The translations under genes were made by a program, and so were the position numbers. Positions 1 to 64,000 of a stretch of DNA of 64,000 nucleotides are shown in pieces. Source of the DNA: Bdellovibrio svalbardensis (lineage in GTDB: Bacteria > Bdellovibrionota > Bdellovibrionia > Bdellovibrionales > Bdellovibrionaceae); contig NZ_JANRMI010000001.1 of the NCBI RefSeq assembly GCF_029531655.1, positions 434,001 to 498,000 on the forward strand, read 5' to 3'. Each line of letters begins with the position of its first letter. Positions within the stretch are counted from its first letter, which is position 1. The notes beneath the pieces are model-generated. The model had not been told where the DNA came from, searched no databases, and saw only the letters and a program-made list of their open reading frames with translations.

Positions 1-30
1 ACGACTCGTTCAAAAAAATTGAATTCCCGA

Positions 31-61
31 AAAGGGCTTCTGGAAACAGAGGCCCTTTTTT
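31..61 (+). terminator. intrinsic terminator of an upstream gene
   Basis: A perfect hairpin has arms 31-42 and 47-58 (one G-U pair) around a GAAA tetraloop, and the T-run continues after the stem. It probably ends a + strand gene lying left of the window. Confidence 0.8.
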
Positions 62-161
62 TATGCTTTGCGAAAACTGGAAACCCGCGCCAGATTAAAT
101 TCTCTTGTTTTGGCGATCCAAATCAGGTCCACTTAATGGGCGTAAAGGGGAATGAATTTCT

Positions 162-1298
162 ATGCAAAACAATCATCTAGAGTTTGGCAAAGGCAAAGAG
201 AATTCAACGACTTCGCTGGTTCCGCCAGTCTTGTCTGATTACATGAATTACCGCCAGTTTCTGGCAGACTTTTATAAGTTCAAACGTCAGGCTTCCAAAG
301 GAGCTTTGAGAGCTTATAACTATGCCGTGTTCTCTGCGGCAGCGAACATCAAATCTCCGAACTATTTGAAAATGATCATCGAAGGAAAAAGAAATCTTTC
401 TGACGATATGATCGGCAAATTCGGTAAAGCCCTGGGTTTCAATAAAGAAAACACTGAAGAGTTCCGTTTGCTCGTGCAATTCACGCAAGCAACAGATCCT
501 GCAGACCGCAATATGTTCCTGAAAAAACTCAGCGAACACAGAGTCGGTGTAAAACTTAAATCGGGTGAGATCGATCGTAAGAGCTTTGAAAAAGTTCCGA
601 ACTGGGTTGCGTGGATTATCTATGCCATGGTCGATCAAGACGGAGTTTCCTTCGATACAGCCTCTTTGAAAAAGCTTCTTCGTGGCAAAGCCTCTGAAGA
701 CGAAATCGAAACTTCATTGAACACCTTGGTGGCTTCTGGCGATCTGCGCAGAGACGAAGTGACCGGGGAGTTGAAGAAGGCCCGCAGTCTGACTGAATCA
801 CCGGAAGACATTCCAGTGGCATTGGTCAGAAAGCTTCAATCACAATTGATGTACTTGGGCCTTGAGTCTTTGTACCAAGATCAACCCACAGACCGCGAGT
901 TCGGTACATTGACGATGTCTTTGACGAAAACAGAATTCGAAGAAATCAAATTCAAGCTTCGCCAAATGCGCAAGTCGATCAATAAAGACAACTCTATCGC
1001 GCGCATGAAAACAAAAGGGGAGAGAGTTTACCAACTCAACATCCAATTGTTCCCAGTGACCAACGCCGCAGAGGGTTTGGAAAAAGCTGCAGAGAAAACA
1101 GTGACCATGAACCAGGTGATTCAGCCGGCTCTTGATGTGAAGGTTGACACAATGGTTGAGGTGGCTGCGGCTGCCCCAGTTGCTGCCCCAATTCCTGAGG
1201 CTGCACCAAATGTTGCTTCGGCGACCGCTCCTGCAAAAACTTCGAACGTCAGTTCGCTTGCCGCAACTGCTGCTTCAGCAGCAGATCTTTTCCGCTAA
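162..1298 (+). CDS. TIGR02147 family protein with Ala/Pro-rich C-terminal tail
   Basis: This 378-residue protein resembles the TIGR02147 family (C-terminal DUF4423-type region), which is abundant in Bdellovibrio and is thought to be regulatory. The N-terminal part (residues 25-100) is helical and HTH-like, with YRQFLADFY and SPNYLKMIIEGKRNLS. The family-typical REFGTLTM lies near residue 247, where the second copy in this window (33413-34180) has REFGSITM. The last 60 residues are an Ala/Pro-rich, probably disordered tail that the second copy lacks. The ATG has an AAAGGGG ribosome-binding site about 11 bases upstream, rather distant. A hairpin follows the stop. The family assignment is confident; target and function are unknown. 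Confidence 0.85.
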   Translation: MQNNHLEFGKGKENSTTSLVPPVLSDYMNYRQFLADFYKFKRQASKGALRAYNYAVFSAAANIKSPNYLKMIIEGKRNLSDDMIGKFGKALGFNKENTEEFRLLVQFTQATDPADRNMFLKKLSEHRVGVKLKSGEIDRKSFEKVPNWVAWIIYAMVDQDGVSFDTASLKKLLRGKASEDEIETSLNTLVASGDLRRDEVTGELKKARSLTESPEDIPVALVRKLQSQLMYLGLESLYQDQPTDREFGTLTMSLTKTEFEEIKFKLRQMRKSINKDNSIARMKTKGERVYQLNIQLFPVTNAAEGLEKAAEKTVTMNQVIQPALDVKVDTMVEVAAAAPVAAPIPEAAPNVASATAPAKTSNVSSLAATAASAADLFR

Positions 1299-1308
1299 AT
1301 GCCTATTT

Positions 1309-1339
1309 GAGAGGCTGTCATTTAACACGACAGTCTCTC
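1309..1339 (+). terminator. stem-loop behind the TIGR02147 gene
   Basis: Arms GAGAGGCTGTC (1309-1319) and GACAGTCTCTC (1329-1339) pair over 11 bp with one G-U, around a 9-base loop. No T-run follows, so it may be a weak terminator or an mRNA 3' stabiliser. The rest of 1299-1590 has no convincing gene; it is the leader and promoter region of tmRNA. Confidence 0.5.
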
Positions 1340-1590
1340 ACGTTAATTTAAGATTCTTACATTTCAGTGTCACTTTTGCCCCATTTTTTGGGCAGCAATG
1401 TGGATAAGTCTGTGGAAGACCCCCATAAATGGTGGATATCTCGACCTTTTGGGACCTATTGTCTCATGCTTATGTTAGCGTACTGTTAGGACCTTGTAAC
1501 ATAACATGCTCAACTTTTGCGCTGTCTGGGTGCTTATTTTTTGATTGCTGTTTGTGTGTTATAAGTAAAGGATGTTCGAGTTATTCACAT

Positions 1591-1936
1591 GGGGGCGTAC
1601 TGGCTTCGACGTGGGTGCTGAAACATAAGGAGCATACCGGGGCGGATGAGGACCTCGATAAAAACGTCCATTTTGTAATTGGCAACGATTACGCACTTGC
1701 AGCTTAATTGACTGCACGATCTCCCTTGAGGCGGCTGCGCTCTTGGATAGATTGTCACTTTAGTGGCCTCGGCGTGTTGGGTTTTCTCCAGCAGACTCGC
1801 TTAAATACACTGGGGGAATGTGTCGCGTATATTTTGTCTGTAGAAGCTGCGCGAACAAATTAAAATACTGACTAAGTATGTAGCGCCTTATCGCGGATCA
1901 CTTGCGGACGGGGGTTCAATTCCCCCCGCCTCCACC
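1591..1936 (+). ncRNA. ssrA: transfer-messenger RNA (tmRNA)
   Basis: tmRNA rescues stalled ribosomes by acting as an alanyl-tRNA and then as a short mRNA that tags the unfinished protein for proteolysis. The 5' end GGGGGCG pairs with CGCCTCC (1927-1933), giving the 7-bp acceptor stem with G-U at the third pair. The T-arm GGGGGTTCAATTCCCCC precedes it. The tag frame starts at GGC 1681 and reads GNDYALAA before TAA at 1705-1707. The conserved GACTGC block follows the stop. Only CC of the terminal CCA is encoded; the next base is T. A TATAAG hexamer at 1560-1565 may be the -10 element, but no good -35 was found. Confidence 0.95.
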
Positions 1937-1972
1937 TGAGGTGAAATCGAAAGATTTCGGCTGAGGTGGAGG
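1929..1972 (+). other. long hairpin overlapping the tmRNA 3' end
   Basis: Bases 1929-1948 can pair with 1953-1972 around a GAAA loop, with CCTCCACCT facing AGGTGGAGG at the base. The left arm includes the 3' strand of the tmRNA acceptor stem, so in the precursor this hairpin competes with the mature fold. It is not followed by a T-run. It could be a processing or termination signal. Confidence 0.6.
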
Positions 1973-2013
1973 TGTAAAAGTCCTCTTAAATCAATCATTT
2001 GTAATTCGATATC

Positions 2014-2067
2014 GGGTTCGATAAAAATAGATTTCTCTTAACCCCCTAGTTACGTCTTATCGAACCC
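2014..2067. repeat. perfect 11-bp inverted repeat upstream of the acetyltransferase gene
   Basis: GGGTTCGATAA (2014-2024) and TTATCGAACCC (2057-2067) are exact reverse complements separated by 32 bases. The core TTCGATAA recurs in the two direct repeats at 3537-3610 and 4703-4776. The position between tmRNA and the first accessory gene suggests an operator or a recombination site. Confidence 0.6.
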
Positions 2068-2093
2068 TTTCGCAGAAACGACGTGAGGAAGAG

Positions 2094-2939
2094 ATGCAAA
2101 TCGTCCAAGATGACTCTGCTCAAATATTTTTAGATAATTCAGCGGAATTGCTCTATCGAGATGAGCCCACCAACAGTCTTCTGATCGGTTTGTGCGAGAG
2201 CATGAGAATATCAGAACCAAAAATTGCGCCAATTTTACTTCGGTTTATCGATGGAGGCAAAACTGTCTCAGCAGCAATTCAAACGTTACCAATGAATTTG
2301 GTCCTAACATATTCGAACACAGGTCAGGTTGCCGTCTTGGCAAATTATCTTAATAAGATCAATGCCAGCTTTCCCGGAGTTGTTGGGCCAGCCGTAGAAT
2401 CAGAACTATTTGCAAATGCTTGGAGCGGGCTAACCGGTAAACCCAATAGACTGGGAATGGGACAAAAAATTTATAAAATCGAGCAAGTGGAATTTCTATC
2501 GGGAGTTGCTGGTGAGTTTCGATCTGCAGAAAAAAGGGATTTAGATCTTGTGACCGAATGGGTCATTGCTTTTGCAAAAGAGTCGCTCCCTATAGGTCCT
2601 CGCGGTGAGCAACACTGGAAAGACTTTGCAGAAAGATCTATTCAAAATAAAACGGCGTATCTTTGGACAATTGACGATGTTCCAGTCTCGATGGCGCACA
2701 CGGGGCGTCCCACAAAAAACGGTGTTTCCATTAGTGGTGTCTATACTCCATTAAACGAACGAAAAAAGGGGTATGCATCTGGCGTAGTTTCTCATCTTAG
2801 TCAGACGATGTTAGATTCGGGCAAAAGGTTCTGTGTTCTTTATACTGATCTAGCAAATCTTAATTCGAATAAGATTTATCAGAATATTGGGTATCGAGAA
2901 GTTTCTGACTCAAAACATTTTCTTTTTTCGGAAATATAA
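2094..2939 (+). CDS. GNAT family N-acetyltransferase
   Basis: This 281-residue protein is a predicted acetyl-CoA-dependent acetyltransferase. The C-terminal third carries the GNAT fold: a beta strand with VSMAHTGRP, then ISGVYTPLNERKKGYASGVV, which matches the V-x-T-P-x2-R-x2-G-Y acetyl-CoA loop of FR47-like members, and finally IYQNIGYREV. The N-terminal half is helical and unassigned. GAGGAAGAG lies just before the ATG. The gene is AT-rich, stands alone directly behind tmRNA, and has no obvious terminator. Substrate unknown; it may be cargo of an island at the tmRNA end. Confidence 0.8.
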   Translation: MQIVQDDSAQIFLDNSAELLYRDEPTNSLLIGLCESMRISEPKIAPILLRFIDGGKTVSAAIQTLPMNLVLTYSNTGQVAVLANYLNKINASFPGVVGPAVESELFANAWSGLTGKPNRLGMGQKIYKIEQVEFLSGVAGEFRSAEKRDLDLVTEWVIAFAKESLPIGPRGEQHWKDFAERSIQNKTAYLWTIDDVPVSMAHTGRPTKNGVSISGVYTPLNERKKGYASGVVSHLSQTMLDSGKRFCVLYTDLANLNSNKIYQNIGYREVSDSKHFLFSEI

Positions 2940-3155
2940 ACATGGTCAACCTTATGGATAATATTCCCAAATTTTCTATTTTGCTCCGCAACAAATATTG
3001 ATCTCTCGATTTTTTTAATTTACCCTTAAGCAGATTTATGCTGTGCTTCAATCAGCTTAAATTAGCGACCATAAAAATATCCCTTATTTTTTTGTTGAAA
3101 ATCGAATCAAATTCATGAAATAGAAATCTCAAAGCCTTTATGGCGGGAGATCTAC

Positions 3156-3449
3156 ATGAACTTACAAATCACATATATCAAGAAGCCTGTTCAAGGAAAA
3201 CACGAACACATTACTCATTGTGGAAATACGTCCGCCCGCTGGGAGCTATCCGTGGCGGATATCGTTTATCGAATTGAAGCTAAGATCGATAGCTTCTATG
3301 TCCAAGATCCCAGAACGGGTAAAGTTGCTTATGTGGGCGTCGTAAGATCAAGCAATCATGCTCCGTACCTTCGCACTTACGCCGACAACACATGGAACGA
3401 CAATTTACTTTCATTGCCGAACTTGTCTGTGCAAGACCGCGTTTATTAA
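3156..3449 (+). CDS. small protein of unknown function (97 aa)
   Basis: I do not recognise this protein. It has no signal peptide or membrane segment and is rich in beta-forming residues, with HITHCGNTSARWELSVADIVYRI in the first half (longer than any motif I know) and a basic, Tyr-rich second half. A GCGGGAGA ribosome-binding site precedes the ATG, and an intrinsic terminator follows 10 bases after the stop, which supports a real single-gene unit. It sits in the accessory stretch behind tmRNA. Confidence 0.65.
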   Translation: MNLQITYIKKPVQGKHEHITHCGNTSARWELSVADIVYRIEAKIDSFYVQDPRTGKVAYVGVVRSSNHAPYLRTYADNTWNDNLLSLPNLSVQDRVY

Positions 3450-3459
3450 TGATACTACC

Positions 3460-3490
3460 AGTGGAGGAAACTTCCTCCACTGTACTTTTC
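3460..3490 (+). terminator. intrinsic terminator of the 97-aa gene
   Basis: AGTGGAGGA (3460-3468) pairs with TCCTCCACT (3473-3481) around AACT, followed by the pyrimidine-rich stretch GTACTTTTCC. Confidence 0.7.
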
Positions 3491-3536
3491 CTCCATAATC
3501 AAGATTTTATAATTTAATGGTCTGAATGATTTCAAA

Positions 3537-3610
3537 AAGATAAGACGGATTCTGACGCTGGAGAAAGTTTCGATAACTCGCGACTCGCCGCCACCATTTT
3601 TCTAAATCAT
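3537..3610. repeat. imperfect direct repeat, left copy
   Basis: This segment aligns without gaps to 4703-4776. Both copies begin AAGATA, share GCTGGAG-A/G-AAGTTTCGATAA (3557-3576 and 4723-4742) and continue with common ACTC and ACCA blocks. The copies flank the AraC-type gene. Confidence 0.65.
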
Positions 3611-3746
3611 AGATCTTATTGATTTATTTTGGGTTCAATTCTCCTAGGGTAGCCTGAGGGAATTGAATTTCTGTTATTACTTTAGCAAGATAGATCAAAA
3701 ATCACCGCTGGAAGTCCGCTATACCCGTATTCAGCAGAGGGGCGTC

Positions 3747-4613
3747 ATGAGTGACCATGGATTTAGAGTATTTAAAGCGATCACGTATATCGATCAGAAT
3801 TTATTTGCGCAGATAGATTTGGAATCGATTGCTAGTGCGGGTGCATTTTCGCCGTTTCATTTCCATCGCGTTTTTACGAGCTTGATGGGAATGACGGTTA
3901 ACGAATATGTACGTAAGCGCCGCTTAAGCGAAGCCGCTCGCCGATTGATTGATACTGATCAAGATATCTTAGATCTTGCATTGGAGTGTCAGTACGAATC
4001 GCAAGAAGCTTTTACTCGCGCTTTTAAAAAAGCCTATGACATGGCACCAGGCCAACTCCGCAAAATGAAAAAGTCTATGGAGGTCAGTCGATCTTTAACA
4101 TTAGACGAGATCAACGCCTTAATTAAAGGAGATGCGGTGAAGCCAGAAGTTATAAAACAAAAAGCAAAGCGGTTAGTGGGAATTGCAAAAGCCTATGGTG
4201 ATTACGATTTCCAAGAGGCACACGATCAGTGGGATCAATTTGCGGCACGGTGGAGCGAACTGAAGCCAACTGACGAGAACATCGTCTATGGAATTCGACT
4301 GCCATCACATCCACTGGTTAATAACCCTGCGAAAAACGGATATGTATATTTAGCGGGCATCGAAGTAGGGCAAGACTTCGCTCTTCCGACGGGAATGACA
4401 GAGGTTATTCTTCCCGCAGGTAATTATGCGAAGTTTACGCACAAAGGTCATTTAGCTGACTCCGGTGATACCGCCAGAAAGATATGGAATGTGTGGATGC
4501 CTGAGAGTGGTCTTAAAATATTGGATGGGCTTTCGATTGAAGCGTATGGTCCAAAATTTGATCGTGAATCAGCCAACAGTGAATTTGATATTTTAGTGCC
4601 GATACACGATTGA
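3747..4613 (+). CDS. AraC family regulator with GyrI-like effector domain
   Basis: The layout is like Rob/SoxS-GyrI regulators. Two helix-turn-helix units fill residues 5-105 (IDLESIASAGAFSPFHFHR, then DILDLALECQYESQEAFTRA with the AraC ending). A GyrI-like small-molecule-binding domain fills residues 135-288. It probably senses a hydrophobic compound and activates transcription. The frame is open from 3663, but ATG 3747 has an AGAGGGG ribosome-binding site and begins where AraC homology begins, so I prefer it. The gene lies between two direct repeats (3537-3610, 4703-4776) and in front of a terminator. Its targets are unknown. Confidence 0.88.
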   Translation: MSDHGFRVFKAITYIDQNLFAQIDLESIASAGAFSPFHFHRVFTSLMGMTVNEYVRKRRLSEAARRLIDTDQDILDLALECQYESQEAFTRAFKKAYDMAPGQLRKMKKSMEVSRSLTLDEINALIKGDAVKPEVIKQKAKRLVGIAKAYGDYDFQEAHDQWDQFAARWSELKPTDENIVYGIRLPSHPLVNNPAKNGYVYLAGIEVGQDFALPTGMTEVILPAGNYAKFTHKGHLADSGDTARKIWNVWMPESGLKILDGLSIEAYGPKFDRESANSEFDILVPIHD

Positions 4614-4702
4614 TGTTAGTGGAGGAGTAAATATAATCTTCCATGCATAGAATACTTATTAAAACCGGCATTCGAGATTTTTATAGCTCCAATAATTCCG
4701 GC

Positions 4703-4776
4703 AAGATAGGATGGGTTTTGTTGCTGGAGGAAGTTTCGATAAGAATGAACTCGTTTCTACCAATTTAGAAAATAAA
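4703..4776. repeat. imperfect direct repeat, right copy
   Basis: This is the second copy of the repeat at 3537-3610, 1166 bases downstream and in the same orientation, just after the AraC-type gene. The best conserved part is 4723-4742. Its right end overlaps the following terminator. Confidence 0.65.
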
Positions 4777-4808
4777 GAACCACCCATTGCGGTGGTTCTT
4801 TATTTTTG
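4774..4808 (+). terminator. intrinsic terminator
   Basis: AAAGAACCACC (4774-4784) pairs perfectly with GGTGGTTCTTT (4791-4801), followed by ATTTTTG. It separates the AraC-type gene from the nuclease-methyltransferase module. Confidence 0.85.
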
Positions 4809-4887
4809 TGACTATGTTAATCCCTAGGTCTAAATTATAAATAAACAATAGATTGATTTACTTTACCGAGAGAGAATTTTTCAAGGC

Positions 4888-4916
4888 TTGAAGTAATTTG
4901 GTGTGCCTATTATATA
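4888..4916 (+). promoter_or_regulatory. sigma-70-like promoter of the nuclease-methyltransferase module
   Basis: TTGAAG (4888-4893) and TATATA (4911-4916) are 17 bases apart. Transcription would start near 4923, leaving a short leader with GAGG at 4931-4934 before the TTG start at 4941. Confidence 0.55.
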
Positions 4917-4940
4917 AGTCACAATTTGAAGAGGTTAAGT

Positions 4941-5549
4941 TTGGCTCGCATTTCCAGCATTAAAGCGGCTTTGCTTGAAGAAGCTATTTTGTACTTGCTC
5001 GAAGATTCCTGCTATACGACTGTACAATCGGTTCCAAATATTAATCGTAGAGATCCATATCTCGAGAATGCCCCGAATGGAATATGCGTCTTAGGGCGTG
5101 GCGAGAAACACCAAATAGATGCCATCGCGGACTATGTTTTTCCGCCGCCATTCTCCAATCCCCTTCGTTTGCTTTGTGAAGCCAAGTATAGCGAGGGAAA
5201 TCCCGTCGGAATAAGCATTATTAGAAATGCTGTGGGTGTGAAAAAGGATGTAGAGGAATATTTTCGTCCTAGTTCTAATCGCCGTACAAGTAGGTATCAC
5301 TATCAATATGCTGTAATATCTTCCAGTGGGTTCACGGTAAATGCACAAAACTACGCGTATGCACAAGATATTTACCTTCTTGATCTAAGTGCAGATATCT
5401 ATGAGAGTATCATTATTGATGTCATCGATTTGTATGTTGAAACGGTGATTGTACAACCTCTCAAAGATAAAGGTCACCGCATCAAATGGAATACCGATAT
5501 TAATATAGATTTAAAATATCTTAGAGAGACCTTTCGAGGAACTTTATGA
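4941..5549 (+). CDS. PD-(D/E)XK nuclease-like protein (Mrr-type fold)
   Basis: This 202-residue protein is probably a DNA endonuclease. Seen in order: an N-terminal helix with LLEEAILYLLED, then HQIDAIADY (about residue 55) and LRLLCEAKYS (about residue 75), which fit the D and E-x-K of the PD-(D/E)XK site. YAVISSSGFTVNAQNYA with IYLLDL resembles the closing strand and helix of Mrr-type catalytic domains. No separate DNA-binding domain is visible. TTG 4941 is preferred over TTG 4926 because GAGG lies 6 bases upstream. The stop overlaps the next start by 4 bases (ATGA), so it is translationally coupled. First gene of a four-gene AT-rich module. Confidence 0.7.
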   Translation: MARISSIKAALLEEAILYLLEDSCYTTVQSVPNINRRDPYLENAPNGICVLGRGEKHQIDAIADYVFPPPFSNPLRLLCEAKYSEGNPVGISIIRNAVGVKKDVEEYFRPSSNRRTSRYHYQYAVISSSGFTVNAQNYAYAQDIYLLDLSADIYESIIIDVIDLYVETVIVQPLKDKGHRIKWNTDINIDLKYLRETFRGTL

Positions 5550-5974
5550 CCGATGGTAATGTTGAAGTTGAAAAACATCAAATTGATGAACTGGTCAGTA
5601 AAGTAAAAGCTGATATTTCTAGAAATAAAGGAAAAGTTATCCTTGGTGTCTTTAATGACAAAATTCCCGTTATTTTGAGACATGAAGGGGAGCGCCCGCT
5701 GATCCATGAGCTTTTTAACGAACGTGAATATCGCATCCATTTTGAGGATATCAATGGGGTTTGGTGGATTCAGCTGAATAATAGTTCTGCGAGGTTTGCT
5801 TTTTATATTCCTGAAGAACTAAAAAAAATAATTGCGAGTAATCCGATATCCAATGTCTTGGATGTGAAGCAAAGGCATATGTCGACGCTCACAATAACAT
5901 ATCGATTTAATGGCAATGCGATTACTGTCAAATTATTCGTTGATTCAGAATGGATTAAAAAATTGATAGTTTGA
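5546..5974 (+). CDS. unknown protein coupled to the nuclease-like gene
   Basis: I do not recognise this 142-residue protein. It is soluble, with no signal peptide, and mixes helix (residues 5-25) with predicted beta strands such as KVILGVF, WWIQL and TLTITYRF. The start overlaps the stop of the nuclease-like gene by 4 bases, so the two products are probably made together and may act as partners, for example nuclease and specificity or inhibitor subunit. That role is inference. A 121-base gap with a palindrome separates it from the ParB-like gene. Confidence 0.7.
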   Translation: MTDGNVEVEKHQIDELVSKVKADISRNKGKVILGVFNDKIPVILRHEGERPLIHELFNEREYRIHFEDINGVWWIQLNNSSARFAFYIPEELKKIIASNPISNVLDVKQRHMSTLTITYRFNGNAITVKLFVDSEWIKKLIV

Positions 5975-6060
5975 TAAGTAATTATTGAGACGCAAAAACT
6001 AGACCTCTGGCAAAAAAAATAAATTCTTCTGGACACAGATGATTCCAAGTACTTTAAATA

Positions 6061-6085
6061 AGTAAACAAACATTAATTGTTTACT
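6061..6085. promoter_or_regulatory. palindrome upstream of the ParB-like gene
   Basis: AGTAAACAA (6061-6069) and TTGTTTACT (6077-6085) are perfect inverted repeats with a 7-base centre. They end just before the TGGAG ribosome-binding site of the gene at 6096. No T-run follows, so an operator is more likely than a terminator. Confidence 0.55.
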
Positions 6086-6095
6086 GGAGTGGCGA

Positions 6096-7442
6096 ATGTC
6101 CGAATGGAATCGGCAAGATTTACAGTTGTCCAACTTAGAGCTAAACACTCAAAATCCCCGATTCGAGATGGCCGGTGATCAACGAGAAGCCATCAGAACG
6201 ATGCTGAATGAGCAGTCAGACAAAATTATAAATCTTGCAGAAGATATTATCAAGTTCGGACTAAACCCGTCAGAGTCAGCAATTGTCGCTCCAGTTGAAA
6301 CTGTAAAAGGAATATTTGTAGTGTTAGAGGGTAATCGCAGAATTACTGCTCTTAAGCTGCTAGACAACCCAGATTTTGCATCCTTTGATAAAGCACTGCT
6401 CAAGAAATTCAAGGAACTCTCTAGTGGATATAAGAAAATAAAATCTATAAGCTGTATAGTTTTTGATGATCCAGATAATGCAAATAAGTGGATTAAGCTT
6501 AAACATACCGGGGAGAATGAAGGGGTTGGCACCGTTCGTTGGAACACTCAGCAGCAGGCGAGATTTGAGGAAAGTGTTGGTGGCAACACGGCAGAGGCAC
6601 TTCAGGTGATCGACTTTTTAAAAAAGAGTTCGTATGTATCTCAAGATGTAAAGTCTAACTTGGGAAAAGTCCCTGCTACTAATCTTGAGAGAATAATAAA
6701 AGATAGAAATATGCAATCTGTTCTTGGTATCACGATCGAGGATGGGAAAGTTAACACAGACTTTGAGGAGTCGGAAGTTGTAAAAGGCCTGACAAAAGTT
6801 GTTAACGACTTGGTTTCCAAAGCCATAAAAGTTAAAGATATTTACACGAAAAAAGATCGCGAGAAGTACATTGAAACTTTTGGAAAAGGTGACCTCCCCT
6901 CTAAGGGAAAGAAAGCTCCGGCAAAGTGGGAAGTGGTTGCATCATCAAGGGGCACTGTGCCTACAGCTACCACAAAAAGTAGATCTAAGAAGCCGAATCC
7001 TCTCTCTGCATCAAGAGTTTCGTTAATTCCTAAGGACTGCATTCTTAAGATATCAGAAAGACGTATTAACAAAGTGTATCAAGAGCTAAAAAGCATGAAT
7101 TGTGACGAATATGTCAATGCTGCCGCAGTCCTTATGCGTGTTTTTGTTGAGTTAAGTGTAGATGCCTATATCGAACGAAAGAAGCTACCGAAGCTAAATA
7201 GCGATTCAAAACTGCAATTGAAGATAAATGGAGTTGCGGATCATCTTGAACAAAGTGGGATTATTCATAAGCAGGAGTTGAAAGGTATTCGCGCTAGTGG
7301 CGGTAATATTCATCACATGCTGTCTGCGAATACATTCAATGCGTACGTGCATAATAAGTCTTTCAATCCTGTTGCGAATGAGCTTAAAATTAACTGGGAT
7401 AACATTCAACTATTCGTCGAAGCAATCTGGAGTCAAGTGTAA
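6096..7442 (+). CDS. ParB-like protein with possible HEPN-like C-terminus
   Basis: This 448-residue protein begins with a ParB/Srx-type fold: LSNLELNTQNPRF at the start and VLEGNRRITALKLL near residue 78, which matches the G-x2-R-x2-A-L nucleotide-binding signature of ParB N-terminal domains. The middle is Lys/Ser-rich and probably a linker (residues 255-300). The last 140 residues are helical, with MRVFVELSVDAYIE and an Arg-Asn-His-His pattern (IRASGGNIHHML) that recalls HEPN or Abi-type C-termini; this last point is uncertain. TGGAG precedes the ATG. TAATG joins it to the methyltransferase gene. It is not a chromosome-partition ParB: no ParA and no parS were seen. Confidence 0.75.
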   Translation: MSEWNRQDLQLSNLELNTQNPRFEMAGDQREAIRTMLNEQSDKIINLAEDIIKFGLNPSESAIVAPVETVKGIFVVLEGNRRITALKLLDNPDFASFDKALLKKFKELSSGYKKIKSISCIVFDDPDNANKWIKLKHTGENEGVGTVRWNTQQQARFEESVGGNTAEALQVIDFLKKSSYVSQDVKSNLGKVPATNLERIIKDRNMQSVLGITIEDGKVNTDFEESEVVKGLTKVVNDLVSKAIKVKDIYTKKDREKYIETFGKGDLPSKGKKAPAKWEVVASSRGTVPTATTKSRSKKPNPLSASRVSLIPKDCILKISERRINKVYQELKSMNCDEYVNAAAVLMRVFVELSVDAYIERKKLPKLNSDSKLQLKINGVADHLEQSGIIHKQELKGIRASGGNIHHMLSANTFNAYVHNKSFNPVANELKINWDNIQLFVEAIWSQV

Positions 7443-8311
7443 TGGAGTTCTTTTCTCCATTAAGATACCCGGGTGGTAAAGCTAAGCTGTCCAAATATAT
7501 GGGGCTCGTTTTAGATACAAATCGGCTTGGTGATGCAGACTTCGTAGAGCCTTTCGCGGGCGGTGCTTCTATAGGTCTTTATCTATTGGCAAATGCGTAT
7601 GCAAGAAAGCTATACTTAAACGATATTGATATATCTATTTATGCTTTCTGGCATTCCATATTGAATCACCCTGAGGATTTTTGCCGAAAAATAGAGAAGA
7701 TTCCAGTTGATCTCAAGAATTGGCGAGAGCAAAAGGAGATTCAAAGAAATCGCTATGAATCCAATTTATTTGATTTGGGATTCTCCACCTTCTTTCTAAA
7801 TCGTACAAATCGTTCGGGCATTATGAACGGTGGTGTAATTGGCAGCCTAAAACAAGATGGTCCTTGGAAAATTGATAGTCGTTTCAATAAAGTAGAATTG
7901 ATTCGCAGAATTGAGAGAATAGCCGACTTTGCAGGCAGGATATCCGTTCATAATCGAGATGCATGCGATTTTGTAAAAGAAATTAAACCAGTTTTATCAA
8001 AGAAGTCTTTAGTTTATTTAGATCCGCCATATCTTGAAAAGGGGCCGTCTCTTTATAGAAAATATTTTGATCAAGATGACCATGCAAATATGGCGGAATT
8101 TCTGAAAGAATCTGAAGATTTAAAGTGGGTCATTTCATATGACAATCACAGTATATTGCAGAAGCTATACAAAACATATGAGAGAGTTGAATTTACGTTG
8201 AGCTATAGTGCTGCAGGAAATCAATTCGGTGGAGAAGTCATATATTTTGCAAAGAGCATGGCTGTGCCGAATATTTCGGAAATCGGTGTAAATGGTGAAT
8301 TAATGATTTGA
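7442..8311 (+). CDS. Dam-family (D12) DNA adenine methyltransferase
   Basis: This enzyme transfers a methyl group from AdoMet to adenine N6 in DNA. The class-alpha D12 order is visible: LRYPGGKAKL at residue 7, the AdoMet motif FVEPFAGGASIGLYLL near residue 35, FFLNRTNRSGIMNGG near 118, and the catalytic motif VYLDPPYLEKG near 190. The length of 289 fits the family. The start overlaps the ParB-like stop (TAATG). It is the last gene of the module, and a hairpin begins at its stop codon. The target sequence is unknown. AT-richness (20 of 60 bases G+C at 7621-7680) suggests transfer. Confidence 0.92.
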   Translation: MEFFSPLRYPGGKAKLSKYMGLVLDTNRLGDADFVEPFAGGASIGLYLLANAYARKLYLNDIDISIYAFWHSILNHPEDFCRKIEKIPVDLKNWREQKEIQRNRYESNLFDLGFSTFFLNRTNRSGIMNGGVIGSLKQDGPWKIDSRFNKVELIRRIERIADFAGRISVHNRDACDFVKEIKPVLSKKSLVYLDPPYLEKGPSLYRKYFDQDDHANMAEFLKESEDLKWVISYDNHSILQKLYKTYERVEFTLSYSAAGNQFGGEVIYFAKSMAVPNISEIGVNGELMI

Positions 8312-8330
8312 GATATCAAAAGATATCTCA
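8309..8330 (+). terminator. hairpin at the end of the methyltransferase gene
   Basis: TGAGATATC (8309-8317) and GATATCTCA (8322-8330) pair perfectly around AAAA and include the stop codon. There is no T-run. The rest of the gap to 8520 has no gene I can support. Confidence 0.5.
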
Positions 8331-8520
8331 TCACTGCAGCCGCGGTAATTCGTAAAAAGTATATGCAGGAAAATATACTCCGCTTTATTTTTTTCTTCAA
8401 AAACCACCATTCAGATTTTTGGTCGGAATAAATCACACAGCTTGGGTTATTTGACTATGTGTCTCCGGAATGTCAAAAGGTGGCTTCGATGGTGGTGCGC
8501 TAATAAAATTAGAAACTAAA

Positions 8521-9354
8521 CTACCTCAGCCCAGTCGAAAACCGCTCACGCATTTCATTCAAATTCAACTCATCCAAAATCCAATTTAAACGATCGGCAG
8601 CACGCTGGCGGGGGCCTTCTTTTTTAGTCGCAATGATCAATTCGTTTTTCATCGAATGCTCAAACCCGACAAGTTCAGTGACGGTGACCTGATATCCATA
8701 AGCCTCTAAACGAAGACTGCGCAGAACATTCGTTAAGTGACTTCCGAATTCGCGCGTGTGAATGGGGTGGCGCCAAATTTCTGTTAAAGGACTTGCAAGT
8801 TGTTTGGCTTTATTTTGACGAAGGACCTTCGCCATTTCAGCTTGGCAACAAGGGACTAAGACGATGTGCTTAGCTTGTTTTTTGAGGGCAAAATCAATGG
8901 CGTCGTCAGTGGCTGTGTCGCAGGCGTGAAGAGCTGTGACCAGACCGATCTTTTCAGGCAATAGTTTAGATTCTGTCGCTTCTGCAACCAGCAACGGTAG
9001 GAACGACATATTTGGAAAATTCAACTTACCTTGCAGTTCAATTGACTTCTTAACCAGTTCGTCGCGCGTTTCAATACCGTAAACGTGGCCGTTGCCAGCC
9101 AGGTTTTTAAAGAACAGATCATAAATGATAAAACCTAAATAGGATTTACCAGCACCATGATCGACCATGTTCACATCTGCGCCGGAGGCCTGAAGGTCTT
9201 TCAGTAAAGGCTCAATGAAATTATAAAGATGATAAACCTGTTTTAGCTTGCGACGGCTGTCCTGATTGATTTTCCCATCACGGGTAAGAATGTGTAGCTC
9301 TTTAAGTAATTCAATCGACTGACCGTCTCGCATCTCTTCTAGTGGCTTTTTCAT
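8521..9354 (-). CDS. class I SAM methyltransferase, Methyltransf_32-like
   Basis: This 277-residue cytoplasmic protein has the AdoMet-binding motif VDHGAGKSYLGF (about residue 63) and the second motif TALHACDTATDDAI (about residue 140), as in the Methyltransf_32/METTL25-type group that may act on RNA or protein. VLVPCCQAEMAK follows and contains a conserved Cys-Cys. The substrate is unknown. It stands alone, divergent from the DUF938 methyltransferase at 9552. GC content returns to the chromosomal level here, so the accessory stretch appears to end near 8500. Confidence 0.82.
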   Translation of the reverse strand: MKKPLEEMRDGQSIELLKELHILTRDGKINQDSRRKLKQVYHLYNFIEPLLKDLQASGADVNMVDHGAGKSYLGFIIYDLFFKNLAGNGHVYGIETRDELVKKSIELQGKLNFPNMSFLPLLVAEATESKLLPEKIGLVTALHACDTATDDAIDFALKKQAKHIVLVPCCQAEMAKVLRQNKAKQLASPLTEIWRHPIHTREFGSHLTNVLRSLRLEAYGYQVTVTELVGFEHSMKNELIIATKKEGPRQRAADRLNWILDELNLNEMRERFSTGLR

Positions 9355-9456
9355 GACTCGTTTCTATCTGATTTTGAGTAAAAAGTATATCTAAGGAAGC
9401 TAGAAATGCTGGAAATGGTTCTAAGTCGTTAAAATCGTTGAACACAACTCCTCTAT

Positions 9457-9483
9457 AAGTCCGTCAAGTCCATCAAGTCCGTC
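9457..9483. repeat. three tandem 9-bp repeats
   Basis: AAGTCCGTC, AAGTCCATC and AAGTCCGTC lie end to end between the two divergent methyltransferase genes. A direct-repeat operator or simple-sequence tract are both possible. Confidence 0.5.
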
Positions 9484-9551
9484 GAGAATTTAAAATTGGC
9501 CAGGGGCGGGCACTTTGCGATATACTGAGTTAAAGTTAAAATAGGAACCTC

Positions 9552-10166
9552 ATGGAACTACCATTCTCCGCTGCCGCCGATCGTAATAAAGAGCCCATCC
9601 TCGAAGTTCTTAAGAAAGTTCTTCGTCCTGAAGACAAAAACCTACTTGAGGTCGGCGCAGGCACAGGGCAACACGCGGTTTACCTCGCGCCATTTTTTCC
9701 AAAGATGGAATGGACTCCAACTGAGGTGGCAGAAAATCTACCCATGCTGCGCGAACGCATAAAAGAAAGTGGTGTTCCCAATATCAAAACTCCATTTCGC
9801 ATGACAGTGGGTCAAGATGATTTTCCGATTCGCACTTTCGACGTTATTTTGACGATTAATACCTTCCACATCATGCACTGGAAGGAGTGTAAGACGTTTA
9901 TTAAGTTGATCAGTGGCCGCTTGCAAGAGGGCGGTAAGGTTCTGATTTACGGCCCATTTAATTATAACGGCAAGTTCACAACCCCGAGCAATGAAGAGTT
10001 CGACAAGTCTTTGCGTGCCAATGATCCGCAAAGTGGCATTCGTAATTTTGAAGATGTCCTAGGGGCGATGTTTAAGAATGGCTTTGAACTTTTAAAAGAT
10101 TTCGAAATGCCAGCAAACAATCGCTTACTGGTATTTCGCAGATTGAAATTCATCAGAAAATCTTAA
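9552..10166 (+). CDS. DUF938 family SAM-dependent methyltransferase
   Basis: This 204-residue protein starts with FSAAADRNKEPILEVL, the hallmark of DUF938, followed by motif I LLEVGAGTGQHAVYLA (about residue 35), an acidic strand (WTPTEVAE) and FDVILTINTFHIMHW around residue 95. It is a predicted small-molecule methyltransferase of unknown substrate. AGGAACC before the ATG serves as ribosome-binding site. Its stop overlaps that of the convergent M14 gene by 4 bases. Confidence 0.85.
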   Translation: MELPFSAAADRNKEPILEVLKKVLRPEDKNLLEVGAGTGQHAVYLAPFFPKMEWTPTEVAENLPMLRERIKESGVPNIKTPFRMTVGQDDFPIRTFDVILTINTFHIMHWKECKTFIKLISGRLQEGGKVLIYGPFNYNGKFTTPSNEEFDKSLRANDPQSGIRNFEDVLGAMFKNGFELLKDFEMPANNRLLVFRRLKFIRKS

Positions 10167-11050
10167 ACTTTTTTCAAATAGTCTAATCCACCCTTAATGG
10201 CGGCGATCTGCGCATCTATGCAGATCGCATCAGTGACTTTCGGACTATCAGGATAAACCTCGGTAGTCGTTGTGAATTTCGCTTTTGAAAACCCCGCGCA
10301 AAGGTAAAGTTTCTTAACAGGAAGGTTAATCACACCTTCTTGCTCCAAGGGTTCGCCAATAAGTCTTCCCTCTGCATCCGGGGGAGCAATATGAGTCACC
10401 TGTCTGACGGAGTGGATGATGGCCTTCTGGAAATCAAAGCACGGATTTTCTGAGTCGCCGACTCCATAAAATCCATCAGGGATTTCGGTCAGCTCTTCAT
10501 CTTTTCCGTCGCGAGCAATTTTGGCGGGGCGAAAGACAGAGTTATCAGTGTCCGTCGTCTCGTGCAGATCAAAGTGAGCATAGATTTCAGACTCAAAAGG
10601 CTCCATGGCCTTGAGGAAGAGCTTGCATTCTTCGGCGGGACTGTTGGGAAGAAATGAACGGTTCGGATCAATCGCGAGGGGATTCCAGCGATTAATGGTT
10701 TCATATCCCCACGGACTGATACAAGGAGTGCAGAGGAAATTAAATTCCTGGTAGTTCGCAGCTTCTTTTTTCATGAAAGCAAGAGCGCCCTGAACACCAC
10801 TGGTTTCGTAGCCGTGAACGCCGCCAGTGATTAGAATGGTTTTCTTTTTTGGATCGAAGTTTTTCGATTTTACTAAGAAAAGGGGATAAAGATCAGGATT
10901 GTAAGACAAGGCTCCGTACTGGATAACTTCAAACGAAGATTTCAGTTCTTCGATCTTCGCTAAAACTTCGTCTTTATAAGAACGCTTCACTGATTGTTCT
11001 TTGAACCATGCTTCTTTCTCAAGTGCGCCCCAGGGGACTAAATTTTCCAT
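10163..11050 (-). CDS. M14 family zinc carboxypeptidase
   Basis: This 295-residue protein has the M14 zinc site: GGVHGYE (His79 and Glu82) and the second histidine in HFDLHETTD near residue 160. TTTTEVYPDS near residue 265 supplies the likely catalytic Glu. The fold suggests cleavage of a C-terminal residue from a peptide, or an amidohydrolase of the succinylglutamate desuccinylase/AstE type. No signal peptide is present, so it should act in the cytoplasm. The frame is open to 11092, but ATG 11050 has GAGGGT 8 bases upstream and is preferred. Confidence 0.82.
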   Translation of the reverse strand: MENLVPWGALEKEAWFKEQSVKRSYKDEVLAKIEELKSSFEVIQYGALSYNPDLYPLFLVKSKNFDPKKKTILITGGVHGYETSGVQGALAFMKKEAANYQEFNFLCTPCISPWGYETINRWNPLAIDPNRSFLPNSPAEECKLFLKAMEPFESEIYAHFDLHETTDTDNSVFRPAKIARDGKDEELTEIPDGFYGVGDSENPCFDFQKAIIHSVRQVTHIAPPDAEGRLIGEPLEQEGVINLPVKKLYLCAGFSKAKFTTTTEVYPDSPKVTDAICIDAQIAAIKGGLDYLKKV

Positions 11051-11297
11051 GCGTTTGACCCTCATGCGCATCAAAGCACTTATCTCGATCACGGGTCAAT
11101 AAAATGACCATTTAAAGCCAAAGTTGTTAAATGTTTTTTATCAGTCAGTGATTTCGAAAATGGCTTCGCTTAGATCTCTGTCAAATATTCAGAAGCTAGT
11201 TCCGTTTTGAATTGTTGCGCACTCATTCGCAGAAATTTGTGCTTAGCCTGAACCTCCCTCACGTGTACACTTTCACTAAAATAGGAGAACCTTCACC

Positions 11298-11777
11298 ATG
11301 TCTAAAATCTACGCCTGTATCTGGTCCAATGATAAAGCCGAAGAAATGGCCAAGTTCTACAAATCAATTTTCAAAGACACCAAGATTGGCAAGACTTCTT
11401 ACTGGGGCAGCAACCCCATGGGCGTCAAAGAGGGCTCTGTGCTGACTATGCACATTACTCTGTTGGGTCAAAAAATTATGCTCTTGAATGGCTACACCAA
11501 GATGACTTTCAATGAATCCATTTCATTCGTTGTGCCCTGCAAGACCCAGCGCGAGATCGACACCTATTGGAAGAAGTTGACCAGCGGTGGAGGTAAACCT
11601 GTGCAATGCGGTTGGTTGATCGATAAGTACGGCGTTCGCTGGCAGATCACTCCGGCTGACTTTGACAAGTGGAACACCAGTAAGAACAAGAAAAAGAAGG
11701 AAGCTGTGATGCACACGATGTGGGACATGGTTAAGTTGGACTTGAAGAAACTGAAGGCAGCCTACGAACGGGCTTAG
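11298..11777 (+). CDS. VOC family protein, PhnB-like
   Basis: This 159-residue protein belongs to the PhnB/3-dmu-9_3-mt branch of the vicinal oxygen chelate superfamily. Seen: KIYACIWSNDKAEEMAKFY at the start, MHITLLGQKIMLLNG and SFVVPCKTQREIDTYWKKL in the middle, and GWLIDKYGVRWQITP towards the end. These proteins bind metal and small molecules but rarely have proven substrates. AGGAG lies 9 bases before the ATG. The C-terminal tail is Lys-rich. It opens a run of small single-domain genes up to 13928. Confidence 0.88.
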   Translation: MSKIYACIWSNDKAEEMAKFYKSIFKDTKIGKTSYWGSNPMGVKEGSVLTMHITLLGQKIMLLNGYTKMTFNESISFVVPCKTQREIDTYWKKLTSGGGKPVQCGWLIDKYGVRWQITPADFDKWNTSKNKKKKEAVMHTMWDMVKLDLKKLKAAYERA

Positions 11778-11873
11778 TTCAGCGTGCGGGGAAACTAATT
11801 AAAGCAAAAACATTTTTGCCCTGATTGCCAAGCCGCTTTTGAGGCTGCTATCGTGGTGGTCAGGGGGAAGACT

Positions 11874-12299
11874 ATGAAGAAGAGCAAGGTCGGCACTTCG
11901 CCGAAAGCCAACTCACCATCTCAGTTGATCGATGCAAGAATCAAGGAACTGGCTGACTGGCGCGGTGAGACTCTTTCCCAGATCCGTTCTCTGATCAAAA
12001 AGTCAGTCCCTGAAGTTATCGAAGAGTGGAAGTGGCGAGGCGTTCCAGTATGGTCACAAGATGGGATCATCTGCACGGGGGAGTCTTATAAAGACAAGAT
12101 CAAGCTGACCTTCGTCAACGGTGCTAAGCTAAAGGATCCCAAAAAGCTTTTTAACTCGAGCCTGGAAGGCAACTCCAGACGCGCCATCGACTTAAATGAG
12201 GGCGATAAAGTTAATGTAGCTGCGTTCAAATCTCTCATCCGTGAAGTGGTAGCACTGAACGCTTCGAAACAAAAAGGTAAAAGCATTGGCAAAGTATAG
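11874..12299 (+). CDS. DUF1801 family protein
   Basis: This 141-residue protein matches DUF1801 (YdhG-like): helix LADWRGETLSQIRSLIKKSVPEV, then the conserved EEWKWRGVPVWS and a beta strand region ending in SRRAIDLNEGD. The fold resembles the frataxin-like YdhG group. The function is not established. ATG 11874 is chosen over GTG 11853 because AGGGGGAAG sits directly upstream. The stop overlaps the TTG start of the next membrane protein by 14 bases. Confidence 0.82.
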   Translation: MKKSKVGTSPKANSPSQLIDARIKELADWRGETLSQIRSLIKKSVPEVIEEWKWRGVPVWSQDGIICTGESYKDKIKLTFVNGAKLKDPKKLFNSSLEGNSRRAIDLNEGDKVNVAAFKSLIREVVALNASKQKGKSIGKV

Positions 12300-12645
12300 G
12301 ATATTTTTAGCGATCTGTTATTTAGTAGGGGCTTTCCTTCATCTTATGGATGTCTTTGGTTATCGCCTTTCTTATTCCTCTATGAGCTGGGGATGGAAAG
12401 TTTGGATTATCTATCTTTTGATTTTTGATAGCGTTGCTTCATTGGGACTATTTATGAAGCGTCCATGGGGAGATTATGCCTTCCTGCTTGTGGCGCTATC
12501 CCAGCTTATTGCTTATGCTGGTTTCTCGCATTATTTTGGCGATCAGGGAGTGCTAATTAAGTTTCATATTATAACTTTGAGTATTTATGGGATCTTTAAA
12601 TTGCTCTCCCTCAGAAGGTTTAAAGTCTTAGAACAGCAGAAATAG
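12286..12645 (+). CDS. small four-helix membrane protein
   Basis: This 119-residue protein is mostly hydrophobic with about four membrane segments (residues 4-22, 36-56, 64-85, 93-108). I do not recognise a family. The TTG start is inside the 3' end of the DUF1801 gene, which suggests coupling. The next gene starts 7 bases after the stop, so this run is probably one transcript. Confidence 0.68.
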   Translation: MAKYRIFLAICYLVGAFLHLMDVFGYRLSYSSMSWGWKVWIIYLLIFDSVASLGLFMKRPWGDYAFLLVALSQLIAYAGFSHYFGDQGVLIKFHIITLSIYGIFKLLSLRRFKVLEQQK

Positions 12646-12652
12646 GAAGATT

Positions 12653-13078
12653 ATGACGACATTCACTACTTCTCGTGAAATTCCCGCAACTGTAGAGCAA
12701 GTTTTTTCTGCGATCAGCAGTTCAGAGCGCTTGGCGCGTTGGTGGGGACCAGCTGGTTTCACCAATACCTTTAATGTTTGTGAGTTTAAAAGCGGTGGGC
12801 GTTGGTCTTTTGTTATGCATGGACCGGACGGCAAAAACTATTTGAACGAAAGTATGTTTGCAGAAGTCGAGTCACCGACAAAGGTGGTTGTGCAGCATAT
12901 GTCGGAACCAAAGTTTCGCTTAACAATTGGCTTGGCTGCATCGCCGGCGGGAACAATGGTGTCTTGGTCGCAGGCCTTTGAGAATTCAGAAGTTGCAAGG
13001 AACGTTGAACATATCGTGGTTCCCGCTAATGAACAAAATCTGGATCGTCTGACAGCTGAAGTGTTGGCGCGGAAGTAA
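12653..13078 (+). CDS. SRPBCC (AHSA1-type) domain protein
   Basis: This 141-residue START-like protein begins with TTSREIPATVEQVFSAI and continues with LARWWGPAGFTNTF and FKSGGRWSFVMHGPDG, which are typical of the AHSA1/activator-of-Hsp90 branch. Such proteins form a hydrophobic pocket; their ligands are mostly unknown. It ends exactly where the next gene begins (TAATG), which indicates translational coupling with the acetyltransferase. Confidence 0.88.
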   Translation: MTTFTTSREIPATVEQVFSAISSSERLARWWGPAGFTNTFNVCEFKSGGRWSFVMHGPDGKNYLNESMFAEVESPTKVVVQHMSEPKFRLTIGLAASPAGTMVSWSQAFENSEVARNVEHIVVPANEQNLDRLTAEVLARK

Positions 13079-13566
13079 TGTACCAAATAAGAAGAGCGAA
13101 ACCAGAAGATGCGCTGGGAATACACGAAGCTCACATGCGCTCGATTCAAGAAGTCTGTTCAAAGGATCACACTTCGGAGGAAGTTAGTGCTTGGGGACAT
13201 CGTCCCTTTCGGGAAGATCAAAGAATCAATGCGATCAAAAATCAATTTGTCTGGGTCGTGGAGTCTTTTGCGAAGATCGAAGGATTTGGACACATGGCTC
13301 TCTCAGAGAAAGACGGATCAATAAAGGCTCACGTGCTAGGGCTTTACCTAGTGAAGGAAGCCAATGGTTTTGGACTTGGGTATAAAATTGTGAGTGCAAT
13401 GATCGCGGAAGCAAAATCAAGAGGTGCGGAAGAGGTGACTCTTGAATCCACATTAACGGCTCACAAGTTCTATCAGAAGCAGGGATTTGAAGATTCAGGT
13501 CCTCAAGGAACTATAAACATCGGTGGAGTCGGGATTAGATATATTCCCATGAGGTTAATTCTATGA
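13078..13566 (+). CDS. GNAT family N-acetyltransferase
   Basis: This 162-residue protein has the GNAT order: IRRAKPEDALGIHEAHM at the start, the central strand VLGLYLVKEANGFGLGYKIV with the acetyl-CoA loop, and AHKFYQKQGFED near residue 140. The loop lacks the usual Arg of R-x2-G-x-G/A, having ANGFGLG instead. Substrate unknown. It overlaps its neighbours on both sides (TAATG upstream, 4 bases downstream), so it belongs to the same operon. Confidence 0.85.
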   Translation: MYQIRRAKPEDALGIHEAHMRSIQEVCSKDHTSEEVSAWGHRPFREDQRINAIKNQFVWVVESFAKIEGFGHMALSEKDGSIKAHVLGLYLVKEANGFGLGYKIVSAMIAEAKSRGAEEVTLESTLTAHKFYQKQGFEDSGPQGTINIGGVGIRYIPMRLIL

Positions 13567-13928
13567 GCTTCAAAATCCAAGAGGTTACGGCGATTCGTAT
13601 TTTTTCAAATGATATCCAGAAAAGCCGCGATTGGTATGAAGCTCTTTTTAATCTGGAACCCATTGAAGATTTAGACTTTTTCGTTTCGTTTAAAATCGGT
13701 GGGGCATGTTTTGATATAACCTTGCCCGATGCGAAGAATCCCTTCTCGCAAGGCGGTTCAGTCGGCTATTGGCTTGTAGATGATATTGATGCAGTTCTAA
13801 AAAAAGTCGAAGAATTAGGTGGGAAGCTTTACCGAGGTCCTTTAAAGGTCTCTGAAACTCAAAGGACAATTATGCAGGTGCAAGATCCGTTCGGAAACGT
13901 CATTGGTTTTGAGGCTAATACGCTTTAG
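13563..13928 (+). CDS. glyoxalase/VOC family protein
   Basis: This 121-residue protein is one VOC module pair. AIRIFSNDIQKSRDWYEALF at the start and IMQVQDPFGNVIGFEA at the end match the glyoxalase-like signature, including the terminal Glu that binds metal in many members. Its start overlaps the upstream acetyltransferase by 4 bases. It is the last gene of the run that starts at 11298, and a strong hairpin follows. Confidence 0.88.
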   Translation: MSFKIQEVTAIRIFSNDIQKSRDWYEALFNLEPIEDLDFFVSFKIGGACFDITLPDAKNPFSQGGSVGYWLVDDIDAVLKKVEELGGKLYRGPLKVSETQRTIMQVQDPFGNVIGFEANTL

Positions 13929-13945
13929 CTCATTCCTATTAAGGT

Positions 13946-13965
13946 GGGCGACCTTTAGGCCGCCC
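13946..13965. terminator. hairpin between convergent genes
   Basis: GGGCGACC (13946-13953) and GGCCGCCC (13958-13965) pair around TTTA with one imperfect pair. It lies between the VOC gene and the convergent secreted-protein gene and may end both transcripts. No long T-run follows on either strand. Confidence 0.5.
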
Positions 13966-13981
13966 CATGATTTCTTGGCTG

Positions 13982-14338
13982 TTATTGAAGCTCACACCCA
14001 ATGTTCATACTAGCTCCGAGAAGCTTAATGAAAACATCGCTTCTGTATGATGGCACTTCGAACGTGCAAGTTCTTGCCATTTTTGGCTCGATTGTAATTC
14101 TATAAGTTGAGACCCCTTCAGGCAAAATGAAGCTGCTCTTGTAAGCGCTGAACTGATTGAAGGCCCCGAAATTGTACTGGTGATAAACCTCGTCGTTAGA
14201 GTTCAAAGCGGATATAGTTACAGTCCCACCTGGAGTGCTTGAGAAGTTAGCGACAGCAATCTCAACATAAGCCCCTGCATTTGCGATGGAAGTGACTAGG
14301 AGGGTGGTCAATAAAGTTGCGATCCATTTCATATTCAT
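13982..14338 (-). CDS. small secreted protein of unknown function
   Basis: This 118-residue protein has a clear signal peptide (KWIATLLTTLLVTSIANA, cleavage after residue 21) and a mature part of about 97 residues rich in Ser/Thr and beta-forming residues, with two cysteines (TCTFEV and NIGCEL) that may form a disulfide. No family recognised. It probably acts in the periplasm or outside the cell. Confidence 0.7.
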   Translation of the reverse strand: MNMKWIATLLTTLLVTSIANAGAYVEIAVANFSSTPGGTVTISALNSNDEVYHQYNFGAFNQFSAYKSSFILPEGVSTYRITIEPKMARTCTFEVPSYRSDVFIKLLGASMNIGCELQ

Positions 14339-14495
14339 ATCCTTTCAAGGTCTGGTTTTCCTAATATGTGAAAAGCTATTAAATATCCATCCTTTTTTTG
14401 GCTGATAAATTAATGGCGCCAGTAATTTCAATAAGATAGGATAAACAAGAGTCAGATTTATTGGCCCAGAGCAAAACTGAGGAGATTTTTTCAAA

Positions 14496-14690
14496 ATGGA
14501 TGAGAAGGATTTTGAAGGAACATTGGTACTAGAGAAGCTTGCTGAGATTGGCAGGATCGATGCCTTTTTCGAAGCTATTGATGCTGACGATTTTGGGAAA
14601 GCCAAGTCTTTAATGAAGCGAGCTGGAGTTGATGCCGAAACCATCTCGATGGTGCTGAAGAAGATGCACCAAGCTGATGGTGAGCACTGA
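14496..14690 (+). CDS. small acidic-helical protein (64 aa)
   Basis: This 64-residue protein is helical and rich in Asp, Glu, Lys and Ala (EKLAEIGRIDAFFEAIDADD). CTGAGGAGA lies about 10 bases upstream of the ATG, and the membrane protein gene begins at its end. The codon pattern and ribosome-binding site argue for a real gene. The helix pairs suggest a small protein-protein interaction domain, but I do not recognise it. Confidence 0.6.
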   Translation: MDEKDFEGTLVLEKLAEIGRIDAFFEAIDADDFGKAKSLMKRAGVDAETISMVLKKMHQADGEH

Positions 14691-14691
14691 G

Positions 14692-15258
14692 ATGAATTAT
14701 TTGCCGTCCGCTCTTTCCTTCAATTCACTCAAACAATCATGGGACGTCTTTATGCTGTTCGCGATTCCCATCGGTGGAGGAATTCCCGCGGGCGTCGTAC
14801 TGGCGCAAAGCAAGGGCATCGGTTGGCTTGCGATGACGATTCTGTACTTTATTTCTGATGTCGCTCTGGCTTTTGTTTTTGAGCCCTTAATGATCGTCAT
14901 GGGTCATCTGGCGAAACGGTTTCAGTTTCTGGCTCAGTTCATGGCAAATCTTAAAGAGACTACCAACAAAACAATTGCGGGATATGGACCCAATCCAGGT
15001 CCATTCTTGTTGGTGCTGATTGCCTTTGGTGTCGATCCCATGACGGGAAGGGCGGCGGCACTTGCGCAGGGACATAGTTTTTTATCCGGTTGGGCTGTTG
15101 CGATCATTGGAGATATGTTCTTCTTTGGCGTGGTGATGGTCTCAACGATCTGGCTCAATAGTATTTTGGGTGACGGAACGTGGACTGCGATCATTATTAT
15201 GGTTTTGATGTTGGGGATTCCAGCTCTTGTACGCCGCTTTAAAAAAGTGAATATATAA
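14692..15258 (+). CDS. integral membrane protein
   Basis: This protein of about 188 residues has four or five membrane segments, with Gly/Pro-rich IPIGGGIPAGVVLAQ near the N-terminus and FGVDPMTGRAAALAQGH in the middle. No family recognised. ATG 14677 in the same frame is possible; ATG 14692 is preferred because GGTGAG lies 7 bases upstream and the start then falls one base after the stop of the 64-aa gene. The two are probably co-expressed. Confidence 0.7.
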   Translation: MNYLPSALSFNSLKQSWDVFMLFAIPIGGGIPAGVVLAQSKGIGWLAMTILYFISDVALAFVFEPLMIVMGHLAKRFQFLAQFMANLKETTNKTIAGYGPNPGPFLLVLIAFGVDPMTGRAAALAQGHSFLSGWAVAIIGDMFFFGVVMVSTIWLNSILGDGTWTAIIIMVLMLGIPALVRRFKKVNI

Positions 15259-15259
15259 G

Positions 15260-15284
15260 CAGACTCCTACTTAGGTTGAGTCTG
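15260..15284 (+). terminator. hairpin after the membrane protein gene
   Basis: CAGACTC (15260-15266) pairs with GAGTCTG (15278-15284) right after the stop codon. No T-run follows, so termination is uncertain. Confidence 0.35.
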
Positions 15285-15344
15285 AGATGCGACTGGAAAT
15301 GTATCTGAACCACCTGTAGAATTGAGTCTTGGGGAGAAAATTCC

Positions 15345-15842
15345 ATGCAATCGCAAATCAATAACTTCAGAACAGAAAACGTGTTTTCCATCAACTCCGA
15401 AGAAGAGTTTGTTCAGGCTTTCCGAACGCGTGATCAAAATAAACTGGTTCTTCCCGAAAAACTGAAGTTTCCGTTAAACGTTCGTTCTTACTTTACCTGG
15501 AAAGAGCCCTCTGGAGTTTATACTTATTTGGTGTTTAAAGCACCGAACTGGGATCTTCCGCGAGGAGTGGCTTTTAAGCGCACCGCCTCGACGGTTGAAC
15601 CCGTCGGAGGACTTTGTGGCTGGTGCAACTCCTATGGAACTTCCGATGATATCGGCCTGCTTTCTGTTGCGATGAGTGCCAATGTCAGCAACTCGTATCT
15701 GATCTGTCAGGATTTGCGCTGTATCGAAAAGATTGAAGAGAACACGATGCTTGCAGGAAAGAATCCGGAAAAGTACATTGCGGATCTTTACTATAAGATT
15801 GGAAAACTTTTCGAGAATATCAGCGGCTACAAACAGGAATAG
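15345..15842 (+). CDS. FBP_C-type treble-clef zinc-finger protein
   Basis: This 165-residue protein has a helical N-terminal part and a C-terminal four-cysteine zinc site: LCGWCNSYG (about residues 88-96) and YLICQDLRC (about residues 120-128). That spacing and the WC-N-S signature resemble the C-terminal domain of FusB/FBP proteins, which bind elongation factor G and rescue it from fusidic acid. Whether this one binds EF-G is inference. AGGAGAAAATTCC-like context upstream gives a GGGGAGA ribosome-binding site. It is alone and convergent with the next gene. Confidence 0.72.
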   Translation: MQSQINNFRTENVFSINSEEEFVQAFRTRDQNKLVLPEKLKFPLNVRSYFTWKEPSGVYTYLVFKAPNWDLPRGVAFKRTASTVEPVGGLCGWCNSYGTSDDIGLLSVAMSANVSNSYLICQDLRCIEKIEENTMLAGKNPEKYIADLYYKIGKLFENISGYKQE

Positions 15843-15860
15843 CTGGCAGATCCAGGGTGT

Positions 15861-16625
15861 TCATTTTGAAGATGGTGGTTTCGAAGCCTCAGTGAGGTAA
15901 CGTTCCCTGATGCTCTCATGAATCTTCTTTTCTTTTACAATCTGCCAGGCTCTTTGCAGTTTCGTGACAGTGCTTTTTGGGGTTTTGAGGTTGGCAACCA
16001 GATAGGCATTGCCGGAAATCTGAGGCAGGGGAAATGCCATTTCAAAACTATCAGGTGAATAGTTGCATTGTTTGACCTGGCTCCAGAAGGTGACCTCGTC
16101 CAGTGCGATAAGATCGACATGTCCTCCATTCAGCATGCCAACCAACTGTTCATCTCTACTTACCCGGTAGAAATTTTCACTTCGTACGCCATGTTCCAAT
16201 AGATAACGATGGGTCACCACTCCTTCCATTGTTCCAAGATAGTATTTGTTTAAGTCAGCCAATGAGTGGACGACGATATTGCTTCGTTTTTTGAGCTTCC
16301 AAATCTTAATTCGCGTAGGGGTGATATCAGCAATCCATTGATACTTTTTTTCTCGATCTGCAGTTCTGGAAAGAGAGAAAAACAGGACGCTGTCTTTTTT
16401 GGAAGCCAATTCGTGTTCAGCGCGGGACCAGGGAAGAATGGAAATGGTCGCTGTGATTTGAGCTTCCTTGAGGATCTCTCGGACAATGTCGGCAGAAATA
16501 CCTTCCACTCTATTAGGTCCTTGAGACTGATAGGGCGGATATTCCGTAGTATATATCTGCAAGCTTTCCCCGCCTTGCACCATTTGGTGAAGCAGCAGGA
16601 TAGCAAGAAACAGCATAAGTTTCAT
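15861..16625 (-). CDS. periplasmic solute-binding-like protein (SBP_bac_3 type)
   Basis: This 254-residue protein has a signal peptide (residues 1-18) and the layout of family 3 solute-binding proteins: LQIYTTEYPPYQ at the start, VEGISADIVREILKEA, then LPWSRAEHEL and LNGGHVDLIALDE. The usual amino-acid-binding Arg is not obvious. No ABC permease or ATPase gene is nearby, so it may be an orphan sensor or scavenging protein as is common in this group. The downstream tail is Lys/Pro-rich. Confidence 0.8.
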   Translation of the reverse strand: MKLMLFLAILLLHQMVQGGESLQIYTTEYPPYQSQGPNRVEGISADIVREILKEAQITATISILPWSRAEHELASKKDSVLFFSLSRTADREKKYQWIADITPTRIKIWKLKKRSNIVVHSLADLNKYYLGTMEGVVTHRYLLEHGVRSENFYRVSRDEQLVGMLNGGHVDLIALDEVTFWSQVKQCNYSPDSFEMAFPLPQISGNAYLVANLKTPKSTVTKLQRAWQIVKEKKIHESIRERYLTEASKPPSSK

Positions 16626-16783
16626 AACGCATCCTAGAGCTGGTTAGCGGTAAAATAGATTGGCTCAATTGTACCAAATCTTATTTTATCACTCGGCTCT
16701 GTGGATGAGATCTAACTTTAGTCTCAAAATTTCGCGAGTCATTCTGGCATTGAACACAAAAGCTCTGCATAAATTGGCTTTTG

Positions 16784-17392
16784 CTAGAATTCCACCACCA
16801 TCAGTTCATGACGGTCATCCACTTTCAGGCAAGCCATTCCTGCGTTCTTGGCGGCTTCGATGCCTAAGGCGGCATCCTCAAAAACTAAACAATCTTCGGG
16901 GCGGACATTGAGCAATTCAGCCGCACGTAAAAAACAGTCTGGAGCGGGTTTGCCGTGGACATAGTCTTCCGCGCAAACAAGGTGATCAAAATACTTTGTT
17001 AAGCCTAGGTGTGAAAGGGTCGTCTCAACGGGTTTGTGGCGGCTGCCTGTGACGATCGCCATGGGAATCTTGCCGTGATAGTGTTTGATGATTTCCACAA
17101 CCGAGACGATCTCTTTCACTTCATGGACCGAAGCGAAATAGTTGACCTCTTTAGCTTTTAAAAACTCATCAACGGGAATATCTACTTTGTGCAGTTCGTT
17201 GAGCATTTGCACGATCATGCGTGTGGGGCGACCCGCCCATGCCAGATGTTGCTCGCGGCTCAAGGTCAGATTGTAAATGGAAAGACCGTGATTCCAGGCT
17301 GCAAGATGAACACCCATGGTATCAGCAACGGTGCCATCAAAATCGAAAAGAAGAGCCTTGAATTCGCGACTAGGGTAATACTTGTTTAACAT
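16784..17392 (-). CDS. HAD family hydrolase, beta-phosphoglucomutase-like
   Basis: This 202-residue protein has the four HAD motifs: LLFDFDGTVADT (about residue 15, nucleophile and acid/base Asp), IVTGSRHKP (about 114, motif II), GKPAPDCFLRAA (about 147, motif III Lys) and VFEDAALGIEAAKNAG (about 170, motif IV). A helical cap follows motif I as in subfamily IA phosphatases and beta-phosphoglucomutase. Substrate unknown. It stands alone; no operon partner is evident. Confidence 0.88.
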   Translation of the reverse strand: MLNKYYPSREFKALLFDFDGTVADTMGVHLAAWNHGLSIYNLTLSREQHLAWAGRPTRMIVQMLNELHKVDIPVDEFLKAKEVNYFASVHEVKEIVSVVEIIKHYHGKIPMAIVTGSRHKPVETTLSHLGLTKYFDHLVCAEDYVHGKPAPDCFLRAAELLNVRPEDCLVFEDAALGIEAAKNAGMACLKVDDRHELMVVEF

Positions 17393-17607
17393 CTTTAAGA
17401 TCCCTCAAGGGAAAATACATTGGTGCAATCTGAATCCACCAATAACTACCTCATAGATCAACTTGTGTCCACTCAAGCGACCTGAATTCTAGTCGATGGC
17501 TTGGGTACGGTCACACCTGCTTTCGGCGCCGGTGTTGCGTTTGGTCATGAGAGGAGCCAATAAAATAAAGATTTGAGCTAAGGTTACTTCGAGATCAGAA
17601 AATCAGG

Positions 17608-18201
17608 TCAGCGCTTCCTCATCTCTTCAAGCACGCCCTGAATGGTAATCAGGCCGTGGGCGATCTTGAGCATGAATGATGAAGAAGTAGGGATGTAGTG
17701 AAAGTTTGGATGCTGCTCCCAAACTTTCTTTAACTTTTCGTCAAGCAGAGTGGCGGCTCGCGAATCCTCGGAGCGGTAGGGGTTGTTACTTTCAATGTCT
17801 TCATTGACCGAGGCTGCTGTTTGAAAAAATATAACAGCATCATAGCGGGCGATTTCTTTCTCGAGACTGGATCCGATGCTTTCAAAAAAGCTGTTTTCGT
17901 CTTCCGGCCAGTAAGCCAGGCCGTCGAGGGCGCCACGGTCACAGACCAGCAACCGGTCTGAATACAGATTGTGATAGATATCCTCCAGATTGATTTGCAT
18001 TTTATAGATAGAGCACTGCAGGAGCTTCATTCTTTCCGGGGTTCTTTCGCGATTGAGTCCGCGTGAAAATAAAGTTGTCGCTGCTTCAGGGATGATCTTT
18101 ACTTCAGTTCTTAATTCCCTTTGGAAGAGATCTAGCGCCGTCGTTTTTCCGCCGCCGGGGCCACCAGTTATAACAATCTTGAAGTGATTATTTTTCTTCA
18201 T
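17608..18201 (-). CDS. P-loop ATPase, AAA_28-type kinase-like protein
   Basis: This 197-residue protein begins with the Walker A motif ITGGPGGGKTTALDLF (about residues 11-26), and LLVCDRGALDGLAYWP near residue 90 serves as the Walker B region. IIPEAATTLFSRG after Walker A is typical of AAA_28 proteins, which resemble small nucleotide or nicotinamide-riboside kinases. The actual substrate is unknown. No operon partner is seen on either side; the 17393-17607 and 18202-18404 gaps contain no supported feature. Confidence 0.82.
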   Translation of the reverse strand: MKKNNHFKIVITGGPGGGKTTALDLFQRELRTEVKIIPEAATTLFSRGLNRERTPERMKLLQCSIYKMQINLEDIYHNLYSDRLLVCDRGALDGLAYWPEDENSFFESIGSSLEKEIARYDAVIFFQTAASVNEDIESNNPYRSEDSRAATLLDEKLKKVWEQHPNFHYIPTSSSFMLKIAHGLITIQGVLEEMRKR

Positions 18202-18404
18202 AAGTGGTCGTTCTCCTAAGTCCGCTAGCAGACCCCTTAAGGATACCTGCGTAGGGAAAAGGCGTGTACCAAGAAGGTTCGGTTTTGTGTTTGGGCAAGG
18301 AGCCCAAGGGGCCCAATTTTTTAGGAGCCAAAGAGACAGAGTTTTAGCTGCCTTTTTATTCGATTTGGTATTTAATAGTCAGTCATAAAACAAAGAGGTT
18401 TTCT

Positions 18405-18938
18405 GTGCTTGGGATCATTGGCTTGGTTGTTCTAGCTCTTGTGGTAATTTTTGTGATCTTCATTTCAACTCGTCCTAGCAGTTTTAAATATGAACGCAGT
18501 GACCTTATCAATGCTTCGGCCGACAAGATCTTCCCTTACCTTATTAACTTCAAGCTGGCTGGGCAGTGGTCTCCTTATGAGCAAATGGACCCGAAGATGA
18601 AGAAAAATTATGGCAGTGTCGACGGTCAGGTGGGCTCTTGGATGAGCTTCGATGGAAACAAGGATGCGGGCACGGGTAATCTTGAGATACTGCAGATTGT
18701 GCCTAATGAGTCGGTGCAAATTAAACTTCAGATGCTGAAACCTTTTGAAGCGAATAATTTGGTTGAATACAAACTGACACCTGAGGGTTCTGGGACTCGA
18801 TTTACCTGGACTATGTCAGGACAAAATCAATTTCTTGGAAAAATGATCACGGTCTTTATCGATTGTGACAAGATGTTGGGTGATCAATTCCTAAAAGGGA
18901 TCAGCAACTTAAAAAATATTGTCGAAAATAATAAGTAA
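18405..18938 (+). CDS. membrane-anchored SRPBCC protein
   Basis: This 177-residue protein has one N-terminal membrane segment (residues 2-22) and a START-like domain: FKYERSDLINASADKIFPYLINFKLA with WSPYEQMDPKMKKNYG, as in polyketide-cyclase/dehydrase proteins. A similar gene occurs at 35600. The GTG start has AAAGAGG 6 bases upstream. The stop overlaps the next start (TAATG), so it is coupled to the metallo-beta-lactamase-fold gene. Confidence 0.84.
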   Translation: MLGIIGLVVLALVVIFVIFISTRPSSFKYERSDLINASADKIFPYLINFKLAGQWSPYEQMDPKMKKNYGSVDGQVGSWMSFDGNKDAGTGNLEILQIVPNESVQIKLQMLKPFEANNLVEYKLTPEGSGTRFTWTMSGQNQFLGKMITVFIDCDKMLGDQFLKGISNLKNIVENNK

Positions 18939-20320
18939 TGTCGGCAAATCAAACAGGTCGAAATTTGAAAATCTCCCGTATCCTTCATGCGGGATACGTT
19001 TTTGAGTGCGATCAAACGCAGATCGCCTTTGATACAATATTTGAAAACCCATTCAGCAGGAACTGCCACGCGTTTCCGAACGTTCGATTTGATCACGAGC
19101 AAATCAGAAACCTGAAGCTGGATGCGGTCTTTATTTCTCATTTTCACGATGATCACTGCTCTTTCGAAAGCTTGGACTTCTTGGATCGTAAAACTCCGAT
19201 CTACGTCTATTGTCTGTTTGAGGAGCTCTTTGCTTTGATTAAAGAGCTGGGATTTGTAAACGTCCATCCCTTGCAAATCGATGTTCCCGTTGTTGTGGGC
19301 GCCATTGAAATTATCCCACGCAGAGCTTTGGATTCCGATGTCGATTCGATGTTTCAAATTAAAGCTGCGGGCCTGAATGTCCTGAACGTGGTTGATTCGT
19401 GGATCGACTATTCGACACTGGATGAACTTGCGCGGATGGGGCCTTGGGATATGGTGATGTGGCCGTTCCAAACAATGCGCGAGATTGAAGTGATTGCACC
19501 GTCTCGGGCCACGGCTGCAACCGGAGAGCTTCCGGTGGAGTGGGTTGAACAGCTCACAAAACTAAAACCTAGATATATCGTACCAAGCTCTTGTCAGTTC
19601 GTTTTGGAAGACTGGTCTTGGTACAATCAGGCTTTCTTTCCAATATCCTATCGTCAGTTTCAGAAAGAAATTGAATCCGCCTTGCCGGATTCACAGGTCG
19701 TTAGATTAAATCCCTCGGTCTCTGTGACTTTGGATCAAGGGTCTCTTCAGCAATCATCGCCGTTGCCTTGGGTTCTGCCTGTCGGAGATCAGGATGTGGA
19801 TTATGATTACAGACCTGAGCTGCCGCCGCCGCGAACAGCAGAGATCGCTCAACATTTCGAACCACTGACGGCACAACAAACAGAAAGAGTTTACGAATAT
19901 TGCCGGGTTGGATTGATTGAAAAATATCAGTTGATGGATCCACCTGCTGATATGTACTTTGAAAAGCCAAGGATGTGGCAGTTGTCTGTTTATGACCATA
20001 AGGGCGAGGTCAGGATTTTCCGCTATCGATTGGATGGTTCTAGTATTGAAGCTCTTGCAGATACACAAGACCCTTTATCTTGGACAACCGAAGTTCCTAT
20101 TTCTAAACTCTATGCCGCTTTAGAGCTCGGGGAGTCTCTGACTTCGATGTATATGCGAATTAACGATATGGTCTTTGCGCCAGAGATCGAAAAAGAAATT
20201 CAGGACGCTGATATTGTCGATGATCCGTTAATACGCTGCCTGTTCAATGGATTTTTTGGATCCTATCAGATCGCGCAGCTAAAACGAATCAAGGCGCGGG
20301 AGCACGCAGAGAAGTTCTGA
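18938..20320 (+). CDS. metallo-beta-lactamase fold hydrolase
   Basis: This 460-residue protein has the metal-binding signature ISHFHDDHCSFES near residue 67 (H-x-H-x-D-H) and ARMGPWDMVMWPFQ in the middle. The C-terminal 190 residues are extra and not recognised. The substrate is unknown; the length suggests a two-domain enzyme rather than a simple hydrolase. It is coupled to the upstream SRPBCC gene by TAATG. The last 32 bases overlap the 3' end of the convergent NADAR gene. Confidence 0.8.
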   Translation: MSANQTGRNLKISRILHAGYVFECDQTQIAFDTIFENPFSRNCHAFPNVRFDHEQIRNLKLDAVFISHFHDDHCSFESLDFLDRKTPIYVYCLFEELFALIKELGFVNVHPLQIDVPVVVGAIEIIPRRALDSDVDSMFQIKAAGLNVLNVVDSWIDYSTLDELARMGPWDMVMWPFQTMREIEVIAPSRATAATGELPVEWVEQLTKLKPRYIVPSSCQFVLEDWSWYNQAFFPISYRQFQKEIESALPDSQVVRLNPSVSVTLDQGSLQQSSPLPWVLPVGDQDVDYDYRPELPPPRTAEIAQHFEPLTAQQTERVYEYCRVGLIEKYQLMDPPADMYFEKPRMWQLSVYDHKGEVRIFRYRLDGSSIEALADTQDPLSWTTEVPISKLYAALELGESLTSMYMRINDMVFAPEIEKEIQDADIVDDPLIRCLFNGFFGSYQIAQLKRIKAREHAEKF

Positions 20321-20864
20321 TCTTTTCCAGCAAAAGACCTAGCTTGTTTTTGCCAGTTCGATCTCCGCAATCACCCCAGTAGCAATCATTTTTGGTATGC
20401 TCGTAAATTCGCGCAGTCCCCGTAGAAAGCAATAAGTTCTGCAAATCCGGATAGCGCGAAAATTTATCCACGACCGCTTTTTCCATGAATTCATCTTTGC
20501 GCTGTTCCCAGTCCGCACGTTTTTCAATATTCTTGTCGCGTCCGCGCAGGGCCGCCTCATAAGGCGTTGGCGCTTCCTTCACCCAGGCCATGAGCTCTTT
20601 CTTCTCGTACTTGTGAGCTTGATAATAGTGCTCGCTCGTCGCCCACCATTCATCATCGACGAAAACCGGGAAGAGGGCAAAGTTAGAAAATTCTCCGTAA
20701 GGATCTTTGGTGGAGTAGAAATCCAAAATCGCTTCTTGATAGGGGACGGCGGCTGTCTTGGGGAATTGCTCGTAATGGCGGGCCCCAGGATGTGCGCACG
20801 CGACTTCACATGAGAAAACTAAAAGAAGTAAAAAGAAGCGATATCTCTGCAGGAAATTCGTCAT
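20289..20864 (-). CDS. NADAR (YbiA-like) family protein with signal peptide
   Basis: This 191-residue protein has the NADAR pattern FSNFALFPVFVDDEWWATSEHYYQAHKY (longer than one motif; key residues are the FSNF and the SEHYYQ-KY block) and later ARIYEHTKNDCYWGDCGD and GKNKLG. NADAR proteins act as ADP-ribosyl glycosidases or N-glycosidases on riboflavin intermediates, and are normally cytoplasmic. Here residues 1-24 form a signal peptide (RFFLLLLVFSCEVACA), which implies export. The 3' end overlaps the preceding convergent gene by 32 bases. GAAATAACTGGCTC-like sequence upstream has no strong ribosome-binding site. Confidence 0.84.
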   Translation of the reverse strand: MTNFLQRYRFFLLLLVFSCEVACAHPGARHYEQFPKTAAVPYQEAILDFYSTKDPYGEFSNFALFPVFVDDEWWATSEHYYQAHKYEKKELMAWVKEAPTPYEAALRGRDKNIEKRADWEQRKDEFMEKAVVDKFSRYPDLQNLLLSTGTARIYEHTKNDCYWGDCGDRTGKNKLGLLLEKIRTSLRAPAP

Positions 20865-20936
20865 GAGCCAGTTATTTCAAAAACAATGGGAAAGCTCAAT
20901 GAAAATAGAATTCTTTGGTGATCTGCGCTGTCGCAA

Positions 20937-20950
20937 GCCCCGCACGGGGC
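20937..20950 (-). terminator. short GC-rich hairpin between secreted-protein genes
   Basis: GCCCC and GGGGC pair around a 4-base loop in the gap between the NlpC-like gene and the NADAR gene. There is no T-run, so the role is uncertain. Confidence 0.3.
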
Positions 20951-20968
20951 CTACTGAAGATTACTGAT

Positions 20969-21616
20969 TTATTTTTTGCGGTAGAAGTGCAAAGAACCTT
21001 GGCCTCTGCGCATTTGTGGCTGAGAGTTAAAGCCCTTGTCGTAGGCCTCAAACATTTCATCTATACTTTGAATTGAGAACTCTTTGGAGTTGGCGCTTTC
21101 TTTTTGGAAGACCATATTGTCACCGATGTAAACAGCACTGTGGCCAACCTCAGTTCCGACGTCGAACCAGACTCTTTTGTGTGTATCCTCGTCAAATTCG
21201 CGGACTTGGGTTTGAAACCAAACCGCTACATAGTCGCCGGCCTTTAGCTCTTCTCTGGAAATCTCGACAAAGTCTCGGGCAATGATTCCAGGAACCTCTG
21301 TATAGAGGAGTTCCCATTTTTCCACGGCTTCGCGAACCCCTTGTTCATAAAGAGCGTTCCAATGACAATTCGGATAGCCTCCATCAGGATAAACTTTCTG
21401 GTCGATGAGCTGCTTCACCTTGGCGACTCGGTCGATGGTGGATTGAGACAACTGATCTATTTTTTGATTGCAGACTTCGGCTGAAATGGAAGGGTTGCAG
21501 CAGTTAATGCCCTTATATTGAAGCTGGTTTTCAGGGGAGCAAAAGAAGCTGGTGGCCCACGCTGGCGCAGTTAGAACTGACAAAGTTATAGACAGTAGGA
21601 CGCGAGAAAAAGCCAT
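20969..21616 (-). CDS. secreted NlpC/P60- or CHAP-like protein
   Basis: This 215-residue protein has a signal peptide (FSRVLLSITLSVLTAPAWA) and a papain-like pattern: a Cys-His at YPNCHWNALYEQG and a later VGHSAVYIGDN that supplies a His, as in NlpC/P60 and CHAP amidases acting on cell-wall peptides. The match is by motif only, and a full fold assignment was not possible. ATG 21616 is preferred over the longer frame (to 21685) because GGAGG lies 7 bases upstream and the signal peptide begins there. Confidence 0.6.
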   Translation of the reverse strand: MAFSRVLLSITLSVLTAPAWATSFFCSPENQLQYKGINCCNPSISAEVCNQKIDQLSQSTIDRVAKVKQLIDQKVYPDGGYPNCHWNALYEQGVREAVEKWELLYTEVPGIIARDFVEISREELKAGDYVAVWFQTQVREFDEDTHKRVWFDVGTEVGHSAVYIGDNMVFQKESANSKEFSIQSIDEMFEAYDKGFNSQPQMRRGQGSLHFYRKK

Positions 21617-21700
21617 GGAGTGCCTCCAAAAACAATAGAGCGAGTTGAGCTTCTGCATTGGAGGATATTGCTGTAATTGTGCCAAGGCTTTTAGAGAATG

Positions 21701-21729
21701 GTCTCCCGCGATTCATAGGCGCGGGAGAC
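21701..21729 (-). terminator. hairpin after the DEAD-box helicase gene
   Basis: GTCTCCCGCG (21701-21710) pairs perfectly with CGCGGGAGAC (21720-21729) just beyond the helicase stop codon. There is no T-run, but the 10-bp GC-rich stem is likely to stop or protect the helicase transcript. Confidence 0.55.
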
Positions 21730-21742
21730 TTTACTTAGACGA

Positions 21743-23104
21743 TTAGCCGCGACGTTTGGGAGCACCTGAAGAGAAGCCACGCTTTGCTGCGGGCTTGGCA
21801 CCGCCCTTAAATGGGGGCTTCGCTGAGGCGCTTGGTTTTCCTTTTCCCAAAGGTTTCGCATCAGCGGCCTTTGCGGATTTCGCTGCAGGTTTTGCGACGA
21901 ATTTTCCAGCAGCTTTTTCTGTTGTTTTACCTTTGCCGGCAGCTTGAGGCTTCACATAAGGTTGTGATGCATATTTAGCGGCATCTCTGACTGCAGGCAT
22001 TTTGCGGCCTTCGATTTGTGCAAGCAAGCGCTCATCACGTTCAGTCACAAGATTGATAACGAGGCCCTTGCGACCGGCACGTGCTGTACGGCCCGCGCGG
22101 TGAAGGTAGTTTTCTTTTTGTTTCGGCAAATGGTAATTGATCACACGGTCTACGTTGTAGATATCCAAACCACGACCCGCAAGATCGGTGGCGACCAAGA
22201 GCTTTACTTTGCCGTCGGCGAATTTTTTAAGATTCTGACGACGATCATTTTTTTCCATTTCGCCGCGATAGATGACAGCTTCATATCCGTTGTCGGCCAG
22301 TTCTTTGGCAAGATTGTCACACTGTTCGCGAGTGTTGGTGAAAAGAATGGTTCCGCCTTCGACGGGTTCGGCCAAAATCTTTTCCAGCAAAGGCCAACGT
22401 TTACCGTCTTTGACAATGCGGTTGGATGTTTTCAAAGATTGCACAACTTTACCGCTGCCAGAACTTCTGAAGATCTCTGCAGAGGCAAAAAGGTTATTGA
22501 TCAAATCCTGAACGGCTGTTGAAACCGTTGCAGAGAACAAAGCCATCTGCACGTCCTTAGGACAGGCATAATAAACTTTATTGGAATCAGGCAAGAATCC
22601 TTGATCCATCATCTGATCGGCTTCGTCAAAAACCAACATACGCACGTCTGTAAGATTGATCAGATCGCGATCCATCAATTGAGTCAAACGACCTGGAGTA
22701 GCAAGCAAGATTTCAAATGCACCCGAAGTATTTCGGCGCGCTTGTTCCATCGCCATACCACCCAAAGCAGGGCGAACACGCAGGCGAGTATCATGGGTCA
22801 ATGTTTTAAAAACTTTAGAAACCTGTTCGCCTAGCTCTCTAGTCGGAACCATGACGATTGCGCGAGGTGAAGCCTCCGCAGTCACTGGTGTGCCCTCATC
22901 TTCGAGAGTTTTTAACATGTGCAAAAGAGGAAGAGCATAGGCCAAGGTTTTACCGCTGCCGGTTTCAGAAACTCCAACGACAGATTGTCCTGCCATCATC
23001 AATGGAATGGTGTTGTTCTGAATTTCAGTGGGTTTGACGATGCGCTGGGCTTTCAGAGTTTTAAAAAGTGATGCCAGTAAACCAAAGTCAGAAAATGTGC
23101 TCAT
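21743..23104 (-). CDS. DEAD-box RNA helicase
   Basis: This 453-residue enzyme unwinds RNA with ATP. Seen in order: Q motif (IVKPTEIQ, about residue 20), Walker A SETGSGKT (about 44), PTRELGEQV, LVFDEADQM (about 156), LFSATVS, and in the second domain IYRGEMEKNDRR, LLVATDLAGRGLDI and HRAGRTARAGR. The last 70 residues are a Lys/Ala/Pro-rich basic tail that probably binds RNA. It resembles RhlE/RhlB-type bacterial helicases, likely in ribosome assembly or RNA decay. AAGGACCC precedes the ATG. It stands alone. Confidence 0.93.
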   Translation of the reverse strand: MSTFSDFGLLASLFKTLKAQRIVKPTEIQNNTIPLMMAGQSVVGVSETGSGKTLAYALPLLHMLKTLEDEGTPVTAEASPRAIVMVPTRELGEQVSKVFKTLTHDTRLRVRPALGGMAMEQARRNTSGAFEILLATPGRLTQLMDRDLINLTDVRMLVFDEADQMMDQGFLPDSNKVYYACPKDVQMALFSATVSTAVQDLINNLFASAEIFRSSGSGKVVQSLKTSNRIVKDGKRWPLLEKILAEPVEGGTILFTNTREQCDNLAKELADNGYEAVIYRGEMEKNDRRQNLKKFADGKVKLLVATDLAGRGLDIYNVDRVINYHLPKQKENYLHRAGRTARAGRKGLVINLVTERDERLLAQIEGRKMPAVRDAAKYASQPYVKPQAAGKGKTTEKAAGKFVAKPAAKSAKAADAKPLGKGKPSASAKPPFKGGAKPAAKRGFSSGAPKRRG

Positions 23105-23235
23105 GGGAAGGGTCCTTACTCAATGAAATCAAAGATCTGGGCACTCTATCTTTCATTCGGTAGATGCCCTACAAAAATCGCCTTAAAGGCCTAATATATT
23201 TGGATTATTTAAAAAAATTACCAGCTCGTAGGCCA

Positions 23236-23267
23236 AAATAAAAAGCCAACCCCTGGGGATTGGCTTT
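23236..23267 (-). terminator. intrinsic terminator of the yjdM gene
   Basis: On the minus strand AAAGCCAA and TTGGCTTT form an 8-bp stem around a GC-rich centre, followed by TTATTTT. It lies 26 bases after the yjdM stop codon. Confidence 0.75.
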
Positions 23268-23292
23268 ATTGTTTAGATTCTGAGGCTAAGTT

Positions 23293-23649
23293 CTATGCTT
23301 TGCGTACGAACTCAGACTTCAAATTAATAGCGCCGATACCGTCGATTTTGCAGGCGATATCATGTCCGTCTCCGGCATCAGTAAGGCGAATATTCTTAAC
23401 TTTCGTTCCGACTTTAACTGCGGAAGAAGAGCCTTTAATGCGAAGTTCTTTAATGACAGTCACTGAGTCGCCATCATTCAAGACGTTGCCGTTAGCATCG
23501 CGCACGAGATTGTCTTGGGGAGCTTCGACGGGTTGCTCAGAAGAAGCGAGAGCGCTCCATTCGTGGCTACACTCAGGACAAATCCAGAGGTTGCCGTCAG
23601 AGTAAATATTTTCGGAATTACATTTTGGACAATGAGTTGGATCTTGCAT
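23293..23649 (-). CDS. yjdM: YjdM/PhnA family zinc-ribbon protein
   Basis: This 118-residue protein has an N-terminal zinc ribbon ([21 protein letters not shown], two C-x2-C pairs) followed by the conserved PhnA/YjdM domain with [25 protein letters not shown] and [12 protein letters not shown]. The family was once linked to alkylphosphonate use, but no phn gene is nearby, and its role remains unclear. A good intrinsic terminator follows at 23236-23267. Confidence 0.93.
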
Positions 23650-23696
23650 GGGCCGATCTTATTCGACGCGGGCCCTTTTTACCAAGAAAATCGAAG

Positions 23697-24560
23697 CTAT
23701 TTGATAATGCTTTGAATCCAAGGATAGGCATCTGAAACATCGGCGTAGCCGTCGACATTGGCTTCGTTATCTCGATTGAACGGACGGCAGGCAAAACCCC
23801 AGCTGACGATTCCGATTTGGGTGAAGGCGCCATTCGCAAATTGAAACAAAGGACCGCCGCTATCACCTGGACAACTGGATTTTGTATTCTGAAAAGTTTC
23901 AGCGCACAAGACATCAGGGCCGAGTGGCCAATTCTTCTTACGCAAGTAAGGGTCTTCCGCGCAGGCTTTGCGACTCAGGAGGGGCAGAGTGATTTTCTGC
24001 AGCAAGACACCATCTTGCTTTCCAGCAGAGTCGACAAGGCCCCAGCCCGCCACCGTTCCGAATAAAGGCGTTGAAGAGCTATCCAAATCTTTTTGATTTA
24101 GCGAAACAGGAGTGACATCGGTGACGGGGTCAACCAGTTCTAGCAAGGCGACGTCATGATGAGGCCATGAAAACTGTGGATGAATTAAAATAGATTTAGC
24201 TTTGAGTGCTCGTCCACCCTGGCCGGAAATTTTATTGCTTCCGATGTACATGACGATGTCTTTGAGTTTGATGGTGCCCACTGTTTTGTCGGTGACATCC
24301 TCAAGAAGGCAGTGAGCAGCGGTTAGGACCCATTTTGGATGAATTAAACTGGCTCCGCAAAGATGATCTACGAAATTGTCCTGAGGGCTGTTTTGCCAAA
24401 TATTAATTAAAAATGGAAATTCATTTTCTGTGGCGTTGGTGCCGCCAATGATAGAAGCGACGGTGTTTTTTGCATTGATCGTTTCTTCAGAACTCTTTGG
24501 CTGGCAAGAGGTCTTCATGGTCCATGTTGTGAATAGAAATAGTAATGTCGAAACCCGCAT
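23697..24560 (-). CDS. secreted trypsin-like serine protease
   Basis: This 287-residue protein has an exported N-terminus and a chymotrypsin fold that starts at IIGGTNATENEFPF. The catalytic triad is complete: LTAAHC (His), HDVALLELV (Asp) and CPGDSGGPLF (Ser). The activation-type Ile-Ile-Gly-Gly suggests that a propeptide of about 37 residues is removed. Such proteases fit the digestion of prey protein. The frame is open to 24692; ATG 24560 is chosen because the hydrophobic signal follows it directly, although its ribosome-binding site is weak. It may be a lipoprotein (a Cys ends the hydrophobic region). Confidence 0.87.
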   Translation of the reverse strand: MRVSTLLFLFTTWTMKTSCQPKSSEETINAKNTVASIIGGTNATENEFPFLINIWQNSPQDNFVDHLCGASLIHPKWVLTAAHCLLEDVTDKTVGTIKLKDIVMYIGSNKISGQGGRALKAKSILIHPQFSWPHHDVALLELVDPVTDVTPVSLNQKDLDSSSTPLFGTVAGWGLVDSAGKQDGVLLQKITLPLLSRKACAEDPYLRKKNWPLGPDVLCAETFQNTKSSCPGDSGGPLFQFANGAFTQIGIVSWGFACRPFNRDNEANVDGYADVSDAYPWIQSIIK

Positions 24561-24663
24561 GGAACCCGCCCTGTGATAGGGGAAAAGTATCCGACCCAAG
24601 GGAAAAAGGCACTTCTGCCCTGATTCCCCTGCAAAAACTTCATAGCCAAGCCGCGGGAAAGTC

Positions 24664-25215
24664 CTAGATTTGGTTCCTATAATACAGCTCAACCACGCCG
24701 TTCTTTCTGACCTTGGATCTGATTAGCGAGAGCTTCATGCGCTCGTCCATCTCTTTAAACAGGGGATTTCCTTTTCCAAGAAGAATCGGGTTGAGAAGAA
24801 TTTGGTATTCGTCGATCAGCCTGAGCTTCATAAAGGAGGCCGCCAATTCGGCGCTTCCAAGGATAACGACGTCCTTGCCAGGTTGTTTTTTGATGGTTGC
24901 GACTTCGTCTGAGATTGCTCCTTGGGCCAGTCTTGAATTCTCCCACTCCACTTTTTCCAGGGTTCGAGAGAATACGAGCTTGGGCAATTCATTCATGCTT
25001 TTTACTATGGGCGATGATTGGGTGGAGGCGTGAGCCCAGGCTTTTTCCATCAGCTGATAGGTTTTCCTTCCGAAGATCATTGTATCCACAGAGTTTAGCA
25101 GCTCCACGGCAAACTTATCATGCTCTTCATCGGCATAGTGCCAATCAATTTCTTGCTGGGGTCCTTCGAAGAATCCGTCGATAGTCATGAGGTTGCAGAA
25201 AATAATTTTTCTCAT
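24664..25215 (-). CDS. dihydrofolate reductase family protein (RibD C-terminal type)
   Basis: This 183-residue protein has the pattern of the RibD_C/DHFR-like group: MRKIIFCNLMTIDGFFEGP at the start, DTMIFGRKTYQLM near residue 48, and DVVILGSAELAASFMKLRLIDEYQI near 110. Members reduce pterin- or pyrimidine-like substrates with NADPH; this one is unassigned. AGGAG stands 7 bases before ATG 25215, which is preferred over ATG 25239. The next gene on this strand, a protease, begins about 100 bases later. Confidence 0.85.
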   Translation of the reverse strand: MRKIIFCNLMTIDGFFEGPQQEIDWHYADEEHDKFAVELLNSVDTMIFGRKTYQLMEKAWAHASTQSSPIVKSMNELPKLVFSRTLEKVEWENSRLAQGAISDEVATIKKQPGKDVVILGSAELAASFMKLRLIDEYQILLNPILLGKGNPLFKEMDERMKLSLIRSKVRKNGVVELYYRNQI

Positions 25216-25273
25216 CATCAATCTCCTAAATGCACTCAAGGTTTATTATTCAGAACAGATGAGAGAAATTGCA

Positions 25274-25414
25274 ATGGCCCTTACAAATACACACAATATT
25301 TTTAAACTGATGAGCAAAGATCCGAAGATGTCGAAAATGAATATGGAGCCTTCGTTCATAGATCCGAAACGTATGGTTGTCGGTGGCTTCTCTCTTTTAG
25401 TGGCAGTTGAATAG
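25274..25414 (+). CDS. candidate small protein (46 aa)
   Basis: ATG 25274 opens a 46-codon frame with a weak GAGAG 8 bases upstream. The product is rich in Met and Lys (KLMSKDPKMSKMNMEP) with a hydrophobic C-terminus (MVVGGFSLLVAVE). The strongest support is the intrinsic terminator right behind it at 25423-25455, which has no other gene to serve. Not recognised; a comparative search would settle whether it is real. Confidence 0.4.
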   Translation: MALTNTHNIFKLMSKDPKMSKMNMEPSFIDPKRMVVGGFSLLVAVE

Positions 25415-25422
25415 TTATCATC

Positions 25423-25456
25423 AAAGTCGGCTGGTAAAAGCTTTCCGACTTTTTTC
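25423..25456 (+). terminator. intrinsic terminator
   Basis: AAAGTCGG (25423-25430) and CCGACTTT (25445-25452) pair, with AAAAGCTTT in the loop, followed by TTTTC. It lies behind the small ORF at 25274-25414. Confidence 0.75.
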
Positions 25457-25627
25457 TGCACAGACCATCAGCGAGCGAAATTGCTCGACAAATCACAGAT
25501 AGATTTCCTTTAACATTATGAGATAAGGCTTTTTAGCACTCCTAACGATTCATCTAGCGGCACATCTTCTCTTTAGTTAACTTTCCATCAAGATTTCAAT
25601 TACGCGCAAAGTTCAAAGGAGGAAGAT

Positions 25628-26566
25628 ATGCGTTTTGATGTTAAGTTACTTCTTGTTTCAATGTTTTTCGCGACGACAGCCCTCGCAACAGAGACTGTCT
25701 CTATTCTTCAACCCGGCCCACCCACTGCCATATCGCCACAGCATGATGATCCGACGGCCCCTGGCTGGTCTCCATGGTCAAGCATTGGAGGAATCGCCAC
25801 TTCTGATCCGGCATCGTGTTCTCGATCAGGATATAAAACCGATGTCTTTGTAAAGGGCGCTGACAACGCACTTTGGGTTAAAAGTTGGAATGGCTATTCT
25901 TGGTCAGCCTGGAAATCACTCGGTGGATTCTTAACCTCATCTCCCGCAGCGGCTTGTTGGGGACCGAATCGTATCGATGTTTTCGCAAGAGGTGGAGACA
26001 ATGCTCTTTGGCAGAAAACGTTCCTACATGGTTCATGGGGAGCCTGGCAATCTTTGGGTGGAGGCTTAACTTCGGGTCCTGCTGCTGCGACATGGTCGGG
26101 TGGACGACTTGATGTCTTCGTCCGTGGTGGCGACAATGCCCTCTGGCACAAATGGTTTATGGGTGGTGCCTGGTCAGGTTGGGAGTCCCTCGGTGGAATC
26201 TTAACTTCAGATCCTGCTGCGGTTTCGTGGGGAAGCGGTCGCATTGATGTCTTTGTGCGAGGAACTGACAATGCTCTTTGGCACAAGTGGTTTACTGGTG
26301 GTGCTTGGTCGGGCTGGGAATCTTTAGGAGGTATTTTAACTTCTGCTCCTGATGTTTCCTCTTGGGCTTCAGGTCGTCTCGATGTTTTTGTGCGCGGGAC
26401 AGACAATGCCCTCTGGCACAAATGGTACAGTGGGGGTTGGTCTGGATGGGAATCTTTGGGCGGAGGATTGATCTCGGGACCTAGCGCAGATTCTTCTTCT
26501 TTAAACCGCATCCTTGTTTTTGTTATCGGAACTGACAATGCGGTTTGGTTTAGGGCTTATAGATAG
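25628..26566 (+). CDS. secreted PLL-type (DUF346) beta-propeller lectin
   Basis: This 312-residue protein has a signal peptide (residues 1-20) and six tandem repeats of about 46 residues. The clearest unit reads GRIDVFVRGTDNALWHKW and then WSGWESLGG. These are DUF346 repeats of the Photorhabdus PLL lectin family, which build a propeller that binds fucose or methylated sugars. The N-terminal GWSPWSSIGG probably closes the last blade. It may help attachment to prey glycans. GGAGGAAGATATG gives a perfect ribosome-binding site. A hairpin follows. Confidence 0.88.
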   Translation: MRFDVKLLLVSMFFATTALATETVSILQPGPPTAISPQHDDPTAPGWSPWSSIGGIATSDPASCSRSGYKTDVFVKGADNALWVKSWNGYSWSAWKSLGGFLTSSPAAACWGPNRIDVFARGGDNALWQKTFLHGSWGAWQSLGGGLTSGPAAATWSGGRLDVFVRGGDNALWHKWFMGGAWSGWESLGGILTSDPAAVSWGSGRIDVFVRGTDNALWHKWFTGGAWSGWESLGGILTSAPDVSSWASGRLDVFVRGTDNALWHKWYSGGWSGWESLGGGLISGPSADSSSLNRILVFVIGTDNAVWFRAYR

Positions 26567-26576
26567 TTAAAGTAAA

Positions 26577-26615
26577 GACTGACTCGTGACGGGATACTTA
26601 GTTCACGAGTCGGTC
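26577..26615. terminator. hairpin between the lectin and glycosyltransferase genes
   Basis: GACTGACTCGTGA (26577-26589) pairs with TCACGAGTCGGTC (26603-26615) over 13 bp with one G-U. It separates two convergent genes; the right arm includes the end of the glycosyltransferase gene. Confidence 0.6.
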
Positions 26616-28387
26616 TGTTCAAGTCTTGGCAATTCGATCTTTGCAGAGAAGAGGGATCGGATATTTGCGAAAATCCAGGATAGTGAATAGCCACTCCAAA
26701 TAATCAAAGTCATATCCACAGGTACTCGGAAACGATTTTCAGATTTGAAAATATAGACCGTAAGAAAAATAGAAAGCATCAACATTGCAAGGACTTGGCT
26801 TTCTTTGTGCCCACGTAGATAAAGAAGTATGAATCCCAACAAACTCATTGGGAGCAAAAGATAATAGTAGATATTCTTCCAAGGTCCATAGACAGCTACG
26901 AAGGTGTGATTGAAGCCCGCCGGCCAAAGCTCATTGCCTGCAAAGAGGTAATAGATATAGCGGAAACTTGTGAGCATAATCTGCGGATTTTCTTGTACAC
27001 ACTTGATGCCTTCACCCCAGAAGTAAGATTGATCGGTGAAGGGGCGTGGCCACTTTTTGCTGGCGCGCTCACCGGTCTCGTTGAAAAGAGGAGACATCCA
27101 GTTGTTTCCCGCAGAGTCCTGATTATTTTTCCAAGGACATTTCCCTTCGACGAAATTTAAGCCTCCCGCTGTAGGACCGGGCATTGCTTTGTTATATGCA
27201 TATTGAGTCCAAGCTAAGTGAGGCGTCATGATGACAATACAACCTAGAGCCATTGCCGAGACATTGCGCAAAGATTTTTTTAAATCGGTTCTGTCTTTCA
27301 ATAGCAACAAGATACTAAAGAGAGGAACAAAAACCGCGTGATTACCTTTAAAGTAGAAGCTGATCATCAAGAGTAGACCTGCGACAAAGTATTTCCAAGG
27401 CTGCTCTTTTTTGAAGGTTCGGAAGATCCACCACATTGCGAAGGTAAGAAGAAACGTGTAGAGGCATTCCGCCAAATGATAAGAAGCGAAGCTGATTTGC
27501 GGAAAATGCAATGTAGCGAGGATCAAGCTGAATAAACCAGCCATCAGGCCGAAATACTCAAGTGCCATCAGAAAAATTAGAAGCGATGTACCCCAGGAAG
27601 CAAAGACCTGGCTCCAATTAAGAAGTTCCCACCCACCAATTGCGCGCATTAACAGGGACCAAAAGGTATAACCGAGAGGTTGAAAGTTTTGATCCAAGTT
27701 GTATTCACCACGAAGAATTTCCACGGCTCTTTGGAAATATCCAGCCATATCCGATTGAAGAGTTATCTGCGGTGGGCTGATAATGAAGACGGAGTAGAAT
27801 CGTAACGCGAATCCAGCACCTAGAATGAGGATGGCGAACATTCTCCATTTTTTGTTCTGAATAGGAAGAGTGGAGTAGAGCATTCCCGCCATAACGAGAA
27901 ATAAGATACCGAGTGCAAAAATCAAAATAGGCTCTGTCCAATCCTTTTCAAGATAAACCCCATAGCGACCCCCATTTGTTTGTCCCGAGAAGCTCCACGT
28001 GGTGGCTTCTTTGAAGGTCGATGAGGCTTGGCGCAACAGCATTCCATTTTGATTGTCACAACGAAGTTTTTCGTTGGTAGGTAGATTCCATTCGCGATTA
28101 TTTGTTGTGATGAAATCCAAGCAGCCCCATATACGCAGGCGAAGGCGCTCTAAAGGAAAGAGCTGTGGTGCCACCTTGAATTTCATCCAGTACAAACCAT
28201 TTTCGTGGCTGCGATTTTGAACCAAGGATGAAGGAGCTTGATAGTCTGTATAGAGGTCAGGATAAATGACCTCAGTTGTATCCCATCTTGGTGTCACGGC
28301 ACAAAACCATGCGATAATGCCGAGAATGACCACGATGCCAAGTTTTAAAAGAAAATGAGGTTTGTGTAAAAGGCTGCGAATAGACAT
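26603..28387 (-). CDS. multi-pass membrane glycosyltransferase (GT39/ArnT-like)
   Basis: This 594-residue protein has about 11 membrane segments spread through the chain, and a periplasmic loop with DTTEVIYPDLYTDYQ near the N-terminus. LQSDMAGYFQRAVEILRGEYN near residue 210 is the acidic loop typical of the lipid-linked-sugar transferases of the PMT/ArnT superfamily. It probably adds a sugar from an undecaprenyl carrier to lipid A, glycolipid or protein in the periplasm. No lipid-A neighbour gene is present. Substrate unknown. Confidence 0.75.
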   Translation of the reverse strand: MSIRSLLHKPHFLLKLGIVVILGIIAWFCAVTPRWDTTEVIYPDLYTDYQAPSSLVQNRSHENGLYWMKFKVAPQLFPLERLRLRIWGCLDFITTNNREWNLPTNEKLRCDNQNGMLLRQASSTFKEATTWSFSGQTNGGRYGVYLEKDWTEPILIFALGILFLVMAGMLYSTLPIQNKKWRMFAILILGAGFALRFYSVFIISPPQITLQSDMAGYFQRAVEILRGEYNLDQNFQPLGYTFWSLLMRAIGGWELLNWSQVFASWGTSLLIFLMALEYFGLMAGLFSLILATLHFPQISFASYHLAECLYTFLLTFAMWWIFRTFKKEQPWKYFVAGLLLMISFYFKGNHAVFVPLFSILLLLKDRTDLKKSLRNVSAMALGCIVIMTPHLAWTQYAYNKAMPGPTAGGLNFVEGKCPWKNNQDSAGNNWMSPLFNETGERASKKWPRPFTDQSYFWGEGIKCVQENPQIMLTSFRYIYYLFAGNELWPAGFNHTFVAVYGPWKNIYYYLLLPMSLLGFILLYLRGHKESQVLAMLMLSIFLTVYIFKSENRFRVPVDMTLIIWSGYSLSWIFANIRSLFSAKIELPRLEQTDS

Positions 28388-28549
28388 AGAGCACGCTTAT
28401 AGGCATTGCCAACCCGGGCCTCAAGTTACGAATCATTCAGGTGAGCACGACAGGCGATTTGTTCTGGCGAGAATGAAGAACTTGTAATTGGAGTCATCGT
28501 GACGGCTTGATGGTGAAGTCATTCCGGGGTAAAAATAGTTGGGGGAAAA

Positions 28550-29533
28550 ATGCAAACTGGAAATGTCGCGCAAACTGTCGGTCAAACACCACTTATCAAG
28601 ATTAAATCTCTTTCTGATGCCACTGGCTGTGAAATATATGGCAAAGCGGAGTTCCTGAATCCCGGTGGAAGTGTAAAAGATCGCGCAGCCTTGGGGATTA
28701 TTGAAGCGGCGGAACACGAGGGCCTTTTAAGACCTGGATATACAATTGTAGAGGGCACCGCTGGGAATACGGGAATTGGTTTGGCGACGATTGCTGCGCA
28801 AAAAGGTTATAAGTGTGTAATTGTCATGCCGAACAATCAGTCGCAAGAAAAGTATGACACTCTAAGAGCTCTTGGTGTTGAGCTGGTGACGGTTCCACCT
28901 TGTCCTTTTGCCAATGAAAATCACTTTTACCATACAGCCAAGAGGATCGCAGCAGAGCGCAATCAAAGCTTTTGGGCTGATCAATTTGAAAATACCGCAA
29001 ACTACAAGATGCACTTCAAAACCACAGGTCCCGAGATTTGGGAACAAACTGCCGGAGAGATCGATGCCTTTATATCTGCGGTGGGCACAGGCGGGACATT
29101 AGCGGGCGTTTCAAAGTTTCTGAAATCAAAAGACAAAAGTATCCATGTGCGTTTGGTGGATCCCTTTGGTTCAGGCCTTCATTCGTATTTGAAAACGGGG
29201 CAACTTGCAGCGACGGGATCTTCAATCACCGAAGGCATTGGTATTATGCGTTTGACGGCCAACTTTAAAGAGGCCGTGATTGATGATGCCGTTCAAGTAA
29301 GTGATCAAGAGATGATTTCGATGCTTTACCATCTGGCAAAACACGATGGAGTGCTCGTGGGAACATCTGCAGCTTTGAATGTTTTCGCTGCCTACAAATA
29401 TGCGTTGGAGAATAAGGGCTCGGGAAAAAATATCGTCACAGTCCTTTGTGACTCTGCGGTTCGCTATCAATCGAAAGTATTTAATCAAAATTTTTTGAGT
29501 GAAAAAGCTTTGCAGCCAGAGCCTTTGTATTGA
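28550..29533 (+). CDS. cysteine synthase-like PLP enzyme
   Basis: This 327-residue enzyme condenses O-acetylserine (or a related substrate) with sulfide to cysteine. The PLP lysine is in NPGGSVKDR near residue 43, the phosphate loop is EGTAGNTGIGLA, and SAVGTGGTLAGVSKFL binds the phosphate. EGTAGNTG with the long QFENTANYKMHFKTTGPEIW region resembles the mitochondrial/fungal-type cysteine synthase branch rather than CysK of Escherichia coli. GGGGGAAAA precedes the ATG. No serine acetyltransferase gene is nearby. Confidence 0.9.
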   Translation: MQTGNVAQTVGQTPLIKIKSLSDATGCEIYGKAEFLNPGGSVKDRAALGIIEAAEHEGLLRPGYTIVEGTAGNTGIGLATIAAQKGYKCVIVMPNNQSQEKYDTLRALGVELVTVPPCPFANENHFYHTAKRIAAERNQSFWADQFENTANYKMHFKTTGPEIWEQTAGEIDAFISAVGTGGTLAGVSKFLKSKDKSIHVRLVDPFGSGLHSYLKTGQLAATGSSITEGIGIMRLTANFKEAVIDDAVQVSDQEMISMLYHLAKHDGVLVGTSAALNVFAAYKYALENKGSGKNIVTVLCDSAVRYQSKVFNQNFLSEKALQPEPLY

Positions 29534-29557
29534 AGACTGAAGTCACGGGGGCTCAAC

Positions 29558-29833
29558 ATGGGATATGTACTTTACGAAAGCGGTAAAAAGGTCGGGGAGT
29601 TGGAAGACTGGAAATTGATCCAACATCCCGCTGAAGTTAAAAATGTGCTGGGTAAAGAGTTTGTCTCTCGTAAGCCTTACGATGAGTGCTCGTTCACCTC
29701 ACCGAAGCCCGTCAATCGCAAGGGGAAGTTTTCTGTGATTCAAGACAAGAAGACAGAATTTGTTTTGGAAGCCACGAGTATTAAGAATGGCACCATTGTG
29801 ATTGCCACGGTTTTGGAAAAGAAGAAGATTTAA
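29558..29833 (+). CDS. small protein of unknown function (91 aa)
   Basis: This 91-residue soluble protein lies 24 bases behind the cysteine synthase gene and is probably in the same transcript. It is beta-rich (MGYVLYESGKKVGELEDW) and basic in the middle. GGGGGCTCAAC provides a ribosome-binding site for the ATG. No family recognised. Confidence 0.68.
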   Translation: MGYVLYESGKKVGELEDWKLIQHPAEVKNVLGKEFVSRKPYDECSFTSPKPVNRKGKFSVIQDKKTEFVLEATSIKNGTIVIATVLEKKKI

Positions 29834-29844
29834 TTTCGGGATAG

Positions 29845-29866
29845 AAAAAGGGGAGAGTGCCTTTTT
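29845..29866 (+). terminator. weak intrinsic terminator
   Basis: AAAAAGG (29845-29851) and CCTTTTT (29860-29866) form a short stem ending in a T-run behind the 91-aa gene. Confidence 0.5.
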
Positions 29867-29870
29867 TAAC

Positions 29871-29916
29871 CGAAGAAGCAATGCAACACCGGCGATGGTG
29901 TTGCGTTGCTTCTTCG
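29871..29916. terminator. 20-bp hairpin between convergent genes
   Basis: CGAAGAAGCAATGCAACACC (29871-29890) faces 29897-29916 with a single non-Watson-Crick pair around GGCGAT. It is longer than a usual terminator stem. No T-run follows on either strand. Confidence 0.6.
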
Positions 29917-29986
29917 CTTGTAAAGGAAAACCCACACCTTGTCAGAGATGCGGGTAATAGTAACGTTGCCTCATTTTTCATGAAGC

Positions 29987-30739
29987 CTATTTATCTTTAA
30001 CTACGCGCTCGTGGAGTTTGACGGGCTCAACGTTTTGTTTCTTGCGCATTTTTATATTGAGCATTTCAACCAGAATTGAGAATGCCATCGCAAAATAGAC
30101 ATAACCTTTAGGAATATGCACTTCGACTGATTCGACGATCAAAGTGAAGCCAATCATCAACAGGAAGCTTAAAGCAAGGACCTTTAAAGAAGGATGGGCA
30201 TCGACGAAGTCGCTGATAGTCTTTGCTGAAAAGATCATTACCAAAGTAGATGCCAGAACCGCCGCAACCATCACAGAAAGCTGACTGACCATACCCACAG
30301 CCGTGATGACGGAATCCAATGAGAATACGATATCAAGCAACAGGATTTGGAAAATCACCGCATTGAAGGAGTGCGCGACAGAGTTTGACTGACTGCCTTC
30401 GACACCTTCAAGTTTGTGGTGAATCTCAAGAGTGCTTTTGAAGATCAGGAACAGACCACCCAAAAGAAGAATCAGGTCGCGACCAGACAGCTCGTGCCCA
30501 AAGACTGCAAACAAAGGTTCTGTGAGGCCGATGATCCAAGAGAGTGACATCAAAAGAAGAATGCGCGTGAAGACCGCAAGTCCAAGACCAGTCATTCGGG
30601 CTTTTTGTTGTTGGTCCTTTGGAAGTTTTCCAGCGAGGATTGAGATAAAGATGACGTTATCAATTCCTAGCACCAGTTCCAGTGCAAAGAGCGTGAAGAA
30701 AGCGATCCATACCTGGGGATTCGCGAGCATTTCGATCAT
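29987..30739 (-). CDS. TerC family membrane protein
   Basis: This 250-residue protein has seven membrane segments and the TerC signature ELVLGIDNVIFISILAGKLP near residue 20, whose Asp-Asn pair is repeated later as LLDIVFSLDSVITAVG (residues 134-150). The family includes metal (often manganese or calcium) exporters and tellurite-resistance proteins. No ter operon is present. The predicted exporter activity is inference. CAAAGGAGTTC gives a strong ribosome-binding site. Two alternative hairpins are possible in the leader. Confidence 0.9.
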   Translation of the reverse strand: MIEMLANPQVWIAFFTLFALELVLGIDNVIFISILAGKLPKDQQQKARMTGLGLAVFTRILLLMSLSWIIGLTEPLFAVFGHELSGRDLILLLGGLFLIFKSTLEIHHKLEGVEGSQSNSVAHSFNAVIFQILLLDIVFSLDSVITAVGMVSQLSVMVAAVLASTLVMIFSAKTISDFVDAHPSLKVLALSFLLMIGFTLIVESVEVHIPKGYVYFAMAFSILVEMLNIKMRKKQNVEPVKLHERVVKDK

Positions 30740-30832
30740 GAAAGAACTCCTTTGTGTTCGCCCTTACTTATAAACGGATTTATCAGCCTTGGGTATGCGG
30801 ATTGTGACATCCGTTTTTAACAATTATTAATT

Positions 30833-31324
30833 CTATATTGTCTGATGTGCGAGATTCTTCAGGGCCTCGCCCGTAACGCGATGGACGGTCCATTCATCCA
30901 TAGGTTTTGATCCCATCGAAAGATACAAATCAATTGCCGGCTGATTCCAATCAAGAACAGACCATTCCAGTCTTCCGCACTCGCGCTCCACAGCGATTTT
31001 TGCCAAGGTCGAAAGAAGTTTTTTTCCATAACCTTTGCCGCGATATTCTGGGAGTACAAAGAGGTCTTCAAGATAAAGCCCGGGTGCTCCTAAAAAAGTC
31101 GAGAAGCTATGAAAGAAGAGTGCGAAGCCAACTTTCTTGGAGGATTCTTCGAGGAAAATAACTTCTGCGAATTTTCGATCGCCGAAGAGATTCTTCTTCA
31201 TCGATTCTGCGGTGGCGATGGCTTCATGTTCCAGCTTTTCGTATTTCGCAAGTTCCTTGATGAAGTGTAAAATCGTAGGAATGTCGTTTTCAGTAGCCCA
31301 GGTAATCTGAATGTTATTGCTCAT
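30833..31324 (-). CDS. GNAT N-acetyltransferase, diamine/thialysine type
   Basis: This 163-residue protein has GNAT motifs in order: ITWATENDIPTILHFIKELAKYE, LYLEDLFVLPEYRGKGYGKKLL (acetyl-CoA loop R-x-G-x-G) and RLEWSVLDWNQPAIDLYLSMG. The start and the LEDLFV strand resemble the spermidine/spermine and thialysine acetyltransferase group. The frame is open to 31360; the start at 31324 aligns with the family start, but neither has a clear ribosome-binding site. Substrate unproven. Confidence 0.85.
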   Translation of the reverse strand: MSNNIQITWATENDIPTILHFIKELAKYEKLEHEAIATAESMKKNLFGDRKFAEVIFLEESSKKVGFALFFHSFSTFLGAPGLYLEDLFVLPEYRGKGYGKKLLSTLAKIAVERECGRLEWSVLDWNQPAIDLYLSMGSKPMDEWTVHRVTGEALKNLAHQTI

Positions 31325-31429
31325 GACGGGGATTGTAGACGGACTTTCAGAAGGTGTCATTAGATAGCAGTAGAGGTCGCGTTTTCCGAAGAGCGTGGAC
31401 CCCTACCGTTCTGAGTCAGCTGGTGCAAA

Positions 31430-32077
31430 TCATTGCACAGTGATCCAGACATTTGATTTACCGTTGGCTCGAACCAATCGATTGAACATATAGGCATTAT
31501 CCGGATGCATGCGAATGCAGCCATGTGAGGCGGGGGTGCCGAGCTTAGGCCAATTGCCTCGAGGTGTGCCGTGCAAAGCATAGCCTCCCGTGATGAAGAC
31601 GGCATAAGGCATATTACCAAGTCCGTTGTAGTCTCCGCCTGGGTATTTTCCCGAAGTATAGGCGTCGTAGATACGTCCGTCAGGATGGCGATCGAAGTTT
31701 GGAGTGCCGTAACCCGCCATACCAGTAGAAACCGCCCAAGAGCCACGCAAACTTCCATTTACGTAAAGATACATTCTTTGCGATGATTTCACGACTTGTG
31801 CCCACACAGCGCAACTATTGCGTGAACAGCCTCCAAAGATTCCGATGATGTCATCCATAATGCTGTTTTCCAGATGGGCTGATTTGCCGGTTTCGCGTTC
31901 GTAGATCTCATCGATCTGTTGCAAAGTTTGTTCAATGTTGGGATCGAAGGGATTGAGCTCTTCGATGACGTTTGTCGTTTCGGGGTCAGGCTCGTTCGAG
32001 GCCTGTGAGTTGACGGGAATTGTCATCGAAAAGAGTAATGCTACAACGAGGGATGCTAATTGATGCTTTGTTTTCAT
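31430..32077 (-). CDS. secreted L,D-transpeptidase (YkuD family)
   Basis: This 215-residue enzyme has a signal peptide (about residues 1-26) and the YkuD catalytic motif: HGTPRGNWPKLGTPASHGCIRM, where the His and the Cys of SHGC form the active site. Such enzymes cross-link meso-diaminopimelate residues in peptidoglycan or attach proteins to it; Bdellovibrio uses several on the prey wall. ATG 32077 is chosen, with GAGGTG 5 bases upstream and a hydrophobic signal right behind. The longer frame begins at 32113. Confidence 0.9.
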   Translation of the reverse strand: MKTKHQLASLVVALLFSMTIPVNSQASNEPDPETTNVIEELNPFDPNIEQTLQQIDEIYERETGKSAHLENSIMDDIIGIFGGCSRNSCAVWAQVVKSSQRMYLYVNGSLRGSWAVSTGMAGYGTPNFDRHPDGRIYDAYTSGKYPGGDYNGLGNMPYAVFITGGYALHGTPRGNWPKLGTPASHGCIRMHPDNAYMFNRLVRANGKSNVWITVQ

Positions 32078-32387
32078 GTCACACCTCATTAAGTTTAGTG
32101 GGTTCACTGTCATTTCTTGCTCTTAGTTTACGCCTGCGCGTTCAAAGAACTTTATTTTCCTAGTCCTCAAAAGATAGCTGACATAATTTTTGTATTCTTT
32201 TTGCGGTCCCCCACAGGACTTCTCGTGGCAGGGTGGAAAGGATGTGTCGAAGGTAGATGATTAACGGCAGGTGATAGTCATTAAACAGTTGTGAACAGAA
32301 ATCCCGCAGTGGGTCATGCATTGGCATTTGCCTGCTGTCGACTCTGTGGGTATTGGTGTCGAACACATTTGTCCATAGAGGTGAAAA

Positions 32388-32657
32388 GTGATCAAAGGCT
32401 TTAGAGTGCTTGGATGGTTAGAAGGCATTTCTCTTTTGGTTTTGTTGTTTATCGCAATGCCAATGAAATATGTGATGGGGCAACCCGAAATGGTTCGCAT
32501 GGTTGGGCAGGCACATGGGATGTTGTTTTTGCTTTATGTCGTGATGGCCGTGAATTTGGCAATCTCACATGACTGGAAGAAAATGAAACTGTTGATGGCA
32601 GTTATTTTGTCTTCAGTTCCATTTGGAACTTTCTTTTTCGAGAAGAAATATCTCTAG
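32388..32657 (+). CDS. DUF3817 family membrane protein
   Basis: This 89-residue protein has three membrane segments and the DUF3817 pattern FRVLGWLEGISLLVLLFIAMPMKY followed by VGQAHGMLFLLYVVM with its conserved histidine. The function of the family is unknown. The GTG start follows GAGGTGA with a short spacer. A GC-rich hairpin follows. Confidence 0.82.
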   Translation: MIKGFRVLGWLEGISLLVLLFIAMPMKYVMGQPEMVRMVGQAHGMLFLLYVVMAVNLAISHDWKKMKLLMAVILSSVPFGTFFFEKKYL

Positions 32658-32671
32658 GAAGAAATAAGGAA

Positions 32672-32698
32672 AGCCAGGCAGCACCACACCGCCTGGCC
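32672..32698. terminator. GC-rich terminator hairpin
   Basis: GCCAGGC (32673-32679) pairs with GCCTGGC (32691-32697) behind the DUF3817 gene. On the minus strand the stem is followed by TTTCCTTATTTC, so it can also serve the convergent gene. Confidence 0.6.
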
Positions 32699-32703
32699 TT
32701 GGG

Positions 32704-32730
32704 ATATCCTTGAGTTCAACTCAAGGATAT
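32704..32730. repeat. 27-bp perfect palindrome
   Basis: ATATCCTTGAGTT and AACTCAAGGATAT are exact inverted repeats with one central base, ending 6 bases from the stop of the secreted-protein gene at 32737. It may stop transcription, protect the mRNA end or bind a dimeric protein. Confidence 0.6.
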
Positions 32731-32736
32731 TAGGAA

Positions 32737-33237
32737 CTAGTTACGATCTTGATCCAAAGTGATGTCCATTCTGTTCAAGCCAAGGTTTACACCGAAACCT
32801 TTTGCGAACTGCAATGAAACTTTAAGAGCCATAGTTGGCAAATCTACGCGAGTTGCAGTGATAAGACCAACGCCACCCAAGATAGCGCCTTGAGCTTGAG
32901 CCACATAATAAGTACCCAAGATTGAAGCTGGGTTTGTGTCAAACAAAGCGATTTCAGCAGCTTGACCAGTCAACTCCATGCGACCGAAAGCAATTTGTGG
33001 AGAAAGCGGTTTCGCTTTCATAGTTACGTTCACTGGATAGTGAGCTGTTGCACCTGAAAGGCTTACGCAGTTCAAATCGCCCTTACCCTGATAAGCATAG
33101 TCACCCAAGATAACTTTGAATCCACGAGCTTCACCTTTGAAAGCCAAGTTACATGCCCAAGCTGGAGCTTCCAAAGCGTGTGCAGAAGCTGTTCCCAAAA
33201 CCATCGCGATAACCAACATAACTTTTTTCATTTTCAT
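32737..33237 (-). CDS. secreted protein, probably beta-rich
   Basis: This 166-residue protein has a signal peptide (VMLVIAMVLGTASAHA) and a mature part with alternating hydrophobic residues (GVGLITATRVDLPTMALKVS) that suggests a beta structure. The two cysteines (ACNL and LNCVSL) could form a disulfide. Codon use is that of a highly expressed gene and the ribosome-binding site (AAGGAG) is strong. It is transcribed away from the TIGR02147 gene at 33413, with twin palindromes between them. Function unknown. Confidence 0.75.
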   Translation of the reverse strand: MKMKKVMLVIAMVLGTASAHALEAPAWACNLAFKGEARGFKVILGDYAYQGKGDLNCVSLSGATAHYPVNVTMKAKPLSPQIAFGRMELTGQAAEIALFDTNPASILGTYYVAQAQGAILGGVGLITATRVDLPTMALKVSLQFAKGFGVNLGLNRMDITLDQDRN

Positions 33238-33327
33238 ACTCCTTGAGAGTTTGTGTTTTTGTTTTTCCGCTACATGCGGTGATGGGCTATAGGTATTTTA
33301 GAAAGTTCCGGCTGTCTAGGGGGTGAT

Positions 33328-33372
33328 CGGGACATTGTGTCCCGACTTGTAAAAACGGGACAAAGTGTTCCG
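33328..33372. promoter_or_regulatory. two tandem palindromic operator candidates
   Basis: CGGGACATTGTGTCCCG (33328-33344) is a perfect 7-3-7 palindrome, and CGGGACAAAGTGTTCCG (33356-33372) is the same with one mismatch. They are 28 bp apart, about three helical turns (close to in phase). The second ends 5 bases before the -35 element of the next gene, so a repressor or activator bound here would control it. Confidence 0.65.
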
Positions 33373-33377
33373 AATAC

Positions 33378-33406
33378 TTGCGTTGCAGAAATCGTTGGCA
33401 TATATA
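33378..33406 (+). promoter_or_regulatory. promoter of the TIGR02147 gene
   Basis: TTGCGT (33378-33383) and TATATA (33401-33406) are spaced by 17 bases. The ATG at 33413 starts 6 bases after the -10 element, where transcription should begin, so a leaderless mRNA is likely. Confidence 0.55.
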
Positions 33407-33412
33407 AGACGC

Positions 33413-34180
33413 ATGGAAATCACTGTAAAAAATTTACTCCTGACGGAACTTGCCAAAAGGCAGACACGCAACTCCTCTTATTCCTTAAGAGCCTTTGCGC
33501 GCGATCTGAATATTGGTGTGACGACCTTGTCTGATGTTCTTGCAGATAAGCGCTCTTTATCGAAGACCAACCTGCAGAAGGTGATGGAACGTCTTTTGGT
33601 TTCTCCCTTGGAGAAAGAGAAGTTGTGGTCGGACTATAAAGATCAAGCAAGTCGTCCGGAAGTGGATGATCGTACGTATTTGGATGAAATGACATTTCGT
33701 TTGATCGCAGACTGGCACTACATAGCGATTCTGAATCTTGCGAAGATCAAAGATAATCAAGCGACCCCCGCTTGGATTGCAGAAAGATTAGGAATCAAAA
33801 AGTCTGAAGCCGAAGAGGCACTAGAGCGTTTACTCAGTTTGAATCTTGTAAAAAAGACTCGAGGGCGCATGACTAGAACAACTACTCCAATTGCGACTTC
33901 GCGAGATATCCCTTCAGCTGCAATTAGAAAGCACCACAGCCAGAATTTGCAATTGGCAGAGGCTTCATTACATCGTGACCCTGTTCACACGCGCGAATTT
34001 GGTTCTATTACAATGCCGGTGAACCCTGAAAAACTGCCACAGGCTAAGGAGCTATTAACTAAAACTCGTAAAAAAATAGCTGATCTGCTAGAAGACGGGG
34101 CCGTAACAGAGGTTTATACGCTTTCGTTCCAGTTGTTCCCGATAACGAAACTTTCTGACACTTCGACTTCGTCGAAGTAG
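33413..34180 (+). CDS. TIGR02147 family protein, probably a regulator
   Basis: This 255-residue protein shares the TIGR02147 layout with the gene at 162: an N-terminal helix-turn-helix region (YSLRAFARDLNIGVTTLSDVL, one residue over a standard motif), a second winged-helix-like part (WIAERLGIKKSEAEEALERL) and the C-terminal REFGSITM near residue 201. The frame is open to 33365, but the ATG 33413 fits the promoter geometry and starts the domain. It forms a likely operon with the secreted HExxH protein 18 bases downstream. It probably binds the twin palindromes upstream; that is inference. Confidence 0.85.
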   Translation: MEITVKNLLLTELAKRQTRNSSYSLRAFARDLNIGVTTLSDVLADKRSLSKTNLQKVMERLLVSPLEKEKLWSDYKDQASRPEVDDRTYLDEMTFRLIADWHYIAILNLAKIKDNQATPAWIAERLGIKKSEAEEALERLLSLNLVKKTRGRMTRTTTPIATSRDIPSAAIRKHHSQNLQLAEASLHRDPVHTREFGSITMPVNPEKLPQAKELLTKTRKKIADLLEDGAVTEVYTLSFQLFPITKLSDTSTSSK

Positions 34181-34198
34181 TTTTACGGAGGATAAAAG

Positions 34199-35224
34199 AT
34201 GATTAAGTTAAATCAGTTTGTCTTGTCTGCATGTTTGATGGCGATAGCTTCCTTCAGCACTTCTGCGGCTTTCGCCCGCGGCGGTGATATGGTCAATAAC
34301 GGCGGTGGCATCGCTGAAAAGAATGTGTTTTACGCATACGAAAAGCTGGATAAATACATTCTAATCTGCCTCAACTCCGATGCTTGCAAATTGAATGAGC
34401 GACAAAAGATCGTTCTTCGTCAAATTCTTGCGACCTTGCCGCGCGAAAAATCCATGCAGCAATTGTTCTTCTCTTCAGAGAAAAAAATGCCCGGAACATA
34501 TATTATCGACGGCTTGGTAAGAGTTGCGAAGACCGGGAGTGAAGTCGGCAGCCCGATCTACATCAACTCAGATCTTCTTTATAGCAGAAATGAAGCTAAC
34601 AGCTATGATCCCGTTACAATCCCTGAGGCGGTGGCAATTCTAATTCATGAGATGGGACATCACCAGGGGAGCTATTCTCATGAAGAGTTAGACCTCATTG
34701 GCGTGCGAGCTTCCATGCTTCTTCAGCAGAAGTTTATTTCAACGCCTTTAATCCCTTGGACTTCGGAAATTTCAGCCAATGTTCTCAATCCGAATGTAGT
34801 TTCCTCATTCCCGGAGGTTCTGCTTAATATCGGTGACGACGTGCTCGATATCAGTCGCATGTATGAAGAAACTGCGATGTGCTATGCCATTACAATCCCA
34901 ATTCCAATTTTGCCATTGCCGGATCTTGAACTTTTAAACAAGAAGCCAGCAGGATCTTTGTTCCACAATGTACATTGGGATAAGTTTTCTGAAAAAGGTG
35001 ATACATTGACTGTTCGTATTATTGGCAATGTTTCTAATAACTGCGTTTACAAAACTGATATTGGCATTCGTAATAACGATTACAAGATGGCGATTGGTTT
35101 TACCGCCAACAAAATCAATGGCAAATGGGTGCTCGACAGAACCTCTGTGGAGATGAATCAATACCGCGAACCTTGGTACAAGCTGATCAAGCTTCCAATC
35201 AATCCTTTGCACACCTTGATGTAG
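34199..35224 (+). CDS. secreted HExxH metallopeptidase-like protein
   Basis: This 341-residue protein has a signal peptide ending in AAFA and, near residue 150, AILIHEMGHHQGSYSHEELD, in which HEMGH is a zinc-metallopeptidase HExxH and the following Glu/His could complete the site. The flanking regions are not recognised. It is probably exported and could degrade prey or envelope protein; activity is inferred. It lies 18 bases behind the TIGR02147 gene with GGAGG before the ATG, so regulator and effector are linked. An intrinsic terminator ends the operon. Confidence 0.8.
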   Translation: MIKLNQFVLSACLMAIASFSTSAAFARGGDMVNNGGGIAEKNVFYAYEKLDKYILICLNSDACKLNERQKIVLRQILATLPREKSMQQLFFSSEKKMPGTYIIDGLVRVAKTGSEVGSPIYINSDLLYSRNEANSYDPVTIPEAVAILIHEMGHHQGSYSHEELDLIGVRASMLLQQKFISTPLIPWTSEISANVLNPNVVSSFPEVLLNIGDDVLDISRMYEETAMCYAITIPIPILPLPDLELLNKKPAGSLFHNVHWDKFSEKGDTLTVRIIGNVSNNCVYKTDIGIRNNDYKMAIGFTANKINGKWVLDRTSVEMNQYREPWYKLIKLPINPLHTLM

Positions 35225-35229
35225 TTTTT

Positions 35230-35258
35230 AAAGCCCACGAAAGTGGGCTTTGTTTTTT
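35230..35258 (+). terminator. intrinsic terminator
   Basis: AAAGCCCAC (35230-35238) and GTGGGCTTT (35243-35251) pair around GAAA and are followed by GTTTTTT. It closes the TIGR02147-metallopeptidase operon. Confidence 0.9.
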
Positions 35259-35343
35259 GGGTAGATTGTATCGGCCGCAATTTCAACTGCGCTTTTCTGC
35301 ATCAATGCTGAAGAGCCCAAGTGAAATCGCAGTCGATAATGAG

Positions 35344-35421
35344 TTATATATGCGCAGCTTGGGCGATAGTCAGTATGCTAAGAATTGCCATGATTACTAT
35401 TAAGCTTTTCATCTGCAACAT
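35344..35421 (-). pseudogene. tiny signal-peptide ORF or gene remnant
   Basis: ATG 35421 has GAAAGG just upstream and opens 25 codons that read MLQMKSLIVIMAILSILT and then IAQAAHI before TAA. This is a complete signal peptide with only about four residues after the AQA cleavage site. It is either a microprotein or the remains of a secreted-protein gene cut by a stop codon; the frame beyond the stop stays open for 13 codons. Confidence 0.35.
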
Positions 35422-35599
35422 CCTTTCGCTTATGTCTGAATTCTAGGACTATAGTTTTACTTAGATAACTCAAAATACACTGATCTTTGGCAGGACAAAA
35501 CATTTAGTGTTTGTGGACATCCAAGTCTGACATTTGCCATCTATAAAAATGGTCGACATCGTTGCGACGAGGGGTAGCATTTAAGTGGAAGGAGCTTCT

Positions 35600-36139
35600 A
35601 TGAAAGTCATCAAGTTCATTCTTGGTTCCGCTCTTGGCGCTATCCTTATTCTGGTCGCGATCGGCTTCTTTCTTCCCTCCAACTGGCGCGTCGAAAGATC
35701 TATCATCATTAAAGCCCCGCCTGAAAAAATCTATCCCTATATTGCCAATATCAAAACCGGATGGCCGCAATGGAACTCGTTTGATAAGGAAGATTCCAAT
35801 ATTCAGTTTACCTATACAGGGCCCGAGGGGGGAGAAGGTGCCAGTCGCTCTTGGACATCTGAGAAGGTGGGAAGCGGAGTGCAAAGAATCACCAAGGCCA
35901 ATATCCACAGTGGGATTGATTTTGAGGTCTCTACGGAAGGTGCGGGTTTTGTTGTGTATGGAAGTATAAACATGGAGCCGCACCCAGAGGGAACCAAGGT
36001 GACTTGGCGAGACACAGGTAATATGGGCGCGAATCCCATTTATAAGATTATGGGTTATCTAATGGACTCTATGTTGGGAAAGAATTTGCAAAAGAGTCTG
36101 GAGCAACTCAAGGGAAAGGTTGAAGCGGAAGCACCCTAG
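35600..36139 (+). CDS. membrane-anchored SRPBCC protein
   Basis: This 179-residue protein has one N-terminal membrane segment (residues 5-25) and a START-like domain that begins VERSIIIKAPPEKIYPYIANI, with GWPQWNSFDKED. It is close in layout to the gene at 18405, so the two are probably paralogs. The ligand is unknown. ATG 35600 is preferred over GTG 35585 because GGAAGGAG lies in between at the right distance. Confidence 0.85.
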   Translation: MKVIKFILGSALGAILILVAIGFFLPSNWRVERSIIIKAPPEKIYPYIANIKTGWPQWNSFDKEDSNIQFTYTGPEGGEGASRSWTSEKVGSGVQRITKANIHSGIDFEVSTEGAGFVVYGSINMEPHPEGTKVTWRDTGNMGANPIYKIMGYLMDSMLGKNLQKSLEQLKGKVEAEAP

Positions 36140-36323
36140 AGGTGCTCTCATTCGGAGACAGATATCTGTGTCGGCCTAGTATTGTTGACTCAAACCAAGA
36201 CAGCCATTGATTTGTTTTTGGGGTCATCTTGTGAGTTCCCAGAGACAGAGAGATAATAAGACAAAGTACGTAGAGATAATGTTTCGCATGAAGAGACATT
36301 TAAGATTACGGAAGGTTTTAAAT

Positions 36324-37097
36324 ATGGCTCGTCATTCAGATAAAAACACATTCTTTATTGTCAGCGGAGATCAAGGCCGTATTGCCAGTCTCACCGAAAC
36401 CTTGGGGAAAAACTTCGCAAACTCCAGTGTCTTTCACGCCTGCGATTGGTTTGATGTGAAATACAAAGTCGACAATGTCAGACCGCGAATGATTTTTATT
36501 GATGAGTTTCTCCCTCGCGGTTCTGGGATGGAGATTCTGGCGAAAATCTTAAAAGAAAAGAACAATGCGGAGTCGCATATCGTGATCATGTCCTATGCGG
36601 CTGATCCGAGTCTTTATCCTCAAGAAGTCCAAAAGGGGCGCGTTCAATTCCTGCGGGAGCCTGACAGCGAAGAAGCCATCATTGCCTGTGTTTCCAAGGT
36701 CATTGCTCCGAAACAAACTGCAAGTTCCAAGTCCTCCAAGGCCTCTGACTTTAAACTGATTCATCTGACCAAAGGGGATGTTCTGTTTAAGGAGGGCGAG
36801 GACACGCGTGTCGTGTACATTGTCAAAAATGGAATTCTGCGTGCTTATGCTGACAGTCGTGAAGGCAGCCGGGTCGATTTGGGTGACATTAATTCAGGTG
36901 AGTTTGTCGGTGAAATGGGTCATTTCAATCATGAACCTCGTTCGGCCACAGTGGAGGCTCTTACCGACGTGGAATTAATTGAAATTCCGATGAGCTCTTT
37001 GGACAACGTGATCTTTTCGAAACCCTCATGGGCAAAGGCCTTGGTGAAAACCTTGGCGCAAAGACTGAAGAAGGCCAATAAAGCCCTTGCCAGCTAG
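36324..37097 (+). CDS. receiver domain plus cyclic-nucleotide-binding domain
   Basis: This 257-residue protein joins an N-terminal receiver-like domain (FFIVSGDQGR at the start and RMIFIDEFLPRGSGMEIL, where the Asp would be phosphorylated) and a C-terminal cNMP-binding domain (LTKGDVLFKEGEDTRVVYIVKNG, GEFVGEMGHFNHEPRSATVEA). No HTH follows, so it probably acts through protein contacts. The receiver lacks a clear second acidic pair. ATG 36324 has GGAAGG 8 bases upstream; the open frame from 36207 has none. Confidence 0.85.
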   Translation: MARHSDKNTFFIVSGDQGRIASLTETLGKNFANSSVFHACDWFDVKYKVDNVRPRMIFIDEFLPRGSGMEILAKILKEKNNAESHIVIMSYAADPSLYPQEVQKGRVQFLREPDSEEAIIACVSKVIAPKQTASSKSSKASDFKLIHLTKGDVLFKEGEDTRVVYIVKNGILRAYADSREGSRVDLGDINSGEFVGEMGHFNHEPRSATVEALTDVELIEIPMSSLDNVIFSKPSWAKALVKTLAQRLKKANKALAS

Positions 37098-37141
37098 CAA
37101 AGTAGTTGATCCTGCTGGGGACTCTGATTATCGTAAGAGGG

Positions 37142-37165
37142 CTCTGATCTAGTCAGAGTTTTCTC
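37142..37165 (+). terminator. intrinsic terminator
   Basis: CTCTGA (37142-37147) pairs with TCAGAG (37153-37158) and is followed by TTTTCTC, between the cNMP-binding gene and the DUF4097 gene. Confidence 0.55.
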
Positions 37166-37179
37166 TAAAGGAGTCCTCA

Positions 37180-37899
37180 GTGAAATTTCTCGCGCTTGCA
37201 GTTATCGCCTTGGCCACTCACTCAGCTTTTGCCGCAAAAACTGAGACCAAAGAATTTGATGCCAAATATGTGAAGTCTTTAGAAATCGAAAACATGCAGG
37301 GTGCGATCAATATCACAGGGGTGACCTCTGAGAAGGCCATCGTGGTTGCAGAGCAAGAGAAGTTTCCAGAAGACTGCCGTATGGAGATCCTTCAAGAAGG
37401 CACTGAAGTCAAAGTGAAGGTCGATCAAAAAAGCTTCATGAGAAAAGACTGCGTTGTTAATTTCACAATCAATCTTCCGGTCAATGTGAAATTGAATATC
37501 AAGCAAGGTTCTGGGAATCTGACTATTTTGAATACCAAAGGCGTGATCGACTACAAAGTCGGCAGCGGTGACGTTTCGATTGATTCCGAGATTGTTAAAA
37601 TTGACGGTAAAATTGGCTCAGGAACGACGACAGTAAAGGGCTTGCAGGGCGATGCCCATTTCTTTGCTGGCAGTGGTGCGCATAAGGTGACTTATGCCAA
37701 GGTGCCGGCAAAAGGCGAGATTGAAATCAAAACCGGTTCTGGCAATGCGGATCTGACACTGCCGGCGGATACCAAGTTTGAACTCGAGTCTAAAATCGGT
37801 TCGGGCAAAGTGACGAATGAGATTGGCGAAACTAAGAAAGCCAAATTCAAGGTTATCTACAAAGCGGGAAGCGGAAATCTTAATATTCTTAAAAACTAG
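37180..37899 (+). CDS. secreted DUF4097-like beta-helix protein
   Basis: This 239-residue protein has a signal peptide (FLALAVIALATHSAFA) and repeating short strands separated by glycine (GSGNLTI, GSGDVSI, GSGTTTV, GSGNADL, GSGKVTN, GSGNLNI), the pattern of DUF4097 putative adhesin-like beta-solenoids. It is likely periplasmic or on the cell surface. The function is unknown. AAAGGAG precedes the GTG start. Confidence 0.82.
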   Translation: MKFLALAVIALATHSAFAAKTETKEFDAKYVKSLEIENMQGAINITGVTSEKAIVVAEQEKFPEDCRMEILQEGTEVKVKVDQKSFMRKDCVVNFTINLPVNVKLNIKQGSGNLTILNTKGVIDYKVGSGDVSIDSEIVKIDGKIGSGTTTVKGLQGDAHFFAGSGAHKVTYAKVPAKGEIEIKTGSGNADLTLPADTKFELESKIGSGKVTNEIGETKKAKFKVIYKAGSGNLNILKN

Positions 37900-38006
37900 G
37901 CATTGTCCGGATGCCAATGTGCTTCCTAACTGAGCTTTAAACAGACTTAAAAAGAACTTGAGAATCTTCGTTGCAAGTCAGGCAGTTTGCAACGAAAGTG
38001 GTGCCT

Positions 38007-39569
38007 ATGAAAACTCCGCCTCTTCCTCTGGAAAAAACCCTCCACGATTCTTTTAAGCTTGATGCATTTCGTATCGGTCAAAAGGAAATTATCTCTGACA
38101 CTTTGTCAGGGAAGGACGTGCTGGCGGTTCTGCCGACGGGTGGTGGTAAGTCCTTGTGCTTTCAACTTCCTGCGGTGGCGGAAGGTAAGCTTGTCATCGT
38201 GATTTCACCGTTGATCGCTTTGATGAAAGATCAGGTCGCGTCACTGCAAAAAAAGGGAATCCCTGCAGGTGCACTTTATTCCGGACAATCTGACTTTGAA
38301 AAGCGTGAAGTTTTTGTCGATATCGATAAAGGTGGAGCTTACATCCTGTATCTTTCCCCGGAAAGAGCGCAAAAAGAGGGGTTTCAACGCTGGATTCTGA
38401 AAAGACCTATCGCACTTTTTGCGATCGATGAAGCTCACTGCGTATCGCAATGGGGGCATGACTTCCGCGAAGAGTACGCCCAACTCAATATTCTAAAATC
38501 AATAAGACCGGATGTTCCGATCCTGGCGCTCACCGCTTCCGCCACACCGACGGTGTTGGCAGATATTGCAAAACATCTGCAGCTTAAGACTCCTGAACGT
38601 CATGTGCATGGATTCTATCGCCCGAATTTGTATTACCAGGTTGAATTCTGTGCCGATGATGAAGCGAAATCCTTGATGTTGCTTGAAGCAATCAAGCGCA
38701 CACCGCAGGGTCGCATTATCGTTTACTGCGGCACTCGCAAAGTTACTGAAAGTCTTGCGGGCTTCTTGCAAAAGCGTTTTTCTAACGTTGGCTATTATCA
38801 CGCAGGAATGAGCAATGAAGAGCGCACTTCCACTCAAGAATCCTATGCCCGGGGTGATTTAAGAATTCTCGTGGCGACCAACGCCTTTGGAATGGGAATC
38901 GATCAGCCGAACGTTCGCTTGGTTGTGCATTATCAAATGCCTGCGAATATCGATGCCCTTTATCAGGAAATGGGACGTGCGGGCCGTGACGGTGCCGACT
39001 CAACTTGTTTGATGCTCTATTCTCGAAAAGACAAGGGATTGCAGGGTTACTTCATTTCCAGTTCTGAAGCCCCTCAAGAAATTAAGAACGCCCGTTGGCG
39101 CAATCTGGAAGCTTTGGTGAATTATTCTGAAGGTGGTGAATGCCGTCATGCCGAGATTCTGACTTATTACAAAGATGCTCAGCGAATTGAACGCTGCGGT
39201 CATTGTGATACCTGCATTCCAAATTCAAATCGTCGGGTTCCGGTTCCGGAAATCCCGAAATCTCCAGTGTCGGCGGAGATGAAAACAACGAAGACCAGAA
39301 AATCATCAAAAAGCAAAAACGATGTGGGAACTCTTGTGCTTGATCAAATGCAAGAACAGCGCTTCCAGCTTCTAAAGGCTTGGCGTAAAGAAAAGGCCAA
39401 AGAGATTGATGCTCCGGCCTTTGTCGTCTTCAGTGATCAGACCTTGCGACATTTGGCAGTCCACAATCCGAGCAGCCTGGATGCGCTTAAGAACATTCAT
39501 GGTATCGGCGAGTCTAAACTGGAAAAATACGGATGGGATCTCTTGGCAGAGCTCGGCCACCGTCACTAG
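38007..39569 (+). CDS. recQ: RecQ family ATP-dependent DNA helicase
   Basis: This 520-residue 3'-5' DNA helicase has Walker A (VLPTGGGKSLCFQLP, about residue 42), the RecQ DEAH box with aromatic loop (FAIDEAHCVSQWGHDF, about 135), and motif VI (YQEMGRAGRDG). A four-cysteine zinc site (GGECRHAEIL and ERCGHCDTC) lies near residues 375-405, and an HRDC domain (ending HGIGESKLEKYGW) closes it. The chain is shorter than classical RecQ, and the RQC winged helix seems reduced. ATG 38007 is preferred over 37971. Confidence 0.93.
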   Translation: MKTPPLPLEKTLHDSFKLDAFRIGQKEIISDTLSGKDVLAVLPTGGGKSLCFQLPAVAEGKLVIVISPLIALMKDQVASLQKKGIPAGALYSGQSDFEKREVFVDIDKGGAYILYLSPERAQKEGFQRWILKRPIALFAIDEAHCVSQWGHDFREEYAQLNILKSIRPDVPILALTASATPTVLADIAKHLQLKTPERHVHGFYRPNLYYQVEFCADDEAKSLMLLEAIKRTPQGRIIVYCGTRKVTESLAGFLQKRFSNVGYYHAGMSNEERTSTQESYARGDLRILVATNAFGMGIDQPNVRLVVHYQMPANIDALYQEMGRAGRDGADSTCLMLYSRKDKGLQGYFISSSEAPQEIKNARWRNLEALVNYSEGGECRHAEILTYYKDAQRIERCGHCDTCIPNSNRRVPVPEIPKSPVSAEMKTTKTRKSSKSKNDVGTLVLDQMQEQRFQLLKAWRKEKAKEIDAPAFVVFSDQTLRHLAVHNPSSLDALKNIHGIGESKLEKYGWDLLAELGHRH

Positions 39570-39673
39570 GAAGGTTCAGTCCGCAAGAATCAAGTCATTC
39601 GACAACGGAGCTCCCTTATTTTTTTCGACGACATTTATCTCCTTTGGGCTGATGATGATCTTTCGGGGGATTT

Positions 39674-41059
39674 ATGAGAGTAGCAATTGCGGGGGCAAGT
39701 GGATTTGTTGGCAAAGCGCTGATGAATGCGCTATCTCGAGATTATGATCTGATTGCGCTCAGTCGCTCTAATAAAAAAGACTCACAAAAAAATATTGAAT
39801 GGCGCGCCTGCGATCTTTTTAGCCTGCTGGATGCGGAAAAAGGTCTGCAAGGTGCAGACGTTGCGGTTTATCTTGTCCACTCTATGCGGCCCTCGGCTCA
39901 CCTTTCGCAAGGATCCTTCGAAGATTTTGATTTGATTGTTGCCGACAACTTTGTCAAAGCGGCAGAGCGCTGTGGTGTGAAACAAATTATTTATCTGGGA
40001 GGTTTGGTCCCGGAAAATCAAGGACGCCCGTCCAAGCATCTTGAGAGCCGTCGTGAAGTTGAAGAAGTCTTCGAGCAAAGCAAAGTGCCTGCCATCATCT
40101 TCAGAGCTGCAGTGATCATTGGCGGCGAAGGGTCTTCCTTTCACATCATGACCCGCTTGGTAGAGCGGTTGCCCGTGATGGTCTGCCCATCATGGACGAG
40201 CACCTTGAATCAGCCAGTGGCCTTGTCGGATGTCTGTCGCAGTATTGCGTATGCATTGGGTAAATCTGAATTTGAGAATAAAACCTTCGATTTGGGGGGA
40301 AGCGATATTCTCAGTTATCGGGATATGATGCTGAAGGTGGCCGCCTTCAAGGGACTGAAACGAAGATGTATCCCTTTTCCATTCGTGACACCTGGGCTTT
40401 CAACCTTGTGGGTATGCGGTGTCACGGGGGCACCTAAAAGCTTGGTTCGCCCATTGATTGAGGGTTTGAGATTTTCAATTGTCGCGCGAAAAGATCATGA
40501 GTTTAAAGTGCCAGGTCATCCAAGTCTGAGTCTTGAGCAGGCTTTGCAAGAGGCCAATCAATCATATGATCACCATGCAAAACCCCATGCCTTTAAAAAG
40601 CCAGAGATCGGGCGTTTCGAAGCGCGTTCGGTGCAAAGACTGCCATTGCCCAAGGGGTGGAGTGCCGAGGATGTCGCGAAGGCCTATATGGATTTTCTGC
40701 CAAAACTGCGTCCCCTTTTTGTAAATGTCAGGGTGAAAGATTCTTGGGTTTATTTTGAAAATAGATTTCCGAAATTCACTTTGCTAGAGCTTGAGTATTC
40801 TCCGGAGCGAAGTTGGCGCAACCGACAGCTTTTCTATGTTCGTGGGGGCCTTTTGTCGCAAAAGATAGGGCGAGGGCGTCTTGAGTTCCGAGAAGTTCTC
40901 GGTGGTCGGGCCTGTCTTGCTGCGATTCATGACTTTAAACCGAAACTTCCTTGGTTTGTCTACACCTCCACCCAAGCGGTCTTTCATCTTTGGGTGATGA
41001 CGGAATTTAAGCGATATCTGAAAAGGCAAGAGGGACGTGCGGCTCCCGTGTCGACATAG
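39674..41059 (+). CDS. SDR-type NAD(P)-binding protein with DUF2867 C-terminus
   Basis: This 461-residue protein starts with a Rossmann NAD(P) site (VAIAGASGFVGKALMNAL) followed by a short-chain-dehydrogenase-like or NmrA-like domain (KQIIYLGGLVPENQG). Residues 320-460 are a DUF2867 domain, with FVYTSTQAVFHLWVMTEF near the end. Fusions of this kind occur in a family of uncharacterised SDR proteins. Neither substrate nor pathway can be told from here. Confidence 0.82.
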   Translation: MRVAIAGASGFVGKALMNALSRDYDLIALSRSNKKDSQKNIEWRACDLFSLLDAEKGLQGADVAVYLVHSMRPSAHLSQGSFEDFDLIVADNFVKAAERCGVKQIIYLGGLVPENQGRPSKHLESRREVEEVFEQSKVPAIIFRAAVIIGGEGSSFHIMTRLVERLPVMVCPSWTSTLNQPVALSDVCRSIAYALGKSEFENKTFDLGGSDILSYRDMMLKVAAFKGLKRRCIPFPFVTPGLSTLWVCGVTGAPKSLVRPLIEGLRFSIVARKDHEFKVPGHPSLSLEQALQEANQSYDHHAKPHAFKKPEIGRFEARSVQRLPLPKGWSAEDVAKAYMDFLPKLRPLFVNVRVKDSWVYFENRFPKFTLLELEYSPERSWRNRQLFYVRGGLLSQKIGRGRLEFREVLGGRACLAAIHDFKPKLPWFVYTSTQAVFHLWVMTEFKRYLKRQEGRAAPVST

Positions 41060-41111
41060 GATAGTCTTGAATTAAAAGGACCCTTCCAGTATTTTACTAG
41101 AGGGAGATTCT

Positions 41112-42107
41112 ATGAAACCAATCATTCTTACTGGCGATCGTCCAACCGGCCCTCTTCATTTGGGACACTACGTAGGCTCTTTGCAAAATCGCGTTAAATT
41201 GCAGGCAGACTATCAGCAATTTGTGATCATCGCGGATGCTCAAGCTTTAACTGATTATTATGACAATCCAAATCTAGTGCGCACGAATGTTGAACAAGTG
41301 GCATTGGATTATCTGGCGGTGGGCTTGGATCCCGCACAAAGTACATTCTTCATCCAGTCACAAATTCCAGAACTTTATGAGCTGACATTTTACTTTATGA
41401 ATCTGGTCACGGTCGCGCGTCTTGAGCGCAATCCAACCATCAAGGATGAGATTCGTCAGAAGAACATGAAGGACTCCATCCCCGCTGGCTTCTTCTGCTA
41501 TCCGGTCAGCCAAGCTGCCGACATTTTGGCGTTCAAAGCAGATCTCGTTCCCGTTGGCGAAGATCAGAATCCTATGATCGAACAGACTAATGAAATTGCG
41601 AAACGATTTAACTATCTTTATAAAACCGAGTGCCTCAAGGAAGTGAAATCTTTGATTGGCTCCGTCGGGCGTCTTCCTGGAATTGATGGAAAGACGAAAA
41701 TGAGCAAATCCCTCGGCAATGCAATTTATCTGGGTGATTCGGCAAATGACATTAAGAAAAAAGTAAACTTGATGTACACGGATCCAAATCATTTGAAGGT
41801 GGAGGATCCAGGCACTGTTGAAGGGCATGTGGTGTTCTCTTTCTTGGATATCTTTGATACCAATCAAACGGAAGTTGAAGAGTTGAAAGCACATTACCGC
41901 CGCGGTGGACTTGGTGATGGTGTTCTTAAAAAACGTTTGATCGATATTTTGGAGAACATGATTGCGCCCATGCGCCAGCGTCGTGAGCAATTCCAAAAAG
42001 ATCCAGCTTATGTCCAAGAAGTTTTGCGTAATGGCACGGCTCGAGCACGAGAAGTAGCCGCGAAGACTCTTTCTGAGGTAAAATCGGCGATGGGCATCGT
42101 TTACTGA
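41112..42107 (+). CDS. trpS: tryptophanyl-tRNA synthetase
   Basis: This 331-residue class I enzyme charges tRNA-Trp. The nucleotide site has [17 protein letters not shown] (HIGH type, residues 6-22) and [10 protein letters not shown] (KMSKS, near residue 197). The length fits bacterial TrpS. GAGGGAG lies right before the ATG. Codon use is that of a conserved housekeeping gene. The CBS-domain gene starts 20 bases later and may be co-transcribed. Confidence 0.96.
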
Positions 42108-42127
42108 CTTCACTCCAAGGAGGATTT

Positions 42128-42601
42128 ATGACCTCTCATCCAGCGCAGACTAAAGATGTCATGACGAGGAAAGTGGTCTCGATTCCCATTGGCAGAAGTA
42201 TGGTGGATGCCGTGGAAGTCATGCAGGAATTGCGCGTACGCCACCTCCCGGTAGTTGATAATGTTGGCAAGATTGTCGGCGTCCTCACTGGGAAAGACTT
42301 TTCTCATATCAAAGAACTTTCCAAATATAATGTTGAAACATTTATGTCTGTACCCGTTGAATGGGTCAGTCAGGACATGCCTCTTCGTGAGGCCATCAAA
42401 CGCATGATTGAAAAGAAAATCAGTTGTCTTCTAATTGGCGACGACAAGCCTGAAGTCGTTGGCATTGTGACGGCGGAAGACTTGATGTGGTTTCTGGCGA
42501 ATCGTTTGGAGCAAGAAGAGAAGAAGCATTCACCGTTGACTCTATTTGATGTGCAAAGTTTGGATGAAATTGCGAACCAGATTTCCCTGACTGGACTCTA
42601 G
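42128..42601 (+). CDS. CBS domain protein
   Basis: This 157-residue protein has two CBS domains: TKDVMTRKVVSIPIGRSMVDAVEVM to LPVVDNVGKIVGVLTGKDF, and VETFMSVPVEWVSQDMPLREAI to PEVVGIVTAEDLMWFL. CBS pairs bind adenosine nucleotides and regulate partner proteins. There is no catalytic domain. AAGGAGG before the ATG is a strong ribosome-binding site. It follows trpS closely. Confidence 0.9.
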   Translation: MTSHPAQTKDVMTRKVVSIPIGRSMVDAVEVMQELRVRHLPVVDNVGKIVGVLTGKDFSHIKELSKYNVETFMSVPVEWVSQDMPLREAIKRMIEKKISCLLIGDDKPEVVGIVTAEDLMWFLANRLEQEEKKHSPLTLFDVQSLDEIANQISLTGL

Positions 42602-42657
42602 ACTTTTCTTTTGCTCTGGTGAATTAGCCATAGTTTACTGGAAGGGGAGGGGTCACC

Positions 42658-43098
42658 ATGTTTAAAAATATTCTCGTATGTATGTCGTTGTTACTTGTAG
42701 CTTCCGTTTCTCAAGCCGCGCTGAGAGGTGAGTGGACAGGTTGGGGTGAGTGGACTTATCAAGGTCAGGGAACTCACTGCACGGTTATGAAACTCAAGTT
42801 CTCAGAGTCCGCTGAGAAACTAACCAGAGACAAAGGTTATTTTGATTGTGGCATCGTCGGTTTGGATCTTCCTGCCCAGGAGTTTATCAAGCAGGGTGAT
42901 GCTTTGTTGGTCGACGGTGAAGTCGTTGGAAGTGTTCAAGGTGATCTTTATCAATGGAGAGAACAATACAGCGAATCAGTGGTCATCAAGAATTCGATTC
43001 AAGTTTCTGGTGGACATTTGGACTACAAAGAAATTTGGTATGATAGCAAGGGTGATGAACTTTACGTTATTACAGGACGCATGTTCCTAAAGGAATAG
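42658..43098 (+). CDS. secreted protein of unknown function
   Basis: This 146-residue protein has a signal peptide (ILVCMSLLLVASVSQA) and a mature part of about 125 residues that opens with ALRGEWTGWGEW and has two cysteines (GTHCTVM, YFDCGIV) likely to form a disulfide. The strand-rich sequence suggests a small beta-sandwich or lipocalin-like protein. It is followed at 5 bases by the TM2 gene. Confidence 0.7.
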   Translation: MFKNILVCMSLLLVASVSQAALRGEWTGWGEWTYQGQGTHCTVMKLKFSESAEKLTRDKGYFDCGIVGLDLPAQEFIKQGDALLVDGEVVGSVQGDLYQWREQYSESVVIKNSIQVSGGHLDYKEIWYDSKGDELYVITGRMFLKE

Positions 43099-43102
43099 AT
43101 TG

Positions 43103-43513
43103 ATGGACAATCAAAATTCAACAGCTACGCAAAATTCAACTCATTCAGTCGTTATTGGCTATGTGTTGTGGATCTTTGGTTTCATGGGCTCACACAGATT
43201 TTATTATGGCAGACCTGTCTCTGGTACGATCTGGTTTTGCACCCTGGGTCTGTTGGGAGTTGGTTGGATCATTGATTTATTTTTGATCCCGGGAATGGAT
43301 CGCTCTGCCGGTCGTCGTTTTAAGTCAGGCAAAATTGATTACAATCTTTGCTGGATTTTGCTGACCTTTCTGGGGTTGTTCGGCGTCCACAGATTTTATA
43401 TGGGTAAATGGGTGACCGGAGTTATCTGGCTTTTGACGGGTGGACTTTTCACTCTGGGATACCTGTATGATTTTTGGACCTTGAACGACCAGATCTCTGA
43501 AATAAACGGCTAA
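43103..43513 (+). CDS. protein with two TM2 domains
   Basis: This 136-residue membrane protein holds two copies of the TM2 pattern: LWIFGFMGSHRFYYGRPVSG with LLGVGWIIDLFLIP, and LTFLGLFGVHRFYMGKWVTG with TLGYLYDFWTL. The conserved H-R-F-Y sits at the membrane entrance in each. The role of the family in bacteria is unknown. AAGGA lies 8 bases before ATG 43103, preferred over TTG 43100. Confidence 0.9.
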   Translation: MDNQNSTATQNSTHSVVIGYVLWIFGFMGSHRFYYGRPVSGTIWFCTLGLLGVGWIIDLFLIPGMDRSAGRRFKSGKIDYNLCWILLTFLGLFGVHRFYMGKWVTGVIWLLTGGLFTLGYLYDFWTLNDQISEING

Positions 43514-43517
43514 GATT

Positions 43518-43892
43518 TTAAAGTGATGTGCTGATCAAGGGTTGCAGGTGGCTGCTAAAGGCCACCAGGAAAGGCACTGTGATCGGCAGCACCACGGGCC
43601 ATGGTTTTGGATTGTGAAAAAAATGAAGCATTGTGATCACAAAAACAATGGGTGCGAAAATCAAAAGATTTAACAGCACCGCGAATTTGCATAACAAGAG
43701 TAATCCGCAAACAACTTCAATCATCTTTACTGTTGGCATAATGAAGCGAGTCTCGATGCAGGCTTCAGTAAATCTTGTCACACCATCACCTGAAGGTGGA
43801 ATGGCCACCCAATGGAAAAATCCATTGAGTCCCCAAAAAGCCATTTGTAATCCGAAAGCCCAACGGCAAATAATCTCGATGTAGTCCAACAT
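43518..43892 (-). CDS. DoxX-like small membrane protein
   Basis: This 124-residue protein has about four membrane segments. The beginning (IICRWAFGLQMAFWGLNGFFHW) and middle (MIEVVCGLLLLC) resemble DoxX-like proteins, which are linked to redox or sulfur chemistry in some bacteria. The match is loose. ATG 43892 is chosen because hydrophobic segment and family start follow it; its ribosome-binding site is close (GGAAG). It converges on the TM2 gene with 5 bases between stops. Confidence 0.65.
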   Translation of the reverse strand: MLDYIEIICRWAFGLQMAFWGLNGFFHWVAIPPSGDGVTRFTEACIETRFIMPTVKMIEVVCGLLLLCKFAVLLNLLIFAPIVFVITMLHFFHNPKPWPVVLPITVPFLVAFSSHLQPLISTSL

Positions 43893-44004
43893 GACTTCCA
43901 GTTTACATCTAATTCGCATCCTAGGTCACTGATTCTTATCACTGGACTTCGCCCAGCTTTATAAGACTGGAGCACTCTTGATAGCTTGAGATCAGGTGGT
44001 TTTG

Positions 44005-44775
44005 ATGGACAGTGAAATAGCGAGACCCGACAAGGAAACAGTGGGGCCTGAGCTTTATGAACAGCTTGGCAAGAAGTGGTATGAAGCGGGTGATGATCCG
44101 ATAGCGTTGTTGCGCCATCAACATCAGCTGACCAATCCCTGGATGTTGGCGGAGATTCGCAAAAACATAGGTTATCGGGCAGAGATCTTGGATATCGGCT
44201 GCGGGCCTGGGTTCTTTGCGAACGAGGCGGTGAAACTAGGGCACAAGGTCACGGGGATTGATATTTCCACCACTCAACTTCGTGTGGCTCAACTACGGGA
44301 TGCCACAAAATCGGTAAGATATATTTATGGTGATGCCTATGCCATTCCCTATCCTCGGGAATCCTTTGATGTCGTGATGGCGATGGACCTGTTGGAACAT
44401 GTTTCTGATCCACAAAAAGTTTTGTTTGAAGCATCTCGGGTTTTGCGGCCGGGAGGACTTATGTTCTTCCACACGTTTAACAGGAATTTTCTGTCCTATT
44501 TACTTGTGGTCAAAGGTGTACAGTGGTTCGTAAAAAACACACCTGCTGATTTGCATGTTTACCAATTGTTCAGAAAGCCCGAAGAAGTTGAAGAGTGGAT
44601 CGACAACGCTGGAATGGATTTGAAAGTGACTCGGGGCCTTGCTCCTGTTTTGTGGCAGGCCGGGTGGTGGCAGTTGTTGTGGAATAGAGTTGTTCCAGAA
44701 AGTTTTCAGTTTCGTTGGACCAAGAGTCGATTGGTTTCCTATATCGGCTACGCGAAAAAACTCAGAGAGCAGTAA
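44005..44775 (+). CDS. UbiG-like class I SAM methyltransferase
   Basis: This 256-residue enzyme has the AdoMet motifs of the UbiG group: ILDIGCGPGFFANEAVKLGH near residue 55, a GIDIS strand, FDVVMAMDLLEHV near 120 and ASRVLRPGGLMFFHTFNRN near 140. UbiG O-methylates ubiquinone precursors, but the host lineage is reported to use menaquinone, so another substrate is likely. AGGTGG lies 5 bases before ATG 44005. Confidence 0.85.
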   Translation: MDSEIARPDKETVGPELYEQLGKKWYEAGDDPIALLRHQHQLTNPWMLAEIRKNIGYRAEILDIGCGPGFFANEAVKLGHKVTGIDISTTQLRVAQLRDATKSVRYIYGDAYAIPYPRESFDVVMAMDLLEHVSDPQKVLFEASRVLRPGGLMFFHTFNRNFLSYLLVVKGVQWFVKNTPADLHVYQLFRKPEEVEEWIDNAGMDLKVTRGLAPVLWQAGWWQLLWNRVVPESFQFRWTKSRLVSYIGYAKKLREQ

Positions 44776-44843
44776 ACATTAAAGTATCGAAATAACAAAC
44801 TTGAAATTTGTTGTTCCTTACTGTTGGTGCGTATAAATGCCAA

Positions 44844-45329
44844 ATGAAATTCAATCAACTCATGAAGTACACAAGCCTGTTGTTGGTAGGTCTCCTGGCG
44901 GGGAACTCTTTCGCTTTTGTTCTCGGCATGGGTTCTGCGATGAAAAAACTTTCTGCTTCCTCTTACGTCGCCTTTCATGAGTCTATGCAAAGATCATTTC
45001 TTTCTTGGACGCCGATGTTGTGTGTTCTACTTATTTTTGCCTTGTTTTCACTCTTGGTGACGATGCGCAAGCGATGGAAAGAATTAGAATTCTACTTAGT
45101 GCTGTTAGCCCTCGTTTGTGTCCTGGATGAGCTCTTTATGACGTGGACAGGAAACTATCCTCTGAACAAAGTGGCGTCAGTAGGTTGGGGAGATATCAGA
45201 ACACAGTGGCTGCACTTTATGTACTGGCGCTGTGCTCTGTTGATCGTAGGTTTTGGTCTTCTGTTGGCCTCAGTATTTACTAAGAGGTCTGTGTCTCCAA
45301 TTTCCCGAGATGTCGCTGCTGCCTTTTAG
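44844..45329 (+). CDS. four-helix membrane protein, DUF1772-like
   Basis: This protein of 161 residues has four membrane segments. NYPLNKVASVGWGD and QWLHFMYWRCALLIVG in the second half resemble the L-N-K and W-x3-R positions of DUF1772 (anthrone oxygenase-like). No ribosome-binding site is visible. TTGTTG (44808-44813) and TATAAA (44832-44837) with an 18-base spacer would start transcription at the ATG, so the mRNA may be leaderless; start at 44808 or 44862 is also possible. The 3' end overlaps the radical SAM gene by 50 bases. Confidence 0.65.
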   Translation: MKFNQLMKYTSLLLVGLLAGNSFAFVLGMGSAMKKLSASSYVAFHESMQRSFLSWTPMLCVLLIFALFSLLVTMRKRWKELEFYLVLLALVCVLDELFMTWTGNYPLNKVASVGWGDIRTQWLHFMYWRCALLIVGFGLLLASVFTKRSVSPISRDVAAAF

Positions 45330-46857
45330 GCAAGCTAGAGCGCTGCAAATCCCCCTCTGGGGATGACTTTCTTTTTACATCTTCATCACCCAGTCTTAAG
45401 AACTTAGGCAGATCAATTTTTCCGGTTGCGCGATAGTCGGTCAAAATCAGATCGCGAGCTTGTTCTGCCGGCCATTGCAAACCTTCCGTCAGATAAGCCA
45501 TTGCCGATTCGAACAAACTCATTAATGAAATTCCAAAATATTGTGAATGGCGTGCCGACAGGTACTCTGAGAACGCAAAGAATTCCCAGAAGAACGATTT
45601 GTCGTCACGAGTTTGAGAGCGTTCTTTCAGGGTTGTAACCAGTGTCTTGAAGTTTCCGCTATTGGCATAAAGATCCCAGAACTTTGCAAAGCGATTCATC
45701 TTCTGCAAGGTTTCGAAATTCATTGTTTTAGTGCGTAAAATTTGGAATGGAGGTTGATCTGCGTAGACCATTTCCCATTCTTTATCATGACGGGCAATCG
45801 GTGCCCCTTTGAGGCGTTTCAAGATGCCCACTTGAATTTCATCAGGACCAACTTCGGAAAGAATATCAAATCCTCGCGCGAAGCTTGGTAGGTCTTCGCC
45901 AGGAAGGCCCACGATCAGGTCGGCATGCGTGTGCACGCCCGTTTCTGTGGACAGAAAGCGGAAGTTATCTTTTACCTTTTCGAAGTCATTACGGCGACTT
46001 ACAAGCTTTGCTACTTCGGTGTTCCAAGTTTGAATCCCGATCTCAAACTGCAAAGAGCCCGCTGGGAATTGCTTAATCAGATCGCGAATTTCAGTCGGCA
46101 AACGATCTGGAACCATCTCAAAATGCAGGAAAAGTCCCAAGTGGATGCGGTCCAAGAAGAACTGCAGGATCTGAGTGCAAGTTGTCGGGCTTAGGTTGAA
46201 AGTGCGATCAATGAACTTGAATTGACGGGTGCCACGATCAAGCAGGGTCTGCATATCTGCCAAAAAGGTGGTGACATCGAAGTTACGCACCGATTTGTCC
46301 AACGAAGACAGGCAATATTCACAGCGATAAGGGCAGCCGCGTGAAACCTCAACGTAAATCACGCGATTCTTGATGTCTTCCTCGGTGTAATAAGCGTACG
46401 GAGAAGCGATAGTTTTGATATCTGGGAGCGGACCGGAGATGAATTTCTTCTCTGGAAGAACACCCAAATTTAAATATCCATGGCAGAACTCATAGAAAAG
46501 GAAATCTGCTTCCCCTTTGATGGTGAAATCCGCAGTTTGACAGATTTTCTGAGATTCAGACTCGTGGCTGACCTCGGATCCTCCCAAAACGACGATTGTT
46601 TCGGGGCTGACTTTTTTAAGAAGTGACACAACTTCCAAAGACTCGTCCGCATTCCAGATATAAACACCTAGACCAATAATCTTTGGCTTTTTGCTCAACA
46701 ATGATTCGACGATGTCGCGCGGTGAACGTGCCGTGGTGTATTCCACAATTTGGGCGCGCTCTTGAAGTTCCTTGAGATTGGCATAGAGATAACGCAATCC
46801 AAACGAGGAGTGGGCATACGAAGAATTCAGGGTGACGAGTAGAATATCGGTATTCAT
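45280..46857 (-). CDS. B12-binding domain radical SAM protein
   Basis: This 525-residue protein has an N-terminal cobalamin-binding region (LVTLNSSYAHSSFGLRYL, then GLGVYIWNADESLEVV and VVLGGSEVSHE) and a radical SAM core with the cluster motif CPYRCEYC (C-x3-C-x2-C, near residue 180). A C-terminal DUF4080-type region follows. Such proteins commonly methylate or modify unactivated carbon. The substrate is unknown. It overlaps the convergent membrane-protein gene by 50 bases, an unusually long 3' overlap. Confidence 0.88.
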   Translation of the reverse strand: MNTDILLVTLNSSYAHSSFGLRYLYANLKELQERAQIVEYTTARSPRDIVESLLSKKPKIIGLGVYIWNADESLEVVSLLKKVSPETIVVLGGSEVSHESESQKICQTADFTIKGEADFLFYEFCHGYLNLGVLPEKKFISGPLPDIKTIASPYAYYTEEDIKNRVIYVEVSRGCPYRCEYCLSSLDKSVRNFDVTTFLADMQTLLDRGTRQFKFIDRTFNLSPTTCTQILQFFLDRIHLGLFLHFEMVPDRLPTEIRDLIKQFPAGSLQFEIGIQTWNTEVAKLVSRRNDFEKVKDNFRFLSTETGVHTHADLIVGLPGEDLPSFARGFDILSEVGPDEIQVGILKRLKGAPIARHDKEWEMVYADQPPFQILRTKTMNFETLQKMNRFAKFWDLYANSGNFKTLVTTLKERSQTRDDKSFFWEFFAFSEYLSARHSQYFGISLMSLFESAMAYLTEGLQWPAEQARDLILTDYRATGKIDLPKFLRLGDEDVKRKSSPEGDLQRSSLPKRQQRHLGKLETQTS

Positions 46858-46968
46858 GATTTTCGCATCCTAATGCATGTTGAAAAAATAAGCGAATTGT
46901 CTTTGCCAACATGCGGACAATTTAGCTAGCATTAAGCAGTAGCAATATTCATTTCAAAGGACTGAAAT

Positions 46969-48198
46969 ATGAAAACTGCCATGATGGCTCTTTTATTCGT
47001 CGCATCGTTAGCGCAAGCGCATGTTCCCAGTTTAGAAAGCTTTAATACCAAGCCAATTTTGGCAGATCTGAAGGATCTTCGGGCTTTGAACATCCCTGTG
47101 ATGGCTAAAGATGAATTTGCGGAAGTGGGTTACGCTGTTGTGACGCCAAAGATGCAGCAAAGAATTCAAGAGTACGCTCATGCCAATGGCAAATGTGGTG
47201 GTTTTGAAGATCTCAGCCAAGAGGCGCAGAATTTGACCGGCGGTTTTGACGCCCTTCTTGGCAACTTGGCTTCTCTAAAACAAAAGAACGAATTGTATGA
47301 CCGAGCTCCTTTTAGAGCTTTGGCGACACAGAAGAATGAAGCCCTGGCTTCAGCAATCACAGAAATCAACGTCGACAATATGAAGGCCACAGTTCAGTGG
47401 TTGTCTTCTTACCCGGATCGCAACAATCGTTCTGCTCAGCCAAATGTTCACGTTGAAGATATGAAGAAGAAACTAGAGGCGATGTTAGCAAGCTCAACTT
47501 TGCCTTATGAAGTTTCCTTGGTGTCACACACAAGCACAAAACAAAAATCAGTGCGTGTGCGTTTGACGGGATCTGAAAAGCCGAACGAGATCGTTGTTCT
47601 TGGCGGGCATCTTGATTCTATCAATATGGGCTGGGGAAGTGGTAATAAAGCGCCAGGTGCTGATGACAACGCCTCAGGTTCTGCAAATCTCTTGGAAGCC
47701 CTTCGCATTGTAAGCCAAAAAGTTCAACCAAAACGCACTGTGGATTTCTTCTGGTATGCAGGCGAGGAATCAGGTCTTTTGGGTTCGGCGGAAATTGCCA
47801 AACAATACAAAGCACAAAATGCGGATGTGGTGGCTGTGCTCCAATTGGATATGACTTTGTTCCCAGGTTCTGGCGAATTGGTTATTGGCAGCATGACGGA
47901 TTTCACAAGCGCATGGCTTCGTGATTATTTGAAAGCGGCAAATGAGACTTACATCGGTGCGCGCATTGTAGAAGATAAATGCGGATACGGTTGCAGCGAC
48001 CATGCTTCTTGGCATCGTCAAGGTTACCCGGCGATCATGCCATTTGAAGCGAGAATGAACGACTCAAATCCTAACATCCATTCAGCGCGTGACTTGGTGT
48101 CGAAGGATTCTAACTTCAATCACTCTGTGGCTTACACTAAAATTGCTCTGGTGTTTGCGATGGATTTGGCGAACAGCACGGCTCGCCAACCTTATTAG
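46969..48198 (+). CDS. secreted M28 family aminopeptidase
   Basis: This 409-residue protein has a signal peptide (residues 1-18), a propeptide-like region of about 100 residues and an M28 domain. All five metal ligands are seen: His in VLGGHLDSI, bridging Asp in GADDNASG, the catalytic Glu in WYAGEESGLLG, Asp in LQLDMTL and His in NIHSARD. It resembles Vibrio leucine aminopeptidase and should release N-terminal amino acids from prey peptides. The stop overlaps that of the LysR gene by 4 bases. Confidence 0.93.
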   Translation: MKTAMMALLFVASLAQAHVPSLESFNTKPILADLKDLRALNIPVMAKDEFAEVGYAVVTPKMQQRIQEYAHANGKCGGFEDLSQEAQNLTGGFDALLGNLASLKQKNELYDRAPFRALATQKNEALASAITEINVDNMKATVQWLSSYPDRNNRSAQPNVHVEDMKKKLEAMLASSTLPYEVSLVSHTSTKQKSVRVRLTGSEKPNEIVVLGGHLDSINMGWGSGNKAPGADDNASGSANLLEALRIVSQKVQPKRTVDFFWYAGEESGLLGSAEIAKQYKAQNADVVAVLQLDMTLFPGSGELVIGSMTDFTSAWLRDYLKAANETYIGARIVEDKCGYGCSDHASWHRQGYPAIMPFEARMNDSNPNIHSARDLVSKDSNFNHSVAYTKIALVFAMDLANSTARQPY

Positions 48199-49118
48199 AA
48201 TAATTTCCCCATGGCCTGTACGGCCTTTCTGACATCTTCGATCGCCTCGTCATAGTTAGATTCTTTGCGGGCGATCAGATACAGCATATGTTCCCAGTAT
48301 CCCTTCTTGGGGCCGATCGCAGAGACCTGCCCCAACTTTATTTCCTCCAGCAAATACGGTACGGGTAAAAATCCAAAACCTGCACCATCGACAATCGCAC
48401 GGCCTACGACTGACATAATATCTGATTCAAAGACGATCCTTTTGCGCATCTTGATTTCTTGCATGTAAACATCAGTTTCCTGACGAAGCTTCATTCGAAT
48501 CGAAGGGATCACCAACCCCCAGGGAGCCGCAGATATAAAATCAGAGGCAGACGTATTCTTGGAAAGTCGCATTTTAAAACTTTGCAGACTTTGTGATGAG
48601 ACCATGAGTTTCACTGGCATAGCGACAGCGGCAAGTTCCTGCAGGTCTTCAGAGTAGATGGCTCGATTTGTAAGAAGGAGATCAATTTCCTGACTGCGCA
48701 AAGCTTTCTTTAGATTTTCATCTGAAGATGAACTGACTGAGAAGATTCGTTCAGGCCCTTTTTTCTTTTGCAAGACAAGTGGGCTTAACAGATCGGCGAC
48801 GAAAGGACGCTCGACTTGATCGCTGACTCCGATGCGAATGCGTTGACTGAGTTGTTCAGTGGGTGATTTCAAAGACTCTGCAAAGTCGGCAGCTATGTCG
48901 AACATCTTGCGTGCGTAGGCAAAAGCTTTTTCTCCATCACCAGTCAGTTGAAGTTTTCGTCCTTCCTTCTTGAAAAGTTTTTTTCCAAGTGATGATTCCA
49001 AAACCTTAAGCTGTGAACTGAGTGAAGGTTGACTAATGTGAAGATAAGAAGCGGCATTGCTAACGCCACCTAGCTTTGCCGTTACGTAAAAGTAATATAA
49101 GTGGTTGTAGTTGAACAT
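48195..49118 (-). CDS. LysR family transcription regulator, NhaR-like
   Basis: This 307-residue regulator starts with a winged helix-turn-helix: FNYNHLYYFYVTAKLGGVSNAASYL and ISQPSLSSQLKVLESSLGKKLF, in which HLYYFYV is typical of the NhaR branch. The C-terminal effector domain follows. ATG 49118 begins the HTH; the longer frame to 49205 has no support. It is divergent from the hpf-like gene, with a long inverted repeat between them that could be its operator. The sensed ligand is unknown. Confidence 0.88.
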   Translation of the reverse strand: MFNYNHLYYFYVTAKLGGVSNAASYLHISQPSLSSQLKVLESSLGKKLFKKEGRKLQLTGDGEKAFAYARKMFDIAADFAESLKSPTEQLSQRIRIGVSDQVERPFVADLLSPLVLQKKKGPERIFSVSSSSDENLKKALRSQEIDLLLTNRAIYSEDLQELAAVAMPVKLMVSSQSLQSFKMRLSKNTSASDFISAAPWGLVIPSIRMKLRQETDVYMQEIKMRKRIVFESDIMSVVGRAIVDGAGFGFLPVPYLLEEIKLGQVSAIGPKKGYWEHMLYLIARKESNYDEAIEDVRKAVQAMGKLF

Positions 49119-49220
49119 AAAAACTAGACCCCCTAATAACAGGCATTTTTCGGCTCCTATTTGGAACCAGTCCTTTGCTGCGCTCAGGTAAGTGCATAAG
49201 AGCATTAGCTTATCTCTAAC

Positions 49221-49289
49221 AGGACCCTTTTAATATATAACTTTAACCTAAGTATGTCATTTAAATTATATATTTTAGAAAAGTGTCCT
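49221..49289. promoter_or_regulatory. long inverted repeat in the LysR/HPF divergent region
   Basis: The arm at 49221-49240 (AGGACCCTTTTAATATATAA) and the arm at 49266-49289 are inverted repeats with one mismatch in the outer AGGAC-CTTTT block, a short insertion, and a perfect AATATATAA/TTATATATT core. It is the only strong structure between the divergent genes and may hold their operator and promoters. Confidence 0.6.
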
Positions 49290-49322
49290 CAGCGGCGATA
49301 ATGAAAGCACAAGGAGGTAGAT

Positions 49323-49721
49323 ATGCAAACAGACATCTACTACAGAGACGTCACACGTACCGAAAACTTGGAAAATTTCTTAATGGAAAGACTTGAAGCC
49401 GCTTGCGGTGATTTTTTTAAATACGATAGTGACGCTCATCTCACAGTCAGGGTTGAAACGGAAAGACATAGAACTCATAACCGTAAACCCAGCTACACCT
49501 GTGAGGTCATTTTGAAACCCACAAAATCTCGTGGAGTTATCAAAATTAGAAAGTCAGATACAAGTTTCAAGCGCGCTGTCGCGTTGACCGTCGCTTCTTT
49601 AAAAACAGTTCTTCGTCGCAGATCTTCTCGAAAAGGTCAGCATCACAGAACAGATCCGATGCTGAGTTTGATTCCTGAATGGCGTGAGGAAGAACAAATA
49701 TACAGTGTAGTGCCAGCATGA
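49323..49721 (+). CDS. short HPF-type ribosome-associated protein
   Basis: This 132-residue protein is a short form of the S30AE/HPF family, which stabilises idle ribosomes. Seen: MQTDIYYRDVTRTENLENFL, LTVRVETERHRTHNRKPSYTCEVIL, and a basic helix with KRAVALTVASLKTVLRRRSSR. The long dimerisation domain is absent. AAGGAGGTAGAT is a near-perfect ribosome-binding site. It is probably in an operon with the BON gene 41 bases downstream, a pair that suggests a stress-response unit. Confidence 0.85.
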   Translation: MQTDIYYRDVTRTENLENFLMERLEAACGDFFKYDSDAHLTVRVETERHRTHNRKPSYTCEVILKPTKSRGVIKIRKSDTSFKRAVALTVASLKTVLRRRSSRKGQHHRTDPMLSLIPEWREEEQIYSVVPA

Positions 49722-49762
49722 ATAACTAATTAACTAACTAAGTCGAGGAACAGGAGCAGCCA

Positions 49763-50332
49763 ATGACGAATACTCTACTTCTAAAAAACCAAATCGACAG
49801 CGAACTTGCTCGCAAGATTCGTGATCGCCTGAAATGGGACAAGAGAGTAAGTCCGGCTGATATTGATATCGTCGTAAGTGGCAGTTCCGTCATAGTCTCT
49901 GGCTATGTCGATACTGCTTACAAGAAAAATGCCGCGATTGAGGTGGTCTCTGATACGGAAGGCGTATGGTCCATCGAGGATCGAATTGTGGTCCCCGCAG
50001 ATTATTTCCGAAGCGACGAAGAAATCAAAAACATCCTTGAGAAGCAAGTGGCAGAGATGATCAAGATCGGAGGAGAACACATTGAAGTCGACGTCGTCGA
50101 TTCAGTAGTGACCTTACGAGGTGAAGTCTTCCGCCCTCGCCTCAAAGCGATGGCTGTGGCCTCGGCGTGGGAACTCTCGGGAGTGAGGGACGTTCTTAAT
50201 CTCATCGCGATTAAGGAGCCGCCTCACCGAGTTCCTCTTTTTGTAAACAATGATTTCGAGGCGTTCTTTCTTCTTGAAAAGAAAGACACAGGTCACCCCG
50301 GTGATACCCTCGAAGATAGCAATCCCTTCTAA
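49763..50332 (+). CDS. BON domain protein
   Basis: This 189-residue protein has two BON domains (ARKIRDRLKWDKRVSPADIDIVVSG with VIVSGYVDTAYKKNAA, and NILEKQVAEMIKIGGEHIEVDVVDSVVTLRGEV). BON proteins bind phospholipid or membranes and often relate to osmotic stress; it has no signal peptide, so it is likely cytoplasmic. GAACAGGAGC gives the ribosome-binding site. It follows the HPF-type gene. A good terminator follows. Confidence 0.87.
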   Translation: MTNTLLLKNQIDSELARKIRDRLKWDKRVSPADIDIVVSGSSVIVSGYVDTAYKKNAAIEVVSDTEGVWSIEDRIVVPADYFRSDEEIKNILEKQVAEMIKIGGEHIEVDVVDSVVTLRGEVFRPRLKAMAVASAWELSGVRDVLNLIAIKEPPHRVPLFVNNDFEAFFLLEKKDTGHPGDTLEDSNPF

Positions 50333-50402
50333 GGAGGTTTCTTGATGGCAGACCATTCCCTAAAATAGTGCGGTCTTTTCCAACTTATCTCTCCATAAGT
50401 AG

Positions 50403-50433
50403 AAGGGCGCTCCTAGAGAGTGCCCTTTTTTAT
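50403..50433 (+). terminator. intrinsic terminator
   Basis: AAGGGCGCTC (50403-50412) pairs with GAGTGCCCTT (50418-50427, one G-U) and is followed by TTTTATT. It closes the HPF-BON operon; the right edge overlaps the end of the convergent nuclease-like gene. Confidence 0.85.
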
Positions 50434-50999
50434 TCTGGGCGGGCGCATTCACCCTTGTCCTGGCATTCCATCAATTGAGCTCTGAGAGCCATCAGATCAT
50501 CCAATGAATAATTCAACTCCACATCGAAACCCGCAGATTTTGTGCCTTCCTGTCCAATGGAAATAAACTGCTGGATCCCTTTGAAATTCCGTTCGCTGAC
50601 GGTGCAGGGTTTTCCAAGGCAGGCCATGAGCAAACTGGTTTTGCTGCGAATCGCAGAGAGGAATCTGGTACGTTGTTCGCGGGCTTTGGAAATTCCAGCA
50701 TGTGGATCTTGGTAACACTTCACCTCACCAACCAAAATCGCCTTTTTGCTGTCATTTTGGAAAACGATCACGTCGAGTTCGCCGATCACGCGTTTTTTAG
50801 TTCCGTACTGAATTCCAGTAATTACGGTGTATTGTGGGGCTGGATAGATCTGTTGCATGTCCAATTTAGCCACTTGTTCGCAGACCGTGCCTACGACGGA
50901 ATATTTCTCACCAGAATCACGCAAAGCTTCAAAGAGGGGTTGGATGTCCTTGGCCTGAGCCGCTGAAGCAGTCAATAATAGCAGGAAGAAATATTTCAT
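50430..50999 (-). CDS. secreted PD-(D/E)XK nuclease-like protein
   Basis: This 189-residue protein has a signal peptide (YFFLLLLTASAAQA) and a PD-(D/E)XK pattern: a Glu in TVCEQVAKLDMQ, then RVIGELDVIVF and AILVGEVKCYQ, so that Asp, Glu and Lys form the metal site. The end carries further cysteines (LMACLGKPC and LMECQDKGEC). Export suggests digestion of prey or environmental DNA or RNA. Activity is inferred from motifs only. No neighbour clarifies it. Confidence 0.7.
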   Translation of the reverse strand: MKYFFLLLLTASAAQAKDIQPLFEALRDSGEKYSVVGTVCEQVAKLDMQQIYPAPQYTVITGIQYGTKKRVIGELDVIVFQNDSKKAILVGEVKCYQDPHAGISKAREQRTRFLSAIRSKTSLLMACLGKPCTVSERNFKGIQQFISIGQEGTKSAGFDVELNYSLDDLMALRAQLMECQDKGECARPE

Positions 51000-51093
51000 C
51001 GGGATGCCCTTTCGAGATTGGCCAGAAAACTGAAGTATGGGCTAACATAGGGGCCTCAGGGCGACAAACCTTTAGTGTTTAGGATGAGTGAAC

Positions 51094-51675
51094 ATGGCGG
51101 ACTCTATAAAAAATTTACTGGTGTTGAACGGAAGCCCTTCGGGTGATCAAGGGAACTGTGCGACCTTAATTAAGTACCTGCAAAAGCTCGTCGGTAAAAA
51201 GGCCCATGTCGAAGTCGTTCATCTTGCAAAGAGCACTTATGGAGCCAGCTTTAAAAAGAAGATTGAGAAATCCTCGGGTGTGATCTTTGTCAGCGGAACT
51301 TACTGGGATTCCTGGGGAAGTCCGATGCAAAAGTTGTTGGAACAAATGACAGAGCTGGAGGCAACGCCTGCGATTATGGGTAAACCGTGCGCAGTCTTTA
51401 TTCTGATGCACTCTGTGGGTGGTAAATCTGTGTTGTCACGATTGCAGGGGGTTCTTTCGACCATGGGCTTTCTGATTCCACCAATGAGCGGGATGGTTTA
51501 TTCCCTGGTCAGCGATATCGCTTTAAAAAGCAAAAGTACGCATGCGAATGACTTTTGGCAGAAGGAAGACGCTGAGCTGATTCTTGAGAATTTGCAAAAA
51601 GCCTGTGAGTTGAATGTCGCTTGGACGACCTGGCCGGTGGATAAAAAAGATCCACGCAGAAAGTGGCTGAGATAG
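51094..51675 (+). CDS. NADPH-dependent FMN reductase family flavoprotein
   Basis: This 193-residue protein has the flavodoxin-like layout of NAD(P)H:FMN reductases: LLVLNGSPSGDQGNCATLIK at the start, VIFVSGTYWDSWGSPMQKLLEQ near residue 64 and CAVFILMHSVGG near 95. It is likely an FMN-binding oxidoreductase of quinone or azo type; the substrate is unknown. ATG 51094 is chosen, though GTG 51088 is also possible. A bidirectional terminator follows. Confidence 0.83.
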   Translation: MADSIKNLLVLNGSPSGDQGNCATLIKYLQKLVGKKAHVEVVHLAKSTYGASFKKKIEKSSGVIFVSGTYWDSWGSPMQKLLEQMTELEATPAIMGKPCAVFILMHSVGGKSVLSRLQGVLSTMGFLIPPMSGMVYSLVSDIALKSKSTHANDFWQKEDAELILENLQKACELNVAWTTWPVDKKDPRRKWLR

Positions 51676-51685
51676 ATGATGGACG

Positions 51686-51717
51686 AAAAAAAAGGGAGCA
51701 GTGTTGCTCCCTTTTTC
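51686..51717. terminator. bidirectional intrinsic terminator
   Basis: AAAGGGAGCA and TGCTCCCTTT form a 10-bp stem with GTGT as loop, flanked by A-runs and T-runs on both sides. It ends both the flavoprotein gene and sodB. Confidence 0.88.
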
Positions 51718-51736
51718 ATTTGGATCGAGGTTTGAC

Positions 51737-52357
51737 CTAAACCATTGCTTTCGTCAAATCGCGAACTTTTTTAGAGGCAAAGTTTTCTGAAACGAAGTTC
51801 CAGTTAACTTGTGACCACATAGTTTCAAGATATTTTAGACGAAGATTTCTGTAATCGATGTAGTAAGCATGTTCCCAAACGTCAGCCACCAACAATGGAG
51901 TTGGACCGTTGTTCGTGAATGGAACAGCTGCATTGGAAGTTGAAACCAAGCTCAATTTGCCAGAAGCATCTGTGCAAAGCCAGATCCAGCCAGATCCGAA
52001 AGTTTTCACGCCGCCATCAACGAATTTCGCTTTCAATTCATCAAGTGAACCGAAGTCGCGAGTGATCGCCGCCATCAAGTCTGAAGAAGGTTGGCCACCT
52101 TTTCCTGCTGGGCTCATACCGAACCAGAAGAAAGTGTGATTCCAAGCTTGAGCTGCATTGTTGAAAACGCCGCCAGATGAAGACAAAGTGATTTCTTCAA
52201 GAGATTTACCCTTCAAAGAAGCATCTGTTTCCATGAACTTGTTAAGATTGTCGATGTACGCTTTGTGATGTTTGTCGTAGTGATAAGTCATTTGTTCTTC
52301 GTTGAACAAAGGAGCCAAATCAGTTTTTGCGTAAGGTAGTTGTGGAAGTTTAAACAT
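51737..52357 (-). CDS. sodB: iron superoxide dismutase
   Basis: This 206-residue enzyme converts superoxide to oxygen and hydrogen peroxide. Metal ligands are His26 (MTYHYDKHH), the His in AAQAWNHTFFW, and Asp and His in DVWEHAYYIDY. The Gln of AAQAWNH in the first half is typical of the iron form. AGGAGG lies directly in front of the ATG, but within an inverted repeat that could hide it. The terminator is shared with the convergent flavoprotein gene. Confidence 0.95.
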   Translation of the reverse strand: MFKLPQLPYAKTDLAPLFNEEQMTYHYDKHHKAYIDNLNKFMETDASLKGKSLEEITLSSSGGVFNNAAQAWNHTFFWFGMSPAGKGGQPSSDLMAAITRDFGSLDELKAKFVDGGVKTFGSGWIWLCTDASGKLSLVSTSNAAVPFTNNGPTPLLVADVWEHAYYIDYRNLRLKYLETMWSQVNWNFVSENFASKKVRDLTKAMV

Positions 52358-52362
52358 TAAAA

Positions 52363-52414
52363 GCCTCCTGTTTATGTATAGCTTCCAAATGAAACTATAA
52401 TGAAAACAGGAGGC
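52363..52414 (-). promoter_or_regulatory. hairpin that contains the sodB ribosome-binding site
   Basis: GCCTCCTGTTT (52363-52373) and AAACAGGAGGC (52404-52414) are perfect 11-base inverted repeats in the 67-base gap between the speHE stop and the sodB start. On the mRNA the distal arm includes the sodB AGGAGG, followed by TTTTAATG. It may end speHE transcripts and also control sodB translation. Confidence 0.6.
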
Positions 52415-52424
52415 GGTCTATTAA

Positions 52425-53717
52425 TTAAGCGTTATCGCCAAGCATCGTCTTAACGAAGGTCGGCAATGCAAAGGCTGCAGTGTGCAGATCTTCATTGTAG
52501 TACTTAAGACCTTTGGCTTGAGAGAATTGGCGCGCTTTGTCTTTGTTAAAGTCTTTTGCCGGGTGGCTAGAGCCTTTCACGCCAACTTGCAAACTCCACA
52601 TACCTGAAGGGTAAGTCGTCGCATGGAAAAGCATTGTGTGAACGCTCTGCTTGCCGAAGATACCTTTTAAGCAATGGTTTAGTTCAACGAAAGTGCCTTC
52701 GTGGAACATTGGAGATTCGCCCTGAGTGACAACCAGGCCGCCGTCTTTCAGTGCGTTTTTGCAGTTTGTGTAGAACTCAGCAGTGAAAAGACCTTGAGCA
52801 GGTCCAACTGGGTCAGAACCATCCACGATAATGACATCGTAAGTGCCTGGTTTTGCATCCTTAACAAACTGAATGCCGTCACCGATAACAAGATTCAATT
52901 TCGGATTGCCGAACTCAGATGCAATAGTTGGAAGATGTTCTTTTGAAGCACGAATAACCGCTTCATCAATTTCAACCATCGTCACTTTTTCAACGTCATA
53001 TTTGAAAAGTTCACGAATCGTTCCGCCGTCGCCGCCGCCGATTACCAGAATATTTTTCGCGTTGCCGTGAGTTTGCATCACAGGATGAGTGATCATTTCA
53101 TGGTAGTGGTATTCGTCGCGCTCAGTGCACATAACCATGTTGTTGATCGCCAAGAATTTTCCATGAGAGTAAGAATCTAAAACACGAACACGTTGGAACG
53201 GATTTGTTTCGTCGAACAAAACTTCGCCCGTGTAACGCAAAGACAAGGCTTGGTTTTCATCTTTGTCAGTGAACCAAACGTTGCGCTCGATTTGCACACC
53301 TTTAGACAAATCGAAAGATGGTTTTTCGCGCATGATTTTAGGTTGGAAATCAGATTTTTGAATGACGTGCAAAGAGCCACGGTTCAATTCCAAAGCAGAG
53401 TAATTTGCTTGGAAAGCCTTTTTCAAATGTTCGAAAGAAACCCAAGGGTCTACTGAATCGCCACATGTGAAAAGATCGACAGCTGCATATCTGTATTCAG
53501 GCCAAGTATGGATCGCCAAATGGCTTTCTTGAATAACTACAACGCCGCTCACACCCCAAGGAGAGAAATGGTGGAATGTAGAGTTAATAACTGTCGCGCC
53601 AGCAATCTGTGCTGCTTCAATCATACTTCTTTCGATGATGGAAACATCGTTCAAAACTTCCGCGTTACAACCACTAAACTCAACCAAAATATGGCGACCT
53701 AAAGCTTTCAATTCCAT
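52425..53717 (-). CDS. speHE: fused S-adenosylmethionine decarboxylase and spermidine synthase
   Basis: One 430-residue protein joins two polyamine enzymes. The N-terminal half is a class 1B AdoMet decarboxylase: [11 protein letters not shown] holds Ser65, the pyruvoyl precursor, with His70 and Cys85 in place. The second half is spermidine synthase ([11 protein letters not shown] near 225, [12 protein letters not shown] near 300). Together they make decarboxylated AdoMet and pass its aminopropyl group to putrescine. ATG 53717 is chosen; GGAGG is only 3 bases away, and TTG 53732 is the alternative. Confidence 0.93.
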
Positions 53718-53760
53718 GCCCTCCAAAGACAAAAAACTATTTAATCATGTATTTAAGAAT

Positions 53761-53789
53761 GGGGGGGTTCTAGGACCTTTTGCCCCCCC
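53761..53789 (-). promoter_or_regulatory. G7/C7 hairpin in the speHE leader
   Basis: GGGGGGG (53761-53767) and CCCCCCC (53783-53789) face each other with 15 bases between, about 44 bases upstream of the speHE start. It can fold in the 5' leader and is also prone to length change during replication. Confidence 0.6.
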
Positions 53790-53838
53790 TGACAAGGAAT
53801 ATTTTGTCCTCAAATAAATTCTTTAAAAAATCGTCTTA

Positions 53839-55302
53839 TCAATGACTTAGTCCTGTGGAGGATTCCCACTCGTGAGCCTCAGGAAGATCACCCAAAAGCA
53901 GGCGTTCCTCGAGAGGAATCTTAATAAACTGTTCCTGAGGAGTTCCCAAACCCTTTAGGACATGTGTGGCGCGCTGAATTTCCGAACCCTTCTTGTTGAG
54001 CAGGGTCGCGGAGATCTCGAGCTCAGTTCCAACAGGGAAGTGATGGCGCAATAAAGGCAAAGTAAGGCTTCTCAAAGGAATCACTTTTCCGTTTATTTTT
54101 AGAATAAGTTTCATTAGCTCCTCGCGGTAATCAGAGCCTGATGCGATGATTTCGATTTTTTCTCCTCTTTTAAGAATTTGCAGGCGGACGTCTAAAGGGC
54201 GGGGCGGCTCATATCTGAGCTGTTTAGGGCGGGGCATGGCCTCAAAGTCTCCAGCTCTGTAAGCGGCTAAGGTCTCCTCATTCAAGGACGAAACCCACGT
54301 TGCATACTGTTTGTAGTTGATACATTTTACTTCGGGCAAGCCGCAGACTGCTTTGGTGAAATCTTGAAGGGCGTCCCAATAGGCCCCGCCGTTGTAGAGG
54401 GCGAAATGGTGGCCAATGTAGACGGGAGCTCTGTTGCCGTAGTAGTTGGCGTTAAAATAGTTGAGATAAGAATCGACCATTTGTTTGCGATGAGCTTCGC
54501 GATTTAGCAGATCTTCTTGAGCTTTTGACTGGGCGACATAGAAGTTATAGTCCATGCTCAAAATCTTTTTGCCAGTTCCCGCGACGGATATTACCGGGAC
54601 TGAGAATTTCCAGAGGCCGTTTGCATCTTTCCTGGGCCAGTTCGTCGCCTCTCCAGTTGTTGAAGCATCGTAAGTGTATCCATAGGCTTTTAGGGCTGGG
54701 AAGAGATCCGGGGTTACTCCCAAGTAGGGGGCCCTGAAGCCTACGATCTCTTTCGCATCAAAGGCGTAGCCGTGTAAATATTTGTTATCAGGATTTGGCT
54801 GAGCCTTGTTGTTGAAGAATGCTCCAAATAGAAGATCGTTAAATTGTTTCAATTCCGCAGACCAGTCGCTTAGATTCCATTTGTCCGCTTCCGCATCAAA
54901 ATGTCCATTGGCATGAGAGGCAATCTCTTGTCCCTCTTGGATGGAGTTGTTCATTTGATCCACGCGGTTTGAAATAGCCTGAACGTTATCCTCGCCAAAA
55001 CCAATCATTGAATATCCGCTGGAATGCTTCGGGGGTGCATAGGTATGCTTGTTGTCGTCTGAAAGGAGGTAAACTCCGCTCACGAAGTAGGTAAGGCTTA
55101 AAGGCTTCTTAGTCATTCTCATGGAGTTGGAGAAGTCGCGAATTTTTTGCCACTGCTCGAGGTTTAAACCACCGTCGAAGCCAACCATTACATACTGGGC
55201 CGGTCGAGCGACAGGTGTTTTTGCTGGGGCGAGTGTCATCCCTGTTGAGGCAGATAGAGTAAAAATGAGATTTAGAAAAAATCCAAAACGTGTGCGATTC
55301 AC
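53839..55302 (-). CDS. secreted polysaccharide deacetylase-like protein
   Basis: This 487-residue protein has a signal peptide (residues 1-24) and a NodB-like domain. Seen: YVMVGFDGGLN (motif 1, normally T-F-D-D), IASHANGHFDA (motif 2 with two His) and VGFRAPYLGV (motif 3). The second Asp of motif 1, a metal ligand, is replaced by Gly, so the activity may be altered or lost. A beta-rich C-terminal region of about 130 residues follows. Bdellovibrio deacetylases modify prey peptidoglycan. A role there is inference. Confidence 0.78.
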   Translation of the reverse strand: MNRTRFGFFLNLIFTLSASTGMTLAPAKTPVARPAQYVMVGFDGGLNLEQWQKIRDFSNSMRMTKKPLSLTYFVSGVYLLSDDNKHTYAPPKHSSGYSMIGFGEDNVQAISNRVDQMNNSIQEGQEIASHANGHFDAEADKWNLSDWSAELKQFNDLLFGAFFNNKAQPNPDNKYLHGYAFDAKEIVGFRAPYLGVTPDLFPALKAYGYTYDASTTGEATNWPRKDANGLWKFSVPVISVAGTGKKILSMDYNFYVAQSKAQEDLLNREAHRKQMVDSYLNYFNANYYGNRAPVYIGHHFALYNGGAYWDALQDFTKAVCGLPEVKCINYKQYATWVSSLNEETLAAYRAGDFEAMPRPKQLRYEPPRPLDVRLQILKRGEKIEIIASGSDYREELMKLILKINGKVIPLRSLTLPLLRHHFPVGTELEISATLLNKKGSEIQRATHVLKGLGTPQEQFIKIPLEERLLLGDLPEAHEWESSTGLSH

Positions 55303-55390
55303 GATTCACCTCTGAAATCTGCACCCTGCAATTTTCGGCAGGGCGAGCTAAATTTCTTAGAGTGAAGCAGTGTCTGCGGTGATGTTCACC

Positions 55391-56311
55391 TTACTTGTTT
55401 TTAATCTCGAAGCAGACATGAATTTTTTTGTCGTGAAAGTCTTGAGGAATGCTTTCCTCGGTGATGTCTTTCACCTTGTATTTCGATAGAATATTCGCAC
55501 TAATTTTGAATTTGCGCTTGTTGTTAGAGAAATACAAAACTCCATCAGGTTGCAGCATGCTCATGCAGCTCTCTACGAGGAAATCCTGATCTCTCTCCAC
55601 GTCGAAGCTTTCGCTCATTTTTTTAGAATTTGAGAAAGTTGGAGGATCTAAGAAAATCATATCAAAGGCTGGAGCGCCCTGGTTGCGGCGCAGCCATTCA
55701 ATGACGTTCTCGTTGATAAAGCTGTGCATGCTCGTATCAATTTGATTGAGCTCGAAGTTATCCTGAGCCCAACGGAGGTAAGTTTGTGACATGTCAATGC
55801 TGGTTGTGCGCGCGCCGCCCAAGGCGGCGAAAACGCTGACGGATCCTGTATAGCAGAACAAGTTCAAAAACTTTTTATCCTTGGCGGTTTTGAAGACTTT
55901 CTGGCGCATCGGACGGTGATCCAGGAACAAACCGGTATCCAGATAGTCATAAAGATTTACCTTGAGAAAAGCCTGAGACTCTCGAATGGTCATCGTTTCG
56001 TTTTTGGCCGTGAGTTTTTCGTATTGATTCAAACCCTCTTGGCGCTCACGTTTTTTGATCACAATTTTTTCATCAGAGCATTTGAATATGTGCTTAACCG
56101 CCTCAATGACATGAGGAAGATGCTGTTTGTCCATATCGACGTAGTAGTCGGTTTTGTCATAGATGACGTAGTGATCTTTATAGACATCCACAATGAATGG
56201 ATACTCCGGGATATCTCGGTCGTACAGACGATAGGCCTCGATTTTAAGGCGTTCAGCCCACGGTTTTAACTTTTTGAGATTCTTTTCAAGGCGATTTTTA
56301 ATCATGTCCAT
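55391..56311 (-). CDS. RlmK-like 23S rRNA methyltransferase
   Basis: This 306-residue protein corresponds to the C-terminal half of RlmKL (YcbY). It opens with IKNRLEKNLKKLKPWAER and AYRLYDRDIPEYPF, typical of that half, then has the AdoMet motif FLNLFCYTGSVSVFAALGGA near 150 and DMIFLDPPTFSNSKKM near 220. RlmK makes m7G2069 in 23S rRNA. The N-terminal RlmL part (THUMP and m2G2445 MTase) is absent, so this is a stand-alone form. Confidence 0.88.
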   Translation of the reverse strand: MDMIKNRLEKNLKKLKPWAERLKIEAYRLYDRDIPEYPFIVDVYKDHYVIYDKTDYYVDMDKQHLPHVIEAVKHIFKCSDEKIVIKKRERQEGLNQYEKLTAKNETMTIRESQAFLKVNLYDYLDTGLFLDHRPMRQKVFKTAKDKKFLNLFCYTGSVSVFAALGGARTTSIDMSQTYLRWAQDNFELNQIDTSMHSFINENVIEWLRRNQGAPAFDMIFLDPPTFSNSKKMSESFDVERDQDFLVESCMSMLQPDGVLYFSNNKRKFKISANILSKYKVKDITEESIPQDFHDKKIHVCFEIKNK

Positions 56312-56324
56312 AGAGGGGTTTTAG

Positions 56325-58733
<2,409 letters not shown>

Positions 58734-58805
58734 GTTTTGTAGTGTAACTAAACAAATCTTGTTAAATAAAATTACAAACACGCTTGGGAATTAAGATTGT
58801 GTAAT

Positions 58806-59630
58806 CTACAAACCCAAAATCCATCCTTCCTTCTTCAAAGAGGGGACCTTGGGAGTTCTAAAGAGCCGCTTTCTCTTATGAAATAGCAATCCGCTGTAGG
58901 CCAGAATGATGGCGTCGCAAAAGTTCAGATTGTGCGGAGACCTGAGGACAGATGGGTGCAGTTTCACGAACTTTTGTGCGGCTAAGAAATTTTTCAGCGA
59001 TTCAGTGTCGCGAGAATTTGATTTTATTATCTTTTTCCAAAGCAAATCCGGATGAGCTTCGAAGATCCAAGGACCATGGAGATGGAGGCGCTGATGATGG
59101 AGATCGTCCATGGGCCAAAGGGAAAACCACTTTTCTTTGGAGGATCCCAGCTCTGTCCAAGAGCGAAAGGTTCCTGTGCTTATGTTTTTTGGAGCAGAAG
59201 GCGTTTGAAAAATGGAACTCGCAGAGGCGATCCTTTCACACTCGCGCCGAGGGTGAGGATCCGAAGTCTTTTCCAGAAATTGTGCGAAGAAGGCATGGGC
59301 CGTCTTGGGTCCCAACTTTCTTCCATCATCGCTGAAGCGATGCGCTCTTTGCATTAACTCAAAGATATTTTTGTTTTTTGGAAAAACCCCCTTGGGAAGT
59401 CCCAGAACGCTGTCTAAAAGGATGATTGTTGAAGAAAGTTTGTGTTGTGGATTTAAGTCTTTGATCAAGGATTCGATATTTCTTTTATTAAGGCCCGAGA
59501 TTGATAAATCACTTTCCAGTATCCAATGGGAGCCCGATTTGTAGATAGCAGCTGTCGGCAGAGGGCGAGAGTGTCCCTTTTCCGCAGCGGCCTCTGCTTG
59601 GTCAATTCCCAGGAAAATCTCAAATGACAT
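58806..59630 (-). CDS. DUF429-like protein, RNase H-type fold
   Basis: This 274-residue protein starts FEIFLGIDQAEAA and has TIILLDSVLGLPKG, RRECERIAS and FEAHPDLLWKK, then LNFCDAIILAYSGLLFH. That order of acidic residues resembles DUF429, a family predicted to have an RNase H-like nuclease fold. The match is moderate and no activity is known. It follows the histidine kinase gene in the opposite direction of the OsmC gene. Confidence 0.6.
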   Translation of the reverse strand: MSFEIFLGIDQAEAAAEKGHSRPLPTAAIYKSGSHWILESDLSISGLNKRNIESLIKDLNPQHKLSSTIILLDSVLGLPKGVFPKNKNIFELMQRAHRFSDDGRKLGPKTAHAFFAQFLEKTSDPHPRRECERIASASSIFQTPSAPKNISTGTFRSWTELGSSKEKWFSLWPMDDLHHQRLHLHGPWIFEAHPDLLWKKIIKSNSRDTESLKNFLAAQKFVKLHPSVLRSPHNLNFCDAIILAYSGLLFHKRKRLFRTPKVPSLKKEGWILGL

Positions 59631-59698
59631 GGCATTCTCGATTCTTTAAAAGTATGGTTAGTAATAAGATAGAAGCCAGCTTCGAGAGGGAGAAATAA

Positions 59699-60136
59699 AT
59701 GATCACATATCCGTTAAAATTCAGTGTGAAGGCCTCTGGGACCGCTGGAATCAATGCCAATTGGCAAACCTCCAGTCATTCCATGGATCAAGTTTTGCCT
59801 GCAGCCGTGCCACCTGAGTTCGCCGGTCCGGGACATGGCTTTTCTCCTGAAGATTTCTATTCTTTGGCGATGGCCAACTGCTATATCGCGACCTTTAAAG
59901 TCTTCGCTGAAAGATCGCACCTGGATTATAAAGAGATTCAAGCTGATCTCACCTTGGAAGTGGATCGTGATGAAAAGGGATTTCCCTGGATGGCGAGGGC
60001 AGAAATGCAGGTCCGCCTTTATGGCCCTTCTTCAAAAGAAAAAGCTCAGGCTTTGCTTGATAAGACTTTGAAAGGCTGTTTGGTGATGAATTCCATCAAG
60101 ACTGAAAAAAATGTGACCTTTGAGATCATCGACTGA
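59699..60136 (+). CDS. OsmC/Ohr family peroxidase-like protein
   Basis: This 145-residue protein has the two OsmC cysteines: one in MANCYIATFK (about residue 61) and one in LKGCLVMNSIK (about residue 125). GPGHGFSPEDFYSLAMANC is the typical helix before the first one. Such proteins reduce organic hydroperoxides with thiols. GAGGGAGAAATAA before the ATG gives the ribosome-binding site. The gene stands alone and converges with the CPXCG gene, with 12 bases between stops. Confidence 0.9.
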   Translation: MITYPLKFSVKASGTAGINANWQTSSHSMDQVLPAAVPPEFAGPGHGFSPEDFYSLAMANCYIATFKVFAERSHLDYKEIQADLTLEVDRDEKGFPWMARAEMQVRLYGPSSKEKAQALLDKTLKGCLVMNSIKTEKNVTFEIID

Positions 60137-60148
60137 GTTTGGTGGCTG

Positions 60149-60367
60149 CTAAATAGTCTGCGCAAAGAAATCGACGAGCTTGCCTTGATCTGAAGAGTAA
60201 CTGATTTGAATAGGCTTGCAGCAGACTTCACAGTCTTCGACATAGAATTGCCGACCAGGTTCGGAGATATCCAGAAGCATTGAAATCTTCTGATGGCAGT
60301 ACGGGCAATTGAAATACTTTTCAACTTCTGCGTTTTCAAAGCTTTCGAATTCTATTTTTTCATCCAT
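60149..60367 (-). CDS. CPXCG-type cysteine-rich zinc protein
   Basis: This 72-residue protein has two Cys pairs (FNCPYCHQK and EDCEVCCKP) that form a zinc ribbon, in the pattern of the CPXCG-containing small protein family. Function unknown. The ATG at 60367 has AAGAGGG 7 bases upstream, but that sequence lies inside the terminator stem at 60374-60402. ATG 60388 in the same frame is the alternative. Confidence 0.75.
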   Translation of the reverse strand: MDEKIEFESFENAEVEKYFNCPYCHQKISMLLDISEPGRQFYVEDCEVCCKPIQISYSSDQGKLVDFFAQTI

Positions 60368-60402
60368 AAAAAAAGCCCTCTTACACAAAGTATAAGAGGG
60401 CT
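60367..60402 (-). terminator. intrinsic terminator overlapping a ribosome-binding site
   Basis: AGCCCTCTTA (60374-60383) and TAAGAGGGCT (60393-60402) form a 10-bp stem, followed on the minus strand by a run of seven T and then ATG 60367. It ends the secreted-protein gene at 60437, and the distal arm includes the AAGAGGG of the CPXCG gene. Confidence 0.75.
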
Positions 60403-60436
60403 CTTAATTTGATATAATTTGAAACTGTTGCTTATG

Positions 60437-60910
60437 CTATTTTGCAGTCGGAGTTTCGAACATAGAAGTCGCAAAGTAAGACTTACGGAAAGTTTTCCAG
60501 TTATTAGGTCTTACAGAAGCCACGCGCCAGAAGTAGTGTTTACCAGCTTCAAGCTTAGTCACTTCGAAAGAAGTTTCTTTGTGGAATTGATCTTCAGCAA
60601 CCAACCATTTGAAGTTCGCATCAGTAGCCACTTGAACATGGTACTCTTGCGCGCCTTCAGCAGCTTTCCACTCAAGCTTTACAGCGTCACCTTTAACTGC
60701 AGTGAAGTAAGCAGGGCTTGAAAGCTCAGGTTTTGCCGGAACTTTTTGATCTTCAAGATTGGCTTGTTTTGGCGGGAACAAAGAATTCATTTTTTCAGCC
60801 AACTGCTCGTGACCGCCGTGGCCTTCACCGTGAGCTTCTTCAGCTGCGAGTGATTTGCTTGTTAGAGCGAAAGTAAGAGCAATAGCGAATACAGATACCA
60901 AGATCTTCAT
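60437..60910 (-). CDS. secreted fibronectin type III-like protein
   Basis: This 157-residue protein has a signal peptide (residues 1-22), a His/Gly-rich stretch (AHGEGHGGHEQLAEK) and a C-terminal fibronectin III-like domain: VKLEWKAAEGAQEYHVQVATD and TKLEAGKHYFWRVASVRP. Such domains mediate contacts at the surface or in the periplasm. Codon use indicates good expression. It is divergent from the RNase P RNA gene. Confidence 0.75.
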   Translation of the reverse strand: MKILVSVFAIALTFALTSKSLAAEEAHGEGHGGHEQLAEKMNSLFPPKQANLEDQKVPAKPELSSPAYFTAVKGDAVKLEWKAAEGAQEYHVQVATDANFKWLVAEDQFHKETSFEVTKLEAGKHYFWRVASVRPNNWKTFRKSYFATSMFETPTAK

Positions 60911-60990
60911 AGATAAGTCCTTTTTAAGTCAGTGCTACCAAAGTAAAATAAAACATCTTCGAAGAAAACCCTTTGCGTAATATGCTGGAG

Positions 60991-61390
60991 GGTGTTAGAA
61001 ATTGCGTCGGTTATGTGGATGATCGCTCTGATAATATTGTAAACTATTGATATCAGGGAGGAAAGTCCGGACTCCAAATGGCAGCGCAAAGGGTAACGCC
61101 CTTCTACAGCAATGTAAGGAACAGTGGAACAGAGAGAATGTCCGGGGCTATGAGCCTGACACCGGGAACGGGAGGGTCAGGGGAGCCGCCGGAGTGAAAA
61201 CAGCCAAACTCTGCGCGGAGCAAGATCAAATAGGGAGGCACTAGTAGGACGGCCAGTCCGTAGTCTCCGGGTAAGATCGCTCGAGGGTGTCAGTAATGCC
61301 ACTCCCAGACGAATGATCATCCATTATTATCGGGAAACTCATGGGACCTGGTGATTTGGACAGAATCCGGCTTATAGCATGACCGATTTC
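60991..61390 (+). ncRNA. rnpB: RNase P RNA, class A
   Basis: This catalytic RNA trims the 5' ends of tRNA precursors. The universal core is present: GGAGGAAAGTCCGGACTCC near 61057 (P4 and CR-I) and CAGAATCCGGCTTATAGCAT near 61361-61380. Helix P1 is closed by GAAAT (60998-61002) and CGGTTATG (61008-61015) pairing with CATGACCG (61378-61385) and ATTTC (61386-61390). TAATAT at 60978-60983 is a likely -10 element, so the precursor may start near 60991. The ends are given to within about 10 bases. Confidence 0.95.
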
Positions 61391-61398
61391 CCACCTTC

Positions 61399-62085
61399 TT
61401 AAGTCTTCCCCCCTCGGGGGAGCCAACTCCGACGCCGTCGGAGGGTAGATTCGATAGGCTCGATAAGATCTTTATCAATGCCAACCAAAGCCGCCGCTAC
61501 TCCAACAGAGTTAGACTGTAAGTTAGATCTTTTTTGATAAATCACATATATGGGCACAGGAAGTGTCCTTTTTTTTCCTTTTAAATCGTACTGATCATCG
61601 CCAGGCTTTAGGCGCTCATTTTCACCCTCGTTGAGAAAGGGCCAAATATCCGGGGCGAATGATTCAAAAAACAAAAGCGGCTCACCGGACAAGGTTTTTC
61701 CAACACCTTCAATTAACATGCGGCTGTTTCTGCGATTTTCGTTGGCATTGTAAGTGGCAGAAACAATCTCACCTTTTACAAACTCGAAGTCGTCTGGATT
61801 TCTTAGAAAATTGCGGAGCGGATCGAGATTGCGTTCTTTAAGAAAAAGACTTGCGGCAAAAAAGCATAAAGCCGCCATCACAATCATAATAATGCTGGAA
61901 AAATAGCCCTGCACAATTATTAAAAGAGAGGCGGCAATCAGCAAGCTAAGTAAGCCCGCGAAAGTAAAACCGATGATAACGAATAGAGAGATATGAGATC
62001 GCTCTCTAGAAAGAGTGCGAATTCTCTCCAGGGAGCGAAGATCGTTTTCTTGGGAGATGAGCAATGATTTCCATGAACGGTACAT
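61399..62085 (-). CDS. membrane protein of unknown function
   Basis: This 228-residue protein has two membrane segments (residues 35-58 and 62-84), an acidic soluble part and a Lys/Arg-rich C-terminus (RRRRSWLPRGGK). No family recognised. Its 3' end lies 9 bases from the mature end of RNase P RNA and is convergent with it. A 7-bp palindrome (CTCCGAC/GTCGGAG, 61427-61443) lies inside the coding end and may serve as the RNase P RNA terminator. Confidence 0.72.
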   Translation of the reverse strand: MYRSWKSLLISQENDLRSLERIRTLSRERSHISLFVIIGFTFAGLLSLLIAASLLIIVQGYFSSIIMIVMAALCFFAASLFLKERNLDPLRNFLRNPDDFEFVKGEIVSATYNANENRRNSRMLIEGVGKTLSGEPLLFFESFAPDIWPFLNEGENERLKPGDDQYDLKGKKRTLPVPIYVIYQKRSNLQSNSVGVAAALVGIDKDLIEPIESTLRRRRSWLPRGGKT

Positions 62086-62139
62086 GTGTCTACTTTAGCA
62101 CGAGATCAGTCGATCTCCAGATTCATTTTTTGAATTGTT

Positions 62140-63603
62140 CTATTCGACAATATTCACGAGTGACGGAATGAACATAAAGCGCTGAAGCGAGTTCTTCTTG
62201 ATTCCACCATAGTACTGTTCGGCGACCTCTTTATCTTCAGGCTTATGTGAAGAAAGAAGTTTATAAACCTCAAGCATTCGGAGGCCGATTTTTTTGTTTT
62301 GATCCGCCCAAAATGCGAAGCCTCCCGTTGGGCCTGCATAACTACTGCTGTAGGGGGCATCGCCTTCGCGGCAGGCTCCGGTGGAGCTGTAAGCAACTCG
62401 GTACCATCCATTTGTTCCATCCATGTAAGTATGGAATAGAGGACGCTGCGGACTCATGACTTTCGCGGCAAATCCGTCGGCGACAGCTTTAAGCAAGCCT
62501 TGGGCGCGCAAGGTAGGATCCACGATTTTACCGCCGGCCCGAACAAGCCAAGGTTCATTTCGCTGTAGACTCTCAAACATAGGAACAAGTCGGCGAGCAT
62601 GGCTAATATCCATGTTCACAGAGGGAATCACCGAAACTTTGTCCTTGGGAATGCGATATGTTTTGCTGCCAGTAACTTCACAGACAACTGGTTTTTCCAG
62701 AGACAAATGCCCCGCATAGGCCATGTCTTCATAACGACTCCAGGCTCCTAAATCAAAGAGGGCCAAGGTCACGGGTTTCTTTTGTTCCAGCACGGTCGCT
62801 TTATCAATACGTGAACGAAGGAAGTCGATTCCTTGATTGTACATCTTGGTCATTTTCCAATTCAAAAGCAGTCCCGGTCGGAACGGAGAAGCCAAGCCCA
62901 GTTTTAAATCCGCAGTTTTCATTTCGGAAAGAACAGTGAGGAGCCACATGTCTTTGTCATCGAAGGCATTTCTGAAATTACCTGGGACTTCCGTTCGCGG
63001 CAGTTTCGCCAACTTTTCCCAGCGACTTGAATACAGATCAATCCAGTACGGCAAGTGATCTTCAAAAATAACCGGCATAAAGGTCTCTAGGAAATGATGC
63101 ATTTCCGGAGTCACTTCAGAGCGAGGCAAAGCCGCGATCGTGTTGATCGTATTAGAAATAAGTCCGGCAAATTGCACCGACACTAAGAAAACTTCTTTGT
63201 TCAGAAGATGGTTGCTGCGACAGATGTCTCCGCCTTTGCAGATCCATTTTCTTCTTTGGTCTTGGGGGTCCAACGTGAGAACTTTCGCGGACGGTTGCAA
63301 GATGCGAACGATTTCATTCAGCTGGGCGGTTCTTTGGCAGCGAGCCGACATGGTTAAGAAATTCTGCAGGAAAATCTGTACGTCATAAAGAGCATAGACG
63401 TCGCCCTCTTGAAGGAGTCGTCGATTGATGAGGTCCTCTATTTGTGGGCGGGCATCCGTATTCCAGAGGTTGATGGCCTCTTTTTCAAACTTTGGATTTC
63501 TGCAATCGCGAGCCCGCGAATAAGCGGGCAGCTCAAGCGCGAAGCTCATATTTCCAATGATGGAAAGAGCCAGAAAACAAAAGAGTTGAAGGAGTTTAAG
63601 CAT
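62140..63603 (-). CDS. large secreted protein of unknown function
   Basis: This 487-residue protein has a signal peptide (FCFLALSIIGNMSFA) and no domain I recognise. The mature chain is helical, with several cysteines (IRARDC-like RARDCRNPKF at the start and GGDICRSN near residue 140) and RVAYSSTGACREGDAPY near the end. ATG 63603 is chosen because the signal peptide starts there; the open frame upstream (to 63840) reads without a plausible coding start. Likely periplasmic. Gene context does not help. Confidence 0.68.
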   Translation of the reverse strand: MLKLLQLFCFLALSIIGNMSFALELPAYSRARDCRNPKFEKEAINLWNTDARPQIEDLINRRLLQEGDVYALYDVQIFLQNFLTMSARCQRTAQLNEIVRILQPSAKVLTLDPQDQRRKWICKGGDICRSNHLLNKEVFLVSVQFAGLISNTINTIAALPRSEVTPEMHHFLETFMPVIFEDHLPYWIDLYSSRWEKLAKLPRTEVPGNFRNAFDDKDMWLLTVLSEMKTADLKLGLASPFRPGLLLNWKMTKMYNQGIDFLRSRIDKATVLEQKKPVTLALFDLGAWSRYEDMAYAGHLSLEKPVVCEVTGSKTYRIPKDKVSVIPSVNMDISHARRLVPMFESLQRNEPWLVRAGGKIVDPTLRAQGLLKAVADGFAAKVMSPQRPLFHTYMDGTNGWYRVAYSSTGACREGDAPYSSSYAGPTGGFAFWADQNKKIGLRMLEVYKLLSSHKPEDKEVAEQYYGGIKKNSLQRFMFIPSLVNIVE

Positions 63604-63745
63604 GTAAGTTGGTATTACAAAACTTGCTCCAGGGTGGGGTGCTTTTAGCCGGTCGTGAAGAGGGGCTGAGTGTCTATTCTTTTGACAGGGGTCTCTGATT
63701 GTCACTCTGATGAAGTCTTGAATCGACGTCACCAGAGTCGGTTTT

Positions 63746-64000
63746 TTAAGAACTTGCGCTCGAGTAGAAGCGCAAAGCAAAGCGCCAGAATTTGTTGGTG
63801 ATAAACAGAAGAATTCCCGCAAGGACGATAACCCAAGCAATCAAGCCCCATTGAGGCGGCTCTAAGAGCGCACGCGCAGGAACGCTGGCAATGACTCCGA
63901 CCGGAAGTGCCGTGAGCAAAGTCCACTTCAACCAAGGGACATAGATCGAATCAGGGCGCATGCCCAAACGATAAATTTGATACCAGATAAATTGAAGATT
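63746..64000 (-). CDS. ABC-2 type permease, C-terminal part (runs off the window)
   Basis: The frame is open from the right edge to the stop at 63746-63748, and covers about 84 residues. It has two membrane segments (LTALPVGVIASVPARAL, then LIAWVIVLAGILLFITNKF) and ends in FWRFALRFYSSASS, the typical tail of the ABC2_membrane_6 (DUF990) permease family. The partner ATPase should be to the right of the window. TTG 63967 or ATG 63958 are not true starts: the frame continues upstream. Confidence 0.78.
   Translation of the reverse strand, partial: NLQFIWYQIYRLGMRPDSIYVPWLKWTLLTALPVGVIASVPARALLEPPQWGLIAWVIVLAGILLFITNKFWRFALRFYSSASS

Follow-up and report, generated by a model that had tools for sequence, protein, structure and literature searches.

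The four consecutive genes at positions 4941-8311 of the window, the 64,000-nucleotide stretch of Bdellovibrio svalbardensis DNA analysed here, very probably form two independent defence modules lying side by side, namely a PD-λ-5 pair made up of genes 3 and 4 and a two-chain nuclease encoded by genes 1 and 2. What seemed to be a new four-gene system is thereby resolved into a known defence pair and an unnamed nuclease family. The two pairs are most likely adjacent through a shared defence-gene neighbourhood, the variable region that follows the tmRNA gene. In the preliminary description of this locus the arrangement was considered to be unlike known systems; genes 3 and 4, however, correspond to the described PD-λ-5.

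All four genes are present on the + strand. Gene 1 (p1, 4941-5549) and gene 2 (p2, 5546-5974) overlap in ATGA, and gene 3 (6096-7442) and gene 4 (7442-8311) overlap in TAATG, as had been described. The gap between genes 2 and 3 is 121 bp in length and holds a leader (5998-6095, +) that is conserved with a congener and contains an inverted repeat; therefore, the four genes are best seen as two pairs. The repeat (6061-6085) has perfect arms of 9 bp, is located directly 5' of the ribosome-binding site of gene 3 and is kept only in part in the congener; it is a possible candidate operator. Hairpins reported at both ends of the stretch could be located. The one 5' of the module (4769-4806) stands between the gene for an AraC-type regulator upstream and the module, and is a strong bidirectional terminator-like element with 16-bp perfect arms and a 6-nt loop (-22.4 kcal/mol, z -6.6; equally stable shuffles, 0 of 200). 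Another hairpin, of 9 bp, lies where gene 4 ends (8309-8330) and lacks a T tract, the folded stretch 8306-8345 having an energy of -14.4 kcal/mol. The promoter proposed in front of the genes did not stand out from chance, since a scan of the region for sigma-70-like promoters gave 14 sites as compared to 12.5 in shuffles (sd 3.5).

By their sequences, genes 3 and 4 (6096-8311) belong to PD-λ-5, a known anti-phage system of two genes that was discovered in E. coli by functional selection (Vassallo 2022, PMC9519451) and characterised as a compacted RM+Abi system (PMC9519451). Gene 3 matches the PADLOC model PD-Lambda-5_A (2.9e-156), with residues 3-446 aligned to positions 3-465 of the 466 in the profile, and gene 4, which adjoins it through the TAATG overlap, matches PD-Lambda-5_B (1.1e-110). 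The earlier view of the locus as defence-related is borne out by these matches. Gene 4 is also recognised as a D12-class (Dam-like) N6-adenine DNA methyltransferase, as previously proposed (Pfam PF02086, 4.1e-19), and has a relative of solved structure (7m6b, 1.8e-17). The E. coli system provides broad defence against phages, and the host used for work on it carried a deletion of the mrr region (PMC9519451); protection has been shown for this system only (PMC9519451). The literature searched describes the mode of action of PD-λ-5 in general terms, with no detailed mechanism, and no close E. coli relative emerged when an IMG/VR pair was used for the search.

A model of gene 3 was built from 22 aligned sequences (pLDDT 84.8, pTM 0.58) and agrees with the ParB-type fold suggested earlier. 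The predicted N-terminal domain adopts a ParB/sulfiredoxin-type fold with Noc, ParB, KorB and Srx among its matches (highest Z 10.1, for Noc/ParB), and a GNRR motif of the G-x-x-R nucleotide-binding type is invariant in the alignment. The combination of this modelled fold and the motif places the N-terminus in the ParB/Srx superfamily. It is followed by a linker (residues ~281-302) of low model confidence and by a helical C-terminal domain (residues 318-447) which resembles AbiA and HEPN-MNT toxins in the model with Z of 7-9, a range where a common helical arrangement alone may match. Residues R348, E352 and H419 are invariant in the alignment, in which no canonical Rx4-6H motif is seen. No Pfam family recognises the C-terminal domain, and gene 3 has no significant sequence match among solved structures. 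The model thus suggests a ParB-type domain fused to a HEPN-like domain, and we hypothesize that the latter may have HEPN activity. If component A indeed couples a ParB-type sensor to a HEPN-like effector, PD-λ-5 would have a concrete mechanism.

Genes 1 and 2 are, as judged from sequence alignment, one Mrr-like PD-(D/E)XK nuclease divided at its linker. Gene 1 encodes the N-terminal catalytic half; its start is best placed at the TTG at 4941 rather than at 4926, with AGAGG six bases upstream and an N-terminus that coincides with the starts of its homologues. Taken alone, it gives a sub-threshold match to Pfam Mrr_cat (0.073, 13.6 bits), while its homologue in Calothrix (L022) scores 22.6 bits against PF04471, above the threshold of 21 bits, so that the Mrr-like assignment made earlier is upheld. 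The catalytic-type motifs HQID and EAK are intact in gene 1 and aligned across the family, which gives the D...E-x-K motif within an Mrr-type core. Gene 2, listed as unknown in the preliminary description, encodes the C-terminal part of this nuclease as a separate protein of 142 aa. It keeps the F-x-F-x-(I/L)-P motif conserved in the C-terminal part of the family and, in the single-chain homologues, aligns with residues ~221-332 (E values from 1e-8 to 5e-5). Together, p1 and p2 amount to 344 aa and can be aligned over their full length with the single-chain forms (337-351 aa) at 30-35% identity. These include the homologues of Nostoc (L023, L025) and Calothrix, of 337-344 aa, and a 351-aa 'restriction endonuclease' from a Priestia plasmid which matches gene 1 (34%) and then gene 2. 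The break falls in the linker of the single-chain form. Gene 2 starts at an ATG within the ATGA overlap, six bases after a ribosome-binding-like GAGG. A similar two-ORF form is present in Ca. Manganitrophus (L024). Some other relatives look damaged, with an in-frame stop (L021), a truncation (L026) or a change of frame (L027).

The nuclease family is unnamed, and no model in PADLOC, NCBIfam or Pfam spans the whole protein. When gene 1 was used as a single query, viral and genome contigs yielded no relatives, and tblastn against phages also found none. A two-row profile, obtained by way of the Priestia plasmid relative, recovered seven more relatives in genome contigs and none in viral contigs. 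The total is eight relatives, several of them on short contigs. The nuclease has no significant sequence match to solved structures, and its AlphaFold model was set aside (pLDDT 47).

The distribution of the two pairs indicates that they do not travel together. Among the 38 viral loci with a full-length or near full-length component A (L028-L065), methyltransferase B is present at 36, nearly always adjacent; one of the two exceptions (L055) ends at a contig end. None of these 38 loci has the nuclease. In a subgroup of the phage loci (L019, L037, L044, L045, L051, L052, L058, L062 and L064) the methyltransferase gene does not follow gene A but is oriented convergently to it. Two congeners and two members of another family, all of the same class, likewise carry components A and B and lack the nuclease (4/4), and in a class-wide sample of 144 genomes the nuclease was found solely in the genome of the window. 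Conversely, A and B are absent from all eight nuclease loci in other phyla, some of which are on short contigs. The neighbours of PD-λ-5 in the four class genomes are a type IIG-like R-M gene (G017), an AbiH-like gene (G019), a RES/Xre toxin-antitoxin pair (G130) and a phage integrase (G131). Upstream of the congener PD-λ-5, in the place of the split nuclease, lies a candidate type IIG-like restriction-methyltransferase of 860 aa (L006:8801-11383, - strand), with weak Pfam and PADLOC matches only. Near PD-λ-5 in G019 (L007:9499-14358, - strand), a 961-aa protein with no Pfam match is present beside genes of 238 aa and 427 aa, possibly another uncharacterised defence cluster.

Comparison with the congener G017 locates the boundary between the two pairs. 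Gene 3 is 84% and gene 4 is 82% identical, and homology at the DNA level begins at ~5998, 24 bases past the end of gene 2. It includes the leader of gene 3, which is 73% identical over 111 nt (E 2e-12; the first 13 nt of gene 3 included), and therefore a module boundary is placed between genes 2 and 3. In all three genomes of the genus in which PD-λ-5 was found (window 1591-8311, L110 and L115), the pair follows the tmRNA gene at a distance of 4-11 kb, a position suggestive of an insertion hotspot. Other genes of this region vary among the congener regions examined, and the GC content of genes 1-4 is 35-40% as compared to ~46% in the remainder of the window; the low GC and the variability of the region fit acquired DNA. 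No integrase is seen adjoining the module in the window. The region from tmRNA to module differs in each of the congeners examined, and none of them offers an exact empty site.

Relatives of the nuclease also occur near other defence-type genes, among them BREX operons of two Nostoc genomes (L023:2000-12078 and L025:4964-13419). In both, brxC and pglX flank the relative, and brxA and brxB stand upstream; Pfam and PADLOC back the identities of the BREX genes in L025 and that of brxA in L023. PD-(D/E)XK nucleases inside BREX core loci have already been described as auxiliary or backup effectors (PMC12839542). At the window locus no ORFs as large as those of the BREX core (brxC, pglX, pglZ) are present within ~5 kb upstream and 8 kb downstream, and PADLOC gave zero BREX matches for the four window proteins. 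It could be speculated, with little confidence, that the split nuclease acts as a portable effector, added to defence systems that methylate adenine (PD-λ-5 here, BREX in Nostoc), and that it distinguishes self from non-self by the mark which these systems place on DNA. Having no methyltransferase itself, it would then borrow one.

According to the preliminary description, the four genes form one unit, with the nuclease under the control of the ParB-like protein. In a system of this kind the methyltransferase would mark self, the split nuclease would cut unmarked DNA and the ParB-like protein would license the nuclease. The common strand, the tight spacing and the fitting enzymatic logic are in keeping with this proposal, as is the occurrence of the nuclease family beside another adenine-methylation system (BREX pglX) in the two Nostoc genomes. 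However, co-conservation is absent in both directions, the very observation which the preliminary description had named as refuting it, and a single system with ParB-like control of the nuclease is therefore very unlikely; the ParB-like protein pairs instead with the methyltransferase as PD-λ-5. Moreover, E. coli PD-λ-5 defends its host without such a nuclease (PMC9519451), and the PD-λ-5 unit has a conserved leader of its own. Less probable still is a classical type II restriction-modification system, in which the nuclease of genes 1 and 2 and the methyltransferase of gene 4 would share one recognition sequence. The nuclease and the Dam-like methyltransferase are indeed less than 3.4 kb apart, but the methyltransferase travels with gene 3 and not with the nuclease, two congeners retain gene 4 with no copy of the nuclease, and each enzyme is found without the other rather than inherited jointly.

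A further alternative concerns the nuclease gene itself, which may be decaying after a frameshift split it and its function was lost, leaving PD-λ-5 alone active. The broken appearance of the three relatives mentioned above favours this, whereas the position of the break in the linker, the start codon and GAGG of the second half, the conserved residues kept in both halves and the two-ORF form in Ca. Manganitrophus speak against it. We consider decay unlikely, though worth keeping in view; as a variant of the two-module explanation, it shares part of its probability with the latter. Against two independent modules it may be said that the pairs lie on one strand with 121 bp between them, so that co-transcription is possible, and the known relatives of the nuclease are few and partly on short contigs.

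With two neighbouring modules as the preferred explanation, gene 4 would methylate adenines in the host DNA as a mark of self; the use of an mrr-deletion host for E. coli PD-λ-5 is consistent with an active adenine mark. The ParB-like domain modelled in gene 3 may read DNA in a nucleotide-dependent manner, and upon meeting foreign or wrongly marked DNA the HEPN-like C-terminal domain might fire and harm the cell or the phage. The products of genes 1 and 2 would be translationally coupled chains which assemble into a single enzyme, and this nuclease probably restricts incoming DNA alone, as an auxiliary defence nuclease. A nuclease family whose C-terminal domain can be a separate chain, and which is found inside BREX operons, is a lead in its own right.

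Compared with known systems, genes 3 and 4 resemble E. coli PD-λ-5 in holding both components in the order A-B on one strand, with A matched over its full length and B over almost its full length. They differ in that the window copy is chromosomal, outside E. coli and any recognised prophage, and has the split nuclease immediately upstream. In its predicted fold, the C-terminal domain of gene 3 (residues 318-447) may resemble HEPN effectors (the AbiA C-terminal domain, HEPN-MNT toxins and Csm6); it departs from them in that R348/E352/H419 are invariant but no canonical Rx4-6H motif is seen, and the Z is middling. With the Mrr/PF04471 endonucleases, the nuclease family shares the PD-(D/E)XK core motifs, its members matching from weakly up to threshold; unlike them, it adds a C-terminal domain of ~140 aa with no Pfam match, which is a separate protein here. 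Finally, the two Nostoc relatives of genes 1 and 2 resemble the auxiliary BREX nucleases (PMC12839542) by their place between brxC and pglX, whereas the copy in the window stands without adjoining BREX genes.
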